The notes under the pieces were generated by a model. It made no database searches. It was given only the letters and a program-made list of their open reading frames with translations, and was not told where the DNA came from. A stretch of DNA of 64,000 bases from Haladaptatus paucihalophilus DX253 (lineage in GTDB: Archaea; Halobacteriota; Halobacteria; Halobacteriales; Haladaptataceae), in NCBI RefSeq assembly GCF_000376445.1, contig NZ_AQXI01000001.1, forward strand, positions 2,815,734-2,879,733, written 5' to 3'. The position numbers and the translations under genes are program-made. Every line of letters starts with the position of its first letter. Positions within the stretch are counted from its first letter, which is position 1. Shown in pieces: positions 1 to 64,000 of this stretch.

Positions 1-1
1 G

Positions 2-877
2 CTGTACGACCACCCTGCAGCGCGGGCGGAGGACGTAATGGACGCCTTTGCCGACCCCGACATCGCGGGCGTCATCGCGGTCATCGGCGGCGCGGACCAA
101 GTTCGCATCCTGCCGCACCTCGACACCGACGTGCTCCGCGAGAATCCGACGCGGTTCTACGGTACGAGCGACAACACGAACCTTCAGACGGTCCTCTGGA
201 ACGAGGGCGTCGTCTCGTTCTACGGCGGCACGCTCTTCACCGAGTTCGCCATGGAAGGGTCGATGCACGACTACACCGTCGAGTACCTGAAGCGGGCCAT
301 GTTCGAGGAATCGTTCGGCGAACTCCGTCTGGCAGATCGATTCACCGACGAGAACTTGGATTGGGCCGACCCGAACAACCTCGAAAAGCACCGCGAGATG
401 GAGCCGAATCCGGGGTGGCAGTGGCGCGGCGGGACCGAACGCGTCACGGGTCGAACGTGGGGCGGCTGTCTGTCCGTCGTGGACCAACAGTTGTCCGTGG
501 ACCGCTACCTGCCCGCCCCGTCGGAACTGGACGGCGCGGTCTTGCTCCTCGAAACCTCCGAGGAACTGCCGAGCGAACACGACGTTCGCTGGATGCTCAT
601 GGGGATGGGCGAGCGCGGACTCCTCTCACGGTTTTCCGCGGTTCTGGTCGGACGGGCGAAGGCGCGGTCACACGAGGTGGCGCGACCGCCGGACGAACGG
701 GCGGTGTACCGCGAACGCCAACGCGACGCCATCGCCGACCTCGTTGCCGAGTACAACCCGGACGCCCCGGTCGTCTTCGACCTCGATTTCGGCCACACGG
801 CCCCCGTCGCGCCGGTTCCGGTCGGCGGCGAGGTGACGGTGGACCCCGAGAGCGAACGAATCCAGTTCGAATACTGA
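2..877 (+). CDS. S66 family peptidase (LD-carboxypeptidase / MccF-like), 5'-truncated
   Basis: The reading frame is already open at base 2 and runs into the window from upstream, so the N-terminus is missing; the ATG at 38 is internal, because the codons before it read as family sequence (DHPAARAEDVM). Visible S66 hallmarks are the AVIGGAD segment, the nucleophile region FYGTSDNTNLQ (Ser of the family's G-x-S-D motif), the LLLETSEE segment carrying the catalytic Glu, and the late FGHTAP motif carrying the catalytic His. Family members are cytoplasmic serine peptidases that cleave LD-bonds in murein peptides, or microcin-like conjugates in the MccF group. Haloarchaea have no murein, so the substrate here is unknown. 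A nikR gene follows 39 bp downstream on the same strand. Confidence 0.85.
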   Translation: MYDHPAARAEDVMDAFADPDIAGVIAVIGGADQVRILPHLDTDVLRENPTRFYGTSDNTNLQTVLWNEGVVSFYGGTLFTEFAMEGSMHDYTVEYLKRAMFEESFGELRLADRFTDENLDWADPNNLEKHREMEPNPGWQWRGGTERVTGRTWGGCLSVVDQQLSVDRYLPAPSELDGAVLLLETSEELPSEHDVRWMLMGMGERGLLSRFSAVLVGRAKARSHEVARPPDERAVYRERQRDAIADLVAEYNPDAPVVFDLDFGHTAPVAPVPVGGEVTVDPESERIQFEY

Positions 878-916
878 TAACAAGATTCTAATAGCGTTTG
901 GGTTCTGGATTAATAC

Positions 917-1345
917 ATGACCGTCGTCAGTGTCTCCATGCCGGACGAGTTGCTCTCCAGAATCGACCAGTTCGCCGACGAACACGGCTACACCGGCCGG
1001 AGCGAAGTCGTCCGCGAGGCCAGCAGAAACCTCCTCGGCGAGTTCGAGGACCGCCGCCTCGAAGACCGCGAACTGATGGCCATCGTCACCGTGCTCTTCG
1101 ATTACGAGACGACCAACGTCGAGGAGCGGATGATGCACCTCCGTCACGAACACGAGGGACTCGTCGCTTCGAACTTCCACAACCACATCGGCAATCACCA
1201 CTGCATGGAACTGTTCGTCCTCGAAGGAACGTTGGAGGAAATCTCCGCCTTCGTCGGCCGGATTCGAGCCACGAAGGACACGCTCACCGTCGATTACTCC
1301 GTGACGCCCGTGGACGGGTTCAGTCCGCTGGCCGACGCCGAGTAA
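917..1345 (+). CDS. nikR: NikR-like nickel-responsive regulator (CopG/RHH)
   Basis: A 142-residue protein of the usual NikR length. Residues 1-45 form a ribbon-helix-helix DNA-binding domain ([20 protein letters not shown], then the RSEVVREA helix). The C-terminal half is an ACT-like metal-binding domain. Residues His77, His88, His90 and Cys96 fall at the spacing of the nickel ligands His76, His87, His89 and Cys95 of E. coli NikR, so a square-planar nickel site looks intact. It should be a tetrameric repressor of nickel uptake, but no nickel transporter or urease gene lies in the window, so its targets must be elsewhere. The start is the ATG after an AT-rich TAATAC stretch, with little or no leader. 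Confidence 0.88.
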
Positions 1346-1351
1346 GATACT

Positions 1352-1699
1352 CTATTCGACCAGCCGAACCGTATCGCCCACCGAGACGTCCGATGCGCTT
1401 CCGGCGGGCAGTTCGAACAGCGTGTCCGCTTCCGCTTTTCCCAATCCGGTCCACGCGGACAGCCGTTTCACCCGCTGGACTTCGCCGTCCACCGCCCACA
1501 CCCCGTCGAGCGGAAACGGGACGAACACCATGTGGACGTCGCGGGCGTCCACGTCGTCGAATCGGAACGCGAGGGCGTAATCGTCGGGAATCGACCGGCG
1601 AAACATCAGTCCCTTCGCTTGCGAGAGAAACGAATCCGCCGTCTCGACATCGTTCGCTAGCGTCTCCGACCGTCCGTCCGATTCGTGTACGACGCGCAC
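1352..1699 (-). CDS. DUF192 family protein
   Basis: A 115-residue protein. The segment around FLSQAKGLMFRRSIPDDYALAF is the DUF192 signature (a GLMFR-type motif followed by the barrel strand), and the later DVHMVFVPFPLDGVWAVD stretch matches the conserved half-barrel core. The family is small, often secreted or membrane-anchored, and has no established biochemical activity. No signal peptide is visible here. The start codon is GTG (CAC at 1697-1699 on the plus strand). It converges with nikR, only 6 bp from its stop, and is transcribed away from the HNH-like gene on the other side. Confidence 0.8.
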   Translation of the reverse strand: MRVVHESDGRSETLANDVETADSFLSQAKGLMFRRSIPDDYALAFRFDDVDARDVHMVFVPFPLDGVWAVDGEVQRVKRLSAWTGLGKAEADTLFELPAGSASDVSVGDTVRLVE

Positions 1700-1760
1700 G
1701 TCGGGAACTCCTCAGGGAGAAGACAAAACGTTTGTGCGAGCGCGCCGCTACGAGTTCAGC

Positions 1761-2288
1761 ATGGAGAAGACACCGACGGGCACCGCCGTCGGCGTGGACG
1801 ACCCGTACGAGCACGTCGGCCTCTGCGACCACCTCACCGACGAGGGGAACTGCCGCTACGCCTTCGACCATCCGCAACACGACCCGGCGTTCGCCCGCGA
1901 GCGCCGCGAAGAGGACTTCGCCTGCCCGGTCGCCGACCCCGACGGCGACTGGTCGTGGCGCGACTGCCCGCACTTCCGCTGTCGAAATCACGACCGCCAG
2001 TGCGTCCGCTGCGGCCTCGAAGAGCGGCGGATGGCCCACTCGAACGAGCGCCCGCTCCTCGAAGAACACCACCTCTCCTACGCCGGGGGCGGCGAGACGC
2101 TCTCGCACGAAATCACGGTGTACCTCTGTCGCTGGTGTCACGCGAAGGTCCACAACTCGTGGGCGCGAATCGACGACGACGTGAACCCCGACCCGGAGGC
2201 GATGGCGGAAGCGGAAGGGCGGCGGAGCACGGAGCGGGCCGAAACCGCCTTCGAAACCGCGGCGGAGCGATACGACCGCGAGAAGTGA
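1761..2288 (+). CDS. HNH-like zinc-binding protein, haloarchaeal conserved
   Basis: The protein has 175 residues from the ATG at 1761; the in-frame GTG at 1734 adds only nine residues. The N-terminal third carries scattered Cys and His residues (HVGLCDHL, FACPVADP, CPHFRCRNH). The second half has the pattern CVRCGLEE, then LLEEHHLSY, then LCRWCHAKVHNSW. This CxxC ... HH ... CxxCH-x3-H order is the layout of an HNH nuclease with a structural zinc. The C-terminal 40 residues are acidic and helical. It could be a DNA-processing nuclease or only a zinc protein with an HNH fold. I believe databases list it under a haloarchaeal DUF, but I cannot confirm the number. Confidence 0.72.
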   Translation: MEKTPTGTAVGVDDPYEHVGLCDHLTDEGNCRYAFDHPQHDPAFARERREEDFACPVADPDGDWSWRDCPHFRCRNHDRQCVRCGLEERRMAHSNERPLLEEHHLSYAGGGETLSHEITVYLCRWCHAKVHNSWARIDDDVNPDPEAMAEAEGRRSTERAETAFETAAERYDREK

Positions 2289-2296
2289 TCGTTCGC

Positions 2297-3547
2297 CTAT
2301 CCGCCCGCGTCCGTCGATTTCGACGTTCCCGAACTCCCCGCGTCCGTTCCTTCATCCTTCTTTTTCGCCTTCTTCGCCTTTTTCCGCTCGGCCCGTTCGA
2401 CCGCCCGCTTCAAAAGCGAGGGTGTCAACAACACCGAGACGACGAAGACGACCAGATAAGCCACGAAGATTTGGTTGCCGACGATACCCTGCGCGACGCC
2501 GAGCGAGACGATGGCGATTCCCGATTCGGAGCGGGGAAGGAGGGCGAAGCCCAGAATGAGCGAGTGTTCCCGACGCCCTCCGGCGATGATGTTTCCGGCG
2601 TAGCCAGCCACGAAGTTCGAGAGGAGGCCGAAGACGGCGAAGACGACGATGAAGGTGTTGACCGTCAGCGCGCCGAGGTTCATCCTGGCTCCGATGGCGA
2701 CGAAGTAGAGCGGGATGAACACGCCGTAGGCGATGCCGTACACGTTCGACTGGAGTTTCTTTCCCTCCAGTCGCTTGTTCGTCGAGATGACGAGTCCGAT
2801 GGTCAGCGCGCCGATGAAGTACGAGAGGTCCACCGCGTCGGAGGCGTAGCCGAAGATGAACAGCAGTCCGAGGATGCCGATGAAATCCGCCATGCCGACT
2901 TGGGATTTCGACAGCAGGTCTGACACCGGGTCGAGGAGGAATCGGTAGAAAATCGCCGCGGCGACGAAGAAGAGCGCGGCCAATCCGAGAGCGGAGGCGG
3001 TCCCCATCAGGCCGCCACTGACGAAGAACAGGGGGAGGATGGAGATGCCGAGCAGGCCAACCACGTCGTCCACCACCGACGCGCCGAGAATCCAGCGCCC
3101 GTACTGCGTGTCGAGTTTGTCGAGCGAGAGGAGGGTCCTGACGACGATGGAAACGGACGTGACGGAGAGAATGAGACCGAGGTAGAGGCTCGATTCCAAC
3201 CCCTGTCCGAAGTAGCTCCCGATGATGTATCCGACGACGAACGGGAGGATGACGCCCGATAGCCCGATTATCAACACCGGGCGAAACGCGGCGAGCAGAT
3301 CGCTCAAATCTATCTGCTGGTAGCCGACGTCGAAGAAGAGCAACAGGCCGCCGATGGTGGCGATGAGGATGAACGGACTGTTCTCGGCCGTACTGGCGAT
3401 GAGCACGGCGACGGATGGACCGAGGACGACGCCCGCGAGGATTTCGCCGAGAAACCCCGGTTCGCCGAGTCGTTCGATGGCTTCGCTCAGGACGAGCGAG
3501 AGCAACAGGCTCACTCCGATGACGAGGAAGATTTCGAGCGACGCCAT
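2297..3547 (-). CDS. Cation:proton antiporter (CPA2 / Kef-type membrane domain)
   Basis: A 416-residue integral membrane protein with about 12 hydrophobic segments. It starts with MASLEIFLVIGVSLLLSLVL and contains the CPA-type segments LGEPGFLGEILAGVVLGP (TM2-3 region) and LGASVVDDVVGLLGISI (the conserved Asp pair in the ion-binding site). There is no TrkA-N or TrkA-C domain after residue 385; the tail is a Lys/Arg-rich stretch followed by a Ser/Thr/Asp-rich end. It should exchange Na+ or K+ for H+ across the cytoplasmic membrane. It converges with the HNH-like gene, with stops 8 bp apart. A perfect 14-bp palindrome lies about 90 bp upstream. Confidence 0.9.
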   Translation of the reverse strand: MASLEIFLVIGVSLLLSLVLSEAIERLGEPGFLGEILAGVVLGPSVAVLIASTAENSPFILIATIGGLLLFFDVGYQQIDLSDLLAAFRPVLIIGLSGVILPFVVGYIIGSYFGQGLESSLYLGLILSVTSVSIVVRTLLSLDKLDTQYGRWILGASVVDDVVGLLGISILPLFFVSGGLMGTASALGLAALFFVAAAIFYRFLLDPVSDLLSKSQVGMADFIGILGLLFIFGYASDAVDLSYFIGALTIGLVISTNKRLEGKKLQSNVYGIAYGVFIPLYFVAIGARMNLGALTVNTFIVVFAVFGLLSNFVAGYAGNIIAGGRREHSLILGFALLPRSESGIAIVSLGVAQGIVGNQIFVAYLVVFVVSVLLTPSLLKRAVERAERKKAKKAKKKDEGTDAGSSGTSKSTDAGG

Positions 3548-3637
3548 TATCCTCGACGCCTCCCGATACCGCTCGCTTCCGTGCTTCTTCCCCCGTTCCT
3601 CAGGCGATTCATGTCACGGGAACGGTCGGTAGCGACT

Positions 3638-3651
3638 CGCATAAGTATGCG
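3638..3651. repeat. 14-bp perfect inverted repeat upstream of the antiporter gene
   Basis: The arms CGCATA and TATGCG flank AG. It lies in the 263-bp divergent intergenic region, 91-104 bp ahead of the antiporter start and about 160 bp ahead of the aldehyde dehydrogenase start. It is AT-rich at its centre and could be an operator or a promoter element; no regulator can be assigned. Confidence 0.4.
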
Positions 3652-3810
3652 GCGCGTATGCGGAGAAACGGGTCGTTGCCCCTTCCGGCGGTTTGTTTTT
3701 CCGTCGAAAACGGCGGTTACGACGCGTTAGGTAGCTCGTTTCTCTCCCACGTCCCTCTCCAACGTGTTCTGCCGTAGCGTACATGCACGTGGGAACTGTC
3801 AGGAGTAGGT

Positions 3811-5202
3811 ATGGAGAGTCTCAACCCCGCGACGGGCGACGTGATAGACACGTTCGACGAGGACGACGAGAGCGCGGTCGACGAGAAGCTTCAGCGCGCC
3901 ACCGACACCTACGACGAGTGGCACCGCCAGCCGATAGAAGAGCGCCAGCGCCTCATCTCGAACGCGGCGGACGTGCTCCGGGAGAACAAGCGGGAGTACG
4001 CCGAGACGATGACGGCGGAGATGGGGAAACCCATCGAGAGCGCGGTGTCCGAGGTCGAAAAGTGCGCGTGGGTCTGTGACTACTACGCCGAGCACGCCGC
4101 CGAGTTCCTGCAGGACGAACACATCGGCACGGAACCGGACGTGGAGTCGTACGTCTCCTACGAACCGCTCGGGCCGGTGCTCGCGGTGATGCCGTGGAAC
4201 TTCCCGTTCTGGCAGGTGTTCCGGTTCGCCGCGCCCAACCTCACCGCCGGAAACGTCGGCCTGCTCAAACACGCCTCGAACGTGCCGGGGTGCGCGATGG
4301 CGATTCAGGAGGTGTTCGAGGAGGCGGGCTACCCCGACGGTGCGTTCACGACCCTGCTCGTCGGGTCTGACAAGATGGAGGACGTCATCGCGGACGACCG
4401 ACTCGCCGCGGTGACGCTCACGGGCAGCGAACCGGCGGGCCGTGCGGTCGCCGAGACGGCGGGGAGCCATCTCAAGAAGACCGTCCTCGAACTCGGCGGC
4501 AGCGACCCGTTCGTCGTCCTCCCCGACGCCGACATCGAGGACGCGGCGAAAACGGGTGCACGGGCCCGCTGCATCAACAGCGGCCAGTCCTGTATCGCGG
4601 CCAAGCGCTTCGTCGTCCACGACGACGTGTACGACGAGTTCATGGACGAATTCGCCGCGGAGATGGAGTCGTTGACCGTCGGCGACCCGATGGACGAGGA
4701 CACCGACATCGGTCCGCAGGCCCGCGAGGACCTGATGAACGACCTCCACGAGCAGGTCGAGGAGAGCGTGGACGCGGGTGCGACCGTCGAACTCGGCGGC
4801 GAACCGCTCGACAGGGACGGACCGTACTACCCGCCGACGGTACTCACCGAAATCCCCGAGGACAGCCCCGCCGCACGCGAGGAACTGTTCGGCCCCGTCG
4901 CGTCCGTGTTCCGCGTCTCGGACGTCGAGGAGGCGATTCGGCGCGCCAACGACACCACCTACGGACTCGGTGCGAGCGTCTGGACGCAAGACAAGCGACG
5001 GGCGAAGGAAGTCGCCCGGGAAATCGAGGCCGGGATGGTGTTCGTCAACGAACTCGTCAAATCCGACCCCCGCCTCCCCTTCGGCGGCGTGAAGGATTCC
5101 GGCTACGGCCGCGAACTCTCCGAGCACGGGATTCACGAGTTCGTCAACGAGAAGACGACGTGGGTGTCGGACGTGTCGCACTCCGAGGGTGGCGTGGAGT
5201 AG
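3811..5202 (+). CDS. NAD(P)-dependent aldehyde dehydrogenase, succinate-semialdehyde type
   Basis: A 463-residue aldehyde dehydrogenase. The catalytic Cys is C261 in NSGQSCIAAKR and the general-base Glu is E227 in VLELGGSDPF. The oxyanion and substrate region MPWNFPFWQVFR and the end motif LPFGGVKDSGYGRELSEHG are intact. The length (about 460) and the GGVKxSGYGREL form fit the Sad/GabD-like succinate-semialdehyde dehydrogenase group common in haloarchaea. The exact aldehyde is an inference, since the family is broad. It acts in the cytoplasm, probably in gamma-aminobutyrate or 2-oxo-acid side pathways. No partner aminotransferase is adjacent. Confidence 0.88.
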   Translation: MESLNPATGDVIDTFDEDDESAVDEKLQRATDTYDEWHRQPIEERQRLISNAADVLRENKREYAETMTAEMGKPIESAVSEVEKCAWVCDYYAEHAAEFLQDEHIGTEPDVESYVSYEPLGPVLAVMPWNFPFWQVFRFAAPNLTAGNVGLLKHASNVPGCAMAIQEVFEEAGYPDGAFTTLLVGSDKMEDVIADDRLAAVTLTGSEPAGRAVAETAGSHLKKTVLELGGSDPFVVLPDADIEDAAKTGARARCINSGQSCIAAKRFVVHDDVYDEFMDEFAAEMESLTVGDPMDEDTDIGPQAREDLMNDLHEQVEESVDAGATVELGGEPLDRDGPYYPPTVLTEIPEDSPAAREELFGPVASVFRVSDVEEAIRRANDTTYGLGASVWTQDKRRAKEVAREIEAGMVFVNELVKSDPRLPFGGVKDSGYGRELSEHGIHEFVNEKTTWVSDVSHSEGGVE

Positions 5203-5295
5203 AGAATCGGACGATTCTCGCTATCGGTAGGGGTAATTGGTTTTGCTCGTCAACAAATATATGCACGAATGAATGTATAGTATACAAACAACCCC

Positions 5296-5727
5296 GTGAT
5301 TAGAAACTTCCGTGAATTCGTGACGGCTCATCCGTGGGCGTACGCGCTGCCTGCCGGACTCATTTCATCCGCGTACGTCCTGATCAACTCCCCGGGGTCC
5401 AGCGCACTGGACTTCGGCGTCATCTTCTGGCCCGGACTGGTCGGTGGAGTGGTAACGCTTGGCGGAAAGAAGGAGGCGCAGCGTATCGGGTTCCAAACCG
5501 GATTGGTTGGCTCACTGCCAATCTTGTGGAATGCGATTCCCACGGTCGGTGCGATTTTACGGTTCGACCAGCCGATGTCCTTCGGGGCCTTGGAGGTACT
5601 CGTCGTGTTCGTACTGGTAGCGTTCGTTGCCCTGATGGTCGGTCTCTCCGGGGCAATCGCCGCGATGACCGGGGAGTGGCTCTCGCGAAAGCTCGGTTCG
5701 GGGGAACCGACACCAGTTACCGGGTAG
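5296..5727 (+). CDS. Four-helix membrane protein of unknown function
   Basis: A 143-residue protein with four hydrophobic segments at about residues 13-30, 38-57, 65-87 and 98-125, and short charged loops. The start is a GTG at 5296, about 35 nt after an AAATATATG TATA-like element in an AT-rich gap; no ATG fits better. No motif is recognisable. It converges with the endonuclease III-type gene, with 12 bp between stops. It is probably a small haloarchaeal integral membrane protein, and nothing in the context suggests a role. Confidence 0.65.
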   Translation: MIRNFREFVTAHPWAYALPAGLISSAYVLINSPGSSALDFGVIFWPGLVGGVVTLGGKKEAQRIGFQTGLVGSLPILWNAIPTVGAILRFDQPMSFGALEVLVVFVLVAFVALMVGLSGAIAAMTGEWLSRKLGSGEPTPVTG

Positions 5728-5739
5728 AGACGGCCGGGT

Positions 5740-6546
5740 TCACAGCCCTGACTCCGCCGGGTCAACGACCTCACCTCGTTCTACATCAACTCCAACCTGC
5801 TCGCACAAATCGAACATCGGACAGGCCTCCGGCCCGTCCAGACAGGCGGGGTTTCTCGCCGAGCAGTACTCCCGTCCGAACTGGATGCTCGCCGTGTGCC
5901 CGAATCCACATTTCTCGGCCGGAACCTCGCGCTCCAACACTTCCCGCACGTCCTCGTGGTCGGCATCCGCGGGCGCGATGCCCATCCTGCGATAGATTCG
6001 GTGGACGTGCGTGTCCACGGGGAAGACGCCCGATTGCCCGCCGGAGAAGAGGAGCACGCAGTCGGCGGTCTTCGGCCCGACGCCGTTCATGTCCAGCAGT
6101 TCGGACCGAACCTCGTTCGGTTCCTCCTCGCGGACGAATTCGTCGAACGCCGCCGCGCTCCCGAAGTCGGCGAGGACGCGCTCGGCCGACTCGATTATCA
6201 CGTCCGCCTTTTGATTGTAGAGTCCGGCGGAGCGAATCGTGTCGGCGAGTTCGCCGTGGTCGGCTTTGGCGAGGGTTTCGGCGAGGTCCCCGCCGCCGTA
6301 GCGCGCCACGAGGTCGTCGTGTGCGGGTTGGCTCGCCACGTCGCTCGTGTTCTGACTGAGGATGGTTCGGACGAGGCAGGTGAAGGCGTCCTGTCCGCCG
6401 TAGGTCTTCTGCCAGTACAGTTCGCCGAGTCGGTCCACGACCTCCTCGGCTCGCGTCTCGGCGTCGGCGGGCGTGAACTCGGCCGCCATTCCGCCGCCGT
6501 CCGCCCCGCCGCTGATGTTCTCGGCGGGTTCCGGGTCGTCGCTCAT
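5740..6546 (-). CDS. Endonuclease III-type DNA glycosylase/AP lyase (HhH-GPD)
   Basis: A 268-residue protein. The helix-hairpin-helix is LLDMNGVGPKTADCVLLF, followed about 20 residues later by the catalytic Asp in PVDTHVHRI. In the hairpin the position of the E. coli Nth catalytic Lys is occupied by the Lys of GPKTA. The C-terminal CSARNPACLDGPEACPMFDLC region holds four Cys for a [4Fe-4S] cluster. It removes oxidised pyrimidines or other damaged bases and may nick the abasic site. An acidic 25-residue N-terminal extension precedes the domain; an internal ATG (MAAEFTP) is an alternative start. The symbol nth is avoided because haloarchaea often carry several HhH-GPD paralogues. Confidence 0.88.
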   Translation of the reverse strand: MSDDPEPAENISGGADGGGMAAEFTPADAETRAEEVVDRLGELYWQKTYGGQDAFTCLVRTILSQNTSDVASQPAHDDLVARYGGGDLAETLAKADHGELADTIRSAGLYNQKADVIIESAERVLADFGSAAAFDEFVREEEPNEVRSELLDMNGVGPKTADCVLLFSGGQSGVFPVDTHVHRIYRRMGIAPADADHEDVREVLEREVPAEKCGFGHTASIQFGREYCSARNPACLDGPEACPMFDLCEQVGVDVERGEVVDPAESGL

Positions 6547-6600
6547 GGAGTGGTCTCGGTGCGCAATCGAAGAAAAACCATCGGGCCGTCGGGCGAGCGG

Positions 6601-7014
6601 CTACTCGACTTCGACGGTGACGACGGCCTCCGCGCCGTCCGCCAGCGCGTTCACGAGGTCGCGGTCGAACCCTTCGGCGGCGAACTCACAACCGACGACG
6701 AACGTCCGTTCGTCCACGTAGTCGCTGGTGCGCCCGACCATGCTTCGGTCGCTGTCGAATTCGAGGTCGGGATGGCCGCGGCCGGTGACGGTTTCGGCGT
6801 GGTCGCCCGCTTCGACGGTCACGGTGATGGTGGCGTCCTCGTCCCGGCAGGCGTCCACGAAGTCGGGGTCGAAGTCGGCGGGCGCGCGGTCGGCCTCGAT
6901 GGCGAGGATGCAGTCGCCCGCGGGCGTGAGGAAATCGTCGGTCGTGATTTCGAACGTGCTGGCGTGGCGGCCGGACACGTTCTCGTGGCCGCGCGCGTGA
7001 ATCGTCTCCTTCAT
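6601..7014 (-). CDS. DUF371 family protein
   Basis: A 137-residue protein from the ATG at 7014, chosen because members of the family begin at this MKETIHARGHENV motif; an upstream in-frame ATG at 7053 would add a short basic leader unlike the rest. Conserved segments are ARGHENVSGRHASTFEITTD, LTPAGDCILAIEAD and GHPDLEFDSDRSMVGRTSDY. DUF371 is an archaeal family with no known activity, probably a small beta-rich domain. The gene ends 54 bp from the endonuclease III-type gene on the same strand and follows the tiny zinc-ribbon gene, so the three may share a transcript. Confidence 0.8.
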   Translation of the reverse strand: MKETIHARGHENVSGRHASTFEITTDDFLTPAGDCILAIEADRAPADFDPDFVDACRDEDATITVTVEAGDHAETVTGRGHPDLEFDSDRSMVGRTSDYVDERTFVVGCEFAAEGFDRDLVNALADGAEAVVTVEVE

Positions 7015-7109
7015 GGCGTCGGCTTTCCGCGGGGGACACTTCAGCGTCGCCATTTCGATGGTGTCGTGATTCTCGGATGGCGGTCGCCCGCATCGCCCGA
7101 CGACCACCG

Positions 7110-7262
7110 TCACCGAACGACGGTCACCGTCACCGCGCCGCATTCGCACTCGTACGCGTGGCGGATTCCGGCGCTCGTCTCCATCGTCAGCATGCGCTGG
7201 GATTCGTCGAGTTCGCGGTCACACTCGGCGGCTTCACACGTACAGCGGAGCGTCTCGATCAT
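7110..7262 (-). CDS. Small zinc-ribbon-like protein (50 aa)
   Basis: A 50-residue protein from the ATG at 7262: MIETLRCTCEAAECDREL, a middle with two Met, then AYECECGAVTVTVVR. Cys residues occur as CTC, then C, then CEC, giving a possible zinc-binding set. The frame continues upstream for 47 codons with basic, Arg-rich sequence unlike haloarchaeal proteins, so the short start is preferred. It lies about 95 bp ahead of the DUF371 gene on the same strand. Function is unknown; small zinc-finger proteins of this size are numerous in haloarchaea. Confidence 0.55.
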   Translation of the reverse strand: MIETLRCTCEAAECDRELDESQRMLTMETSAGIRHAYECECGAVTVTVVR

Positions 7263-7506
7263 ATCCGATTTCGTTCCGCCATCTATGTTAAATCGACCCG
7301 TGTCCGGAGTGAAAGTGAAAATAGCCGGAACAGGATTTCTCCGGTGCGTTTTACTCCGATACCAACTCCTGCCTCCTCTATTCCCCCGCATCGTCGCTTG
7401 CATACGCCACCGACCATTTATAAACTCGCACGGACACGTGTGTCAACCGTTTCCACGGCGTACGGGGCGTGTGCTAGGCGTTTCCACATAATTCGAGGGC
7501 ACAACA

Positions 7507-7514
7507 TTTAAATA
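7507..7514 (+). promoter_or_regulatory. TATA element ahead of the coiled-coil gene
   Basis: TTTAAATA in an otherwise gene-free stretch. Archaeal spacing puts transcription start near 7535-7540, which would leave an untranslated leader of about 135 nt before the ATG at 7676. Confidence 0.45.
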
Positions 7515-7539
7515 GCTATGTCGAATACTTCGTAATACC

Positions 7540-7675
7540 TGAACGCTTCCGGCGTCACGGTAGCACCGCGCGTCAACCAATGATATGGGAATATTGTCAT
7601 CGGCTGGTTGGTACTCATAGAAGAGTAGCGATGCTCTTATCCGCCGGAGCGGGAGGAACCGAGGTTTAACTAAGA
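7540..7675 (+). other. Possible structured 5' leader of the coiled-coil gene
   Basis: No gene is seen here. The segment can pair CAACCA (7574-7579) with TGGTTG (7605-7610), with an inner ATGA/TCAT pairing, followed by a second weak AGAG/CTCT pairing. A GGGAGGAACC stretch lies about 20 nt before the start codon. Long leaders are uncommon in haloarchaea, where many transcripts are leaderless. Confidence 0.3.
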
Positions 7676-8539
7676 ATGGTAAGCGTAACAGAAGAGGATC
7701 TTCAGAACAAGTCGAAAGGTGAACTCATTAAACTCGCAGGACAGCTCCGAGACCGACGGAACGAGCTGAATCAGCAAGCGAGCAAGCGCGCGTCCAAACG
7801 CGACGAACTAAACGCGAAGACGCGTGAGAAGGTGGACGAGGCGCAAGAACACCGAGAGCAGCGTGACAAACTGAACGAACAGGTTCAGGAACACAAAAAG
7901 AAGCGCAACGAACTCAACGCCGAGGCGAACGAGTTGTTCGACCGCGTTGAACAGCGAAAATCCGACCTCGAACTGGACGAGGGAAAGGATTTGGAGCAGC
8001 TCAAGAAGGAAATCGAAGAGCTTGAGTTCAAACAGCAGACGGAAGTTCTCTCCACCGAGGACGAGCGCGAACTCATCGAGAAGATCGAGGCCAAGCGCGA
8101 CGAGTACCAGAGCCGCAAGGAAAAGCTCGACCAGAGCGACGACCTCGAGGAACTCGTCGAAGAGGCCGAAGAAGTTCGCGCCGAAGCGAGCACGCACCAC
8201 GAGAAGGTGACGGAACTCGCGGATCAGGCCCAGCAGCACCACAACAAGATGATCGAGGCCTACCGCGAGGCCGACGACATCCGTGACGACGCCGACGAGA
8301 TGCACGAGAACTTCGTGGAAGCGCAGGAAGCCGCCGACCAGCACCACGAGGATTTCGTCCGCGTCCAAAAACGCCTCCGCGAACTCGACAAGAAAGAGGA
8401 GAAAGAGCGCAAGTCCGAGAAGGCCAAGGAGCGAGAAGAGGCCAAGGCCGAGGCCGAGGAGATCTACCAGCAGTTCAAGGAAGGAGAGACCCTCGACACC
8501 GAGGACCTCATGAAGCTCCAGAAGACCGGTCTGCTATAA
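7676..8539 (+). CDS. Long coiled-coil protein, haloarchaeal/archaeal conserved
   Basis: A 287-residue protein that is almost entirely heptad-like helix, rich in Glu, Lys, Asp, Gln and Arg. Segments such as RDELNAKTREKVDEAQEHR and KKRNELNAEANELFDRVEQR repeat an 'N-E-L-N' spacing, and His-rich turns occur near residue 178 and again near 222. The last 20 residues (FKEGETLDTEDLMKLQKTGLL) look like a short conserved globular tail. No transmembrane segment is seen. It resembles the archaeal coiled-coil family COG1340, sometimes mislabelled as phosphoserine phosphatase. The role is unknown. The sppA-like gene follows 54 bp downstream. Confidence 0.8.
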   Translation: MVSVTEEDLQNKSKGELIKLAGQLRDRRNELNQQASKRASKRDELNAKTREKVDEAQEHREQRDKLNEQVQEHKKKRNELNAEANELFDRVEQRKSDLELDEGKDLEQLKKEIEELEFKQQTEVLSTEDERELIEKIEAKRDEYQSRKEKLDQSDDLEELVEEAEEVRAEASTHHEKVTELADQAQQHHNKMIEAYREADDIRDDADEMHENFVEAQEAADQHHEDFVRVQKRLRELDKKEEKERKSEKAKEREEAKAEAEEIYQQFKEGETLDTEDLMKLQKTGLL

Positions 8540-8593
8540 TCTGCGAACCTTTGCGAGCGAACTTTTAACGCCGTCGCCCACCTGATACCGGGT

Positions 8594-9619
8594 ATGGCAA
8601 GCGGACGCTCGGCCGACAGTGGTGGCCGCGGGCGACGGCTCGCAATCGTTTTCATCGGAACAGTGCTAACGGTGGCGGTCGCGTGGTGGCTGTTTCTCGT
8701 CTATCCGACATCGCTCGTGGAACTGCTGGGGATTCTGCTCGTGTTGCTGGCGGGTGTGATTGGCGCACGGGCCGCCGCCCGCGTCGCCGCCCAGCGGTTC
8801 CCATCGTACGACGTGGCGGAGGTCGCCGTCGAAGGCCCGATACGGCGGGACGGCGGCGGGTCGATTCCTTCTCCGGCCGGGACTTCGACGGACGACATCG
8901 TGACGCAAATCGACCGCGCCAACGACGACGAGAACGCGAACGGGCTGTTGTTGCGGTTGAACACGCCCGGCGGCGAGGTCGTCCCGAGCGAGGACATCCG
9001 TCTCGCGGCGGAGCGGTTCGACGGGCCGACCGTGGCCTACGCGACCGACGTGTGCGCGAGCGGTGGCTACTGGATAGCGAGCGGCTGTGACGAACTGTTC
9101 GCCCGCGAGGCCAGTCTCGTCGGCAGCATCGGGGTCATCGGCTCGCGGGTGAACGCCGCCGAACTGGCGGAGCGGGTCGGCCTCTCCTACGAACGGTTGG
9201 CGGCGGGTAAGTACAAGGATGCGGGCATCCCGCTGAAGGAGTTGGACGGCGACGAGCGCGACTACTTACAGGGCATCATCGACGGCATGTACGACGATTT
9301 CGTCGAGCGCGTGACGACGGGGCGCGACCTCGACCCCGAGACGGTCCGCGAGACGGAGGCGCGGGTGTACCTCGGCGACGACGCGGAGCGCATCGGTCTC
9401 GTGGACGAACTCGGCACGCGCGAGGACGTGGAGGCGCGTCTCGCCGAGCGGTTGGGCGTCCCGGAGGTGTCGGTACGGGAGTTCGAACCCAGCCAGCCGT
9501 TGCGACGGCGGCTGAACCTCGGCGCGCGCGGAATCGCCTACTCGTTCGGTGCGGGCATCGCGAGCGTGGTCGGCGACGAGAAGGGGGACGTGGAAGGGTT
9601 CGAGTTCCGGGCTCGATAG
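8594..9619 (+). CDS. sppA: Signal peptide peptidase SppA-type serine protease (S49)
   Basis: A 341-residue protein. Two hydrophobic segments (about residues 15-36 and 40-62) anchor it in the membrane. The Clp/crotonase-like protease domain follows, with LRLNTPGGEVVPSEDI, the nucleophile Ser156 in CASGGYWIASG, and the catalytic Lys within AAGKYKDAG (K206 or K208, at the spacing of the Ser/Lys dyad of Bacillus SppA). This is the short, single-domain form typical of archaea and Gram-positives. It should degrade leftover signal peptides or other membrane-embedded fragments. It converges with the NAD-epimerase gene, with 13 bp between stops. Confidence 0.88.
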   Translation: MASGRSADSGGRGRRLAIVFIGTVLTVAVAWWLFLVYPTSLVELLGILLVLLAGVIGARAAARVAAQRFPSYDVAEVAVEGPIRRDGGGSIPSPAGTSTDDIVTQIDRANDDENANGLLLRLNTPGGEVVPSEDIRLAAERFDGPTVAYATDVCASGGYWIASGCDELFAREASLVGSIGVIGSRVNAAELAERVGLSYERLAAGKYKDAGIPLKELDGDERDYLQGIIDGMYDDFVERVTTGRDLDPETVRETEARVYLGDDAERIGLVDELGTREDVEARLAERLGVPEVSVREFEPSQPLRRRLNLGARGIAYSFGAGIASVVGDEKGDVEGFEFRAR

Positions 9620-9632
9620 CCGATAGCGGGTA

Positions 9633-10616
9633 TCAGTCCGTCAGGTCGGCGATAATCGTCTCTTCTGTCCCGCGGTTCGGGCCGATTTCCTCCCCCGTAC
9701 GGTCGGATTCGAGGTGCTCCTCGACTGTTTTGGCGACGGCTTCGGACAGCGGCGTCGATTCCCATCCGAGGGAAGCGAGCTTTTCAGTCGAGACGAGGTG
9801 CGGCGTCGGTGCGTAGAGCGGGAAGTCGAGGGACGACACGTCGTGTTTTGCCAACTCTCGTTCGCTCGCGTGGACCAGTTCGACCTCGGTATCGAGCGCC
9901 TCGGCCGCGAGTTCGAGGGACGTACCGAGGGACATCGTTTCGCAGTCGGCGAGGTTATACGCCTCGCCGGGTGTGCCGCGTTCCGCGACGATTCTGAGGG
10001 CGCGGGCACCGTCGAGCGCGTAGGCGCGGTGCAGGAGGCTGTCGCCGTCGCCCGGCACGAGAACCCGGTCGTATTCCGCCACGCGGTGGAGCCAGTAGTC
10101 GTATCGCTCGGTGTAGTCGTACGGGCCGTAGACGAGCATGGGACGGACGACCATCGCGTTCACGCCGTCCGCGGCGGCGGCAAAACACACGCGGTCGCAC
10201 TCGGCCTTTCGCGGGCCGTAGCTCTCCATCGATTCGTCGTCGGCTTGTTCTTGGGTGCAGTCGTGAAGCGTCGCGTCCTCGCGCGTCGGAATCGGCTGTT
10301 CGGCGTACGCGCTGCCGCTGGAGACGTAGACGTAGGCGTCCGCATCGGCGAAGATTTCGGTGGCGGCCGCTATCTGCCGGGGATGCATGACGCAGAAGTC
10401 GATAACGACGTTCGGTTCGACCTCGTTCCGGGCCGCTTCGAGCGCCTCTCGGTCGTTTCGGTTCCCTTCGAAGTGCGTTACGCCGTCGCGGTCGGCGAAC
10501 GGAGTTCCGGATTCGCCGCGGGTGAACGTCGTCACCTCGTAGCCGTGGGTCAGCAGTTCCTCGACCGTGTGTCGGCCCATGAACCGCGTTCCGCCGACGA
10601 GCAGTGCTCGTGTCAT
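9633..10616 (-). CDS. NAD-dependent epimerase/dehydratase family protein
   Basis: A 327-residue extended or atypical SDR. The nucleotide-binding motif is LLVGGTRFMGRHTVEELL (GGTRFxG in place of GxxGxxG) near residue 6. The active-site segments are VYVSSGSAYAEQ (Ser) and YGPRKAECDRV (YxxxK). The C-terminal half has the HRAYALDGARAL and GEAYNLADCETMS segments typical of this group, which also includes chloroplast RNA-binding-like SDRs. A sugar nucleotide is a possible substrate, but no glycan genes are adjacent. It is divergent from the aldo/keto reductase gene, with 97 bp between starts. Confidence 0.85.
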   Translation of the reverse strand: MTRALLVGGTRFMGRHTVEELLTHGYEVTTFTRGESGTPFADRDGVTHFEGNRNDREALEAARNEVEPNVVIDFCVMHPRQIAAATEIFADADAYVYVSSGSAYAEQPIPTREDATLHDCTQEQADDESMESYGPRKAECDRVCFAAAADGVNAMVVRPMLVYGPYDYTERYDYWLHRVAEYDRVLVPGDGDSLLHRAYALDGARALRIVAERGTPGEAYNLADCETMSLGTSLELAAEALDTEVELVHASERELAKHDVSSLDFPLYAPTPHLVSTEKLASLGWESTPLSEAVAKTVEEHLESDRTGEEIGPNRGTEETIIADLTD

Positions 10617-10684
10617 GGGGTCGATGCGGACGAAGGGACGATAAACCTACAGGAACCAGCGTCCGACGTGCGAATGCCACGGTC

Positions 10685-10690
10685 TTTTAT
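10685..10690 (+). promoter_or_regulatory. TATA element of the aldo/keto reductase gene
   Basis: TTTTAT centred 26-27 nt before the ATG at 10714, so transcription would begin at or next to the start codon (leaderless mRNA). Confidence 0.5.
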
Positions 10691-10713
10691 CGCTCTCCCG
10701 ACTAGCACGATGC

Positions 10714-11802
10714 ATGGCGACCGAATCGGGAACACACGGCTATCGAACCGAACACGGAGAGGACTTCGGGCGGACGTACTTCCGGCAGCTCGGCGACTTC
10801 GCCGTTTCGTCCATCGGTATCGGGACGTACCTCGGCGACCCAACCGACGCGGTGGACGAGGACTACTACGACGCGATCACGACGGCGGTCGAGGGGGGTA
10901 TCAACATGGTCGATACCGCCATCAACTACCGGTGTCAGCGGAGCGAGCGCGTCGTCGGGGAGGCGCTCGCCGACGCCGACGTGGACCGGGATGCCGTCTT
11001 CGTCTCGACCAAGGGCGGGTTCGTTCCCTTCGACGGCGAGCGACCGGACGAACCGGGGAAGTACGTCAAACGCGAGTTCGTGGACACCGGCCTCGTCGAT
11101 TCGGACGACCTGGTTCGCGGGAGTCACTGTCTCGCGCCGGACTACATCGACGACCAACTGGACCGGTCGCTCGACAACCTCGGACTCGACACCATCGACT
11201 GCTACTACGTCCACAACCCGGAAACACAGCTCTACTCCAACTCGCACGAGGAGGTGTACGACCGACTCGAAGCGACGTTCGCCCGACTCGAAGAGCGCGC
11301 CGCCGCCGGTGACATCCGTCACTACGGCGTGGCGACGTGGAACGCCTTCCGCGTCCCGGAGAGCCACGACGACTACCTCTCGCTCCGCGAGGTCGTCTCC
11401 CGCGCTCGAAGCGCCGCGAAAGCCGCCGAGAACACGAGGACCCACTTCCGCGTGATTCAACTTCCGTTCAACGTCGTCATGGCCGACGCGTTCACCGTCG
11501 AGTCACAGGACGGTCCCGACGGAAAACAGAGTGCGCTCCGCTTCGCCCACGAGGCGGGGTTGAACGTCGTCACCAGCGCGAGCATCGCGCAAGGAGACCT
11601 CGCGGCGGAGATGCCGGAGGAAGTCGCCGAACAGCTCGCCGGTGAGACGACCGCACAGCGAGCCATCAACTTCGCGCGGAGCGCGCCCGGCGTAACCAGT
11701 TCGCTCGTCGGTGCGAGCACGAGCGAGCACGTTCAGGAGAACCTCGACGCGGGGCGCTTCGACCCGATGGGTGCGAACGCCTTCGATGCCGTTTTCGAGT
11801 GA
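10714..11802 (+). CDS. Aldo/keto reductase
   Basis: A 362-residue TIM-barrel oxidoreductase. The catalytic Asp and Tyr lie in NMVDTAINYRCQRSERVVGEAL, the Lys in FVSTKGGF, and the LDTIDCYYVHNPETQL strand holds the active-site His. The NADPH-binding end is PGVTSSLVGASTSEHVQENL. Inserts around residues 105-120 and 215-245 make it somewhat longer than a typical member. The Asn-Pro-Glu in YYVHNPE matches a haloarchaeal subgroup of unknown substrate. It probably reduces carbonyl compounds in the cytoplasm. The ATG at 10714 is favoured because a TATA box stands 26 nt upstream. Confidence 0.88.
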   Translation: MATESGTHGYRTEHGEDFGRTYFRQLGDFAVSSIGIGTYLGDPTDAVDEDYYDAITTAVEGGINMVDTAINYRCQRSERVVGEALADADVDRDAVFVSTKGGFVPFDGERPDEPGKYVKREFVDTGLVDSDDLVRGSHCLAPDYIDDQLDRSLDNLGLDTIDCYYVHNPETQLYSNSHEEVYDRLEATFARLEERAAAGDIRHYGVATWNAFRVPESHDDYLSLREVVSRARSAAKAAENTRTHFRVIQLPFNVVMADAFTVESQDGPDGKQSALRFAHEAGLNVVTSASIAQGDLAAEMPEEVAEQLAGETTAQRAINFARSAPGVTSSLVGASTSEHVQENLDAGRFDPMGANAFDAVFE

Positions 11803-11821
11803 GGGCGTCGAACAGTCCGAC

Positions 11822-11989
11822 CTACAGCACTTTCCACTTACCATCACAGTTCTGGCATAAACGAACCGAGTACACCTCGTCCGGGTCGTTTCGCGTTTTC
11901 AGCGATTCTCCGCAGTCTGAACACGAGAGACGACCGTACGTGTCCTTCTCGACCTCTCCCTTTCGCAGACCGCTTCGAACTGATTGCAT
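11822..11989 (-). CDS. HVO_0758-type zinc finger protein (55 aa)
   Basis: A 55-residue protein: MQSVRSGLRKGEVEKDTYGR, then LSCSDCGESLKTRNDPDEV and VRLCQNCDGKWKVL. Two CxxC knuckles form a zinc ribbon. Length and pattern match the haloarchaeal HVO_0758 zinc-finger family as I remember it. Upstream in-frame codons exist to 12097 but read as non-haloarchaeal sequence, so the internal ATG is used. It converges with the aldo/keto reductase gene, 19 bp away. Micro-zinc-finger proteins of this kind are thought to be regulators or adaptors; no target is visible. Confidence 0.82.
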   Translation of the reverse strand: MQSVRSGLRKGEVEKDTYGRLSCSDCGESLKTRNDPDEVYSVRLCQNCDGKWKVL

Positions 11990-12151
11990 CGAGACAACAT
12001 ACACCACGGAGTGACATATACGCACCGACGAAATCGACCTTCGTCGGGTCGAGGGAAACGATTGTGTTTCTTTTTGATAACAGTTATCATTGTACATACT
12101 AAAATCAGGCCAACAAACATTTATTGCTGTTTTTCAAATTGTATATCTTAG

Positions 12152-13495
12152 ATGAATAGAACCCGCCGCCGCCTCCTCCACCTCTCCGGTACCGGTTTAA
12201 TCGGCTTTCTCGCTGGGTGTTCCAACGACGGCACCGGAGACACGACCGAGCACACGAGTTCCCCGCCCACATCGTCCGGGACGAGCGAATCGACCGCCAC
12301 GACCGCTTCGACCGAGACGACGACCACGGAACAACCGTCCTCCCTTCACACGAAATACGACAGTCGGAAGCGGTTCGCTTCGCCGGGAACGAGTTTCGAG
12401 ACGTTCGAAGACCCGGCCCGTTGGCGGTCGTTGGAAGGCGAGATGACGCCGGATTCGAAGACGAAGCACACCGGTTCGCAGAGCCTTCGATTGGTCGGGC
12501 GGGGCGGTCATCACGTCATCATCGAACGCCGGTTGTCCGGGACGATGAATTTCACCGACCGCGACGTGTCGGCCATGATCCGAACGACGACGCCCTCGAA
12601 AATCGGCTTCTACGTGTATCTGGTGGACACTGACGGAAACAAAGCCGCGTTGGAACTCCGGGATATCTCCTATCGACCCCCAGACATCGGCTGGTTCCGA
12701 ACCTGCCCCGGCGTCTTCGAAGCCGACGAAAAACTCGACTTGCGCACCATCGACCGAATACTGCTACAGGTCACCAACGGGACGGCGGACGACGTGAAAG
12801 CGTGGGTGGACGACGTGCGATTCCATCCGAAACCCGACAAAGGGTACGTCATCCTCAGTTGGGACGACGGCAAGCGGAGCTACTACGAGAACGCCGCGCC
12901 GCTCCACGACGAATACGGTTACCCCGCCGTGCTCACCCACCCACCGAACCTCGCGGGATTGAAACGCGACGCGTTCATGTCGCTCGAAGAGTTGAAAGAA
13001 CGGGAATCGAAGGGCGACGAAGTGGTCGCACACGGGAGCAGCCAGTTCCCGTTCTCCGAGACGTCGGCGTCGAAACTCGACGGAATCCTCGAAACACACA
13101 AACAGTGGCTCATCGACCACGAGTTTTCGGGTGCGGACTTCATCGTCTATCCCGGAAACAACTTCGACGAGACGGCGCTCGACGTCGTTTCGAACTATCA
13201 CTACATGGGCGGGATGAACCAGTCGGGGAACGTCAACACGACCGGCGTCTGCGGGTTCGACCCGCTCGTCCTCCCCCGGACCATCGGCAACGATTTGGAG
13301 ATTTCGAAGACGGTCGTCGATAACGTCGCAACGTATCGAAATTGCGGCATCCTGAACTTTCACGACTTCGAGAGCAGCAACACGATGTCCATCTCGGACT
13401 ACGGGAAACTCCTCTCGCACATCGACGGAATCGCTGGCGTCGAGGTCATCACGTTCTCCGACCTCTGGGGAATGCGAACGAATACCGCACCGTAA
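12152..13495 (+). CDS. Lipoprotein with NodB-like polysaccharide deacetylase domain (I)
   Basis: A 447-residue protein. An N-terminal RTRRRLLHLSG twin-arginine-like stretch and the lipobox FLAGC (Cys23) point to export and lipid anchoring. A Ser/Thr-rich linker covers residues 24-70, then a beta-sandwich-like domain (about 80-230), then a NodB-like domain from about 233. The metal-site first motif is LSWDDGK, the second is VVAHGSSQ near residue 293, and the barrel strand is IVYPGNN near 332. In the second motif the usual HxxxH is HxxxQ. The paralogue at 25895 has the same layout. Likely substrate: N-acetylated surface glycan, by inference. An AT-rich promoter region precedes it. Confidence 0.75.
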   Translation: MNRTRRRLLHLSGTGLIGFLAGCSNDGTGDTTEHTSSPPTSSGTSESTATTASTETTTTEQPSSLHTKYDSRKRFASPGTSFETFEDPARWRSLEGEMTPDSKTKHTGSQSLRLVGRGGHHVIIERRLSGTMNFTDRDVSAMIRTTTPSKIGFYVYLVDTDGNKAALELRDISYRPPDIGWFRTCPGVFEADEKLDLRTIDRILLQVTNGTADDVKAWVDDVRFHPKPDKGYVILSWDDGKRSYYENAAPLHDEYGYPAVLTHPPNLAGLKRDAFMSLEELKERESKGDEVVAHGSSQFPFSETSASKLDGILETHKQWLIDHEFSGADFIVYPGNNFDETALDVVSNYHYMGGMNQSGNVNTTGVCGFDPLVLPRTIGNDLEISKTVVDNVATYRNCGILNFHDFESSNTMSISDYGKLLSHIDGIAGVEVITFSDLWGMRTNTAP

Positions 13496-13550
13496 GACTC
13501 TCTTTGCCCGTTTCGGAAGGTTTGATTACCCTCTCGATAAAGAGATTCGC

Positions 13551-14729
13551 GTGTCCCGGGGACGCCTCTTTGCATCACTCAGCTCGATGGTCTTTCTGGT
13601 CAACTTCGCTCGTGTGATGTTCGCGCCGTTGCTCGAACCGCTCAAACACGAATTCCTCGTCAGTAACGCCACCGTCGGGCTCATCGCCACGCTCGTCTGG
13701 CTCGGGAGCGCGCTCCCCCGAATTCCGACTGGATACCTCCTCACCCGAGTCGAGCGCCACCGCGCCGTTCTCGGCGCTGGCATCGTGTTGACCGCCGCCG
13801 CCGGATTCACCGCCTTTGCGCCCTCCGTTCCGCTCCTCGCGGTCGGCGCGTTCACGATGGGCGTCTCCAGTGCGGTGTATTTCATCGCCGCGAACCCGCT
13901 CGTGAGCGAACTGTACCCCGACCGCGTGGGGCGGGCTATCGGCATCCACGGGACGGCGAGCCAACTCGCGGCCGCCATCGCACCCGTCTTCGTCGGCGTG
14001 ATGCTGACGGTCGTCGGCTGGCGGGGCGTTCTCAAGTTGCTCGCGGCCGTCGCCGCGGCCGTGACCGTCGTCTTCTTCGTGGTCGCGCGCCGAACCGACC
14101 TTCCCGACGCGGGTGCCACCGACCGCGAGTTCGTCACCGCGTTCCGTCGCCAGTGGCCCATCATCTTGAGCGGCGTCGCCATCATCGGCGCGACCGGGTT
14201 CGTCTGGAACGGGTTGTTCAACTTCTACCCGAGCTATCTCCACCAGACGAAGGGGCTATCGCCGGAAACCGCCCGCACCCTACTGACGGTCGTCTTCGCG
14301 GCGGGCGTCCCCGCGTTCTGGTTCACCGGGCGACTTGCCGACAGGTTGCCACACGTCCCGCTCATGTTGTCCATCCTCGGCGGCTTCATCGTCTGTCTCC
14401 TCGGACTGACGGCCGCACAGGGTCTCGCGGCCATCGTCGCCGTCTCGCTCGCCCTCGGCTACGTCATCCACAGCCTGTTCCCCGCGCTCGACACCTACCT
14501 CCTCGACTCCCTTCCGGACGAGAATCGAGCCAGCGCCTACGCGATGTACAGCGGCCTCGCCATGATCGGGCAGGCCGGGGGGAGTTCGGTCGTCGGCGCG
14601 CTGTTGGACGCCGGATACCTTTTCGATACCGTCTTCCGAACGTTCGCCGTCGGCCTGCTGGCGATTCTGGCGGTGCTGTTCGTCCTGCACCGTGCCAACC
14701 GACTTCCGGCCACGGCGGTGACGAGCTAA
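13551..14729 (+). CDS. MFS transporter
   Basis: A 392-residue permease with about 12 hydrophobic segments. Conserved MFS signatures are PTGYLLTRVERHRAVLGAG (loop 2-3, replacing GxLaDrxGrr) and ALPRIPTGYL, with the mirrored loop TGRLADRLPHVPLML at half-way. The start is a GTG at 13551; no ATG gives a full first helix except one 33 nt downstream at SSMVFLVN. Substrate cannot be told from sequence. It follows the NodB-like lipoprotein gene by 55 bp and precedes the glycosyltransferase gene by 70 bp on the same strand. Confidence 0.85.
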   Translation: MSRGRLFASLSSMVFLVNFARVMFAPLLEPLKHEFLVSNATVGLIATLVWLGSALPRIPTGYLLTRVERHRAVLGAGIVLTAAAGFTAFAPSVPLLAVGAFTMGVSSAVYFIAANPLVSELYPDRVGRAIGIHGTASQLAAAIAPVFVGVMLTVVGWRGVLKLLAAVAAAVTVVFFVVARRTDLPDAGATDREFVTAFRRQWPIILSGVAIIGATGFVWNGLFNFYPSYLHQTKGLSPETARTLLTVVFAAGVPAFWFTGRLADRLPHVPLMLSILGGFIVCLLGLTAAQGLAAIVAVSLALGYVIHSLFPALDTYLLDSLPDENRASAYAMYSGLAMIGQAGGSSVVGALLDAGYLFDTVFRTFAVGLLAILAVLFVLHRANRLPATAVTS

Positions 14730-14799
14730 CCCCGCGGTCAATCACACGCGTCTGCCGACTCCACGCCCTTTTTCTTTCCCCTCACCGAAGCCAACGCCA

Positions 14800-15906
14800 A
14801 TGGAGTACGTGCAGGAGCAGGTGACGACGCTCCACGACCTGACCGGCCGGATTCCCGACGCTCCGACCAACCGCACCGCGGTCGTCGTCCCGATGACCGA
14901 CCGCGAGTTCGAGTCGCGGACGGCCGAACGCGTCCTGTCGGCGCTCGAAACGGTTTCGCCGAACCGCGTCGTCGTTCCGCTCCGCGCGCCGCACGATGCG
15001 GTCGGGCCGATGTACGACTGGCTTTCGGCCTTCGACGTGCCGCTCTCCGTCCTCTGGTGTTCCAGTCCGCGCGTCGAGGCGCTGCTCGACGACCACGGTC
15101 TGACGGGACCGGCGGGCAAAGGCCGGGACGTGTGGCTGGCCCTCGGCGTCGCTGCGGCCGATTCCGAGTTCGTCGTCTGCCACGACGCCGACACGAAGAC
15201 CTACGATTCGTCCGTCGTGCCGCGACTGCTCGCCCCGCTCGACCGCGGCTTCTCGTTCACGAAGGGCTACTACGCCCGCGTCGAGGAGAATCGGTTCTAC
15301 GGTCGGCTGTTTCGCCTGTTCTACGCGCCGCTGGTTCGAACGTTGCGCCGCGCCGACGACGGACGAATCCTCGACTACCTCGCCGCGTTTCGCTACGCGC
15401 TGGCTGGCGAGTTCGGCATGACCGCCGACCTCGCCGCGGGCATGCGCGTCGAACGCGACTGGGGCTTGGAGGTCGGCACCCTCGGCGGCGCGTTCGAACA
15501 CGCCGGATTCGACGGGAGCGCACAGGTGGACCTCGGCCGCTACGAACACGACCACCGCGGCGTGGCCGGACCGGGCGGCCTCTCCACGATGAGCGAGGGC
15601 GTCGGCAGTGCCCTCTTTCGCGTCTGTGAGGCCCACGGCGTCACGCCCGAGTACGAAACGCTCCCCGAGCGCTACCGCGACACCGCGCGCCGGTTCGTCC
15701 GGCAGTACGCCGCCGACGCCGAGTTCAACGGCCTCGACTACGATTCGGCGGCCGAGCGGGAACAGGTCGAGACGTACGCCGACGCCGTTCGACCCCCGGA
15801 CGACCACGACCGCCACGCCGTCCTCCCGGCGTGGGACGACACCGACATCGACCCCGGCGAGGTTCTGGAGGCCGCCCGCCCGATACTCTCCGAACGCCGC
15901 CACTGA
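14800..15906 (+). CDS. GT81-like glycosyltransferase (glucosyl-3-phosphoglycerate synthase-like)
   Basis: A 368-residue cytoplasmic glycosyltransferase of GT-A fold. GKGRDVWLALGVAAADSEFV precedes the metal-binding CHDADTKTY motif (DxD-like). FTKGYYARVEENRFYGRLFR and FRYALAGEFGMTADL match the order seen in glucosyl- and mannosyl-3-phosphoglycerate synthases (GpgS/MpgS), as does the WGLEVGTLGGAFE segment. Known enzymes join an NDP-sugar to 3-phosphoglycerate to start making the compatible solute glucosylglycerate. No cognate phosphatase lies next to it. A plain family-2 glycosyltransferase acting on another acceptor is the alternative. Confidence 0.75.
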   Translation: MEYVQEQVTTLHDLTGRIPDAPTNRTAVVVPMTDREFESRTAERVLSALETVSPNRVVVPLRAPHDAVGPMYDWLSAFDVPLSVLWCSSPRVEALLDDHGLTGPAGKGRDVWLALGVAAADSEFVVCHDADTKTYDSSVVPRLLAPLDRGFSFTKGYYARVEENRFYGRLFRLFYAPLVRTLRRADDGRILDYLAAFRYALAGEFGMTADLAAGMRVERDWGLEVGTLGGAFEHAGFDGSAQVDLGRYEHDHRGVAGPGGLSTMSEGVGSALFRVCEAHGVTPEYETLPERYRDTARRFVRQYAADAEFNGLDYDSAAEREQVETYADAVRPPDDHDRHAVLPAWDDTDIDPGEVLEAARPILSERRH

Positions 15907-16100
15907 CGCGGCGGGATTTCTCATTTTGGACGTGAAATGCCGTGCGGGAGTGGCAAAGCTCGAAGTGAAAAACTGCCCCGGCGCTGGGACGAGCCGGAGG
16001 GCACGCCGCCCGGAGGCTCGTGTCGATTTTCGAAGTCTGAGTCAACGATTGAACGAGTGATAAGGGAGGAAAACGACGAGTATTCCCCCACTCGCGTCGT

Positions 16101-16128
16101 GGCGAGCACACGCTACGCGATGCTCGCC
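16101..16128. repeat. Inverted repeat, 8-bp arms
   Basis: GGCGAGCA (16101-16108) and TGCTCGCC (16121-16128) around a 12-nt loop, followed on the plus strand by GTTTTG. It could serve as a terminator for the glycosyltransferase transcript, though it lies about 195 bp beyond that stop. Confidence 0.4.
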
Positions 16129-16145
16129 GTTTTGCTCGTGAAAAT

Positions 16146-16167
16146 ACGCCGAGAGGGAGATTTGAAC
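16146..16167 (-). repeat. Duplicate of the tRNA-Ser 3' end (att-like half site)
   Basis: Twenty-two bases identical to 16296-16317, which cover the T-loop, the 3' side of the T-stem and the acceptor 3' strand of tRNA-Ser. Read on the minus strand, the 5' side of the T-stem is replaced by unrelated bases, so this copy cannot fold as a tRNA. It has the form of a site left by integration into the tRNA 3' end. Confidence 0.7.
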
Positions 16168-16253
16168 CACCTGAAGACGCTTCCTCACTCGCTTCGCTCG
16201 TGAGACTGCCTCTTCCGTCGTTCAAACCCATCAACCGTCATCTCCTCACACGT

Positions 16254-16277
16254 GACCGAGAGCCGCGACTCTCGGTC
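16254..16277 (-). terminator. Hairpin downstream of tRNA-Ser
   Basis: Perfect 9-bp arms GACCGAGAG and CTCTCGGTC around CCGCGA, 20 nt past the tRNA 3' end on the transcribed minus strand. Probable terminator or 3'-trailer structure; no long T-run follows. Confidence 0.5.
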
Positions 16278-16296
16278 GGTTACGTTCGGAGAATGA

Positions 16297-16381
16297 CGCC
16301 GAGAGGGAGATTTGAACTCCCGTGTCCGTGAGGACAGCAGATTTCGAATCTGCCGCCTTGGCCGGGCTAGGCTATCTCGGC
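16297..16381 (-). tRNA. tRNA-Ser(CGA)
   Basis: An 85-nt cloverleaf on the minus strand. The acceptor stem pairs GCCGAGA at the 5' end with TCTCGGC at the 3' end, with G as discriminator base. The anticodon stem GCAGA/TCTGC encloses the loop TTCGAAA, giving anticodon CGA, which reads the serine codon UCG. A long variable arm (TGTCCTCACGGACA) is the class II feature expected of tRNA-Ser. The T-arm is GGGAG-TTCAAAT-CTCCC. CCA is not encoded. No intron is seen. The gene stands alone, 102 bp from the moxR start on the opposite strand, and its 3' end is duplicated 150 bp away. Confidence 0.95.
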
Positions 16382-16483
16382 TCACTTTCCAGTACCGCGT
16401 TTTCCGGTTTATGGGTTTCGATTTTCGTCACGCAAACCCAGACGACCACCACATTAAAATCGATGGCCGTTGCGTGATATTTC

Positions 16484-17434
16484 ATGGACGTTACAGACGC
16501 GAACACCAAGGCAGATTCCGTCCTCGACGCGATAGGAACTGCCGTCATTGCCGACCGCGAATTCCTCGAAACAGTCCTCCTCGGCGTCATGGCGCAAGGC
16601 CACGTTCTCCTGGAGGACGTGCCCGGAACCGGAAAGACCCTCACCGCGCGGAGCTTCGCCTCCGCGCTCGGCCTCTCGTTTAGCCGCGTGCAGTTCACCC
16701 CTGACCTCCTCCCGGCCGACGTGACGGGGACGCACGTGTTCAACGAACAGGACCGGGAGTTCGAGTTCAACGAAGGCCCCATCTTCGCCAACGTCGTCCT
16801 CGCCGACGAAATCAACCGCGCGCCGCCGAAGACCCAGGCCGCGCTCTTGGAAGCCATGGAGGAACGACAGGTGACGGTGGACGGCGACACCCGAGAACTG
16901 CCGAAACCGTTCTTCGTCATCGCCACGCAGAACCCCGTCGAACAGGAGGGGACCTTCCCGCTCCCCGAGGCGCAGGTGGACCGCTTCGCCGTGAAGACCA
17001 GCCTCGGCTACCCGGAACTCGACGGCGAAATCGAACTCCTCCGGCGGCGTGCGGCCCGCGACAGCCAGAGCCCGTCCGTCGAAACCGTCCTCGACAACCA
17101 ACTCGTCACCGACCTCCAATCGGTCCCCGAGACGGTTCGCGTCGAGGAAGACCTGCTCGAATACATGGCCGCCATCGCCCGCGGAACGCGTGACGACCGC
17201 CGCGTCGAGGTCGGCGTCTCCCCCCGCGGGACCCAGCGCCTCTTCGAGGCGGCCCGCGCCCGCGCCGCCATGCAGGGCCGCGATTTCGTCACCCCCGACG
17301 ACGTGAAACGCGTCGCCTTCCCCGTGCTGGCCCACCGCGTCGTCCTCACGCCGGACGCGAAGGTGAACAACGCGCGAAAGGACGAAATCGTCGAGTCGGT
17401 GCTGGACAGCGTTCCCGTGCCGACGGTCGAGTAG
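16484..17434 (+). CDS. MoxR-family AAA+ ATPase
   Basis: A 316-residue AAA+ protein. Walker A is EDVPGTGKTLTARSFA, Walker B is VVLADEINRAPPKTQAALLEAMEERQ, sensor 1 is FFVIATQNPVEQEGTFPLPEAQ, and a C-terminal lid (AAA_lid_2) spans the last 90 residues. MoxR ATPases act as chaperones that mature partner proteins, usually those with VWA or DUF58 domains. The matching DUF58 protein is encoded just downstream, but on the opposite strand, so this moxR converges with its likely partner block (20 bp between stops) instead of leading it. The start ATG at 16484 follows an AT-rich CGTGATATTTC stretch. Confidence 0.93.
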   Translation: MDVTDANTKADSVLDAIGTAVIADREFLETVLLGVMAQGHVLLEDVPGTGKTLTARSFASALGLSFSRVQFTPDLLPADVTGTHVFNEQDREFEFNEGPIFANVVLADEINRAPPKTQAALLEAMEERQVTVDGDTRELPKPFFVIATQNPVEQEGTFPLPEAQVDRFAVKTSLGYPELDGEIELLRRRAARDSQSPSVETVLDNQLVTDLQSVPETVRVEEDLLEYMAAIARGTRDDRRVEVGVSPRGTQRLFEAARARAAMQGRDFVTPDDVKRVAFPVLAHRVVLTPDAKVNNARKDEIVESVLDSVPVPTVE

Positions 17435-17454
17435 AAAATAGTTCTTCTTCCGTT

Positions 17455-17982
17455 TCACGCCCGCAACGCCGACGTGAGCGCCAGCACCGCGATCAGCAGG
17501 AACACCAGCGCGGTCACGGGCCTGCCGCCGCTTCCGGCCAGATACATGCCGTAGCCGACGACGCCCGCCGTGATGCCGATGACCGCGCTCGACGCGGCGT
17601 GCATGACTTCGAGGGTTTGGGTGTCCGCCTCCCGGCCCAACTGCTCGCCGACGTTGATGGCCTGTTCGCCGAAGTCCCACGCGAGGACGGTCGCTATCGC
17701 GCCGGGAATCAGAAGTTCGGGGGGTGCGGCGACGAGGCTTCCCGCCAGAATCCCGAGCAGGAGGACGAAACTGCCGATGGTGACGGAGCGACGGCTTCCC
17801 CGGACGACGCCCACGGTGACGAACAGCAGGCCGAGGATGCCGCCGAGCGCGCCGACGCCGCCGAACAGCGCGCTCGCGCCGACCGCGACGGACGCGGCGA
17901 TGACGGAGAGCAGTTGACTCACTCGCGCTGGCGAGCGGTCGATGGTCCCGTCCCGCATTTCCGTTCCGCTCATCGCGCCCAC
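17455..17982 (-). CDS. Multi-helix membrane protein, DUF7519-like, last gene of the DUF58 block
   Basis: A 175-residue protein with about five to six hydrophobic segments (for example ASVAVGASALFGGVGALGGI, ILGLLFVTVGVVRGS and VTALVFLLIAVLALTSAL at the C-terminus). Its N-terminus overlaps the DUF58 gene by 13 bp, so the two are translationally linked. Position after DUF58 and topology agree with the haloarchaeal DUF7519 family as I recall it; I could not check the number. Function is unknown, presumably in the membrane together with the DUF58 and DUF4129 proteins. It converges with moxR. Confidence 0.75.
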   Translation of the reverse strand: MGAMSGTEMRDGTIDRSPARVSQLLSVIAASVAVGASALFGGVGALGGILGLLFVTVGVVRGSRRSVTIGSFVLLLGILAGSLVAAPPELLIPGAIATVLAWDFGEQAINVGEQLGREADTQTLEVMHAASSAVIGITAGVVGYGMYLAGSGGRPVTALVFLLIAVLALTSALRA

Positions 17983-19244
17983 CGCCTGTTCATCTTCGCC
18001 AGCGTTACGCCGAGGGGGTCGTCGGGGTTCCAGTCCACGACCCGAACACCTCCGGCGCGGAGCGACGTGATGCGCTGTGTTCGTTCCGCCCGTGCGAGTC
18101 GCTGTCCCGTCGTCTCGTCCGTCGTCGGATTCGGACTGATGACGGTTACGGGGTGGCCCATGGCGTCGAGTCGCCGCGCCACCTCCGGAGCGAACCGGTC
18201 ACAGAGCGGCGAGAGATATACCACCTGCGCGTCGCTCGGCAACCGCCGCCGAAGCCAGCGCAGTTTCACCGTGGAGTAAAACATCTCGTCCGGCGGCCTC
18301 TGGGCGAACGCGGCCGCGTGCGAGAGGAGGTTCCGCGCTTCGGCGCGGTGGGTTTCGCCGGTGCCGGGTGCGAGCCACGCCTCCTCCGGGCCGAGCGCCG
18401 CGATGCCGACCCTATCCCCGTTGTCGAGCAGGGCGCTGAACGCGTCCCCGGCGGCGCGGATCGAGTGCTCGACCGCACTCGGGTCCTCCGTCGCCGCCGT
18501 CAGGTACGCTTGTTCCCGAACGTCAACGAGGAGCACGACGGTCGCGGTTCGCTCCTCGCGGAACTCGACGGTCGTCAGTTCGCCGGTGCGGGCCTTGCGC
18601 TTCCAGTCGATGCGCGAGAGCGGGTCGCCCGGCCGGTAGTCCCGTGTGGCGAAGAATTCGACGCCCGTGCCGCCCTCTCGGGTGGTGACCTGTCCGACGT
18701 GTCGAATCGTCTGTTCGCGGAGCGGAACGTCGTCGGCCGTCGATTGAAGTCGGGGTGTGCAGGTGATGGTCGTCTCGTCTTCGAGTTCGAACTCGCGTTC
18801 GACAGCGCCGCTGAAGTCTCGGGCGATGGCCTGTGCCGGGCCGAAAACGTGGTCGCCGCGAACCGCTTCGAGGGTGTAACTGAACGTGGCTCGTTTGCCG
18901 GGGCGGAGCGCCGTCCCGATTCTGGGCGACCCCGCCGTCACGCGGAGTCCGTCCGGAACGCCGTCCACGATTCTGAGGTCCGGCGCGGTCGTCTCGCCGA
19001 CGTTCTCGACCGTCACCTCCACGGTCGTTTCGTCTCCGGGTCCGAGAGCCGACTCGGCCACGGTGCGCGTCAACTCGAAGTCGGTCGACGGCGGCGTCGC
19101 GGTCCGAGCGTACGCCGCGAAGGCGACGCCGACCACGCCGACGAGGAGCGTGACCGGGCTCTCGGTGAACACGCCGACACCGGCCGCGAGCAGCGCCATG
19201 GCGCTCACGCCGTGCCACCGGTTGGTCTCGCGGACGACGTTCAT
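17970..19244 (-). CDS. DUF58 domain-containing membrane protein
   Basis: The protein has 424 residues from the ATG at 19244, which overlaps the stop of the preceding gene by 4 bp. Two hydrophobic segments sit at about residues 12-45, followed by an extracytoplasmic-like beta domain (TRTVAESALGPGDETTVEVT) and then the DUF58 signature TRDYRPGDPLSRIDWKRKAR near residue 200. A VWA-like fold follows (TVVLLVDVREQAYLT, a degenerate MIDAS DxSxS). DUF58 proteins pair with MoxR ATPases. Codons continue open upstream of the ATG to 19862, but with Arg-rich sequence that is a shadow of the gene on the next frame. Role: unknown, membrane-associated complex assembly is the usual inference. Confidence 0.9.
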   Translation of the reverse strand: MNVVRETNRWHGVSAMALLAAGVGVFTESPVTLLVGVVGVAFAAYARTATPPSTDFELTRTVAESALGPGDETTVEVTVENVGETTAPDLRIVDGVPDGLRVTAGSPRIGTALRPGKRATFSYTLEAVRGDHVFGPAQAIARDFSGAVEREFELEDETTITCTPRLQSTADDVPLREQTIRHVGQVTTREGGTGVEFFATRDYRPGDPLSRIDWKRKARTGELTTVEFREERTATVVLLVDVREQAYLTAATEDPSAVEHSIRAAGDAFSALLDNGDRVGIAALGPEEAWLAPGTGETHRAEARNLLSHAAAFAQRPPDEMFYSTVKLRWLRRRLPSDAQVVYLSPLCDRFAPEVARRLDAMGHPVTVISPNPTTDETTGQRLARAERTQRITSLRAGGVRVVDWNPDDPLGVTLAKMNRRWAR

Positions 19245-19810
19245 CGTCCCTCCTCCACGTACCGGGCGACGGCACGGGCTGACCGCCGTGCACGGTGTTG
19301 GAACGCCGTCTCGCTGCCGAACGACTGGCGGAGCCACTCGCGCCACGACCGCCGCGGTGCGGGTTGCCCGGCGACGAACGCGGCGGCCTCGGGGTCGTCC
19401 GTCCACTCCCCCGTCTCGATGCGCGTCCGTGCGCCGTCGTCCGAACAGCCTTCGCGCTGAACGATGGCTTCGACCAGCGCGCTTTCGAGACGTTCCCTGA
19501 GTTCCTTCCGCGACCGGAACCGTCGTTTTCGCGGTCCCGAGTGAACCGACCGAAGTCGCTCGTCGAACTCCTGCCCGGGTATCGGAAGCGTCACGTTCGT
19601 CTCGGGGTCGCCGGTGTCGGTCCCGTCGATGTCGGTGTGCCGTCGGGACTGGACGACGCGAAGCCCCTGTACGAACGCGAGCAGTCCGACGAACTTCACG
19701 AACAGGTCCCGAAGCGGGAAGAGCGTCGCCAACCCGGGCGCGAAGACGACCGCCAGCCCCCATCCGACGGCGAGGACTCCGACCGCCGTAACGACCGACC
19801 GAACGTTCAT
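19241..19810 (-). CDS. Membrane protein, DUF7269-like, of the MoxR/DUF58 block
   Basis: A 189-residue protein. Two hydrophobic segments at about residues 5-30 and 34-52 are followed by a soluble, Arg-rich C-terminal domain (ERLRSVHSGPRKRRFRSRKE, then LESALVEAIVQREGCSDDGA). It overlaps both neighbours by 4 bp (ATGA type), which ties it to the DUF4129 and DUF58 genes as one translational unit. I recall this position in haloarchaeal blocks being listed as DUF7269. No enzymatic motif is seen. Confidence 0.75.
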   Translation of the reverse strand: MNVRSVVTAVGVLAVGWGLAVVFAPGLATLFPLRDLFVKFVGLLAFVQGLRVVQSRRHTDIDGTDTGDPETNVTLPIPGQEFDERLRSVHSGPRKRRFRSRKELRERLESALVEAIVQREGCSDDGARTRIETGEWTDDPEAAAFVAGQPAPRRSWREWLRQSFGSETAFQHRARRSARAVARYVEEGR

Positions 19811-20796
19811 TCGTCGTCCTCCGCGTACGTTCGCTCGATGCGGCGGAGCGCATCGACCGCACGCCGTTCGTGGTCGTCGCTGGCGTCCTGTCCGCCGTAC
19901 CTGACCTCCTCGAAGACGCTCGTCAGTTCGGTCACGTCGTCACGGGCCATCCCCGCGTCCACGGCGGCCGCGGCGAATTCGCCCGGGGTGCTCGATTCCG
20001 GCGAGGAGACGTTCAGATACTCGGTCATCTCGCGCCACGCTCGATACACCTCGTTTTCGACGCTCGATTCGGATTCGATTCGGTCGGCCGCCTCGCCCGC
20101 CGCCCGCCCGACGGCCGCGATGTCCTCGTCGCTTTCGTCGAGGGCTTCGACCTCCGGCGTCGTCTCCTGGTCGCCGCTCGAACTCCGAACGAGGAGGGCG
20201 ACGGCACCGACCAGCGCGACGCCGAGGACGAGGAACATCAGCACCGACGGTGTGGTCACGTTCGTCGCACCGTTTCCGATGCCGCCCGTACCGCCCTTCG
20301 GGAGCGAGAAGTTGGTCCGGTTCCCGCCCATGAGTCCACCCGCGCCTTGGAAGGGTGGGGCGGTGCACGCCGTCAACAGCGCGTGTAGGAGCAGTGTCGG
20401 GATGCCGACCGGCCCGATTATTGCGAATGCGCCGAGAAACCCCGCCTTCCGGTAGGCGAGCGCCACGAGTCCCAGAAACACCGCGAGGATGAGCAGGATG
20501 ACCGGTCCCGTGTTGAGGACGGGATAGCAGGGGAATTCGAGCGGTATCGCCGGGGCTCCCTCACCGGCCATGCTGGGACTCGATCCGTTCGTCTGGCCAC
20601 TTCCGACGCCACCGGGACCGCCGCCCAAACCGGTCCCCGACCCGCCGTCCGTCACGGCGGAGTTCAGCGTCGCGGCGGCGAACGCGATGGCGAGGATGCA
20701 GAGGAGGGCGATGACGATGACGCGGGCGGTATCTCGTTCCACGGTACCGAGTAGCGGGATTGATAACTTAGGGTTTCTGTCTTCTTTCCGGGACAT
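19807..20796 (-). CDS. DUF4129 domain-containing membrane protein, first gene of the block
   Basis: The protein has 329 residues from the ATG at 20796. Hydrophobic segments lie at about residues 22-45, 95-112, 118-140 and 188-206, with a Gly/Ser/Pro-rich extracytoplasmic loop (GGSGTGLGGGPGGVGSGQTN) after the first. The C-terminal 90 residues (ENEVYRAWREMTEYLNVSSP, then TPGEFAAAAVDAGM and LTSVFEEVRYGG) are the DUF4129 domain, known from transglutaminase and MoxR-linked loci. Only 54 bp separates it from the divergent wecB-like gene, so its promoter must lie in or near that gap. The frame is open far beyond the ATG, but that region is antisense to wecB. Confidence 0.85.
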   Translation of the reverse strand: MSRKEDRNPKLSIPLLGTVERDTARVIVIALLCILAIAFAAATLNSAVTDGGSGTGLGGGPGGVGSGQTNGSSPSMAGEGAPAIPLEFPCYPVLNTGPVILLILAVFLGLVALAYRKAGFLGAFAIIGPVGIPTLLLHALLTACTAPPFQGAGGLMGGNRTNFSLPKGGTGGIGNGATNVTTPSVLMFLVLGVALVGAVALLVRSSSGDQETTPEVEALDESDEDIAAVGRAAGEAADRIESESSVENEVYRAWREMTEYLNVSSPESSTPGEFAAAAVDAGMARDDVTELTSVFEEVRYGGQDASDDHERRAVDALRRIERTYAEDDE

Positions 20797-20850
20797 CGGC
20801 GTCCCGGAGGATGACAAGAAATATACAAACCGAAACGAGCGGTCAACTCG

Positions 20851-22218
20851 ATGGATGTCGAGATACACGACGACCGTCTCGCCCGACAGATGGAAGGGGA
20901 GGACTTCGTATTGGCCGTCGTCACCGCGACGAAACCCGACTTCTACAAACAAGCGCCCGTCGTCGCGGCGGCCCGCGAGCGAGGCGTCCCGTGTTTCGTC
21001 CTCCACACGGGCCAACACTACGACGACCTGCTCGGTCACGGACTCGACGAGTACGACCTCGCGGAGCACATCGCGGTCGACCTGAACGTCCGGGGCGGTC
21101 TCTCGCAGAAGTCGGCGGAGTTGCTGACCCGCATCGAGTCGGTCGCCGACGCGCTGGCCGCGTCGTACCCGGACACCACCGTCCTCCCGGTGGTCCACGG
21201 CGATACGCTCGCCGCCGGAATCGTCCCGCAGGCGTGGCTGTTCGCCACTAACAGCGGCGTCGCCCACAACGAAGCCGGTCTCCGGAGCATGGCCCCGCCG
21301 TTCGAGCGGTACGGGACGCCCGCCGAATTCGTCGAAGAGCAGTGGAACGCGGACTGGGAGTTGAACCGAACGGAACCGTTCCCGGAGCAGTACGACACGT
21401 TCGTCGGGTCCGCCGCAGCGACGTACCACTTGGCGCCGACGGCGCTGAACCGCGACCACCTCGTCCGCGAAGGCTATCCCGAGGAAGTACACGGTCGAGA
21501 GCGGATTCCGGTCGTGGGTAACTCGGTCGTGGACGCCATCGAAATGAAAAAGGGAGGCGACGGCGAGAGCGTCTTCGACGTCTACCCGATTCTCGAACGC
21601 CGCGACGACTGGATTCGCGTGGACGTCCACCGTCGGGCGAACCTCCTTCCCGACCGGTTTCGCGCCATCGTGAACGCGGTTATCGGGCTCGTCGAGGCGG
21701 GGTACAACGTCAACTTCGTGGAACTCAACGCCACCAAGGCGGCGCTCGAAAACTACGGTCTGCGCGAAAAACTGCTCCGACTCGACGACGACCACGACAA
21801 CTTCTTCTTCAGCGGTCTCTGGAAGCGTCACGCACACGTCTACGAGTTCCTCGAATCCGGGCGGTGTTTCGCGGAACTGACCGACTCCGGGAGCATGCAG
21901 GAGGAACTCAACCACATCGAGGAGGCCGTCTGTCTGACCGCGCGATTCAACACCGACCGTCCCGAGACGGTGTTCGAAGCGAACTCCAACCTCCTCGTAC
22001 CGCCGATTTCGGGCGAGTTCATGCAGGGGATGGTCGAACACGTTCACGGGAACGACTCGCTCCGCGAGCGAATGCGCTCGGAACCGTCGCTTTACGGCGA
22101 AGACGTCGGCGACGAAATCGTCTCGTTCCTCTGGGACCGCCGCGACGAAGACCCGTTCGAGTGGGCACACGAACGCGCCGGGTTCGACGGCGGGCGACAG
22201 GAATTCGACTATCTGTAA
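20851..22218 (+). CDS. wecB: UDP-N-acetylglucosamine 2-epimerase (non-hydrolysing type)
   Basis: A 455-residue GT-B-fold enzyme, about 80 residues longer than typical bacterial WecB because of inserts around residues 150-180. Recognisable segments are TATKPDFYKQAPVVAAARER, VLHTGQHYDDLL, PVVHGDTLAAG, VVGNSVVDAI, WIRVDVHRRANL and the late TDSGSMQEELNHIEEAV (family form DSGGxxEE, here Ser for the second Gly). It interconverts UDP-GlcNAc and UDP-ManNAc for surface polysaccharide or N-glycan synthesis. No other glycan gene is next to it. The gene diverges from the DUF4129 block. Confidence 0.85.
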   Translation: MDVEIHDDRLARQMEGEDFVLAVVTATKPDFYKQAPVVAAARERGVPCFVLHTGQHYDDLLGHGLDEYDLAEHIAVDLNVRGGLSQKSAELLTRIESVADALAASYPDTTVLPVVHGDTLAAGIVPQAWLFATNSGVAHNEAGLRSMAPPFERYGTPAEFVEEQWNADWELNRTEPFPEQYDTFVGSAAATYHLAPTALNRDHLVREGYPEEVHGRERIPVVGNSVVDAIEMKKGGDGESVFDVYPILERRDDWIRVDVHRRANLLPDRFRAIVNAVIGLVEAGYNVNFVELNATKAALENYGLREKLLRLDDDHDNFFFSGLWKRHAHVYEFLESGRCFAELTDSGSMQEELNHIEEAVCLTARFNTDRPETVFEANSNLLVPPISGEFMQGMVEHVHGNDSLRERMRSEPSLYGEDVGDEIVSFLWDRRDEDPFEWAHERAGFDGGRQEFDYL

Positions 22219-22331
22219 CCGAATCGGGGAAGCCGTCCCGCCAGCGTTCACCCCGATTCGACCAAATTCGACGAAACACGCGGCGTAACACAACGGTCAA
22301 CCGTTATGCCGCGGGCGCTCGTGGCATCGGT

Positions 22332-23795
22332 ATGCGACTCGTGGGGGTGGTCGTCGTGTTACTCGTCTGTGCCGCGCCGGTGGTCGCGATGGTGGCTCCC
22401 GGGGGGAACCACGGAAATTCGAGCGCGGCCGAAACCCACCCGCCGGACCCGAGCTCCGACGTCATCGGCTGGGAGAACGGCTACTGGTACAACGAGAGCA
22501 TCGACGTGAACCAGCGCGACGGATTGTCCGACGCTGAGTTGAAGGCGTACGTGGGGCGGGCGATGGCGCGCGTCGAGTTCATCCGAGACGAGGAGTTCAC
22601 CCGGTCGGTGGACGTCGAGCCGCTGTCGCGGGAGGAGTATCGGAACCTCGTCCGACAGCAGGCGGCGCGTTCGAACACGCCGCCACAGCGTGCGTGGGAG
22701 AATCAGGTGTGGGAGGGGCTGTTCGTCACCGGCGAGCGCGCCGATGCCGCCCGCCAGCAGACCCGACTCTATCAACAGCGCGTCGCGGGGTTCTACGTCC
22801 CGGGAGAGGACCGAATCTACGTCATCTCGCACGGCCAGCGCCGCATCGACAACGCGACGCTGGTGCACGAACTCACCCACGCGATACAGGACCAGCACGT
22901 CGACCTGTCGTCGTCGGAACTCGAATCAAAGACGATGGACGGCCGCCGCGCCGACGACGGCCTGACGGAGGGCGAAGCGATGTACGTCGAGAAGCGGTAC
23001 ACGAACCGGTGTGGGAAGTCGTGGCAGTGCGTCGCCAAGCCCGATGTCGGGCCGAAGCGGACGCCGTACGGCGGCGGCCCGCTTCCGTCCTACAACCTCG
23101 CCATGCAGGTTGCGCTGATTCAGCCCTACTCCGACGGTCCCGCGTACGTCGCCTCGCGGTTCGATTCCGGCGAGTGGAAGGCGGTGACCGAGGAGTATCG
23201 AAACCCGCCGGAGTCGTCGAAGGCGGTCATCCACCCCGAGACGCGAACCGACGGTCCCGAACGCCTCCGCCTCGGCGAACAGGCGCGAAGCGGCTGGAAG
23301 CTCTACGGCAAACGCGGCGTCAACGGGTCACAGACGGTCGGAGAGACCGGCATCTACACCATGTTCTGGTATCAGGGACGGGCCGAGGGGAACCCCATCA
23401 TCCGCTGGCGACAGTTCCAGAACCCCGACGAAGGGAAGTTCGACCTGTTCAACTACTCCAGTACGCCGTCAGACGGCTGGGCGAACGACCGACTCTGGCC
23501 GTACCACAAGGGGGACAAACGGGGGTACGTCTGGCGAACCAAATGGGAGACGCCCCGTGATGCGACCGAGTTCCGACGAGCGTACCGCGACCTGCTTCGC
23601 GGACGGAACGCGACCCGCGTCGGTCCGGACACGTGGCGCATCGAGGACGGGCCGTTCGCCGACGCCTTCCGCATCGACCGCCACGGGCGAACGGTGACCA
23701 TCGTCAACGGGCCGACGGTCGGCGATTTGGACGACATTCGGCCGAATTCGAAACCGAGCACGAACCGGAAAATGCGGTTCTCGCGGATTCGGTGA
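22332..23795 (+). CDS. Hvo_1808-type surface protein with a gluzincin-like metallopeptidase motif
   Basis: The protein has 487 residues from the ATG at 22332, beginning with a clear signal peptide (MRLVGVVVVLLVCAAPVVAM). The frame is open further upstream, but the earlier codons overlap wecB. A helical region (residues 60-150) precedes VAGFYVPGEDRIYVISH and then VHELTHAIQDQH, an HExxH-type zinc motif (His179, Glu180, His183). Thirty residues later LTEGEAMYVE offers Glu213 as the third ligand. The C-terminal half repeats 'Y/W-G' rich segments. I recall the name 'Hvo_1808 family surface protein' for this group; peptidase activity is an inference from the motif. Confidence 0.78.
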   Translation: MRLVGVVVVLLVCAAPVVAMVAPGGNHGNSSAAETHPPDPSSDVIGWENGYWYNESIDVNQRDGLSDAELKAYVGRAMARVEFIRDEEFTRSVDVEPLSREEYRNLVRQQAARSNTPPQRAWENQVWEGLFVTGERADAARQQTRLYQQRVAGFYVPGEDRIYVISHGQRRIDNATLVHELTHAIQDQHVDLSSSELESKTMDGRRADDGLTEGEAMYVEKRYTNRCGKSWQCVAKPDVGPKRTPYGGGPLPSYNLAMQVALIQPYSDGPAYVASRFDSGEWKAVTEEYRNPPESSKAVIHPETRTDGPERLRLGEQARSGWKLYGKRGVNGSQTVGETGIYTMFWYQGRAEGNPIIRWRQFQNPDEGKFDLFNYSSTPSDGWANDRLWPYHKGDKRGYVWRTKWETPRDATEFRRAYRDLLRGRNATRVGPDTWRIEDGPFADAFRIDRHGRTVTIVNGPTVGDLDDIRPNSKPSTNRKMRFSRIR

Positions 23796-23799
23796 GCGG

Positions 23800-24504
23800 T
23801 TACTCCGAGGTGGCGGAGAGCGAGATAGACCCGTTCTCGGTCTCGAACGAGAGGTCGTTCGACCCATCGCCGAGGACGCCGGTGAACCCCGTCATCGAGA
23901 GTTCTTCCGAGGAGAAGTCGAGTCCGCTCGCGTTTAGCGACCCGTTTTTCGTCGTCGCCGAAACAGTCGCGTCGAGGTCGGACGCGAGCGCCGCGTCGAT
24001 ACTGCCGTTCTCGGTTCGAACGTCGGTGTCGCGCGCGACTTCGAGCAGTTTCACGTCGATGCTGCCGTTCTCGGTTCGAACGGCCGCGCTGTCTCCGGCG
24101 GTGACCACCGTCGCATCGATGCGTCCGTTCGTGCTCCGTAGCTCTCCGACCGGGACGGAGTTCGGGTAGCGAACCGTCAGCGCCACGCTCACGTCGTCCG
24201 CGTCCGCGTGCACGCGCAGGCGAAGTTCGTCCGCCGTCTTCGCGTCCGAAAGGGAGACGTCATCGAGCGAGCCACCCTCTCGGGCGTGAATTTTCATCGT
24301 CACATCGACGTCGCTGCCGTCGTGGCGACGAACGTCTATCGACCCGTTTTCGTTCTCGACCGCCAGCCGCGTTCCGCTTTGTACCTGAAACGTCCGGTGC
24401 TCGGTCTTATTCGTCTGGTCCGCCGTCGAGAGTCGGGAGACGCACCCGGTGAGGGCGGCCGCGAAACCGCTCGCCAGTCCCGCCGTGAGCGTTCGCCGGT
24501 TCAT
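23800..24504 (-). CDS. DUF4097-type beta-repeat lipoprotein
   Basis: A 234-residue protein with a short signal peptide and lipobox (AAALTGC, Cys21). The rest is a right-handed beta-helix-like repeat in which 'xENGSIDv' recurs: VENENGSIDV, STNGRIDATV, RTENGSIDVK, RTENGSIDAA, TKNGSLNASG and ETENGSISLS, each 18-45 residues apart. This matches DUF4097/DUF4098 proteins, which are surface or anti-sigma-linked beta-solenoids of unknown role. It converges with the Hvo_1808-type gene, 4 bp between stops. The three near-identical RTENGSID DNA copies around 24000-24090 could recombine. Confidence 0.85.
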   Translation of the reverse strand: MNRRTLTAGLASGFAAALTGCVSRLSTADQTNKTEHRTFQVQSGTRLAVENENGSIDVRRHDGSDVDVTMKIHAREGGSLDDVSLSDAKTADELRLRVHADADDVSVALTVRYPNSVPVGELRSTNGRIDATVVTAGDSAAVRTENGSIDVKLLEVARDTDVRTENGSIDAALASDLDATVSATTKNGSLNASGLDFSSEELSMTGFTGVLGDGSNDLSFETENGSISLSATSE

Positions 24505-24597
24505 AGGTGGGCAACGACTTCAGAAATACTGTATTTTGGGGTGACACAAAATCCGAGAGATGTCTCTATTCGTCGCTTATTCGAAGGAAAAAACCGA

Positions 24598-25671
24598 TTA
24601 GGCTGTCGCCTCGTCGGTACCGGCGGTCGTCGGGAGCGCGTCCGTCTCGTCGGCCGCGGTCAACAGTTCGTGGTAGCGGTTGCGAATCGTGACGGTGCTC
24701 ACGTCCGAGACGTCGCTCACCTCGTCCTGCGTGAGCTTCTCGTCTTCGAGCAGGGCGGCGGCGTACAGCGCCGCGGCGGCGAGGCCGACGGGCGATTTCC
24801 CGCTCGTGATACCCGTCCCTTTCGCCGTCTTGAGCAGGTCGTGGGCGCGGCGCTTGGTCTCGTGGGTGAGGTCGAGTTCGCTCTCGAAGCGCGAGAGGTA
24901 CTGCTCTGGGTCGGCGGGTTTGACGCCGAGGCCGAGTTCGCGGACGATGTAGCGGTAGGTGCGCTTGAATTCCATGCCGTCGATGCGGCTGACGGTGGTC
25001 ACCTCGTCCATCGTGCGGGGGACGCCGCTCTGGCGCGCCGCGGCGTACAGCGAGGCGGTTGCGACGCCCTCGATGGAGCGCCCCGGCAGGAGGTCCTCGT
25101 TCAGCGCGCGGCGGTAGATGACGCTCGCCGTCTCGCGCACGTTCTTCGGGAGGCCGAGCGCGCTGGCCATGCGGTCGATTTCGCCGAGCGCCTGTTTGAG
25201 GTTGCGCTCCTTGCTGTCGCGGGTGCGGAAGCGCTCGTCCCACGTTCGGAGGCGTTGCATCTTCTGGCGCTGGCGCGAACTCAACGACCGTCCGTAGGCG
25301 TCCTTGTCCTGCCAGCCGATGTTGCTCGACAGCCCCTTGTCGTGCATCATCTTCGTCGTCGGCATCCCGACGCGGGATTTCGAATCGCGTTCGCTGGCGT
25401 CGAAGGCGCGCCACTCGGGGCCGTGGTCGATGCCGTCGGCTTCGACGACGAGGCCGCACTGGCTACAGACGGTTTCGGCGTGTTCCGAGTCGGTGACGAG
25501 GCTGCCACCGCATTCGGGACAGCGGTGGTCCGCCCGCTCGTCTTCGTGCTCGTGCTCCGTCGCCCGTTCGTCCTCGTGTTCGTTCGTCCGTGCCCGTCGC
25601 TTTCGCGTCCGCGGTTGGTTCGAATGCGCTGCGGTCCGCTCGTCCGTCTGCTGGATTTTCGTGCTCGTCAT
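24598..25671 (-). CDS. tfb: Transcription initiation factor IIB (TFB)
   Basis: A 357-residue archaeal TFB. The zinc ribbon is CPECGGSLVTDSEHAETVCSQCG (Cys51, 54, 69, 72), followed by the B-finger region HGPEWRAFDASERDSKSRVG and two cyclin-fold repeats (about residues 130-245 and 246-345). The second repeat ends with the recognition helix EVSDVSTVTIRNRYHELL. It recruits RNA polymerase to TATA-bound TBP. Haloarchaea carry several tfb genes, so it may be specialised. Odd: the first 50 residues are charged and include two exact EHEDERA units (31-37, 41-47) just before the zinc ribbon. A TATA-like ATATAAAT stretch lies about 80 bp upstream. Confidence 0.95.
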   Translation of the reverse strand: MTSTKIQQTDERTAAHSNQPRTRKRRARTNEHEDERATEHEHEDERADHRCPECGGSLVTDSEHAETVCSQCGLVVEADGIDHGPEWRAFDASERDSKSRVGMPTTKMMHDKGLSSNIGWQDKDAYGRSLSSRQRQKMQRLRTWDERFRTRDSKERNLKQALGEIDRMASALGLPKNVRETASVIYRRALNEDLLPGRSIEGVATASLYAAARQSGVPRTMDEVTTVSRIDGMEFKRTYRYIVRELGLGVKPADPEQYLSRFESELDLTHETKRRAHDLLKTAKGTGITSGKSPVGLAAAALYAAALLEDEKLTQDEVSDVSDVSTVTIRNRYHELLTAADETDALPTTAGTDEATA

Positions 25672-25861
25672 GATGGAATGAGTCGGAACTGACCCTCGGG
25701 AGAAACCGGTGGCAAGGGCGCTCCGCTAACCATAGGTAAGTGCGAAAAACATATAAATCTGTCGCTTGAATTGGCAAGCCTTCGGATAGAGTCTCAAGTA
25801 GATGTACTAAATTCAGTATTCTATAGCAACAAAAACCGCATCTCATTAAACTGCTCATAAG

Positions 25862-25870
25862 AATATATAC
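25862..25870 (+). promoter_or_regulatory. TATA element of the second NodB-like lipoprotein gene
   Basis: AATATATAC centred about 29 nt before the ATG at 25895, in a 223-bp AT-rich divergent gap. It predicts a leaderless or near-leaderless mRNA. Confidence 0.5.
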
Positions 25871-25894
25871 GGAGTCTCATTCGGAAGGATAGAG

Positions 25895-27121
25895 ATGACG
25901 CGACAGACGCGACGGACGTTTCTGGCGACCGCCGGTGCGGTCGGATTTGCAGGCTGTTCCTCGATTGCAGGCAAGGCACCGCTACCGACAGACGAGAACG
26001 AGCGAAAGACGCGGCAGGGGGGTGCGTCGAGCGTGCCGGTTCCCCACGATTTCGAAACGCTCGACGAGTGGCGGGCGGTTCCGCGGCAGGGGACGCTATC
26101 GAAAGCCACCGACGACCCGTATCAGGGGTCACAGTGCGCGCGCGTGACCGGCAGCGACGAGACGAAGGAAGGGCACATCGTGCGGTCGCTTTCGGGTGCC
26201 GACCTCCGCGGGACCAACCTCTCGGTGGCCGTCAAGGTGACCAGCCACGATTTCGCCAAAATCGCGGTCCAACTGCACGCTCCGGACGGACGCAACGTCC
26301 TCCGTCTGAAACGAACCCTCGTCGGACCGAAAGACCGCTGGGTGCGGCTCAACCTCGGCGTCACCGCCGCGACCGGGAGCCCGGACCTCGCTTCCGTGTC
26401 CGACATCCGCATCGTCGGACGGCCGGTGGACACCAACGCGTCCGCTCCCATCGAGTTCCTCGTCGACGACCTTCGGACCGTTTCCCGCCCGAAGACGGGC
26501 GCGGTGATGTTCACCTTCGACGACAGCCACGCGACCCACTACCGCGCGTTCAAACTGATGCAAAAGTACGACTTCGCGGGCGTCGAAGCCGTCATTCCCG
26601 AGAGCATCGGGCACGACGACCGCCTGACCGAGGACCAACTCTCGGAGATGGCGGACGGCGGCTGGGACATATCGGCCCACCCCGACGTGCAGGCTCGCTA
26701 CTTCCCCGACTACTCCCCCGAAGAGCAGGAGGACCTCCTGAAGCGGACACAGGAGTACCTGCAGTCCCGCGGCTTCGAGGACGGCGCGCGCCACCTCCTC
26801 GTCCCGAAAAACGAGGTCGGTCCGAACACCTTCGACCTCGCCCGGAAGTACTACGACACGGTGTTCAGCTTCGGCGCGTCGCCCAACGCCATGCCGTTCG
26901 AAAACGAGGACGCCATCGTCTCGCGGGTGAACGGCAAGAACCTCGACGTGACGAAGCGGTACGTGGACAACGCCGCCGAGTACGGGCAACTCGTCGTCCC
27001 GCTCTTTCACGAAGTCGGGACGGACGGAGAAATCAGCGAGGCCGACTTCGAATCGCTCCTGCAGTACGTCGAGAAGCAGGACGTGAACGTCATCACCGCC
27101 TCCCAACTCATCGACGGCTGA
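25895..27121 (+). CDS. Lipoprotein with NodB-like polysaccharide deacetylase domain (II)
   Basis: A 408-residue protein. It begins with a Tat-like motif and lipobox (RQTRRTFLATAGAVGFAGC, Cys21). Residues 45-200 form a beta-sandwich-like domain (GSQCARVTGSDETKEGHIVR, ending FLVDDLRTVSRP). The NodB-like domain starts at GAVMFTFDDSHATHYRAF (about residue 205), with the second motif DISAHPDVQARY near 260 and a C-terminal LVVPLFHEVG. As in the paralogue at 12152, motif 2 is HxxxQ in place of HxxxH, and here the usual FDDG is FDDS. It probably acts outside the cell on a surface glycan, or has lost hydrolase activity. It is divergent from tfb. Confidence 0.78.
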   Translation: MTRQTRRTFLATAGAVGFAGCSSIAGKAPLPTDENERKTRQGGASSVPVPHDFETLDEWRAVPRQGTLSKATDDPYQGSQCARVTGSDETKEGHIVRSLSGADLRGTNLSVAVKVTSHDFAKIAVQLHAPDGRNVLRLKRTLVGPKDRWVRLNLGVTAATGSPDLASVSDIRIVGRPVDTNASAPIEFLVDDLRTVSRPKTGAVMFTFDDSHATHYRAFKLMQKYDFAGVEAVIPESIGHDDRLTEDQLSEMADGGWDISAHPDVQARYFPDYSPEEQEDLLKRTQEYLQSRGFEDGARHLLVPKNEVGPNTFDLARKYYDTVFSFGASPNAMPFENEDAIVSRVNGKNLDVTKRYVDNAAEYGQLVVPLFHEVGTDGEISEADFESLLQYVEKQDVNVITASQLIDG

Positions 27122-27225
27122 CGTCGGTTCGGTTCGTTCATTTCGTTCAAACGCCGGAACGAGGCGATAGCTGAAACGTTGACCGCCACCGCAGGGTCTT
27201 AACGCTTCGCGGTCCAACCTCCCCC

Positions 27226-27759
27226 ATGACCGAGACGGCCACACTCGCGGGCGGATGTTTCTGGTGTCTGGAAGCGGCGTACAAGGAACTCGACGGCGTG
27301 CAGTCCGTCACGTCGGGCTACGCCGGTGGGTCGGTCGAGAACCCGACCTACGAAGCGGTCTGCTCCGGCGAGACGGGTCACGCCGAAGTCGTCCAGTTGG
27401 AGTACAACCCCGAGACGGTCGGCTACGACGAACTCCTGCAGGTGTTCTTCACCATCCACGACCCGACGACGCTCAACCGGCAAGGCCCCGACGTGGGCAC
27501 CCAGTATCGCTCCGCGATATTCTACCACGACGACGACCAGAAGGAGGTCGCCGAGGCGTACATCGACGGCCTCGAATCGGAGGGCGCGTTCGAGGACCCC
27601 ATCGTCACCGACGTCGAACCGCTCTCGGAGTTCTACGAGGCCGAGGGCTATCATCAGGACTACTACGAGAAGAACCCCAACGACGCCTACTGCACGATGA
27701 ACGCCCAGCCGAAGATTCGCAAAGTGCGCGAGAAGTTCGTCGGGAAGGCGAACCAGTAG
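27226..27759 (+). CDS. msrA: Peptide-methionine (S)-S-oxide reductase
   Basis: A 177-residue enzyme of normal length. The catalytic motif is GGCFWCLEAAY with Cys11 as the nucleophile, followed by GVQSVTSGYAGG, CSGETGHAEVVQLEYNP, FFTIHDPTTLNRQGPDVGTQ and YRSAIFYHDD. The C-terminal CTMNAQPKI region holds a possible recycling Cys. It reduces methionine-S-sulfoxide in proteins using thioredoxin. It stands alone, 104 bp after the deacetylase-like gene and 74 bp before the S17e gene on the same strand. No msrB is adjacent. Confidence 0.95.
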   Translation: MTETATLAGGCFWCLEAAYKELDGVQSVTSGYAGGSVENPTYEAVCSGETGHAEVVQLEYNPETVGYDELLQVFFTIHDPTTLNRQGPDVGTQYRSAIFYHDDDQKEVAEAYIDGLESEGAFEDPIVTDVEPLSEFYEAEGYHQDYYEKNPNDAYCTMNAQPKIRKVREKFVGKANQ

Positions 27760-27833
27760 GTCGGAATCGTCTTCGTTTCACCGTGTTGAGGGATGCCCCA
27801 ACTGTTTTGCCGGAGTGGGTTGACGACGTGCCA

Positions 27834-28055
27834 ATGCCCGTTCAGCCAGATTACGTGAAGAAGGTGGGAGGAATCCTCTTGGAGCGATACCCGGAAGCGT
27901 TCACGGACGATTTCGACCGGAACAAGGAGAGCGTGACCGTCTTGACGAACGTCGATTCGAAGAGCGTTCGGAACCGCATCGCGGGGTACATCACGAGACG
28001 CGGCGGGGAACCGCCGCGGACAGTCGAACGAGAACCGTCGAGCACCGCGGAGTGA
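27834..28055 (+). CDS. rps17e: 30S ribosomal protein S17e
   Basis: A 73-residue protein: MPVQPDYVKKVGGILLERYP, the middle FTDDFDRNKESVTVLTNVDS, and KSVRNRIAGYITRR. This is the complete archaeal/eukaryotic S17e fold (about 60 residues), a small-subunit protein absent from bacteria. The tail after residue 57 (GGEPPRTVEREPSSTAE) is extra and is encoded by a 24-bp tandem repeat; the stop codon falls exactly at the end of the second repeat copy. The ATG at 27834 is preferred because homologues start at this M-x-V/I-x-P-x-Y-V-K-K. The upstream open frame is antisense-like shadow sequence. Confidence 0.93.
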   Translation: MPVQPDYVKKVGGILLERYPEAFTDDFDRNKESVTVLTNVDSKSVRNRIAGYITRRGGEPPRTVEREPSSTAE

Positions 28056-28103
28056 GAACCGCCGCGCACCGTCGAGCGAGAACCGTCGCGCACCGTCGAC
28101 CGA
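28008..28103. repeat. 24-bp tandem repeat, four copies, spanning the S17e stop
   Basis: Copies start at 28008, 28032, 28056 and 28080; each begins GAACCG and most end with a CGA or TGA triplet. The first two copies encode the S17e tail, and copy 2 ends in TGA, the stop codon. Copies 3 and 4 are non-coding. Copies 1, 3 and 4 have CGA at the place where copy 2 has TGA. The unit is a multiple of three, so copy-number change keeps frame. Confidence 0.85.
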
Positions 28104-28126
28104 ATTTTCGGGGCGCGTCGTCCGAA

Positions 28127-29323
28127 TCACGAACCGCTGACCGTTTCGGTTCCGGCTCCGACGGGCGATTCCCAGAGGATGACCGAAACGAGTCCGACGA
28201 GAACGATCGCACCCACGGCCGCCACCGTGACCAGCGGCGAGTACGCGTCGGCGACGAGACCGCCGAGGAGGACGAGTGGGAGCCTGAGTACCGCGTAGGC
28301 CATCGACGCGGCGGAGAGGACGGTCGCCCGGCCGACCGACTCCGAGTGGTCGTTGATGTACTGGTTGACCAGCGGCCGGAGGAGCGTGTTCGACCCGGTT
28401 CGGGCGACAAACATCGGGAGGGCGAGGAGGGGCACGAACACCGGCAGGACGAATGAGACGCAGAGAACCACCGGGACGAACACGGTGGTCGTTCGGAGGC
28501 CGACGACCTCCTCTATCGTCCCGGCGTAGTAGCTCACCCCGGCGGAGACGAGCGTGAACCCGGCGTACAGCGGTCCCATGAGTTCGACGGAAAGTCCGAG
28601 CGGTCCCGTGGCGATGGGTTGGACGTAACTCTCGACGGCACCGGTCGCGGCGAAAAACAGCGCCACGTAGGTCACGAACGACCGGAGCGGCGGTTTCGAG
28701 AGGTGACGGCGGATGACGCGAACCGCGTCGAGCGGCGACAGAACGTCCCTGTCGTCGCCCTCGGCGTACGCACGGTTTCGCGGGAGGGTCAACAGCACGA
28801 CCACGCCAGCGCCGTTCAGCACGCCGGATGCGAGAAACGGCAGTCGGGGGTCGAGTTCGTACAGCACGCCACCGGCGAGGACCGTGACGACCGTTACCGC
28901 TCGGTTGACGGCCATGCCCCGACCGCGAACGCGGGCGAACCGGTCCGTGTCGAGTTCCGCGCGGAGGTAGTCGTAGAGCCACGCGTCGCCGCTCCCGGAG
29001 CGGAAGACGAGCGCGAGCGTCCACAGGACGTACAAAAGGGCGAGCGCGGGGAAGGAGCGAGCGACGACGAATCCGAGGATGGAGAGCGTCATGCAGACCG
29101 AACTGACGACGAGGCTGTCCCGGCGGCCGATGCGGTCGCCGACGTAGCCCGTCGGAATCTCGCCCAGAACGGTCAGCGTCGAGTAGAGCGCACTGAGAAG
29201 CGCTATTTGCGTGTAATCGAGGTTTCGGTAGAGGAGAAAGAGGGTGAATATCGGCGAGAAGAACCCGAACGAGACGGTCGCTTGGTAGCAGTAGTACTTG
29301 TAGATGGCCGACGAGCGCGACAT
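28127..29323 (-). CDS. MFS transporter
   Basis: A 398-residue permease with about 12 hydrophobic segments. The first loop motif is GEIPTGYVGDRIGRRDSLVV (the canonical GxxxDRxGRR between TM2 and TM3), and GSGDAWLYDYLRAELDTDRF in loop 4-5 is typical of a drug/sugar MFS subgroup in which TM4 carries SGxxxAxxxD. Substrate is unknown. It begins with an N-terminal MSRSSAIYKYYCYQATVSFG, a cytoplasmic start running into TM1. It converges with the S17e gene; the 71-bp gap is largely tandem repeat. It diverges from the beta-propeller gene. Confidence 0.87.
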   Translation of the reverse strand: MSRSSAIYKYYCYQATVSFGFFSPIFTLFLLYRNLDYTQIALLSALYSTLTVLGEIPTGYVGDRIGRRDSLVVSSVCMTLSILGFVVARSFPALALLYVLWTLALVFRSGSGDAWLYDYLRAELDTDRFARVRGRGMAVNRAVTVVTVLAGGVLYELDPRLPFLASGVLNGAGVVVLLTLPRNRAYAEGDDRDVLSPLDAVRVIRRHLSKPPLRSFVTYVALFFAATGAVESYVQPIATGPLGLSVELMGPLYAGFTLVSAGVSYYAGTIEEVVGLRTTTVFVPVVLCVSFVLPVFVPLLALPMFVARTGSNTLLRPLVNQYINDHSESVGRATVLSAASMAYAVLRLPLVLLGGLVADAYSPLVTVAAVGAIVLVGLVSVILWESPVGAGTETVSGS

Positions 29324-29433
29324 CGAGTCGGCGTTCGAACGGTCGATAGTAAACGGTTTCCTGAAATCCGTTCCTGTAGAATATGTTTCAATTAGTCCAT
29401 AGCTTCAGGCGGCTGGAGTCCGTTATTCCCGGT

Positions 29434-30414
29434 ATGCGACTGTACGCCGCGATGCGAAACGGGTTGTTCGTCACCGACGGAGCGGGAACGGCCGCGGTTC
29501 GGCTGTCGGACCACGACTTGGAGTGTGTCGCCGCGACGGGCGAACGGGTCTTCTGTGGCACGTTCGACGCCGGTCTCTTCCGGAGCGAGGACGGCGGCGA
29601 GTCGTTCCAGTCGGTCGGCGAGGAGACCATCCGCGAGTCGGTGATGTCGCTCGCCATCGACCCCACCGACCCGGACACCGTGTGGGTCGGCACGGAACCG
29701 AGCGCCGTCTACCGAAGCACGGACGGCGGCGACTCGTGGGAGCGCCGCGAGGGGCTGACGGACCTGCCGTCGGAACCGAACTGGTCGTTCCCGCCCCGTC
29801 CGCACACCCATCACGTCCGGTGGATAGAACCCGACCCGTACGACCCGAACCACCTCTACGTCGGTATCGAGGCGGGGGCGCTCGTCCAAACCTACGACGC
29901 GGGCGAGACGTGGGAGGACAAGGTACCGACCGCTCGCGTGGACAACCACTCGCTCGCCACCCATCCCGACGCGCCGGGGCAGGTCTGGTCCGCCGCGGGG
30001 GACGGCTACGCCGAATCGGAGAACGGCGGCGAGACGTGGGAGTACCCGCAGGAGGGACTCGACCGCCGGTACTGTTGGAGCGTCGCGCTCGCGCCGGACG
30101 ACCCGAATACCGTCCTCCTCTCCAGCGCGACGGGGCCGCGAACCGCCCACAACGTCGATTCTGCGGACTCCATCGTCTCCCGGAAGCGGGACGGCGAACC
30201 GTGGGAGCGGTTGGACGGCCTCCCGACCGGCGAGGGCGTCACCCGGGCCGTCTTCGAATCGGGCACCGCCGACGGGGAGTTGTACGCCGTCAACAACCGC
30301 GGCCTCTTCCGAACCGAGGACGCCGGGACGACGTGGCGAGAAGTGGTCGCGGAGTGGCCGACCGAATTCGAACGGACGACGGCGCGCGGATTGGCGGTCG
30401 TGGACGACCGCTGA
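29434..30414 (+). CDS. Asp-box (BNR) beta-propeller protein
   Basis: The protein has 326 residues from the ATG at 29434; an in-frame ATG at 29383 would add a non-conserved 17-residue leader. Asp-box motifs S-x-D-x-G-x-(S/T)-(F/W) recur: SEDGGESFQSV, STDGGDSWERR, TYDAGETWEDK, SENGGETWEYP and TEDAGTTWREV. These and strands such as PDTVWVGTE and PNHLYVGIE predict a seven-bladed sialidase/Ycf48-like propeller. No signal peptide is seen, so it is probably cytoplasmic. Archaeal members of this glycosidase-like family are uncharacterised. It converges with the S9 peptidase gene, with no bases between the stops. Confidence 0.82.
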   Translation: MRLYAAMRNGLFVTDGAGTAAVRLSDHDLECVAATGERVFCGTFDAGLFRSEDGGESFQSVGEETIRESVMSLAIDPTDPDTVWVGTEPSAVYRSTDGGDSWERREGLTDLPSEPNWSFPPRPHTHHVRWIEPDPYDPNHLYVGIEAGALVQTYDAGETWEDKVPTARVDNHSLATHPDAPGQVWSAAGDGYAESENGGETWEYPQEGLDRRYCWSVALAPDDPNTVLLSSATGPRTAHNVDSADSIVSRKRDGEPWERLDGLPTGEGVTRAVFESGTADGELYAVNNRGLFRTEDAGTTWREVVAEWPTEFERTTARGLAVVDDR

Positions 30415-32235
30415 TTACGATACGCAGTTCGTCGCCACCCGCCGGTCGAGGAAGTCGGCGACGAGTTCCATCGAGCGAATCTTCTGCTCGATGTCGTTCG
30501 TGCCGTGCCCCTCCTCGCCGAGTTCCTCGTACTCGAAGTCGCCGTCCTCTCCCTCCTCGAATCCGGCTTCGTCCAGCGCGTCGCGGAACAGTCTGGCCTG
30601 CGAAACCGGCACCCGGTGGTCGTTGACGCCGTGGACCATCAGGAGCGGCGAATCGAGGTTTTCGGTGTACTCGATGGGGCTTCGCTCGCGGTACAGGTCG
30701 TGGTTCTCGTCGGGGTCGCCCATGTACTTCTCCATCAGGCCGGTTTGGAAGTGCGGCATCGTGTTCTCGTACATGTCGTGGAGGTCGGTGACGCCGACCC
30801 ACGCGATGCCCGCGGTGTACAGTTCCGGGTACCGAACCATCTGCCAGTAGGCGCTGTAGCCGCCGTAGGAGCCGCCGTACACGACGATTTCGTCCTCGTC
30901 TATCCAGTCCTTGTCGCGGAGCCAACGGACGCCCTCGGCGACATCCGCCTGTTCGGCACCGCCCCAGTCGCCGATGAGGCTGTCCTTGAACTCGCGTCCG
31001 CGGCCGATGGAACCCCGGTAGTTGATTTCCAGCACGGAGTAGCCCCGGTTCAGGAAGAACTGGGTCCGTCGTTTGAAGTTCCGCTGATCCTGTACCGGCG
31101 GGCCGCCGTGAACCTTCACGACCGCCTTGGACGGGCGTTCGCCGGAATCGTACAACAGGCCGCCGATGTCGGTGCCGTCGTGCGACTCGAACGTAATGTA
31201 CTCCGCGTCGGCGAACGACTCGGGGTCGATGTCGCCGTAAACCGGTTCGAGAAGCGTTTCGGTCTCGCCCGTTTCGAGGTCGTAGACGAGCAGCGCGGGC
31301 CGCTGTGTCGGCGTCGTCCCTTCGACGAGCACGCGACCGTCGCCGAGGAATGCGGAGTCGCTGTACAGCGGGAACGACGCGACGCCCGTGGGGAGGTCGA
31401 GTTCCGTCGCGGTCCCGTCGAAGTCGTACACCAGCGGAACGACGGCGGCGTCACGCTTTCGGAGCGCGAGGAAGCCGCTTCCGTCCGGGAGGAACGCGAC
31501 GCCGTCCTCGACGTACTCGCCGTCGCCGAACCACTCGACGGATTGGGATTCGAAATCGTAGACGCCGCTTCGGGTCTTGTCCGCCGCGTTATCCGAGACG
31601 AGCAGTTTCGTTCCGTCCGCCGACCAGTCCTCGAAGTGCGTTTCGTTCCCGTCGATGCCGAGTTCGAGATTCCGGGGGTTCGACCCGTCGGCGTCGGCCA
31701 CGTACACGTCCATGTTGGTCAAATCGTCCGACTCGTTGGACATGTAGACCATCCGGTCCCCGTCGGGACCGTACGACGCGTGGAAGACGCCCAACTCGTA
31801 CTCCGCGAGTTGCTCGCTCGTTTCCGTCTCGCGGTCGTAGCGGTAGAGGTTCATCTGCCCGTCGGCGCTGCTCACGTAGAGCAGTTTTCCGTCGTCGATA
31901 TCGTTGAGGATACACTGCCCGGAGTCCTCGACGACCGGCGCGGCGTTCCCGTCGAGGTCTATCTCCCAGATGTCGTGTTGCTCGTCGCCCGCGTCGTCCA
32001 GATGGTAGTAGATGCGCTCGCCGTCCGGTGCCCACCCGAACGGCTGGCTCACGTTCCGCGGCACCTCGCCGTCGCTCACCTGCCGCATTTCGCCCGTTCC
32101 CACGTCGATAACGTGGAGTTCGTTGCGGCCGGTGCTGTCGTAGTAGACGGCGACCCGCTCGCCGTCGGGTGACGCCGCCGGACGGCTGAACACCGGGAGG
32201 CGTGCGAGGGATTCGAGGGAAAAATCTCCTGTCAT
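30415..32235 (-). CDS. S9 family prolyl oligopeptidase-like peptidase
   Basis: A 606-residue cytoplasmic serine peptidase. Residues 1-340 form a seven-bladed WD/PD40 propeller with repeated segments such as SPDGERVAVYYDS, APDGERIYYHLDD and GPDGDRMVYMSNE. The alpha/beta-hydrolase domain follows, with the nucleophile Ser near residue 455 in VYGGSYGGYSAYW, the Asp in MVHGVNDHRVPVSQA and the His in LGEEGHGTND. It resembles acylaminoacyl-peptidase and cleaves short peptides. The start ATG at 32235 follows TATATCTTATATTTT by about 55 nt. The 199-bp gap to katG contains nothing else that I recognise. Confidence 0.92.
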   Translation of the reverse strand: MTGDFSLESLARLPVFSRPAASPDGERVAVYYDSTGRNELHVIDVGTGEMRQVSDGEVPRNVSQPFGWAPDGERIYYHLDDAGDEQHDIWEIDLDGNAAPVVEDSGQCILNDIDDGKLLYVSSADGQMNLYRYDRETETSEQLAEYELGVFHASYGPDGDRMVYMSNESDDLTNMDVYVADADGSNPRNLELGIDGNETHFEDWSADGTKLLVSDNAADKTRSGVYDFESQSVEWFGDGEYVEDGVAFLPDGSGFLALRKRDAAVVPLVYDFDGTATELDLPTGVASFPLYSDSAFLGDGRVLVEGTTPTQRPALLVYDLETGETETLLEPVYGDIDPESFADAEYITFESHDGTDIGGLLYDSGERPSKAVVKVHGGPPVQDQRNFKRRTQFFLNRGYSVLEINYRGSIGRGREFKDSLIGDWGGAEQADVAEGVRWLRDKDWIDEDEIVVYGGSYGGYSAYWQMVRYPELYTAGIAWVGVTDLHDMYENTMPHFQTGLMEKYMGDPDENHDLYRERSPIEYTENLDSPLLMVHGVNDHRVPVSQARLFRDALDEAGFEEGEDGDFEYEELGEEGHGTNDIEQKIRSMELVADFLDRRVATNCVS

Positions 32236-32434
32236 CGAGTCCGAATACCAACAGTCAAAGTATCAACCTTTCCAGAACGCCGTTTCAGTAGTATATCTTA
32301 TATTTTCGGCGCTACAATCGCGGAATCGGCGACCGTGCTGCAACGAGCGCTCGAACCATCGCGCGAGAAAAATCAGGTGCCGACGCCATCGAGACGCCGC
32401 ACGCGGCCACCGAATCGGTGACTCGTGACTGCGG

Positions 32435-34756
<2,322 letters not shown>

Positions 34757-34991
34757 TCACTTCTAAATATGGCCGTACTAGTTCTCTCACCGAGAATAAT
34801 TTTTCCCGATTTAGAAAATACGTTCGCAAAAACCACGATACGATGCCATCGAACGGACGGCTTTTCGATGAGTCGTTCGAACGAGCGTTCGTTTCCTGTC
34901 TTCTATAATTTTTCCGCCGTATATCGTGGCAGACGCCACGCGATACATCACTTTGGTTGTCGGATGCTAACATACGTTTGGGGTGGTGGAG

Positions 34992-36386
34992 ATGGGGACG
35001 AAAACACACCAAACGAGCGAGGACGGAACGATAGACGAGCGGTTCCGGGGGCGGATTTCACGCCCCGGTGATGCGAGATACGAGGAGGACCGAATCGTCT
35101 GGAACGGAATGCGGGACGCACACCCCGACATCATCGCGCGGTGTTCCGGCGTCGGAGACGTAAAGGAGGCCGTCGAGTTCGCCCGCGAGACTGACATCCC
35201 GGTCGCGGTACGCGGTGGCGGGCACAACGTCGCCGGAACCGCCGTCCGCGACGGTGGCCTCGTCATCGACCTCTCGGAGATGCGGTCCGTCACGGTGGAC
35301 CCCGAACACCGCCGCGTCAGGGCACAGGGCGGCGCGACGTGGGCCGACGTGGATTGGGAGACGCAGGCCTTCGGGCTCGTCGCACCGGGCGGCGTCGTCT
35401 CGGAGACGGGAATCGCCGGACTCACGCTCGGCGGCGGGTACGGATGGACGCGACGGAAGTTGGGACTCACCTGTGATTCCCTCGTTTCGGCCGACGTGAT
35501 AACCGGCGAGGGGGCGTTCGTCCACGCGAGCGAGGGCGAGCACGAAGATCTCCTCTGGGCGCTCCGCGGCGGCGGGAGCGGCGTCGGCGTCGTCACGTCC
35601 TTCGAGTACGAGTGTCTCCGACTCGGCCCGGAGGTGTTCTTCCTCGGCGCGCTCTACCCGCTCGACGACGGCGAGGCGGTGCTCTCGGCGTGGCGCGAGT
35701 TCATGACCGACGCGCCGGACGAGATAACGGTCGATGCGCTCATCTGGAGCGTTCCGCCGGACCCGATGTTTCCGGAGGAACTTCACGGCACGCCGTTCAT
35801 CAGCGTGGTCGGGATGTACGCCGGACCGCCGGAGAGGGGGCCAGAGGCGATGCAGCCCCTCCGGGAAATCGGAACGCCGCTCCTCGATTTGAGCGGACCG
35901 ATGCCCTACCTGCAGGTACAGTCGATGCTCGACGCGGCGTTCCCGGACGGCGACCGCTACTACTGGAAATCGCACTACCTCGCCGCGTTCGGCGACGACG
36001 AAACCGAGACGATTCTCGACTTCGCGCGGCGGCGACCGTCGCCGCGGACCCTCGTCCCGATTCGGTCGCTCGGAGGGGAGATAGCCCGCGTCGGAAGCGA
36101 CGAAACCGCCTTCGGCGACCGGAGCGCCGCGGCGTTGCTCAGCATCGACGGGACGTGGGAGGACCCGGCCGACGACGCGGAAAACGTCGCGTGGGTTCGG
36201 GAGTTCTGGGACGCGACCAAGGAGTATTCGACCGGCGCGACCTACGTCAACTTCTCGATGCTCGAAGGGGACGAGGCGTCCCGAACGTCGTTCACCGCGA
36301 ACGAGGAACGTCTGGCGGCGGTGAAGGAGCGGTACGACCCGGACGGGGTGTTCGCCCCCGTCGAGACCGTCACCGTGACGGAATAG
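34992..36386 (+). CDS. FAD-binding oxidoreductase (BBE-like / PCMH family)
   Basis: The protein has 464 residues from the ATG at 34992; a GTG at 34983 is an alternative start. The PCMH FAD-binding domain covers residues 30-205: VAVRGGGHNVAGTAV carries the His that binds FAD covalently in berberine-bridge enzymes, and GGVVSETGIAGLTLGGGYGW is the pyrophosphate-binding turn. The second Cys-FAD attachment of bicovalent members is not obvious. The C-terminal ATYVNFSMLEGDEASRTSFT is the BBE motif (Y-x-N-x). It probably oxidises sugars, alkaloid-like or other alcohols; substrate is unknown. It shares the katG divergent promoter region. Confidence 0.85.
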   Translation: MGTKTHQTSEDGTIDERFRGRISRPGDARYEEDRIVWNGMRDAHPDIIARCSGVGDVKEAVEFARETDIPVAVRGGGHNVAGTAVRDGGLVIDLSEMRSVTVDPEHRRVRAQGGATWADVDWETQAFGLVAPGGVVSETGIAGLTLGGGYGWTRRKLGLTCDSLVSADVITGEGAFVHASEGEHEDLLWALRGGGSGVGVVTSFEYECLRLGPEVFFLGALYPLDDGEAVLSAWREFMTDAPDEITVDALIWSVPPDPMFPEELHGTPFISVVGMYAGPPERGPEAMQPLREIGTPLLDLSGPMPYLQVQSMLDAAFPDGDRYYWKSHYLAAFGDDETETILDFARRRPSPRTLVPIRSLGGEIARVGSDETAFGDRSAAALLSIDGTWEDPADDAENVAWVREFWDATKEYSTGATYVNFSMLEGDEASRTSFTANEERLAAVKERYDPDGVFAPVETVTVTE

Positions 36387-36669
36387 CGGGGACCTCTCCG
36401 ACCTCTCCGTCGGGGCGGTCGCCAACGGCGCGTTCGGGGGACGCGCCGTCGCTGTCGAGCAGTCCGAACAGCTCTCGGAGGTCGGTTTCGGGACCCTCTT
36501 CCTGGAGCAGGTCGAGGGCGCGGTCGATGTCGTCGATTCGACGCTGGGCGCGGTCGTAGCGCGCTCGGAGTTCGACCCTCGCTTCGGCGATGGCGATTCG
36601 CCCCTCGTGAATCGCCTCCCGCGATTCTCGGAGCGTCGAAACCGTTTCGCGGACCGATGTGTTCGACAT
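36370..36669 (-). CDS. Small helical protein of unknown function
   Basis: The protein has 99 residues from the ATG at 36669. Residues 4-62 (SVRETVSTLRESREAIHEGR, then IAIAEARVELRARYDRAQRR and IDDIDRALDLLQEEG) predict a long amphipathic coiled coil, followed by a disordered acidic tail. Its 3' end overlaps the end of the FAD oxidoreductase gene by 17 bp tail to tail. The frame is open further upstream, but that sequence is Arg/Pro-rich. No family is recognised. It is divergent from the rhodanese gene. Confidence 0.55.
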   Translation of the reverse strand: MSNTSVRETVSTLRESREAIHEGRIAIAEARVELRARYDRAQRRIDDIDRALDLLQEEGPETDLRELFGLLDSDGASPERAVGDRPDGEVGEVPAIPSR

Positions 36670-36777
36670 ACCACGGTCAACGACGGCCGCGAAAGTAGTC
36701 CTTCGGGCGGGAAACGTTCCGGGAGACGGGTCGCGCTGGCCGGGAGAGTTTTGCCGTCGGGCGTCGTCCACAGTTCG

Positions 36778-37662
36778 ATGTCAGCGTACGCAAACGACGT
36801 TCTCGTCTCGGCGGATTGGGTGGAAGACAACATCGAGGAGTTCGAAAGCGACGACCCGGCGTATCGCCTCGTGGAGGTCAACAGTCCCGAATCACCCGAC
36901 AGCGACTTCCCGTCGCGCTACGACGACGGACACATCCCTGGCGCTATCGGGCTGCAGTGGGACGAGGACCTTTCGGACGAAACCGAGCGGGACATCCTGA
37001 AGAAAGACGACTTCGAGCGAGTGGTGGGTGACGCCGGAATCGACGAGGACTCCACCGTCGTCTTCTACGGCGACGGGTGGATTCCGAACTGGTTCGCGCT
37101 GTACGCCTACTGGCAGTTCAAATACTACGGCCACGAGGACGCCCGCGTGCTGAACGGCGGGAAGGACTACTGGGTCGAAAACGACTACGAACTGACCGAG
37201 GAAGTACCCGACCACCCGGTACAGGAGTACCACGCCCGCGGCCCCTTCGAGAGCATCCGGGCGTACAAGGACGACGTGGACACGGCCATCGAATCCGGCC
37301 TGCCGCTCGTGGACGTGCGCTCGCCGGAGGAGTTCACGGGCGAAGTCATCGCGCCCGAAGGGTTGCAGGAGACGGCCCAACGCGGCGGGCACATCCCCGG
37401 CGCGAGCAACGTTCCGGTCGCGCAAGTCCTCGCCGACGACGGCCGGTTCAAGTCAGCCGACGAACTGCGCGAACTGTACGCCGACCACGGCGTGGACGGC
37501 GAGGAGTCCATCATCGCCTACTGTCGCGTCGGTGAACGTTCCTCCATCGAGTGGTTCGCGCTCCACGACCTGCTTGGGTTCGAGGACGTGCGCAACTACG
37601 ACGGGTCGTGGACCGAGTGGGGCAATCTGGTTCGAGCGCCCATCGAAACCGGCGAGGAGTAA
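36778..37662 (+). CDS. Thiosulfate/3-mercaptopyruvate sulfurtransferase (tandem rhodanese) I
   Basis: The protein has 294 residues from the ATG at 36778. Two rhodanese domains: residues 5-135 (LVSADWVEDNIEEFESDDPA, then YDDGHIPGAIGLQWDEDL), catalytically inactive, and 150-290 with the active Cys loop AYCRVGERSSIEWFAL. The CRVGERS loop is of the thiosulfate sulfurtransferase type. It moves sulfane sulfur to cyanide or a protein acceptor. The gene at 59087 encodes a close paralogue sharing EDVRNYDGSWTEWGNL at the C-terminus. The frame upstream of the ATG is Arg-rich and unconserved. A short acidic-protein gene follows. Confidence 0.9.
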   Translation: MSAYANDVLVSADWVEDNIEEFESDDPAYRLVEVNSPESPDSDFPSRYDDGHIPGAIGLQWDEDLSDETERDILKKDDFERVVGDAGIDEDSTVVFYGDGWIPNWFALYAYWQFKYYGHEDARVLNGGKDYWVENDYELTEEVPDHPVQEYHARGPFESIRAYKDDVDTAIESGLPLVDVRSPEEFTGEVIAPEGLQETAQRGGHIPGASNVPVAQVLADDGRFKSADELRELYADHGVDGEESIIAYCRVGERSSIEWFALHDLLGFEDVRNYDGSWTEWGNLVRAPIETGEE

Positions 37663-37714
37663 CTTCTTTTTTCCGAGGTGACGAATCGCCACCATCACCG
37701 AACTTCACGAACTC

Positions 37715-37966
37715 GTGGCCGAACTGTACGACCACCTGGAAGCCACGGCGTCGTTGCCGGTCGCCACGCGCCCGAGTCAGTACCTCGGCGAAGCACAAGC
37801 GGTCGTCGGGGACGCCCGAGGCGCGCCCGAACCGGCCGTGGAAAAGCGCGTCTCACAGGCGGACGAGTTGCTTTCGCACGTCGAGGAGACCGGGAGCGAG
37901 GAGGCGGACGAGCACGTCGAACGGGCGCGGGAGTTGGTGGACGATATCCGCTCCGAACTGGCGTGA
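37715..37966 (+). CDS. Small acidic protein, haloarchaeal, start uncertain
   Basis: An 83-residue frame from the GTG at 37715: MAELYDHLEATASLPVATRP, then SQYLGEAQAVVGDARGAPEP and an acidic helix ending VERARELVDDIRSELA. Seven codons further upstream in the same frame read ITELHELV, which continues the helix, but they follow a TGA at 37679 and hold no ATG or GTG. Either the GTG is the start, or one base is missing near 37684. It lies 52 bp after the rhodanese gene on the same strand. Family not recognised with confidence. Confidence 0.6.
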   Translation: MAELYDHLEATASLPVATRPSQYLGEAQAVVGDARGAPEPAVEKRVSQADELLSHVEETGSEEADEHVERARELVDDIRSELA

Positions 37967-38063
37967 GAGGGGGGACACCATATCGGTGAACCTCCGAAGA
38001 CAGATGGTGTGGTAATGATTAACACATTGCTGCGCGAAGTCAGCGGTGGGGAGGGATGTCCGC

Positions 38064-39443
38064 ATGACCTTGGAAACCGTTCCGCGGTACGACGGCGCAA
38101 ATCCGTCGGCGCGGAGCGGGACGGCGGTGGTGGTCGGGGCGGGAATGGCCGGTCTGGTTACCGCGCGGGTGTTGTCCGACCGGTTCGAGAACGTCACGGT
38201 CGTCGACCGCGATTCGTTTCCCGACGAGTCGGTCGCTCGTCCCGGCGTCCCGCAAGGACGCCAACCGCACGCGCTCATGGAGGCTGGACGGGCGACGCTG
38301 GAGGATTTGTTCCCGGGTTTCAGCGAGGCGCTCGTCTCCGCAGGCGGGGTCGTCGTCGATTTCTCCAGCGACGTGAACTTCTACGGCGAAGGGGGTTTTC
38401 TCGCCCACGGGCCGACGCCGATGGAGAACGTCTCCGCGACCCGACCGCTGTTCGAGCAGGTCGTTCGACGGCGCGTGTCCGACCTCGACGACGTGCATCT
38501 CCGCCCGAACTGTCGCTTCGTGGAGTTCCTCTGTGACGACGCGGCGACGACCGTGGAGGGCGTCGTGCTCCACGAAGGCGAGGAGCGGAAGGAAGCGCGC
38601 GCCGATTTAGTCGTCGATGCCACCGGCCGGACGAGTCGAACGCCGAAGTGGCTGGAAGCTCACGGCTACGCGCCGCCGCCGCTGGACGAGGTGCACATCG
38701 ACGTGCACTACAGCACCACCTTCGTCGAGCGACCGCCCGACGACCGCCGGACGTTCCTCGTGCCGCCCGCGCCGCCGCACACCCGCGGTGGGATGGCCGC
38801 CCCCGTCGAGGGAAACCGCTGGGTGGTGAACATGAACGGCGTCCACGGCGACGTTCCGCCGGGTGATTTCGAGGGGTTCACCGAGTTCGCCGAAAGCCTC
38901 CCCGTTTCCGAGGTGAAGGAGTTGCTCGACGAGCATCCGCCGGTTGCGGAGGCCGTCCACCGCTATCCGTTTCCCGCCAGCAGGCGATACCGCTACGAGC
39001 GTCTCGACAGATTCCCCGACGGTCTCCTCGTGGTCGGCGACGCCATCGCCAGCTACAATCCGGTTTACGCACAGGGGATGTCGGTGGCCGCGCTCGAAGC
39101 GCTCGTGTTGCATCACACGCTGTCCGCGGGCGGTCGGGAGAACCTCGCGCTCCGCTTTTTCGATCGCGCGGAACCGGTCGTCGATACCGCGTGGCTGCTG
39201 GGGGTCGGCAGTGACTTCGCGTTCGAACGGACGACGGGTCCCAAACCGCGCGGCACGGAGTTCGTCGGCAGGTACCTCTCCCGCTTGATTCGCAAGGCGC
39301 ACACGGACGGCGAACTCGCCACCGCGTTCGTCCGGGTGTTGATGATGGAGCGCCCGCCCAGTTCGCTGTTCCGCCCGGCCGTCGCGTGGCGCGTCCTCAA
39401 GCCGTCCGGGTGGTCGGCTGACTTCGTTCGACAGCGGGCGTGA
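38064..39443 (+). CDS. FAD-dependent oxidoreductase (monooxygenase/geranylgeranyl-reductase-like)
   Basis: The protein has 459 residues from the ATG at 38064; a GTG at 38046 would add six. The dinucleotide-binding motif is AVVVGAGMAGLVTARVLSDR (GxGxxG), with DRDSFPDE at the ribose-binding acid. RPGVPQGRQPHALMEAG resembles squalene-epoxidase/halogenase-type flavoproteins, and GLLVVGDAIASYNPVYAQGM is the second FAD motif (GD with an N-P-x-x-A-Q-G-M). No covalent flavin or metal site is seen. It probably hydroxylates or reduces a hydrophobic substrate. It stands alone, with ilvD 87 bp downstream. Confidence 0.82.
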   Translation: MTLETVPRYDGANPSARSGTAVVVGAGMAGLVTARVLSDRFENVTVVDRDSFPDESVARPGVPQGRQPHALMEAGRATLEDLFPGFSEALVSAGGVVVDFSSDVNFYGEGGFLAHGPTPMENVSATRPLFEQVVRRRVSDLDDVHLRPNCRFVEFLCDDAATTVEGVVLHEGEERKEARADLVVDATGRTSRTPKWLEAHGYAPPPLDEVHIDVHYSTTFVERPPDDRRTFLVPPAPPHTRGGMAAPVEGNRWVVNMNGVHGDVPPGDFEGFTEFAESLPVSEVKELLDEHPPVAEAVHRYPFPASRRYRYERLDRFPDGLLVVGDAIASYNPVYAQGMSVAALEALVLHHTLSAGGRENLALRFFDRAEPVVDTAWLLGVGSDFAFERTTGPKPRGTEFVGRYLSRLIRKAHTDGELATAFVRVLMMERPPSSLFRPAVAWRVLKPSGWSADFVRQRA

Positions 39444-39530
39444 TTCCCGGCCGAGCGCTCCGGGCGATTCGACAGCAAGGTCTGTCGCTTCGGGAGGCTT
39501 TAACTCGGCGTGCCGCCCTTACTCACAGTC

Positions 39531-41240
39531 ATGAGCAACAGCACGGAGAAAGACGACGGGTTGCGGAGCCGAGAAGTGACGGAAGGCCCGGAACGCGCGC
39601 CGCACCGGGCGATGTTCCGCGCCATGGGTTTCGATGACGACGACCTCTCCTCGCCGATGGTCGGGGTGGCGAACCCCGCGGCCGACATCACGCCCTGCAA
39701 CGTCCATCTGGACGACGTGGCCGGGGCGGCCATCGACGGCGTGAACGAGGCGGGCGGCATGCCCATCGAGTTCGGCACCATCACGATTTCCGACGCCATC
39801 TCCATGGGGACGGAGGGGATGAAGGCTAGCCTCATCTCGCGGGAGGTCATCGCCGACAGCGTGGAACTCGTCGCCTTCGGCGAGCGCATGGACGCGCTCG
39901 TCACGGTCGCGGGGTGCGACAAGAACCTCCCCGGCATGATGATGGCGGCCATCCGCACCGACCTGCCGACCGTCTTCCTGTACGGCGGGTCGATTCTCCC
40001 CGGCGAACACGAGGGGCGCGAGGTGACGGTTCAGAACGTCTTCGAGGGCGTCGGCGCGGTGGCCCACGGCGACATGACCGAGGACGAGTTGGTCGAACTC
40101 GAACACGACGCCTGTCCCGGCGCGGGGTCCTGCGGCGGGATGTTCACCGCCAACACGATGGCGACCATCAGCGAAGTCCTCGGCCTCGCACCGCTCGGGT
40201 CCGCCAGTCCACCTGCCGAATCGCCGGAACGATACGAAGTCGCGGAGGGTGCGGGCGAACTCGTGTTGGACGCGGTGGAAAACGACCGCAAACCGTCCGA
40301 TATCCTCTCGCGCGAATCCTTCGAGAACGCCATCGCGGTACAGGTGGCGATGGGCGGTTCGACCAACGCCGTCCTGCACCTCCTCGCGCTCGCGGCGGAG
40401 GCCGGAATCGACCTCGACATCGACGACTTCGACGAGATTTCGCGCCGGACGCCCAAAATCGCCAACCTCCAACCCGGCGGCACGCGTGTCATGAAGGACC
40501 TCCACGACGAGGGCGGCATCCCCGTCGTCCTCCGGCGACTGCTCGACGGGGGCTACATCCACGGCGACGCGATGACCGTGACCGGCCGCACCATCGAGGA
40601 GGAACTCGACCATCTAGGAGTCTCCGGCGACTCCGACGCCGACTTCCTCCGCCCCGTGGACGACCCGTTCCACGAGGAAGGGGCCATCAAAATCCTGAAA
40701 GGCAACCTCTCGCCCGACGGGTCGGTCCTAAAGGTCACGGGGGAGGACAAGTTCCACCACAGCGGTCCAGCCCGCGTCTTCGAGAACGAGGAGGACGCGA
40801 TGAAGTACGTTCAAGAGGGAGGCATCGAATCGGGCGATGTCATCGTCATCAGAAACGAAGGCCCGCGCGGCGGCCCCGGCATGCGCGAGATGCTCGGCGT
40901 GACGGCGGCCGTCGTCGGACAGGGCCACGAGGACGACGTGGCGCTCCTGACCGACGGCCGGTTCTCCGGCGCGACCCGCGGTCCCATGGTCGGACACGTC
41001 GCCCCGGAAGCCCGCGACGGCGGACCCATCGCGGTGGTCGAGGACGGCGACGAAATCACGGTGGACATCCCGAACCGCGAACTCTCCGTGGACCTCTCCG
41101 AGGAGGAACTCGACGCGCGACTGAACGACTGGGAACCGGACGCCCCGCGCTACGACTCCGGCGTCCTCGCCAAATACGGCGAAACGTTCGGGTCGGCGGC
41201 CAACGGCGCGGTGACGAATCCGGGCGCGAAGCGGGAGTAA
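39531..41240 (+). CDS. ilvD: Dihydroxy-acid dehydratase
   Basis: The protein has 569 residues from the ATG at 39531; an in-frame ATG at 39510 is less likely. Fe-S ligands occur in [21 protein letters not shown] and [18 protein letters not shown]. The late [12 protein letters not shown] and [13 protein letters not shown] are the C-terminal active-site motifs. It dehydrates 2,3-dihydroxy-isovalerate and 2,3-dihydroxy-3-methylvalerate to the 2-oxo acids that precede valine, leucine and isoleucine. It is separated from the main ilv/leu block by 6 kb and lies on the other strand. Its last 36 bases plus one recur 270 bp downstream. Confidence 0.97.
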
Positions 41241-41241
41241 C
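41205..41241 (+). repeat. 37-bp direct repeat, copy 1, at the end of ilvD
   Basis: The last 12 codons of ilvD ([11 protein letters not shown] and stop) plus one base. It is identical to 41475-41511, and flanking bases differ on both sides. Confidence 0.9.
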
Positions 41242-41269
41242 TTCGTAAGCACCCCCACCGCGAACGAGA

Positions 41270-41288
41270 CGAGGCGCTTTGCGCCTCG
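41270..41288 (+). terminator. Hairpin 30 nt after the ilvD stop
   Basis: An 8-bp perfect stem (CGAGGCGC with GCGCCTCG) and a TTT loop. Position suggests transcription termination or 3'-end protection for ilvD mRNA; no T-run follows. Confidence 0.45.
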
Positions 41289-41418
41289 GACGCGAACGGC
41301 GACGGAACGGAGCCGTGAGCCGAGTAAGCGGGCCGAGAAACCCCCGACGGAGCGACTGAAAGGAGCGACGGAAGCGGGGTGACTCGGCTTTTGGTCCAGA
41401 TTTTTCGAGGGAGAAGCG

Positions 41419-41445
41419 GAATCCGGCGAGAACCGCGCCGGATTC
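41419..41445. repeat. 10-bp inverted repeat between ilvD and the symporter gene
   Basis: GAATCCGGCG (41419-41428) and CGCCGGATTC (41436-41445). It lies inside the segment bounded by the 37-bp direct repeats. Confidence 0.5.
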
Positions 41446-41474
41446 TGCCTCCGACCGCGGAAAAAGGTGGAACT

Positions 41475-41511
41475 GGCGCGGTGACGAATCCGGGCGCGAA
41501 GCGGGAGTAAC
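41475..41511 (+). repeat. 37-bp direct repeat, copy 2
   Basis: Identical to the end of ilvD including the TAA stop, 270 bp after copy 1. A crossover between copies would remove 270 bp and leave ilvD unchanged. Confidence 0.9.
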
Positions 41512-41735
41512 GACACCCGGTTCATACGATACTCTTTCCGACGATTACCCCACCGAGCGCGAGCGCTAACGGCGAGGACGGAACCGGACGACAGAGGTGA
41601 CCATCGATGACCACCTATTACCACCCTCACGAAATGTAAACATATTCAATATAATAGTTATTATTGGAATTTATTCCCATCTTCTGCCGAGAATCGAAGT
41701 GTTTTTGCATTGTTTTTGGATACTATTGAAGACGT

Positions 41736-43073
41736 ATGGCAAGTGTTGTACAACGGGCATGGCGACGCTATCGATCTGTCGCCATCATCTACCGTATCGC
41801 GGCGGCGTTCGTCCTCGGGTCCGTCGTGGGACTCGTGGTCGGCGAACCGGCGACGAACCTCCAACCGCTCGGCGACCTTTTCGTCCGACTGCTGAAGATG
41901 GTCATCGTTCCCATCGTCGTGTTCACGCTCGTGATGGCGGCGCGGAACCTCTCGCCGAAGAACCTCGGAAAGGTCGGCGGACAGGTCATCTTCCTGTACC
42001 TCCTCACGACGGGGGTCGCCATCGCCATCGGTCTCGGCGTGGCGAACCTCATCGACCCCGGCGTCGGACTGCACCTCAAGGACGCGCTGGCGAAACCGGC
42101 CGTCGAGACGAAACAGGCGTCGGGACTGGCGAGCGTTCTCCTGAACATCGTCCCCCAGAACCCCTTCAGCGCGATGGCGGAGGGGAAGATCCTCGGCGTC
42201 ATCTTCTTCGCGCTAGCGTTCGGTATCGGCCTGACGGTCGTCCGCGACGAGGCCGAAGAGGGGTCCGACGTCTACAACGGCGTCCAGACCACGTTCGACG
42301 TGGTTGAAGCGGGTGCCGAAGTGATGTTCAAAATCGTCTGGGGAATCATGGAGTACGGCGTCATCGGCGTGTTCGCGCTGATGGCCGCGTTGTTCGCCCA
42401 GACGGGGCCGGAAGCCATCCTCTCCCTGTTCAAGCTCTTCGCCACGCTCGCTATCGCCATCGGCCTCCAGATATCGATAGTGTACCTTCTCGTCATCGTC
42501 CGCGGACTCGTCGGTCACTCCCCGATGGATTTCGTCCGCGGCGGGAAGGACGCCATGGTGACGGCGTTGAGCATCCGTTCGTCCAGCGGGACGCTTCCGG
42601 TCACAATGTCGAACGCGGACGAGAACCTCGGCATCGACCGAGAGGTGTACAGTTTCTCCCTGCCGCTCGGTGCCACCATCAACATGGACGGGACGGCGAT
42701 GTACCTCGGTATCGCCGCCATCTTCACCGCGAACGTGGTCGGCACGACGCTCACGATTTCACAGCAGTTGAGCATCCTCGTCACGGCGCTCATCGCCAGC
42801 GTCGGAACCGCGGGCGTTCCGGGCGCGAGCATCGTCATGATGACCGTCGTGTTCACGCAGGTCGGACTGCCGATTCAGGCCATCGCGTTCGTCCTCGGAA
42901 TCGACCCGCTGCTCGACCGGATGCGGACGATGAACAACATCACCGGCGACCTCGCGGTCACGACGCTCGTGGCGAAGTGGAACGACGCAATCGACTTCGG
43001 CACCGGCGTCTGGGCCGACGACGAGAGCATCGGTCGGAGCGACGCACTCAACACTATAACGGGTGACGACTAA
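41736..43073 (+). CDS. Dicarboxylate/amino acid:cation symporter (DAACS)
   Basis: A 445-residue transporter of the GltPh/GltP family. Family motifs are RSSSGTLPVTMSNADENLG (HP1 region with the SSxxTLP motif), SLPLGATINMDGTAMYLGI (TM7, NMDGT, sodium site) and SVGTAGVPGASIVMMTVVF (HP2). The last helix holds DRMRTMNNITGDLAVTTLVA, with the substrate-binding D/N residues; the Arg/Asn pattern in TM8 fits acidic amino acids or C4-dicarboxylates. It imports substrate with Na+ or H+. It starts with a short cytoplasmic VQRAWRRYRSV helix. The aminotransferase gene begins 10 bp downstream, so the two look like an operon. Confidence 0.92.
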   Translation: MASVVQRAWRRYRSVAIIYRIAAAFVLGSVVGLVVGEPATNLQPLGDLFVRLLKMVIVPIVVFTLVMAARNLSPKNLGKVGGQVIFLYLLTTGVAIAIGLGVANLIDPGVGLHLKDALAKPAVETKQASGLASVLLNIVPQNPFSAMAEGKILGVIFFALAFGIGLTVVRDEAEEGSDVYNGVQTTFDVVEAGAEVMFKIVWGIMEYGVIGVFALMAALFAQTGPEAILSLFKLFATLAIAIGLQISIVYLLVIVRGLVGHSPMDFVRGGKDAMVTALSIRSSSGTLPVTMSNADENLGIDREVYSFSLPLGATINMDGTAMYLGIAAIFTANVVGTTLTISQQLSILVTALIASVGTAGVPGASIVMMTVVFTQVGLPIQAIAFVLGIDPLLDRMRTMNNITGDLAVTTLVAKWNDAIDFGTGVWADDESIGRSDALNTITGDD

Positions 43074-43083
43074 CCTCCCGTCC

Positions 43084-44400
43084 ATGAATTCGGAACCGAC
43101 AACCGACACGACGCGGAGCGAGCGAATCGTCGAGCGCGCCCGCGAGGTGATTCCGGGCGGCGCACAGACCGGGCTCCGGGCGCAGGCGTACGACACCGGC
43201 GACGTGGCGTTCGAACGCGCAAACGGCGCGACGCTGACCACCGTCGACGGCGAGGAGTACGTCGATTACCACCTCGGCTTCGGTCCCATCATCCTCGGAC
43301 ACGCGGACGACCGAGTGGACGAAGCGGCCCGAAACGCCATCGACGGCGGCGTCCTCTACGGCACGGGGACGGCTCCCCTCGAAGTCGAAGTCGCCGAGCG
43401 ACTGGTCGATTTCCTCCCCGGCGTCGAGCAGGTCAACTTCTGTAACAGCGGGAGCGAGGCGACGTATCACGCGATTCGACTCGCCAGAGCGTACACGGGC
43501 AACGAGAAGATTCTGAAGTTCGAGGGCTGCTATCACGGCTGGCACGACTACGTGGACGTGAGCGTCTACCCGCCGGAGGACGAACTCGGCGATCCACATC
43601 CAGAATCCGAGGGGATGCTTTCGTCCGCCGTGGAGAACACGCTCGTCGTCCCGTTCAACGACAGCGAGGCCGCCGAAGCGGTCGTCCGCGAACACGGCGA
43701 CGACATCGCGGCGGTCATCCTCGAACCCGTTCCTCACTCGGTCGGCTGCATTCTACCTCGACAGGAGTTCCTCGAAACGCTCCGCGAGGTGACGCGGGAC
43801 GCCGACGTGCCGCTCATCTTCGATGAAGTCATCACCGGCTTCCGCCACTCGCCGCACGGCGCACAGGGCGAGTTCGGCGTCACACCCGACCTGACCTGCG
43901 TTGCGAAGGCGCTTGGCAACGGCTACCCCATCGCGGCGGTCGGCGGGCGAACGGACCTGCTCGAACAGGCTGGCGGCGACAACAAATCCGGCGTCGTCAT
44001 CAGCGGGACGTACTCGGGTAACCTGCCCGGACTCGCCGCGGCGCGCGCGACCATCGACACCATCGTCGAGGAGGACGTGCAGTCCCACGTCACCGACCTC
44101 GGCGACGAGTATCGGGCCGGACTCCGGGACCTGCTCTCCGACCACGGCATCGAGGGTCGCGTCGTCGGACACCGGAGCATCTTCAGCGTCCAGTTCGGCG
44201 TGACGGGCGAACCGGAGAACTACGAGGACATCCTCGGACTGGACGAGGAGCGCTTCCGCGAGTTCGCGGCGGGGATGCGCGAACGAGGTCACTTCTTCAC
44301 GCCGAACCCGTACAAGCGCCACCACCTCTCGTTCGCCCACGGCGAGGCGGAGTTGGCGGCCTATCTGGACGACGCCGACGACGTGCTTGGGAACGTCTGA
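43084..44400 (+). CDS. Class III PLP aminotransferase (glutamate-1-semialdehyde aminomutase-like)
   Basis: The protein has 438 residues from the ATG at 43084; a GTG at 43063 that overlaps the symporter stop is the alternative. Features are FCNSGSEATYHAIRLARAYTG, KFEGCYHGWHDY, the PLP-binding Asp in LIFDEVITGFRHS and the Schiff-base Lys in CVAKALGNGYPIAAVGG. It resembles GSA aminomutase but lacks the hemL gene neighbourhood, so it is more probably an aminotransferase or racemase for an amino acid brought in by the symporter encoded just upstream. The pairing is an inference from spacing. Confidence 0.88.
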   Translation: MNSEPTTDTTRSERIVERAREVIPGGAQTGLRAQAYDTGDVAFERANGATLTTVDGEEYVDYHLGFGPIILGHADDRVDEAARNAIDGGVLYGTGTAPLEVEVAERLVDFLPGVEQVNFCNSGSEATYHAIRLARAYTGNEKILKFEGCYHGWHDYVDVSVYPPEDELGDPHPESEGMLSSAVENTLVVPFNDSEAAEAVVREHGDDIAAVILEPVPHSVGCILPRQEFLETLREVTRDADVPLIFDEVITGFRHSPHGAQGEFGVTPDLTCVAKALGNGYPIAAVGGRTDLLEQAGGDNKSGVVISGTYSGNLPGLAAARATIDTIVEEDVQSHVTDLGDEYRAGLRDLLSDHGIEGRVVGHRSIFSVQFGVTGEPENYEDILGLDEERFREFAAGMRERGHFFTPNPYKRHHLSFAHGEAELAAYLDDADDVLGNV

Positions 44401-44446
44401 CCGGGTTCAGCACCCTTAACCGTACCCGACGACTACCGTTTTTCGA

Positions 44447-45451
44447 ATGGATTCTGCGATACGCATACGTGACCTCGAAAAGGAGTACGGGGAGGTACGG
44501 GCGCTGAAGGGGGTCGACCTCGACGTTCCGAAGGGGTCGTTTTTCGGGTTGCTCGGTCCGAACGGTGCGGGCAAGACGACGTTCATCAACATCCTCGTCG
44601 GCCTCGTGAAGAAGTCCGGCGGGACGGCGGAGGTGTTCGGTGCGGACGTGGAAGACGACTACCGCGAGGCGCGCGACCGAATCGGCCTCGCGCCGCAGGA
44701 GTTCAACGTGGACCGCTTCTTCCCGATTCGGGAGGTGTTGGAGCACAAGGCCGGGTATCACGGCATTCCGAAGTCGGAGGCCCGGGACCGCGCCGACGAG
44801 GTGCTGAAGCGGGTCGGCATCTACGACAAGCGCGACACGCGCTTCGACTGGCTCTCCGGCGGGATGAAACGCCGGTTCGTGCTGGCGCGGGCGCTCATCA
44901 CCGAACCCGACCTGCTCATTCTGGACGAACCGACCGCCGGGGTGGACGTGCAGTTGCGCCACGACCTGTGGGACCTCATCACCGAACTCAACGAGTCGGG
45001 CACCACGATTCTGCTCACGACCCACTACATCGAGGAGGCCGAACGTCTCTGCGATGAGGTCGCCATCCTCGACTCGGGCCAAATCGTCGAGGTGGCGAGC
45101 CCCGAGGAACTCATGGGTCGCGGACCGGACAAGGTGACGATTTCGCTCCGCAACCCGCCCGAATCCGCGCCACACCTGTCGGCCGGTCGGGACAAAATCC
45201 AGGACATAGAACTGGACGGCGACGAACTCGTCGTCACGGCCCCGGAAGCGGGACTGCTCGCCCCGGAACTCGTCCGCGAACTCGACCGAAAGGGATTCGA
45301 AATCGTCCACTTCGACATCTCGCGCACCTCGCTCGAAGAGGTGTTCGTCGAGATGACGCGAACCGGGGAGACCACGGGGAACGAATCGCCCGACGAGGAC
45401 GACCGCGACGATTCCGACCTCGCCGCGATTGCCGGGGGTGACGGCGCGTGA
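44447..45451 (+). CDS. ABC-2 type exporter, ATP-binding protein
   Basis: A 334-residue ABC ATPase: Walker A GPNGAGKTTFINIL, Q-loop APQEFNVDRFFP, signature LSGGMKRRFVLARAL, Walker B LLILDEPTAGVD and H-loop LLTTHYIEEAERL. The last 110 residues (RGPDKVTISLRNPPESA onward) form a DrrA/NodI-like C-terminal extension followed by an acidic tail. The TGA overlaps the GTG of the permease gene by 4 bp. It energises export of an unknown substrate, such as a lipid-linked or toxic compound. The ATG lies 46 bp after the aminotransferase stop. Confidence 0.93.
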   Translation: MDSAIRIRDLEKEYGEVRALKGVDLDVPKGSFFGLLGPNGAGKTTFINILVGLVKKSGGTAEVFGADVEDDYREARDRIGLAPQEFNVDRFFPIREVLEHKAGYHGIPKSEARDRADEVLKRVGIYDKRDTRFDWLSGGMKRRFVLARALITEPDLLILDEPTAGVDVQLRHDLWDLITELNESGTTILLTTHYIEEAERLCDEVAILDSGQIVEVASPEELMGRGPDKVTISLRNPPESAPHLSAGRDKIQDIELDGDELVVTAPEAGLLAPELVRELDRKGFEIVHFDISRTSLEEVFVEMTRTGETTGNESPDEDDRDDSDLAAIAGGDGA

Positions 45452-46245
45452 GCGGCGAAACCGATACCTCCGGCCTCACGGGATTCGTCACCCTGACCCG
45501 CCGCGAAATCCTTCGATTCCTCCGTCGGCCGCGGAACACGTTCGTCCCGCCGTTCGTCACGAACGTGCTCTACTTCTCCGTGTTCGGCGTCATCCTCGGC
45601 AACCGCGTCGGCATGATGAAGTTCGACGGCCAGAGCGTCCCCTACATCGTCTTCATTTTGCCCGGCCTGGTCGTTCTGGGAGCCATCTCCAACGCCTTCG
45701 AGAACTCCTGTTTCTCCATCTTCCACGGGCGCTGGAACCGCTACATCGAGGAGACGCTGACTTCGCCGATGTCCTACTCGCGGATGGTCGCCTCCTACAT
45801 CGTCTCGGGCGCGACGCGGGGATTGCTCGTCGGGGCGCTCATCGCCGTCCTCGGAGCGTTCTTCACGTCCGTCGGGGTCGCCCGTCCGTTCTACCTCGTC
45901 GCCTTCGCGCTCGTCATCACGCTCCTCTTCTCCAGTTTCGGCGTGGTCGGCGGACTCTGGGCGGACGACTGGGACAACCTGACGATGATGAACCAGTTCA
46001 TCGTCCGCCCGCTCGTCTTCTTCGGCGGCGTCTTCTACACGCTCGACAGCCTCCCGTCCGGCATCTACCGCGACCTCACCATGCTCAACCCGATGGTGTA
46101 CATGGTCGATGGCGTCCGATACGGCTTCCTCGGCGCGTCGGAACTCGACCCGAACCTCTCGCTCGCCGTCCTGACGGGACTGACGCTCGTCGTGATGGGT
46201 ATCGACACGTACCTGTTCCGGAAGGGGTACGGGTTGACCGACTGA
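45448..46245 (+). CDS. ABC-2 type exporter, permease
   Basis: A 265-residue membrane protein with six hydrophobic segments and the ABC-2 signature around VRPLVFFGGVFYTLDSLPSG (the conserved FxGGxF-x6-LP stretch before TM6). The N-terminal TLTRREILRFLRRPRNTFVP is the cytoplasmic elbow helix. Start is GTG within the ATP-binding gene's stop (4-bp overlap), indicating coupled translation. It pairs with the ATPase upstream to make a full exporter, probably as a homodimer. Confidence 0.92.
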   Translation: MSGETDTSGLTGFVTLTRREILRFLRRPRNTFVPPFVTNVLYFSVFGVILGNRVGMMKFDGQSVPYIVFILPGLVVLGAISNAFENSCFSIFHGRWNRYIEETLTSPMSYSRMVASYIVSGATRGLLVGALIAVLGAFFTSVGVARPFYLVAFALVITLLFSSFGVVGGLWADDWDNLTMMNQFIVRPLVFFGGVFYTLDSLPSGIYRDLTMLNPMVYMVDGVRYGFLGASELDPNLSLAVLTGLTLVVMGIDTYLFRKGYGLTD

Positions 46246-46302
46246 GACGGTTCGCCGGGCACACGAGTTTATTAGTAGCACAGGTTACAATAACGGACTG
46301 TC

Positions 46303-46713
46303 ATGGTCCCCGAAACCGTCTCCGAGTGGTTCCCCGACCGTCCGCCGACGTGGATGGAGGTGGCGTCGACTGCTCTCATGTGGATCCCGCTCGTTATCAA
46401 TCTCTCCCCGCTCGACTCGATTTCGTGGACGTGGGGCGCGATAGGTTTTGTCTCGTTCGCGGTGGCGATGGGTCCCGCCCGAAATACGTCGTTCGGGCAA
46501 CGCGTCGGAGAATGGTTCGGGGATATCGGCGTCGCCGGGCGAGGGACGGTCATCATCGCCTTCGCCATCGTCGTCTGGTGGACGATGTTCACGGTCGACA
46601 TTCCGACCGTGACGGTGAATAGCTACGTCGCGGGGGCATGGACCACCATCACGCTCTATACCCTCGCGTACCTCGTCGACGCCGGGGAAATCGACGGTTG
46701 GAGCGCGACGTGA
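46303..46713 (+). CDS. Four-helix membrane protein of unknown function
   Basis: A 136-residue protein with four hydrophobic segments (about residues 18-35, 40-58, 82-100 and 106-127), Trp-rich at several helix ends (ISWTWGAIGF, FAIVVWWTMF). It ends in an acidic segment (LVDAGEIDGWSAT). No family motif is seen. It lies 57 bp after the ABC permease on the same strand but has its own AT-rich upstream (GTTTATTAGTAG). It converges with the glyoxalase-like gene, 4 bp between stops. Confidence 0.68.
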   Translation: MVPETVSEWFPDRPPTWMEVASTALMWIPLVINLSPLDSISWTWGAIGFVSFAVAMGPARNTSFGQRVGEWFGDIGVAGRGTVIIAFAIVVWWTMFTVDIPTVTVNSYVAGAWTTITLYTLAYLVDAGEIDGWSAT

Positions 46714-46717
46714 CGGA

Positions 46718-47164
46718 CTACTCCCGCCGCTCGCGCCACTCGCTCAGCGGCATCGGTTGCCCGTCCGGGTCGGGGTCGTCGGACAGGTCCGCCAGCAGTT
46801 CCAGCGAGTTACCGTCCGGGTCCGAGAAGTAGACCGTCGCGCTCGGCATCCACGGGTGGACGATGGGTTCGTCCGGTTCGACGCCGAAGGCGGCGCGGGG
46901 TTCGATGCCGCGGTCTTCGAGGAACGGGAGCATGTCGTCCACGTTCTCCTCCGCCACGCGAAACGCGAAGTGGCTCTGCTTCGGGTCCGCTTTCTCCCAC
47001 ACGCCGAGCATCGAGCGCGGGGTGCCGGTGAAGTAGAAGGCGATTTTTCGTTCCTGTTCGTGCCGCCCGAGTTCGAGGCCGAGCGTGTCGCCGTAGAACA
47101 CCATCGCCCGCTCCAAATCGGCCACGTCCACGTGCGTCTCGTACACGCCGTCGAGAAGGTTCAT
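46718..47164 (-). CDS. VOC superfamily protein (glyoxalase/dioxygenase-like)
   Basis: The protein has 148 residues from the ATG at 47164. A vicinal-oxygen-chelate fold of two beta-alpha-beta3 modules: MNLLDGVYETHVDVADLERA, FYGDTLGLELGRHEQERKIA, then HFAFRVAEENVDDMLPFLED and VYFSDPDGNSLELLADL. Candidate metal ligands are His12 (ETHVDV), the His of SHFAFRV and Glu in SLELLAD. The substrate is unknown. It is the next gene after leuB on the same strand (71-bp gap), so it may be read through from the leucine transcript. Confidence 0.85.
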   Translation of the reverse strand: MNLLDGVYETHVDVADLERAMVFYGDTLGLELGRHEQERKIAFYFTGTPRSMLGVWEKADPKQSHFAFRVAEENVDDMLPFLEDRGIEPRAAFGVEPDEPIVHPWMPSATVYFSDPDGNSLELLADLSDDPDPDGQPMPLSEWRERRE

Positions 47165-47235
47165 AGGGTCACTTCCTGGGATGCGCGAATGGTCGTTCCG
47201 GTCGGCCGCCGTCTGGCCCTGAAAGAAGAAGATGG

Positions 47236-48216
47236 CTACAACCGCGACAGCACCGCTTCCGTCACGTCCTCGGTGGTCGCGTCGCCGCCGAGGTCGGGCG
47301 TCCGCGGGCCGTCCGACAGAACGGATTCGACGGCCGCCCTGACCGCCGTTCCGTCCTCGTCGTAGCCCAGATGCTCCAGCAACATCGCCGCCGAGAGCAT
47401 GGTCGCGGCGGGGTTCGCCACGCCCTCGCCCGCGATGTCCGGGGCGGTGCCGTGGACGGGTTCGAACAGGGCGTTGTCCGGGCCGATGTTCGCGGAGGGA
47501 AGCAGGCCCAAGCCGCCCACCAGTCCGGCGGCGAGGTCCGAGAGCACGTCGCCGGCGAGGTTCGGACAGACGATGACGTCGTACTCCTCCGGTCGCAAGC
47601 AGAGGTGCGTCGCCAGCGCGTCCATCAGCATCTCGTCGTGCGGGACGCTGTGAACGTCCGCAACGCGGTCCACCGTGTCGCGGAACACGCCGTCCGTCTC
47701 GCGCATCACGTTGGCCTTGTGGGCGATGGTGAACGACTCCTCGTCGCGCCCCTCGACGTACTCGCACGCGAACTCGGCGAGCCGCTCGGAGGCGGATTCG
47801 GTGACGACGCGGGTCAGCGTCGCCACGTCGTCGCTCAGCCGCGATTCGTGGCCCGCGTAGACGCCCTCCGTGTTCTCGCGGAGGAACACGAGGTCCGTCT
47901 CGGGGCGAAGCGCGTCCGTGCCGGGGTAGGCCCGCGCGGGGCGCACGTTGACGAACGAGTCCACCACGCTCCGAAGCGGGAGGATGACCTCGGCCGCCGT
48001 CTCGCCCGCCGCGCCGAACAGGGTCGCGTCGGATGCCGCGACGAGTGACCGAGTTTCGTCCGGGAGCGCGGTTCCCGTCTCCTCTTTCACTGCGTCGCCC
48101 GCGTCGCCTTCCACGAACTCGAACTCCGGTCCGACGGCTTCGAGGACTCGTCGTGCCGCAGGTACTACTTCCTGTCCGATTCCGTCGCCGGGGATGACCG
48201 CTATTTGTTCGCTCAT
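47236..48216 (-). CDS. leuB: 3-Isopropylmalate dehydrogenase
   Basis: A 326-residue decarboxylating dehydrogenase. Motifs are [16 protein letters not shown] (N-terminal), [18 protein letters not shown] (substrate and metal loop), [15 protein letters not shown] (Lys of the active site), [20 protein letters not shown] (metal-binding Asp) and [17 protein letters not shown] (NAD-binding). It turns 3-isopropylmalate into 2-oxoisocaproate. The related isocitrate or homoisocitrate enzymes are excluded by neighbourhood. Its ATG overlaps the leuD stop by 4 bp. Confidence 0.95.
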
Positions 48217-48812
48217 TGTTCGACGTATGGGAGGCTCTCGGCCGTTTTCTCGATTTCCGCTTCGTTCGACTTCATCAGCGCCGTCGTGTCCCAGACGCCC
48301 TCCACGAGCGCCTGTCGCTGGGCGTCGTCCACGTTCGCTTGCACGGTTCGGTCGTCGTAGCTGACCGTCTCGTCCGCCACGTCGACCTCGATTTCGGCGT
48401 CGGGGTTCTCCTCGACGAAATCCTGTAACGCCTCGACCGTCTCGGCGTCGGCGGTGACGGTCGGAATCCCCAGGGCCAGACAGTTGCCCGCGAAGATTTC
48501 GGCGAAGCTCTCGCCGACGATGGCGTCGATTCCCCAGCGGGCGAGCGCCTGCGGCGCGTGTTCGCGCGAGGAGCCACAGCCGAAGTTGGCGTTGACGACC
48601 AGAATCGACGCGCCGTTGTGCGCGTCGTCGTTGAAGGGGTGCGGTTGCGGGTCGTCGTTCGAATCGAACCGCTGGTCGAAAAAGGCGAACTGCCCCAATC
48701 CGTCGAAGGTGACGACCTTCATGAACCGCGCCGGGATTATCTGGTCGGTGTCGATGTCGTTGCCCCGCACGGCGATTCCGGTTCCGGATTCGTGCGTGAT
48801 TTTGTCGGTCAT
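48213..48812 (-). CDS. leuD: 3-Isopropylmalate dehydratase, small subunit
   Basis: A 199-residue swivel-domain protein. [20 protein letters not shown] and PARFMKVV start the domain; [15 protein letters not shown] is the signature active-site loop, with [15 protein letters not shown] after it. It joins LeuC to isomerise 2-isopropylmalate to 3-isopropylmalate. It overlaps both leuC and leuB by 4 bp, which fixes subunit stoichiometry through coupled translation. Confidence 0.96.
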
Positions 48813-50230
48813 GCGCTCGCCACCTCCGACAGTTCGCGCACGTCGGTCACTTCGCCGCGAATCGCGGCGGCCGCGACCATCTCCGGGCTCATCAGGACCG
48901 TCCGTCCGTCGGGACTGCCCTGTCGTCCCACGAAGTTACGGTTCGAGGAGGACGCACTGGCCTCGTCGCCCGTGAGTTGGTCGTCGTTCATGCCGAGACA
49001 CATCGAACAACCGGCACCGCGCCAGTCGAAACCGGCCTCGCGGAAGATGTCGTCCAAGCCTTCCTCCTCCGCGGCGGCCTTCACGCGTTGGCTGCCGGGG
49101 ACGACCATCGCCCGCACGTCGTCGTGGACCTGGCGTCCCTTCACGACCGCTGCGGCGCGCCGCAGGTCCGGCAGTCGAGCGTTCGTACACGAACCCACGA
49201 ACGCCACGTCGATGTCGTAGCCCGCCATCGTCTCGCCGGGTTCCACGCGCATGTGTTCCTGTGCCTGTCGCGCCGTCTCCCGCTTGTCTTCCGGTAGGTC
49301 GTCGGGGTCCGGAATCGTTTCCGTGATGCCGACGCCCTGTCCGGGCGTCGTCCCCCACGTCACCATCGGTTCGAGTTCGCCGCCGTCGATGACCACCTCG
49401 TCGTCGTAGGTCGCGTCCTCGTCCGAGCGGACGGACTCCCAGTAGGATTTGAGTTCCTCGAACTTCCCGGGGTCGTCGCTAAAGGCGTCAGTCTCGCGCA
49501 GGTACTCGTAGGTGGTCTCGTCGGGGTTGACGTAGCCCGCGCGAGCGCCGCCCTCGATGGACATGTTGCAGATGCTCATCCGACCTTCCATGTCCAGGTT
49601 CTCGATGGCTTCGCCCGCATACTCGTAGACGTAGCCGACGCCGCCGTCGGTGCCGAGGCGGCGGATGATTTCGAGGACGATATCCTTCGCCGAGACGCCC
49701 TCGCCGAGTTCGCCCGTAACCTCGATTTTTCTGACCTTCTGTTTCTCCATCGCTATCGTCCCGGTGGCGAGCACGTCCCGAATCTGGCTCGTCCCGATGC
49801 CGAAGGCGAGCGCGCCGAACGCGCCGTGCGTCGCGGTGTGGCTGTCGCCGCAGACGATGGTCATGCCGGGTTGGGTCAGCCCCTGCTCGGGCCCGATGAC
49901 GTGCACGATGCCCTGGTCGCCCGACTTGGGGTGCGAGAAGTCGATGCCCGCCTCGCGGACGTTCTCCTCCAGTTCGGACATCATCTCCTCCGCCGCGTCG
50001 TCACTGTAGGGGCGCGACTGGTCGGCGGTCGGGACGATGTGGTCCACCGTGGCGTGCGTGTTCTCCGGGTACGCGACCTCCATGTCGCGCTCCTCCAGCA
50101 TCCCGAACGCCTGCGGACTCGTCACCTCGTGGACGAGGTGCAGGCCGACGAACAGTTGGGTTTGGCCCGTCGGCAGGTCCGTCACCCGGTGTCGGTCCCA
50201 CACCTTGTCGTAGAGCGTTCCCTCGCTCAT
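48809..50230 (-). CDS. leuC: 3-Isopropylmalate dehydratase, large subunit
   Basis: A 473-residue aconitase-like protein. Fe-S cluster ligands: [20 protein letters not shown] region upstream (read here as [17 protein letters not shown]), [14 protein letters not shown] with the first Cys and [15 protein letters not shown] with the last two. RFLVGRQG-type ending is [20 protein letters not shown]. It follows the 112-residue protein of unknown function with an ATGA overlap and precedes leuD the same way. Length (about 470) is the bacterial-type LeuC, not the shorter archaeal type. Confidence 0.96.
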
Positions 50231-50565
50231 CGGTACTGTACCCGGAACTCGTGGCCGCGTTCGAAGACGCCCGCCGAGTCACCCGCTCCCGCGGGCGCTT
50301 CGTGCTCGATGTCGGCCATCGTCTTCGTCTCCTCGTCGTTCGATTCGTGTTCCCCGCCGTCCGCGACGATTCGGCCGCGACTGAACACGCGCGTCATCGC
50401 CCCGCGGTCGGCGAAGGGGTGGACGTGGCTGATTTCGCCCATCGTTTCCGGACCATCGCTGCTCACGGTTTCACCGTTGTCTCGCGGCGTTGCCGCTTGA
50501 CTGTCCGCGGAACGGTGTTCCGCGCTACTCGCTTTTCGATGATCCTTCGGAACATCGCTAGTCAT
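50227..50565 (-). CDS. Small protein with a duplicated motif between ilvC and leuC
   Basis: A 112-residue protein. After a disordered, charged N-terminus (residues 1-40) come two related units of about 30 residues: [24 protein letters not shown] (41-64) and [23 protein letters not shown] (82-104), sharing T-M-[GA]-[ED]-I-x-H-x2-P and V-F-x-R-G. No Cys or membrane segment is present. It overlaps ilvC by 8 bp and leuC by 4 bp, so it is translated as part of the pathway operon. Biochemical role is unknown; regulation or assembly of the pathway enzymes is a guess from position. Confidence 0.72.
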
Positions 50566-51619
50566 CTGCTGTCACCCGCTCTTGCTCTTTCTCTTCGGAT
50601 TCCGATTCCTCGTCTTCCGTCTCCGACCACGCGAAGAGTTCCCGGAGGCGGTCCCCGACCTCTTCGATTTCGTGGTTCTTCTCGGCCTTTCGCTTCTGGC
50701 GGTACGACGGGCGTCCGGCCTGGTTCTCGACGATCCACTGTTGGGCGAACTCGCCGTTTTGCACCTCTTCGAGCACCTGCTCCATCTTCTCGCGGGCGTG
50801 GTCGTCCACGACGACCTCGCCGCGGGTCAGACCGCCGTACTCGGCCGTGTCGGAGACCGAATCCCACATCTCGCCGAGGCCGCCCTCGTACATCAGGTCC
50901 ACGATGAGTTTCATCTCGTTCAGGCACTCGAAGTAGGCCATCTCGGGCGAGTAGCCCGCGTCCACGAGCGTCTCGTAGCCCGCCTTGATGAGTTCCGTGA
51001 CGCCGCCACAGAGGACGGCCTGCTCGCCGAACAGGTCGGTTTCCGTCTCCTCTTGGAACGAGGTTTCGACCACGCCCGCGCGGGTGCAGCCGATGGCTTT
51101 GCCGTAGGCCAGCGCTTCCTCTTTCGCCTCGCCGCTCGCGTCCTGATAGACCGCGAGCAGGCCGGGCGTCCCTTCCTCGGCCTGATAGTTTCGGCGGACG
51201 AGGTGGCCCGGCGACTTCGGCGCGATCATCGTCACGTCCACGTCTTCCGACGGTTCGATTTGGCCGTAGTGGATGTTGAAACCGTGCGCGAACTGCAGGG
51301 TGTCGCCGGGTTCGAGTTCGGACTCGATGTCGGCGTACACGGCGGGTTGCACGGTGTCCGGCACGAGCACCGAGACGACCTGCGCCTCGCTCGCGGCCTC
51401 CGTCGGCGTCGCAACTCGGAGTCCGTCGGCCTCCGCCGCTTTTCGGGACGAGGAACCTTCCCGCAGGCCGACCACGACGTCTACCCCGCTGTCCGCGAGG
51501 TTCTGGGCGTGGGCGTGGCCCTGACTGCCGTACCCGAGTACGGCCACCGTCTTGTCGTTCAGATAGCTGTCGTCCGCGTCGTCGTCGTAGTATATCGTCG
51601 CGTCGTATTGATCAGTCAT
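50558..51619 (-). CDS. ilvC: Ketol-acid reductoisomerase
   Basis: A 353-residue class I enzyme. The NADPH-binding motif is [20 protein letters not shown]; the cofactor loop [12 protein letters not shown] with its Arg/Ser pattern favours NADPH. Active-site segments are [34 protein letters not shown] and [17 protein letters not shown] (Mg2+ ligands Asp and Glu). It reduces and isomerises 2-acetolactate and 2-aceto-2-hydroxybutyrate. The C-terminal 25 residues are an acidic haloarchaeal tail. The gene follows ilvN by 11 bp. Confidence 0.97.
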
Positions 51620-51630
51620 TGTTGTAATCT

Positions 51631-52350
51631 TCAGTTTTCGGTCGTGTCGGTCGTCTCACTGTCCTCCGCGCTGTGGGGGTCTTCGGGCGGTTGAGTGGAG
51701 TGGCCCGGTTCCTCGCCGGGCGTCGTCGGCGTGTCGCCGCGGGCCAACGCGGTCTGGCCGGTTCGGGCGATTTCGATGATGCCGAACTGGCGGAAGGCGT
51801 CCACCGCGTCGTCGATTTTCTGCTGGTCGCCCGTTATCTGGACCGTGATGGTCCGCGGTCCGGCGTCGAGCGTTTGGCCCTCATACATCTGGGTGATGGC
51901 GTGCACCTCGTCGGGCCTGTCGCCGCGGACCTTCAGGAGCACCAACTCGGCGCGGACGGCCGGGTCGTCCACCTCGCCCACTTGAATGACTGGCTTGAGC
52001 TTCGCCAGTTGTTTCTCCACCTGGTCGATGCCGGATTCCGTCTCCTCGACCACGAGCGTGATTCGCGCGTGGCCGTCCACCGTCGTCGGGCCGACGGTCA
52101 GGCTCTCGATGTTGAACCGTCGCCGGGAGAACAGCCCGGAGACGCGCGAGAGGACGCCCGGTTCGTGTTCGACCAGCGCGGAGACGACGGCGGTTCGCCG
52201 TCGCGGTTCCGCCTCCGCTTCCGGGTCGATTCGGATGCCCTGTTCGTTCCGGCGACCGTCGGGATGCGGTCGGTCGTCGGGTGCGGTGCCGGGCATTCCT
52301 CCGGACGGGTTCTGCGCGGACTGGTCGTCAGTCGCGTCTTCCCCGCTCAT
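51631..52350 (-). CDS. ilvN: Acetolactate synthase, small (regulatory) subunit
   Basis: The protein has 239 residues from the ATG at 52350. An unusual Pro/Asp-rich N-terminal 48 residues precede the ACT domain ([39 protein letters not shown]) and the C-terminal ALS_ss_C domain ([19 protein letters not shown], then [20 protein letters not shown]). A further 35-residue disordered tail follows. The ACT domain binds valine and feeds back on IlvB. The ATG overlaps the ilvB stop by 4 bp. The longer frame upstream lies antisense or out of frame to ilvB. Confidence 0.95.
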
Positions 52351-54182
52351 AGTTGGTCCTCCGAGAGGGCGAATTTGCCGTTGGCACCGCCGCTCGGAAC
52401 CATCGGATAGACGTTCGTGCCGGGGTCGACGTGGAAGTCGATGACCGACGGGCCGTCGTAGGCCAGCGCTTCCTCGATGGTGTCGGCCACCTCGTCGTAG
52501 TCGTCCACGGCGAAGCCCTTCGCGCCGAACGCTTCGGCCAGCTTGTCGAACTCGGGACACCAGTCGTACTCGGCGGCCATCCGCCGTCCCTCGAAGAAGG
52601 CGTCCTGCCACTGGCGAACCATCCCGATGTACTCGTTGTTCAGGATGACGACGGTGATGTCGAGGTTCTCCCGAACCGCCACGGAGAGTTCCTGCATCGT
52701 CATCTGGAAGGACCCGTCGCCGTCGATGCAGACGACCTGCTGGTCGTCGTCGGCCGCGAACCGAGCGCCGATTGCGGCGGGTAGACCGTAGCCCATCGTT
52801 CCCAGACCGTGACTGGACACCCACGTTCGCGGACTGCGGTACGTCCAGAACTGCGCGGCCCACATCTGGTGCTGGCCGACGCCGGTCGTGACGATGGCGT
52901 CGTCGTCCGTCGCCTCGTCCAGCGCCTCGACCACAAACTGCGGTTTCAGCGGTTCGTCTTCGGGCGTGTCGTAGGTCAGCGGGAACTCTTCCTTCCACGA
53001 CGAGCACTGCTCGCGCCACGCGCCCCAGTCGTTCGTGTCCTCGGGCGACACTTCCGTATCGACTTGTTCGACGACCGTCCCCGCGTCGCCGATGAGCGGA
53101 TAGTCCGCGTGGACGTTCTTCGAAATTTCGGCCGGGTCGATGTCGATGTGAACGACCTCCGCCTCGGGCGCGAAGGTGTCCACGCCGCCGGTCAATCGGT
53201 CGTCGAACCGGCAGCCGACGGCTATCAGCACGTCACAGTGCGTGATGGCCATGTTTGCGTAGCCGGTGCCGTGCATGCCCGCCCACGACAGACAGAGGTC
53301 GTGGTCCTCGGGCATCGACCCGATGGCGGGCATGGTCGTCACGACGGGAATGCCGTGCTCGGTGGCGAACTGCCGCGCCTCCTCGCACGCATCGCCCTTG
53401 ACCACGCCGCCGCCGAACAGGAGCAACGGCTTCTCCGCGCCCTCGACGGCTCGCGCCGCGGCGGCGACGGCATCGGACTCCGCTTCCGTTTGCGGCGAGT
53501 AGGTGTCCGGCGTTTCCGTGCGGCCGGGGTCGGCGTCGGTCTCGGCGAGCGTCGCGTCCTTCGGCAGGTCCACGAGCGTCGGCCCGGGGCGGCCCGTCTC
53601 GGCGAGCGCGAACGCCTCGCCGACCATATCTCCGACCGTGTCCGCGTCGCCCGCGAAGTAGTTGTGCTTCGTGATGGGGGCCGTGACGCCCGTCGTGTCC
53701 GTCTCCTGGAAGGCGTCGGAGCCGACCATTCCGGAGGGGACTTGGCCCGTCAGGGCGACCATGGCGTCGGAGTCCATGTTGGCGTCGGCGATGCCGGTGA
53801 CGAGGTTCGTCGCCCCCGGCCCGGACGTCGCCAGACAGATGCCCGGTTCGCCCTTGACGACGCCGTACGCATCCGCCGCGTGGGACGCGCCCTGTTCGTG
53901 GGCCATCGTCACGTGGTGGATGTCCGAGTCGAACAGCGCGTCGTAGACGGGCATGATGGCCCCGCCCTGCACGCCGAACATGGCTTCCACACCGGCGGCC
54001 TCCAGCGTCGAGACGAGCGACTGTGCGCCCGTTGTGGGTTCGTCCGCGGTCGGCTCAGTCGTCGCGTTCGGTTCGTTCGAATCGGCGACGGCCGATTCGG
54101 TCGGTTCCTCCGTGGGTTCCGTGGCGTTCGCTTCCCCCTCGTCCGCGTCGTGGGGAACGGGGTGGACCGTGCGTTCGCTCAC
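52347..54182 (-). CDS. ilvB: Acetolactate synthase, large (catalytic) subunit
   Basis: A 611-residue ThDP enzyme. After a disordered Glu/Thr/Ala-rich N-terminus (1-50), SLVSTLEAAGVEAMFGVQGG starts the Pyr domain and MAHEQGASHAADAYG holds the catalytic Glu. The PP-domain ThDP motif is CIDGDGSFQMTMQELSVAVR to ILNNEYIGMVRQWQ. RFDDRLTGGVDTF marks the FAD-binding middle domain. It condenses two pyruvates, or pyruvate with 2-oxobutyrate. The start lies 344 bp after leuA ends, with a possible operator at 54320-54337, so it may have its own promoter. Confidence 0.97.
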   Translation of the reverse strand: MSERTVHPVPHDADEGEANATEPTEEPTESAVADSNEPNATTEPTADEPTTGAQSLVSTLEAAGVEAMFGVQGGAIMPVYDALFDSDIHHVTMAHEQGASHAADAYGVVKGEPGICLATSGPGATNLVTGIADANMDSDAMVALTGQVPSGMVGSDAFQETDTTGVTAPITKHNYFAGDADTVGDMVGEAFALAETGRPGPTLVDLPKDATLAETDADPGRTETPDTYSPQTEAESDAVAAAARAVEGAEKPLLLFGGGVVKGDACEEARQFATEHGIPVVTTMPAIGSMPEDHDLCLSWAGMHGTGYANMAITHCDVLIAVGCRFDDRLTGGVDTFAPEAEVVHIDIDPAEISKNVHADYPLIGDAGTVVEQVDTEVSPEDTNDWGAWREQCSSWKEEFPLTYDTPEDEPLKPQFVVEALDEATDDDAIVTTGVGQHQMWAAQFWTYRSPRTWVSSHGLGTMGYGLPAAIGARFAADDDQQVVCIDGDGSFQMTMQELSVAVRENLDITVVILNNEYIGMVRQWQDAFFEGRRMAAEYDWCPEFDKLAEAFGAKGFAVDDYDEVADTIEEALAYDGPSVIDFHVDPGTNVYPMVPSGGANGKFALSEDQL

Positions 54183-54319
54183 GAATCCGCCACCTCGGTT
54201 CGGTCGGTGTTCGTCGGTCGATACTGGTCTGATTGCGGTCGTGTGCCTGTCATCGATATGCGCGTATGCGTCGTGCTGTTGGGTTGCGATTCGTTCCGGT
54301 TCGGTGGTGAGAAGAGGTG

Positions 54320-54337
54320 AGGGGTAGCTAGACCCCT
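54320..54337. promoter_or_regulatory. Inverted repeat in the leuA-ilvB gap
   Basis: AGGGGT-AGCTAG-ACCCCT, about 140-155 bp ahead of the ilvB ATG. The GACCCCTA half is shared with the leuA start region at 55717-55724 (as TAGGGGTC). The 343-bp gap 54183-54525 contains no supported gene; its long open frames are shadows of flanking genes. Confidence 0.4.
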
Positions 54338-54525
54338 ACAATAATGCGTACGCGCTCCACGGCCGCAACGCTCGACGCTTGCGAACCGCGGGTCGAACGT
54401 CGTCGTGGCATCTGTGTTAACACCATTCGAGGTGCAACCGAAATAGCCCTTACGTGCCGGGCAATTCTTGCGCGGTCGGGGTGGCCGCGGCTCACGGTGG
54501 GTGGGAAAGCGGCGGAAGGCCATGG

Positions 54526-55726
54526 TTACGCGTTCGCCTCCTCGCTAGAATCGACGCCCAGTTCGCGGGCGAATCGTTGTACGTCGCTCACCGTCACGCG
54601 GTTTTTCTCCGCGCCGCGGTCTTTGACCCGGCGCGTAATCTGTCGGACCTCGGCGTCGGTCGGGGCGAACCCGGACTGACGGAGGTGTTTCCGTACCGCG
54701 TGGGTCCCGGTGTGTTTGCCGAGGACGAACTCGCGTCGCGCCCCGACCATCTCCGGTTTCATCACGCCCGTCTCGAACGTGTCGCTGTTCTCGATGACGC
54801 CCGCGGCGTGAATGCCGCTCTCGTGGGCGAACGCGTTCGCGCCCACGACCGGTTTGTTCACCGGAACGTCCACCGCGCTGTACTCCGCTATCGTGTCCGA
54901 CAGCTCGGTGATGCGTTCCGTGTCGATTCCGGTATCGACGCCGTAGACGCTCTCGACGGCCATGACGACCTCCTCGAACGCCGCGTTTCCGGCGCGCTCG
55001 CCGATGCCGTTGACGCTGACTTGCACTTGGTCCGCGCCCGCCTCGACTCCGGCGATGGCGTTCGCGGTCGCCATGCCGAAGTCGTCGTGCGTGTGAACGT
55101 CGATGCGCGCGTCAGTGTGCTCTCGGACGTGGGACACCAAGTCGGCGAACCGACTCGGCGTGCCGACGCCGCAGGTGTCGGGGATGTTTATCCACTCGGC
55201 ACCCGCCTCGCTGACGGCCTCGACGATTTCCGCCATGTAGTCGGGGTCCGTCCGCGTCGCGTCCATGGGCGAGAACATCGGAATCGCGCCCGCGTCGGCG
55301 ACCCGTTCGACCGCTTTCACGGCACGGGCGGTCACGTCGTCGCGCGTCGTGTGCATCGAATCCTCTATCTGCACGTCGCTGGTCGATGCGAAGACGTGCA
55401 CCATCTCCGCGCCGGTGTCCAGCGCGGTTTCCACGTCGCCGTCGACGATTCGTGCCAAGGCACAGGTCGTCGCGCGGGTGGACGCCGCGATGTCGTGGAC
55501 GGCCTCGAACTCGGCGTCGCCGTTCGCCGGGAAGCCCGCCTCGATGACGTGGGTCCCCATCTCGTCCAGCGTCGCCGCGATGTCGCGTTTCTCGTCCGGC
55601 GTAAACGAGGTGCGCGGCGTCTGCTCCCCGTCGCGGAGCGTCGTGTCGAAAATTCGAACTGATTCAATCTCGTCGGTGTGGGCTAACGTGCCCTCGAAGA
55701 ACTCGACCCCCCCTGTTAGGGGTCAT
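54526..55726 (-). CDS. leuA: 2-Isopropylmalate synthase with a +1 frameshift near its start
   Basis: About 399 residues if one base is dropped from a seven-G run at 55707-55713. The only nearby ATG (55726) reads MTPNRGG then departs into a short frame ending after 20 codons; the leuA frame itself (VEFFEGTLAHTDEIESVRIF, then DTTLRDGEQTPRTSF, catalytic RDGEQ) has no ATG, GTG or TTG before it meets a TGA. With six G's the two join as MTPNRGVEFFEG, matching family N-termini. The rest is intact: GTHVIEAGFPANGD, VHTHDDFGMATANAIAG, VNGIGERAGNAAFEEVV (metal His). It condenses acetyl-CoA with 2-oxoisovalerate. A frameshift in a homopolymer may be a sequencing error. Confidence 0.9.
55719..55724. promoter_or_regulatory. 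Hairpin overlapping the leuA start
   Basis: GACCCC (55705-55710) can pair with GGGGTC (55719-55724), enclosing CCCTGTTA; this places the ATG and the seven-G run in one hairpin. It could affect initiation or slippage. Confidence 0.35.
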
Positions 55727-55767
55727 GTCGTTGTGTGACATTGTACTCGGTTGAAGTGGCGACCTCC

Positions 55768-55775
55768 TATTTAAG
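55768..55775 (-). promoter_or_regulatory. TATA element of leuA
   Basis: CTTAAATA on the minus strand, 42-49 nt before the leuA ATG; expected transcription start near 55745, leaving a leader of about 20 nt. The rest of the gap 55776-55942 is AT-rich with no gene seen. Confidence 0.5.
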
Positions 55776-55942
55776 CGTGGTGCTTAGACAGGTCGTTTCA
55801 AACGAACAGAATATCGAAAACCGCGAACGGTACGCCATAATCGCATGCCATCAACGGGGTAGTATGACCTTAAATACACTAAATTGGATGAGGGGTGATT
55901 TAATTCGGACAGGAGAGTTAGTTCGGCCGCTGCGCTTCGCCG

Positions 55943-56569
55943 CTACTCCAACTCCACAGCGATTTCGTTCCGGCGCATGAACGGCGGCGTCCACGGGTCG
56001 TCGTAGCGCAGGAGGAACGGGTCGCCCGTCGGCGTCAGGTTGTGCGCCGAGAGCGTGTCGAACAGCCGTCGTCGGTTATCGGCGACCCGCGCGTCCGTCG
56101 CGTACCACGAGAACGGGCGGACGGCGAGGGTTCGGGCTTCGATGGATTCGATGGTTACGGCCTCGTCTTCCGGTTCCGGCGCGCCCTCGGCGGTGTACTC
56201 GCCGGGGAGGAAGAACGCCATTTCCATCCTCCCGTCCGACGACTCGGACGCGACGGGTGCGGTCATGGCTATCTTCTCCCGTCCGGTCGAAACCGGCGCG
56301 GTCATCTCGATTTCGTCCCGCGAACGGTTGTTGCCCTGAATGTAGCGGAACAGCCGTTGGAAGGCTTCCCCCTGACTGTCCGCGGTCGTTTTGGCGACCA
56401 CCGTATCGGGATACCGTCGAATCTCCACGCCATCGACGTGGAGGGCGGTCGTGTACGGCACTCGGTCGGTCGTCCGCCGGGTGTAGGCACCCCACCCGAC
56501 CCACGCCGCACCGAGTGCGGCGGCGGTCCCGAGGGCGAGCGCGGCGGATTTCGTGATGTTTCGTGCCAT
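55943..56569 (-). CDS. SOUL-family haem-binding-like protein
   Basis: The protein has 208 residues from the ATG at 56569. One N-terminal hydrophobic segment (SAALALGTAAALGAAWVGWG) anchors it. The SOUL domain follows: YTTALHVDGVEIRRYPDTVV, FQRLFRYIQGNNRSRDEIEM, TAPVSTGREKIAMTAPVASE (the paired M-T-A-P-V motifs of the family), and the C-terminal NEIAVELE. SOUL proteins bind haem or tetrapyrroles; the axial His of the murine form is not obvious here. The upstream frame to 56968 overlaps the SDR gene in antisense and is not used. It converges with leuA's region. Confidence 0.88.
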   Translation of the reverse strand: MARNITKSAALALGTAAALGAAWVGWGAYTRRTTDRVPYTTALHVDGVEIRRYPDTVVAKTTADSQGEAFQRLFRYIQGNNRSRDEIEMTAPVSTGREKIAMTAPVASESSDGRMEMAFFLPGEYTAEGAPEPEDEAVTIESIEARTLAVRPFSWYATDARVADNRRRLFDTLSAHNLTPTGDPFLLRYDDPWTPPFMRRNEIAVELE

Positions 56570-56711
56570 CGTATCGCATACGACAGCGACCGGCAAGTAG
56601 CTACTCCCCCCGTCGTTGGGATTCGAACGGTGGGGTCGGGAGGCGGCGGTCGGCGGGGTCAGTCGCGCATCCCGGCACAACACGAATGGCGATGGGCGGC
56701 GTGAAGCCCGT

Positions 56712-57404
56712 ATGAACATCGACCTGTACGACTCGCTGGACGGGCAGGTCGCGCTCGTCACGGGCGCGAACCGCGGCATCGGCGAGGAGATAGCGACGCG
56801 ACTCGCCGAATTCGGCGCGACGGTGTACGCCGGGGCGCGGGACCCGGACGCCGTGACGGCACCCGACCAGCGGGCGGTCCGTCTCGACGTGACCGAGGAG
56901 GAGACGATTCGGGGTGCCGTCGGGACGATTGCGGACGAAGCGGGGCGACTCGACGTGCTGGTCAACAACGCCGCGACGTACGGCCCGACGGGAAAACTTG
57001 ACTCGCTCGACAGCGAGACTATCGAGACGACGCTTCGGACGAACCTTCACGGACCGATGCTCGTCACGAAACACGCGCTGTCGCTGCTGACTGTCCGCGA
57101 TGGCGGCCGCGTCGTCACCCTTTCGAGCGGGTCCGGACAGTTCGACGGCGGCATCGACACCGGTCACCTCCCCTACGGCGTCTCGAAGGCGGGCGTCAAC
57201 GCGTTCACCGACGCGCTTTCGACGCAGTACCCGAACCTCCTAGTCAACGCCGTCTGTCCCGGATGGGTGCGGACTGATATGGGTGGGTCCGGCGCGCCTC
57301 GGAGCGTCGAGAAAGGGGCCGAAACGCCGGTGTGGTTGGCGCGCTTCGAACCCGGAAACCCCAGCGGGAAACTGTGGCGGGACCGGAGCGTCATCGAGTG
57401 GTAG
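56712..57404 (+). CDS. SDR-family oxidoreductase
   Basis: The protein has 230 residues from the ATG at 56712. Classical SDR: VALVTGANRGIGEEIATRLA (TGxxxGxG), LDVLVNNAATYG (NNAG-like), the catalytic Ser in VTLSSGSGQFDGG and YGVSKAGVNAFTD (YxxxK), then VNAVCPGWVRTDMGG. The Asp or Arg determinant after the second strand (GARDPDAV) leaves cofactor preference unclear. Substrate unknown. It diverges from the SOUL gene; 142 bp separate the two starts. Confidence 0.9.
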   Translation: MNIDLYDSLDGQVALVTGANRGIGEEIATRLAEFGATVYAGARDPDAVTAPDQRAVRLDVTEEETIRGAVGTIADEAGRLDVLVNNAATYGPTGKLDSLDSETIETTLRTNLHGPMLVTKHALSLLTVRDGGRVVTLSSGSGQFDGGIDTGHLPYGVSKAGVNAFTDALSTQYPNLLVNAVCPGWVRTDMGGSGAPRSVEKGAETPVWLARFEPGNPSGKLWRDRSVIEW

Positions 57405-58116
57405 TGCGTCATCGAGTGGTTGTTGCGGTCGGTCGAGCGCGAGTGCTAGACACTCTCTCGGTTGCACAACGATTATTATATTAGCCAAAATACGTGATGA
57501 TACACCCGGACCGACTCCGAGTGATCATCATGACCATTACCACCCAATCGCGCCCGATGCGCTCCGTTCTCTTCGAGAGCGGGGTGTCCGCGGTTGGGAT
57601 TTCCGCGTGGAAGGGCCGGTATGGCTCTCCCAAAGGGAATCGTTCCCGCGGACGCGACGGGTGGTATGGTGTCGCCGATGGTCACCTTCGGTCCACACCC
57701 ACGCTCGTCGCGTAAGGCGGACGCCGCTGCCAGCGACGGCGGGTGCTTTCTTCGATTTCACCGAATCGAGAGAGACCCCGTTCCGCGTGGGTTCGAGCCG
57801 CCATCGGCTCGGTTCACCTTCGTTTTCGTCCCGGCATCGGCGTTCGTTTTCGTGACGGCGTAGTGTCGGGTGTCATACAACTCACGGGCGTCGTGGCCGG
57901 AACGGGCACGCGTCCGCGAGCGTCCACGCCGTGGTTCGTCCTCGGACGAATCCCGTGAGAGGCGTCGCTGTCGAACGGTTCGAGTCGCCGTCGGCCGCAC
58001 CGTCGCGCCTCGTCCCCGTTCCACCGCTCCTGTCGGGTAGTGGTCTACCCCACGCCGCGGCCCATCGGTTTCGATGGGTCGCGGATGACGACGCGTTCGA
58101 ATCGCGCGGGAGCAGT
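57405..58116. other. 712-bp stretch without a supported gene
   Basis: Several open frames exist on both strands, but all are Arg/Pro/Ser-rich and overlap each other, as expected of chance frames in GC-rich DNA. An AT-rich spot at 57471-57483 (ATTATTATATTAG) could be a promoter for a transcript running right. TGATGAT (57495-57501) and ATCATCA (57534-57540) form a spaced inverted repeat just after it. No tRNA, 7S or RNase P RNA could be recognised. Confidence 0.5.
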
Positions 58117-58416
58117 ATGCCACAGGCACTCCATGCAGTGACGGTCACTGCCGAAGTCACGGTGTTGGTCCCGCGAGGAACAGACGGCACCCTCACGATG
58201 GCGGCACGGGACGCGCTCGCGGCGATCGACCGGGTTCGGGACGTTCACGATGTCGCACACGCCGGATTCCGCCCCCGAGCCACGGACATCGAAGTCGATG
58301 TCGTCGCGGAACTGACGGTCGGCGAGGCGCGCGACCGTGAGGCCGTCGCGGGCGCTCTCCGGGAGGGGTTCGGCGTTCGAGCGGTCACCGTGACCGCGGT
58401 CGAAAAGGGACGGTAG
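58117..58416 (+). CDS. Conserved-looking small protein, function unknown
   Basis: The protein has 99 residues from the ATG at 58117: MPQALHAVTVTAEVTVLVPR, a helix around TMAARDALAAIDRVRDVHDV, then EVDVVAELTVGEARDREAVA, GALREGFGVRAVTVTAVEKG. The alternating beta-alpha-beta pattern (two 'ADVTVL/EVDVVAEL' strands and two helices) resembles a ferredoxin-like fold. Composition is normal for haloarchaea. It converges with the HalOD1 gene, 4 bp between stops. No family recognised. Confidence 0.6.
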   Translation: MPQALHAVTVTAEVTVLVPRGTDGTLTMAARDALAAIDRVRDVHDVAHAGFRPRATDIEVDVVAELTVGEARDREAVAGALREGFGVRAVTVTAVEKGR

Positions 58417-58420
58417 ACGG

Positions 58421-58723
58421 TCAGTGGAGTTCGACGACGCCGTAACCGCGGACGACGACGGTGTAACCGCCGTACTCGAACTCGACGCTCGTCGCGGTCG
58501 ATGAGCGGCCGTCGTAGGTGGGTTCGAAGAAATCGTCCAGCGCGTCGGGGTCGATACGCTCGTAGAGGGGAACGATGTCCGTCAGACTCACGTCGTCCTG
58601 TTCTGAGATGGCGCGGATGACCGTCTCACTCACCCGCTCTCCCTCTCGGACGGTGAACTCTCGCGGCGGTTCGTTCGTCGGTACCGTCGGTTGTGGGGGA
58701 GCCAGTTGGTTTCCCGGAGACAT
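58421..58723 (-). CDS. HalOD1 output-domain protein
   Basis: The protein has 100 residues from the ATG at 58723, chosen because a strong TATA box is centred 36 nt upstream; an ATG at 58756 would sit on the TATA box itself. The HalOD1 domain covers residues 25-100: VSETVIRAISEQDDVSLTDI, VPLYERIDPDALDDFFEP, then VEFEYGGYTVVVRGYGVVEL. HalOD1 is a haloarchaeal output domain of signalling proteins; this copy stands alone without a receiver or sensor domain, as many do. Partner unknown. Confidence 0.85.
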   Translation of the reverse strand: MSPGNQLAPPQPTVPTNEPPREFTVREGERVSETVIRAISEQDDVSLTDIVPLYERIDPDALDDFFEPTYDGRSSTATSVEFEYGGYTVVVRGYGVVELH

Positions 58724-58754
58724 AGTTCGGCTACTGTTTGGTGGCAACGACGGC

Positions 58755-58763
58755 ATATAAAAA
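58755..58763 (-). promoter_or_regulatory. TATA element of the HalOD1 gene
   Basis: TTTTTATAT on the minus strand, predicting transcription from about 58730, a few bases before the ATG at 58723. Confidence 0.55.
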
Positions 58764-58897
58764 CCTCACGAAATGAATTGGGGAATAATATATAAACTAT
58801 ATATTTTCGAAGTTGGAGTGACAGGACTGTTTCCCGATAGCTCAGAAAACCCACTATTTTGCATAGATATATACCGCATAGAATCGCCAAGATTAGT

Positions 58898-59053
58898 ATG
58901 GAATCGGGATTAACCGACGAAGATTTCAGACAAATCAAACGATTCGCACAGACACCGCGCCACGAGCGAACGCCCGACCTCCTCTGTGACGTCGAGTCGC
59001 GGGAGTCGGAAACCGAAACGGAAGACGGACGGGACCAGAACCGAGAAGCGTAA
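58898..59053 (+). CDS. Small protein of unknown function (51 aa)
   Basis: A 51-residue protein from the ATG at 58898: MESGLTDEDFRQIKRFAQTP, then RHERTPDLLCDVESR and a Glu/Asp-rich tail. The acidic, helical N-terminus with a 'tDEDFrkIkrFaqTPrheRtPDLL' look fits a real haloarchaeal small protein. A GATATATACC TATA box lies about 30 nt ahead. The upstream in-frame ATG at 58859 lies before that box. It converges with the second rhodanese gene. Confidence 0.6.
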   Translation: MESGLTDEDFRQIKRFAQTPRHERTPDLLCDVESRESETETEDGRDQNREA

Positions 59054-59086
59054 CGGAACGGAAAATCCCCGACCGAAACCGGGGGA

Positions 59087-59977
59087 CTACCCTTTACTCG
59101 CCCGGCTCGCCGGGTCGTCGGTCTCGGCTTCGATGGGTGCTCGAATGAGGTTACCCCACTCGGTCCACGACCCGTCGTAGTTGCGCACGTCCTCGAAGCC
59201 CAGCAGTTCGTGGAGCGTAAACCACGTTATCGAGGAGCGCTCGCCGATACGACAGTAGGTGACGACGCCGCTGTCGCCCGTGATGTCGTACTCTTCGTAC
59301 ATCGCTTCGAGTTCCTCGCGGTCCTTGAACGTCCCGTCGTCGTTCAGGTTCTCGCTCCACGTGATGTTCGTCGCGCCGGGGATGTGACCCGCCCGCTGGG
59401 CGGTTTCAGGGCTTCCCTCCGGGGCGATTTTTTCGCCGCGGTATTCGGCTTCCGACCGAACGTCGACGAGCGGCAGGTCGAGTTCTATCGCGTCCTCGAC
59501 CCCTTCGCGGTAGATTCGAAGGTGGTCGAACGGGCCACCGGCCTCGTAGTCCGTCTCGGGGTACGTCGGTTCCTCGTCGCTCGTCGGATAGTCGTTTTCG
59601 AGCCAGTACTCCCGACCGCCGTCGAGCAGGTACACGTCGTCGTGGCCGTAGTATTTGAACTGCCAGTACGTGTAAGCCGCCCACTGGTTCGATTCGTCGC
59701 CGTAGAGGACGACCGTGCTGTCGTCGGCGATGCCTCGTTCGCCCATCATCTCGGCGAAATCGTCCTTCTTCAGGATGTCGCGCTGGAACGAATCCTGTAG
59801 GTGCGGACCCCACCGAAACCCGATAGCGCCGGGGATGTGCGTCTCGGCGTAGGATTCGTCGTAGTCGATGTCCGCCTCCACGAGACGGTAGTCCGGGTCG
59901 TCGCTCCCGAACTCGTCGAGGTGCTCTTCGACCCACTCGGCCGTGACGAGAACGTCGTCCCGCGCGGTCTCTGACAT
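59087..59977 (-). CDS. Thiosulfate/3-mercaptopyruvate sulfurtransferase (tandem rhodanese) II
   Basis: The protein has 296 residues from the ATG at 59977. Same two-domain architecture as the 36778 protein: LVTAEWVEEHLDEFGSDDPD, DESYAETHIPGAIGFRWGPH, then the active loop TYCRIGERSSITWFTL (Cys of CRIGERS) in the second domain. It shares the C-terminal EDVRNYDGSWTEWGNLIRAP with the paralogue. The active loop differs in Ile for Val and the first-domain sequences have diverged, so they are old paralogues. It is 79 bp from the TiaS-like gene on the same strand. Confidence 0.9.
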   Translation of the reverse strand: MSETARDDVLVTAEWVEEHLDEFGSDDPDYRLVEADIDYDESYAETHIPGAIGFRWGPHLQDSFQRDILKKDDFAEMMGERGIADDSTVVLYGDESNQWAAYTYWQFKYYGHDDVYLLDGGREYWLENDYPTSDEEPTYPETDYEAGGPFDHLRIYREGVEDAIELDLPLVDVRSEAEYRGEKIAPEGSPETAQRAGHIPGATNITWSENLNDDGTFKDREELEAMYEEYDITGDSGVVTYCRIGERSSITWFTLHELLGFEDVRNYDGSWTEWGNLIRAPIEAETDDPASRASKG

Positions 59978-60056
59978 ACGTCCGGACCGTCTCCTTATTT
60001 CCACTTAGGAATAACGGGCACGTTACTGCGCGATGGTACGTTCGACGCGTGGGCGG

Positions 60057-60770
60057 CTAGCCGATGACGTTCCGCGGTATCCACGTTCCGCGGTCGGTCC
60101 GCTCCATCGGGAGCACGGGGTCGCCGCCGCGGAGTTGCGGCCGAATCCAGTCGTGCGTTTCCACGGTTCCGTTCCGGACTTCCGTCCCGTCGTCCGCGAC
60201 GGGCGTGATTCCCACGTCCCGAATCGCGTCCACCGCGACCGTTCCTTCGAACTCCCGGATGCCCTCGAACGCGATGAACCGGCCGGTGTCGCCGCCCCAC
60301 GTCAGTCCGACCGCGGCGAGCGCGCCGATAACGCCGTCGCCGGTGCCGCCGTACTCGTCGAGAAAGAGTCCGACCTCCTCGGCCAGCGCGTACGCGTCGG
60401 CTTTCTCCAGCACGTCGTTCTGCGCCGATTCGCCGAATCGACGAACCGCATCGGTGACGTCCGCTCGGAACGCCACGCACAGTCCGGGGTCGGCGTTCGG
60501 AGCCTGCACGCTTTCGAGATAGTCACCGGTGAGCGCCGCCGCGCCCTTGACCGACGGTTCGGCGGAACAGTCGAAGACGAGACACGCCGCGCTGTTGTGG
60601 GTCGTGTACGGGACGCGCGGGTCCACCAGCAGTTGTTGTCGAACGCTCCCGTACAGTTCGATGCCGTCGATTTCGTCGGCCAGTCGGGTCGCCAATCGCC
60701 GACTGACTTTCCCGGTGCCGAGTTCGCTGTCGAGGTCGTCGGTGTCGTCGATGGCGACCAGCAGTTGCAT
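60057..60770 (-). CDS. TiaS-like (tRNA 2-agmatinylcytidine synthetase-related) protein, short form
   Basis: A 237-residue protein. N-terminal LVAIDDTDDLDSELGTGKVS has the DDTD motif of TiaS, the archaeal enzyme that adds agmatine to C34 of tRNA-Ile2. Further matches are LVFDCSAEPSVKG, a GLCVAFR strand and EYGGTGDGVIGALAAVGLTW. TiaS is about 420 residues and ends in an OB fold and zinc ribbon; both are absent here. The protein may be a related enzyme with another substrate. Its gene stands 60 bp from the ABC substrate-binding gene, divergently. Confidence 0.7.
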   Translation of the reverse strand: MQLLVAIDDTDDLDSELGTGKVSRRLATRLADEIDGIELYGSVRQQLLVDPRVPYTTHNSAACLVFDCSAEPSVKGAAALTGDYLESVQAPNADPGLCVAFRADVTDAVRRFGESAQNDVLEKADAYALAEEVGLFLDEYGGTGDGVIGALAAVGLTWGGDTGRFIAFEGIREFEGTVAVDAIRDVGITPVADDGTEVRNGTVETHDWIRPQLRGGDPVLPMERTDRGTWIPRNVIG

Positions 60771-60830
60771 GGTCGTCCATCACACCCGGGTTCCTAACGA
60801 TTATGGGTTCGCGGTGAGTTCGTTGTACCG

Positions 60831-62555
60831 ATGGAGAAACAACGGTCGCGACGGCGGTTTTTGCGGCGGACGCTCCCCGGCACGCTCGGCGTGTCGCTGC
60901 TCGCGGGGTGTTCCGGGTCGAAGGGAACGGACACGACGACCTCGACCGACGCGGATAGCTCGAAAGGAACGACCACGACGAGCGACTCCGGGTCGGAAGA
61001 CGCAGGCGGCGGCACGCGGACCGTGACGGACGCCGCCGGACGGGACGTGACCGTTCCGGCGAGCGTCGAGCGCGTCGTCGGGTTGGGGCCGGGTGCGCTC
61101 CGGTTCATCACGTATCTGGGCGCGACGGACCGCGTGGTCGGCGTCGAGCGACTGGAGACGAAGAACGAAAAGCGTCCGTTCAGGCCGTACGTTCTCGCCC
61201 GTCCCGAACTCCAGGAGCTCCCGTCCGTCGGGTCCCGGAAGAGTCCCGACCCGGAGTTGCTCCTCGAACGCGACCCGGACCTCGTCGTTCGGGCCTACGC
61301 GAGCGCGAAAAAGGCCGACGGCCTGCAGAACAAACTCGACACGCCGGTCGTCAGCATCAATCCGGGCGATTTGAACGACGCCCTCCGCCCCGACTTCTAC
61401 GACTCGCTCCGACTCGTCGGCGAGGTGCTGAACGAGAAGAAACGCGCGGACGAACTCGTCTCGTACACGAAAGAGACGATTTCGGACCTGAACGGGCGGA
61501 CGGCGGGCGTTTCGAACCCGCCGAAAACCTACGTCGGCTATCTCGGCCGCGGAAAACACGGCTTGCTGTACACGCAACCGGAGTACCCGCCGTTTTCCTT
61601 CGTCGGGACGAACAACGTCGCGCGCGACGTGACGGACGGGTTGAAGAAAAAGAAGGGTGCACCGCGCGTCACCATCGACGCGGAACAACTCATCAAGTGG
61701 GACCCCGAGTACGTCTTCGTGGATTTGGGGACCGAATCCTACGACGACCTCTCGAAATCGGAGTACGAATCCATCGCTGCCGTCGAGGAGGGCAACGTGT
61801 TCGGCGTCTTCCCGACGCGCGATTACTCCATCAACTTCGGGACGGCGCTGGCTGACGCCTACGCCGTCGGGACGGCCTGTTTCCCCGACCAGTTCGGCGA
61901 CATCGACCCGGCGAAGAAGGCGGACGCCATCTACGAGCGGTTCGTCGGCGAGCCGGTGTACGACGAAGCGGCGGCGGCGTACGGCGACGGATTCGGTCGG
62001 ATGAACGGCGGACAGGGAGGAACCGGTACGAGATGGAAGAATCGATCGAACCGGCGGTCCTCTCCCGGTACCGCAAACGGACGCGGAGAAAGCTCGCGTT
62101 CATCGTCGGCCTCGGCGTCGCGCTCGTCGTCGTGGCCGGGTACGCGCTCGTCTCCGGCCCGATTTCGGTGCCGCTCTCGGAACTGCCGTCGATACTCCTC
62201 GGGCGGTCGTCGGGCGTCCACGCGACCGTCATCTGGAACATCCGACTGCCGCGAATCGTCGCCGCGGTCGGCGCGGGCCTCGGCCTCGCCATCGCGGGTG
62301 CGGTCCTCCAGAGCGTGCTCCGGAATCCGTTGGCCTCGCCGTACACCCTCGGCATCTCGCAGGCGGCGTCGTTCGGCGCGGCGTTCGCCATCATCGTCCT
62401 CGGAACCGGAGCGGTGCGGGACAGCGGGACCACGGTGCTCCTGCACAATCCCTACACGACGACGGTCTGTGCGTTCCTCGCTTCGCTCGGGTCCACGGGG
62501 TTCGTCCTCGCCGTGGCGAAGTACAAGCGGGCGTCCGCCGAAACCCTGCTCCTGA
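60831..62555 (+). CDS. ABC transporter substrate-binding lipoprotein (BtuF/FepB-type), stop codon lost
   Basis: Residues 1-401 are the real protein: Tat-like SRRRFLRR and lipobox SLLAGC (Cys27), a Ser/Thr/Asp-rich linker to residue 62, then a helical-backbone binding protein (RTVTDAAGRDVTVPASVERV, VGLGPGALRFITYLGATDRV, DPDLVVRAYASAKKADGLQN). At codon 402 (62034-62036) the frame reads TGG, exactly where an ATGA overlap with the permease start would give TGA. Without that stop the frame runs on for 172 codons across the permease gene in another frame; this Arg/Ser-rich tail is not haloarchaeal in composition. It should deliver a cobalamin, siderophore or haem-like ligand. Confidence 0.88.
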   Translation: MEKQRSRRRFLRRTLPGTLGVSLLAGCSGSKGTDTTTSTDADSSKGTTTTSDSGSEDAGGGTRTVTDAAGRDVTVPASVERVVGLGPGALRFITYLGATDRVVGVERLETKNEKRPFRPYVLARPELQELPSVGSRKSPDPELLLERDPDLVVRAYASAKKADGLQNKLDTPVVSINPGDLNDALRPDFYDSLRLVGEVLNEKKRADELVSYTKETISDLNGRTAGVSNPPKTYVGYLGRGKHGLLYTQPEYPPFSFVGTNNVARDVTDGLKKKKGAPRVTIDAEQLIKWDPEYVFVDLGTESYDDLSKSEYESIAAVEEGNVFGVFPTRDYSINFGTALADAYAVGTACFPDQFGDIDPAKKADAIYERFVGEPVYDEAAAAYGDGFGRMNGGQGGTGTRWKNRSNRRSSPGTANGRGESSRSSSASASRSSSWPGTRSSPARFRCRSRNCRRYSSGGRRASTRPSSGTSDCRESSPRSARASASPSRVRSSRACSGIRWPRRTPSASRRRRRSARRSPSSSSEPERCGTAGPRCSCTIPTRRRSVRSSLRSGPRGSSSPWRSTSGRPPKPCS

Positions 62556-63103
62556 CCGGCATCGCGCTCGCGTCGCTGTTCACGGCCGGAACGACCGCGA
62601 TGCAGTATTTCGCCACGAACGTCCAACTCGCCACGCTCGTCTTCTGGAAGTTCGGCGACGTGGGAAGCGCGACGTGGAAATCGAACGCCTTCCTCTGGCT
62701 TTGCGTCGTCCTCGCCACGCTCTACTTCGTGCGGAACGCGTGGGAGTACAACCTGCTCGACGCGGGCGACGAAACCGCTCGAAGCCTCGGCGTCAACGTC
62801 GAACGAACGCGCCTGTCCGGGATGGTGGTCGCGTCGTTCCTGACGGCCGTCGTCGTCTCGCTGTTCGGCATCATCGGCTTCGTCGGTCTCGTGGTACCGC
62901 ACATCGTCCGGCGACTCGTCGGCGGCGACGAGCGATTCCTGATTCCCGCGTCCTGTCTCGGCGGGGGTGCCCTCCTCCTCGCGTCCGATACGGCGGCCCG
63001 GACGCTCCTCTCGCCCATCGTCCTGCCCGTCGGCATCATCACGTCCTTCATCGGCGTCCCGCTCTTCGTCTACCTCATCGTCAACGGGAGAGACCACTGG
63101 TGA
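62033..63103 (+). CDS. ABC transporter permease (FecCD/BtuC family)
   Basis: A 356-residue protein with about 10 membrane helices. Family features are LPRIVAAVGAGLGLAIAGAV, the NPLASPYTLGISQAASFGAA motif (Q-x-x-x-x-N-P-L-A-x-P-x-x-LG-I), GDVGSATWKSN and GIIGFVGLVVPHIVRRLVGG (the EAA-like coupling loop GFIGLxxPHxxR). It works with the binding protein upstream and the ATPase downstream (4-bp overlap). The ATG lies inside the upstream gene's open frame. The substrate is not set by sequence. Confidence 0.93.
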   Translation: MEESIEPAVLSRYRKRTRRKLAFIVGLGVALVVVAGYALVSGPISVPLSELPSILLGRSSGVHATVIWNIRLPRIVAAVGAGLGLAIAGAVLQSVLRNPLASPYTLGISQAASFGAAFAIIVLGTGAVRDSGTTVLLHNPYTTTVCAFLASLGSTGFVLAVAKYKRASAETLLLTGIALASLFTAGTTAMQYFATNVQLATLVFWKFGDVGSATWKSNAFLWLCVVLATLYFVRNAWEYNLLDAGDETARSLGVNVERTRLSGMVVASFLTAVVVSLFGIIGFVGLVVPHIVRRLVGGDERFLIPASCLGGGALLLASDTAARTLLSPIVLPVGIITSFIGVPLFVYLIVNGRDHW

Positions 63104-63861
63104 GCATCGAACTTGACGGACTGGCGGTCGGGTACGACGGGACGCCCGTCCTCGAAGACGTGACGCTCGGCGTCGAACCGGGCGAGGTGCTCGCCGTCCT
63201 CGGCCCGAACGGCGTCGGCAAGAGCACGCTTCTCAGGACGATTCTCGGCCTGCAGTCGCCGATTCGCGGGAGCGTCGCGCTCGACGGCGACTCGCTTTCC
63301 GACCTCTCCCGCGACGAAATCGCGCGGCGCGTCGGCTACGTGCCACAGCAGGAATCCACGACCGTCCCGTCCACCGTGTTCGACGCGGTGTTGATGGGGA
63401 GAAAGCCGTACCTCGATTGGCGGCCGACGGAGGAGGACAAGCGGCGCGTCGCGGCGGTGCTCGACTCGCTCGACATCACCGAGTTGGCGATGCGGAACCT
63501 CCACGAACTCAGCGGCGGGCAGCGCCAGAAGGTCATGCTCGGCCGCGCGCTCGCGCAAGACCCGTCGTCGCTCGTCCTCGACGAACCGACGAGCGACCTG
63601 GACATCCGCCACGAACTCGACGTGCTCGAACTCGTCCGGCGGACGAGTCGGGAGGGCAACGCCGTCGTCTACGCCATGCACGACATCAACCTCGCCGCGC
63701 GGTACGCGGACCGGTTCCTGTTGGTCGCCGACGGCGAAGTCGTCGCTCTCGGCGATGGGTCCGTGCTGACGCCGGAACACGTCGAACGCGTGTTCGACGT
63801 TCCGGTTCGACTGGTCGAGGACGAAACCCCGATTCTCGTTCCCGAACGCGGCCGGGACTGA
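63100..63861 (+). CDS. ABC transporter ATP-binding protein (FecE/BtuD type)
   Basis: A 253-residue ATPase from the GTG at 63100, overlapping the permease stop by 4 bp. Walker A GPNGVGKSTLLRTIL, Q-loop YVPQQESTTVP, signature HELSGGQRQKVMLGRALAQD, Walker B SLVLDEPTSDLDIRH and H-loop VVYAMHDINLAARYADR. The VPSTVFDAVLMGRKPYLDW segment after the Q-loop is typical of iron-complex and cobalamin importers. It completes a three-gene uptake system with the two genes upstream. The longer frame from 62674 lies out of frame within the permease gene. Confidence 0.94.
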   Translation: MSIELDGLAVGYDGTPVLEDVTLGVEPGEVLAVLGPNGVGKSTLLRTILGLQSPIRGSVALDGDSLSDLSRDEIARRVGYVPQQESTTVPSTVFDAVLMGRKPYLDWRPTEEDKRRVAAVLDSLDITELAMRNLHELSGGQRQKVMLGRALAQDPSSLVLDEPTSDLDIRHELDVLELVRRTSREGNAVVYAMHDINLAARYADRFLLVADGEVVALGDGSVLTPEHVERVFDVPVRLVEDETPILVPERGRD

Positions 63862-63893
63862 CTCTTTTTCGCCGATTGCCCGACTTCCCGCGC

Positions 63894-64000
63894 TCAGTCC
63901 GTCCCCTCGAACCGGAGCACGTCGATGTTACTTCCGGTGTCGGGGTCGCGCTCGGCGACGACCGAAAGCGTCTCCCGAGCGAGGGTTTCGGTGTCGTCCA
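63894..64000 (-). CDS. 3' end of an unidentified gene, truncated by the window edge
   Basis: On the minus strand, 34 codons are open from the window edge to a TGA at 63894-63896, ending LARETLSVVAERDPDTGSNI-DVLRFEGTD. The haloarchaeal-like acidic composition supports coding. Too little is visible to name a family. It converges with the ABC ATPase gene, 32 bp away. Confidence 0.5.
   Translation of the reverse strand, partial: DDTETLARETLSVVAERDPDTGSNIDVLRFEGTD

Follow-up and report, generated by a model that had tools for sequence, protein, structure and literature searches.

Loss of a stop codon is a described origin of recent de novo C-termini, in which a protein acquires a tail encoded by the downstream sequence, as set out in the available text of PMC4494051. 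Among the titles listed by a literature search, none pointed to an archaeal precedent. The locus analyzed here lies in a 64,000-nucleotide stretch of the Haladaptatus paucihalophilus DX253 genome (the window), which is haloarchaeal in character, as its GC content is 65% and the relatives found by the searches are haloarchaea. Three plus-strand genes at 60831-63861 encode a binding lipoprotein, a FecCD permease and an ABC ATPase, and the haloarchaeal BtuFCD/FecBCD-type operon of Natribaculum luteum (MU558_RS21645-21635) matches them in gene order, strand and families. The conserved part of the substrate-binding lipoprotein gene (60831..62003, plus strand, residues 1-391; Peripla_BP_2 PF01497, 3.5e-18) encodes a leader with a twin-arginine-like RRRFLRR motif, a lipobox (LAGC) at residue 24 and a closing YGDGFGRM. 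The FecCD/BtuC-type permease gene (62033..63103, plus strand; FecCD PF01032, 1.1e-89) is intact and is followed by the ATPase gene (63100..63861, plus strand; ABC_tran PF00005, 8.6e-35). Direct inspection of the sequence revealed that the ATPase gene overlaps the permease stop in a GTGA at 63100-63103. A Peripla_BP_2 protein with a lipoprotein signal and FecCD and ATPase genes downstream of it identify the locus as a BtuCD/FecBCD-type ABC importer operon. Its substrate may be of the corrinoid, iron-siderophore or haem type; NCBIfam models for corrinoids, siderophores and haem match the operon, each below its cut-off. The best NCBIfam matches of the permease are BtuC models (217.9 bits against a cut-off of 334), the corrinoid ATPase model scores 227 against a cut-off of 537, and the operon proteins stay below the curated equivalog cut-offs for a vitamin B12 (corrinoid) importer. 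The gene just upstream (60057-60770, minus strand) encodes a TiaS-like protein of 237 aa, whose similarity to tRNA(Ile2) agmatinylcytidine synthetase is confined to the N-terminal part of that enzyme and stays below the curated cut-offs. A second binding-protein/FecCD/ATPase cluster is found elsewhere in the genome (L002:76-3137), with its binding-protein gene on the strand opposite to the permease and ATPase genes.

The binding-protein gene does not stop at its natural end. Its frame runs from the ATG at 60831 to 62555 and encodes 574 aa. The sequence at 62033-62036 is ATGG, so that the permease ATG at 62033 overlaps a TGG codon (W402, 62034..62036, plus strand) in the binding-protein frame, as a prior reading of the sequence alone had noted. 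The next in-frame stop is the TGA at 62553-62555, and the extension in between (62034..62555, plus strand) is indeed out of frame with the permease gene that it overlaps. This sequence-only reading had described a basic tail of 172 residues; the basic character holds (44 R+K against 5 D+E, pI 12.0, compared with pI 4.8 for the mature binding protein), while the length counted from W402 is 173 residues. The tail is rich in Arg and Ser. To judge its length, 5000 shuffled permease genes were generated that encode the same protein with the codon usage of the operon. The median open length in the tail frame of these null genes was 86 codons, and at least 173 codons were open in 44% of them (P = 0.44). 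The open length of 173 codons is what high GC content gives by chance, and the 64 kb window, with its 150 ORFs of 150 aa or more, illustrates that long open stretches in wrong frames are usual at this GC content. Stops come earlier in the matching frame of the nearest relatives, and a Pfam search with the 173-residue tail gave no match; with its chance length, these results led to the rejection of the tail as a conserved domain. The unusual feature of the locus is the missing stop itself and not the length of the tail.

The related loci compared came from several families within the order and from two plasmids of Natribaculum. This set comprised 33 loci, 32 of them distinct because L065 repeats L037. 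All 33 possess a stop of their own, located 0-27 residues past the end of similarity and just past the conserved C-terminus, which makes the missing stop peculiar to this assembly. The orthologues thus have a stop where the window gene has none (33/33), as expected for a stop-loss extension, and the loss proposed from the sequence alone is borne out. Absence of the stop shared by orthologues with a conserved tail would have spoken against it and occurs in none of the 33. In the tree, the window protein belongs to a clade of 12 rows (support 100/100), consisting of this protein and 11 others that include one identical pair. All 11 other members have their stop 1-4 codons past a GFGx[LM]-like motif, with its first base 5-14 nt ahead of the permease start. 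The GFGRM of the window protein (M at 62001-62003) corresponds to GFGKL, GFGRL, GYGPM and GFGSM in relatives, and homology, at 56-57% identity to the nearest orthologue, ends at residues 391-393. Since homology is in frame through GFGRM, the frame is right up to this motif and no upstream frameshift is needed; a frameshift inside the binding-protein gene was rejected as the main reading on this ground. Gene decay was likewise rejected, as internal stops and a long branch are both absent. At 0.47, the branch of the window protein is similar in length to that of its neighbor (0.39), so any decay of the gene has not gone on for long.

The comparison also bears on the idea that the extension is functional, or that ribosomal frameshifting at the junction yields a fusion of binding protein and permease, which is regarded as highly improbable. 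With the permease frame free of stops between the two genes, the two proteins would be fused by a -1 slip, but the junction (62001-62040) shows no slippery run and none of the 33 related loci has a tail or a fusion. The tail lacks a family match, and joining an exported lipoprotein to a BtuC-type permease at its N-terminus, which is expected to lie in the cytoplasm, would be topologically awkward. That a basic-tailed lipoprotein of 574 residues or a low-level frameshifted fusion is kept for tethering to the transporter or for tuning permease translation is accordingly given hardly any credence.

The search for close relatives covered a sample of 392 genomes from the order, the families of the three best hits (146, 125 and 170 genomes), the own family for the permease (28 genomes), GTDB contigs and plasmids. 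The best relative across this search was 56-57% identical, and none of the 27 other genomes of the family yielded the operon. Its nearest relatives are spread among three other families of the order, and one relative operon is located on a plasmid of Natribaculum luteum, adjoining transposase genes. This sporadic distribution, including a plasmid copy, suggests horizontal spread. For Natribaculum luteum NZ_CP095398 (L065:4001-4996), the annotated start of the binding-protein gene (4052) falls within the homologous region, and a longer frame of 388 aa with an export signal is probably the real gene.

The stretch between the conserved part and the permease gene (62004..62032, plus strand) contains no stop in the binding-protein frame and probably served earlier as the intergenic leader of the permease gene. 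A Shine-Dalgarno-like GGAGG (62016-62020) precedes the permease ATG by 12 nt. The ten codons at 62004-62033 (codons 392-401) have G or C in the third position in 5/10 cases compared with 0.87 in the operon (binomial P = 0.005), none of the 382 ten-codon windows of the conserved part is as low, and the rare codons GGA, GGT and AGA are among them. The stops of the orthologues fall in the interval that corresponds to this linker. Taken together, the low GC3, the GGAGG and the position of the orthologous stops indicate that codons 392-401 are probably a former leader with a non-coding-like codon make-up. This evidence is moderate and not decisive, since the ribosome-binding motif itself would explain some of the rare codons. 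A promoter and terminator scan gave no match with a bacterial consensus, which is of doubtful use for this archaeon. The most likely position of the lost stop is between codon 392 and the start of the permease gene. Six codons in 62010-62036 are one substitution away from a stop, namely GGA 62010, CAG 62013, GGA 62016, GGA 62019, AGA 62031 and TGG 62034, and the lost stop is not placeable to the base, as the nearest relative is only 56-57% identical and the search of the 27 other family genomes did not find the operon.

The sequence-only reading had placed the original stop at codon 402, in an ATGA overlap at 62033-62036 that became ATGG. Junctions of the ATGA type do exist in distant relatives (L004, L006, L051, L052, L054, L055 and L057), and the next junction of the window operon is GTGA. 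Two other such overlaps had been counted in the operon; there is just this one, between permease and ATPase, and the gene upstream is on the other strand. However, ATGA junctions occur only outside the clade, and all 11 nearest relatives have a stop and then a spacer. An ATGA ancestor would also make codons 392-401 coding, in spite of their low GC3 and their rare GGA, GGT and AGA codons. TGG had been singled out as a near-stop codon, but the five further codons in 62010-62036 are equally close and codon 402 does not stand out. The change from ATGA to ATGG was rejected as the best reading because of the relatives' junctions and the codon make-up of the linker, and is considered unlikely.

The missing stop reflects either stop-codon loss of an ordinary kind or an error of sequencing, and it calls for no new mechanism. 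The preferred reading, to which a probability of roughly 0.55 is assigned, is that the first gene of this uptake operon has truly lost its stop in this strain; this value and the weights of the competing readings are judgements and not computed values. A less likely but still plausible reading is that the strain has an ordinary stop and that the consensus contains one wrong, missing or extra base. Among the loci compared the stop is absent from this assembly only, the binding protein is otherwise intact, and five linker codons as well as TGG are each one substitution from a stop. A length error of one base just before 62002 would put the TGA at 62002-62004 in frame, but it would take the conserved M (62001-62003) out of frame. 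As neither of the other two frames has a stop between 62004 and 62700, a length error located after 62004 would not supply one there. Mainly a substitution, or a short length error upstream of 62002, would thus suffice, and fewer kinds of error would explain the missing stop. The genome is also nearly complete in 6 contigs, which speaks against an error. In this one assembly, a real loss and a consensus error would look alike.

If the stop was truly lost, it would have stood in or just before the short leader that carries the permease ribosome-binding site, as in the 11 nearest relatives, and a small mutation in this region would have removed it. The ribosome would then run 173 codons into the permease gene, which GC-rich permease genes would allow as they are often open in a neighboring frame, and would terminate normally at the TGA at 62553. 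The predicted product is a lipoprotein precursor of 574 residues whose Arg/Ser-rich tail is probably unstructured and likely to be trimmed or degraded. The permease and the ATPase are intact and would probably still be translated from their own starts. With frame, start and GGAGG intact, permease translation has probably not been abolished and would be either reduced or unaffected. Destabilization of the lipoprotein and interference with the permease, as proposed from the sequence alone, are conceivable consequences. The second binding-protein/FecCD/ATPase cluster could relax selection and make the defect tolerable. A real loss would represent a natural example of an operon with a first gene that no longer has its stop and would be useful for studying archaeal initiation at a start codon overrun by elongating ribosomes; otherwise the result would be a flag for one position of the assembly. 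The missing stop has no bearing on any larger open question.

Compared with known systems, the nearest BtuFCD/FecBCD-type relatives are 53-57% identical to the window operon in the binding protein and 66-67% in the permease. Their binding-protein stop precedes the permease start by 5-14 nt, whereas the window gene lacks a stop. In the C-terminal extensions described in the available text of PMC4494051, non-coding sequence turned coding, whereas the predicted tail in the window is the wrong frame of a gene.
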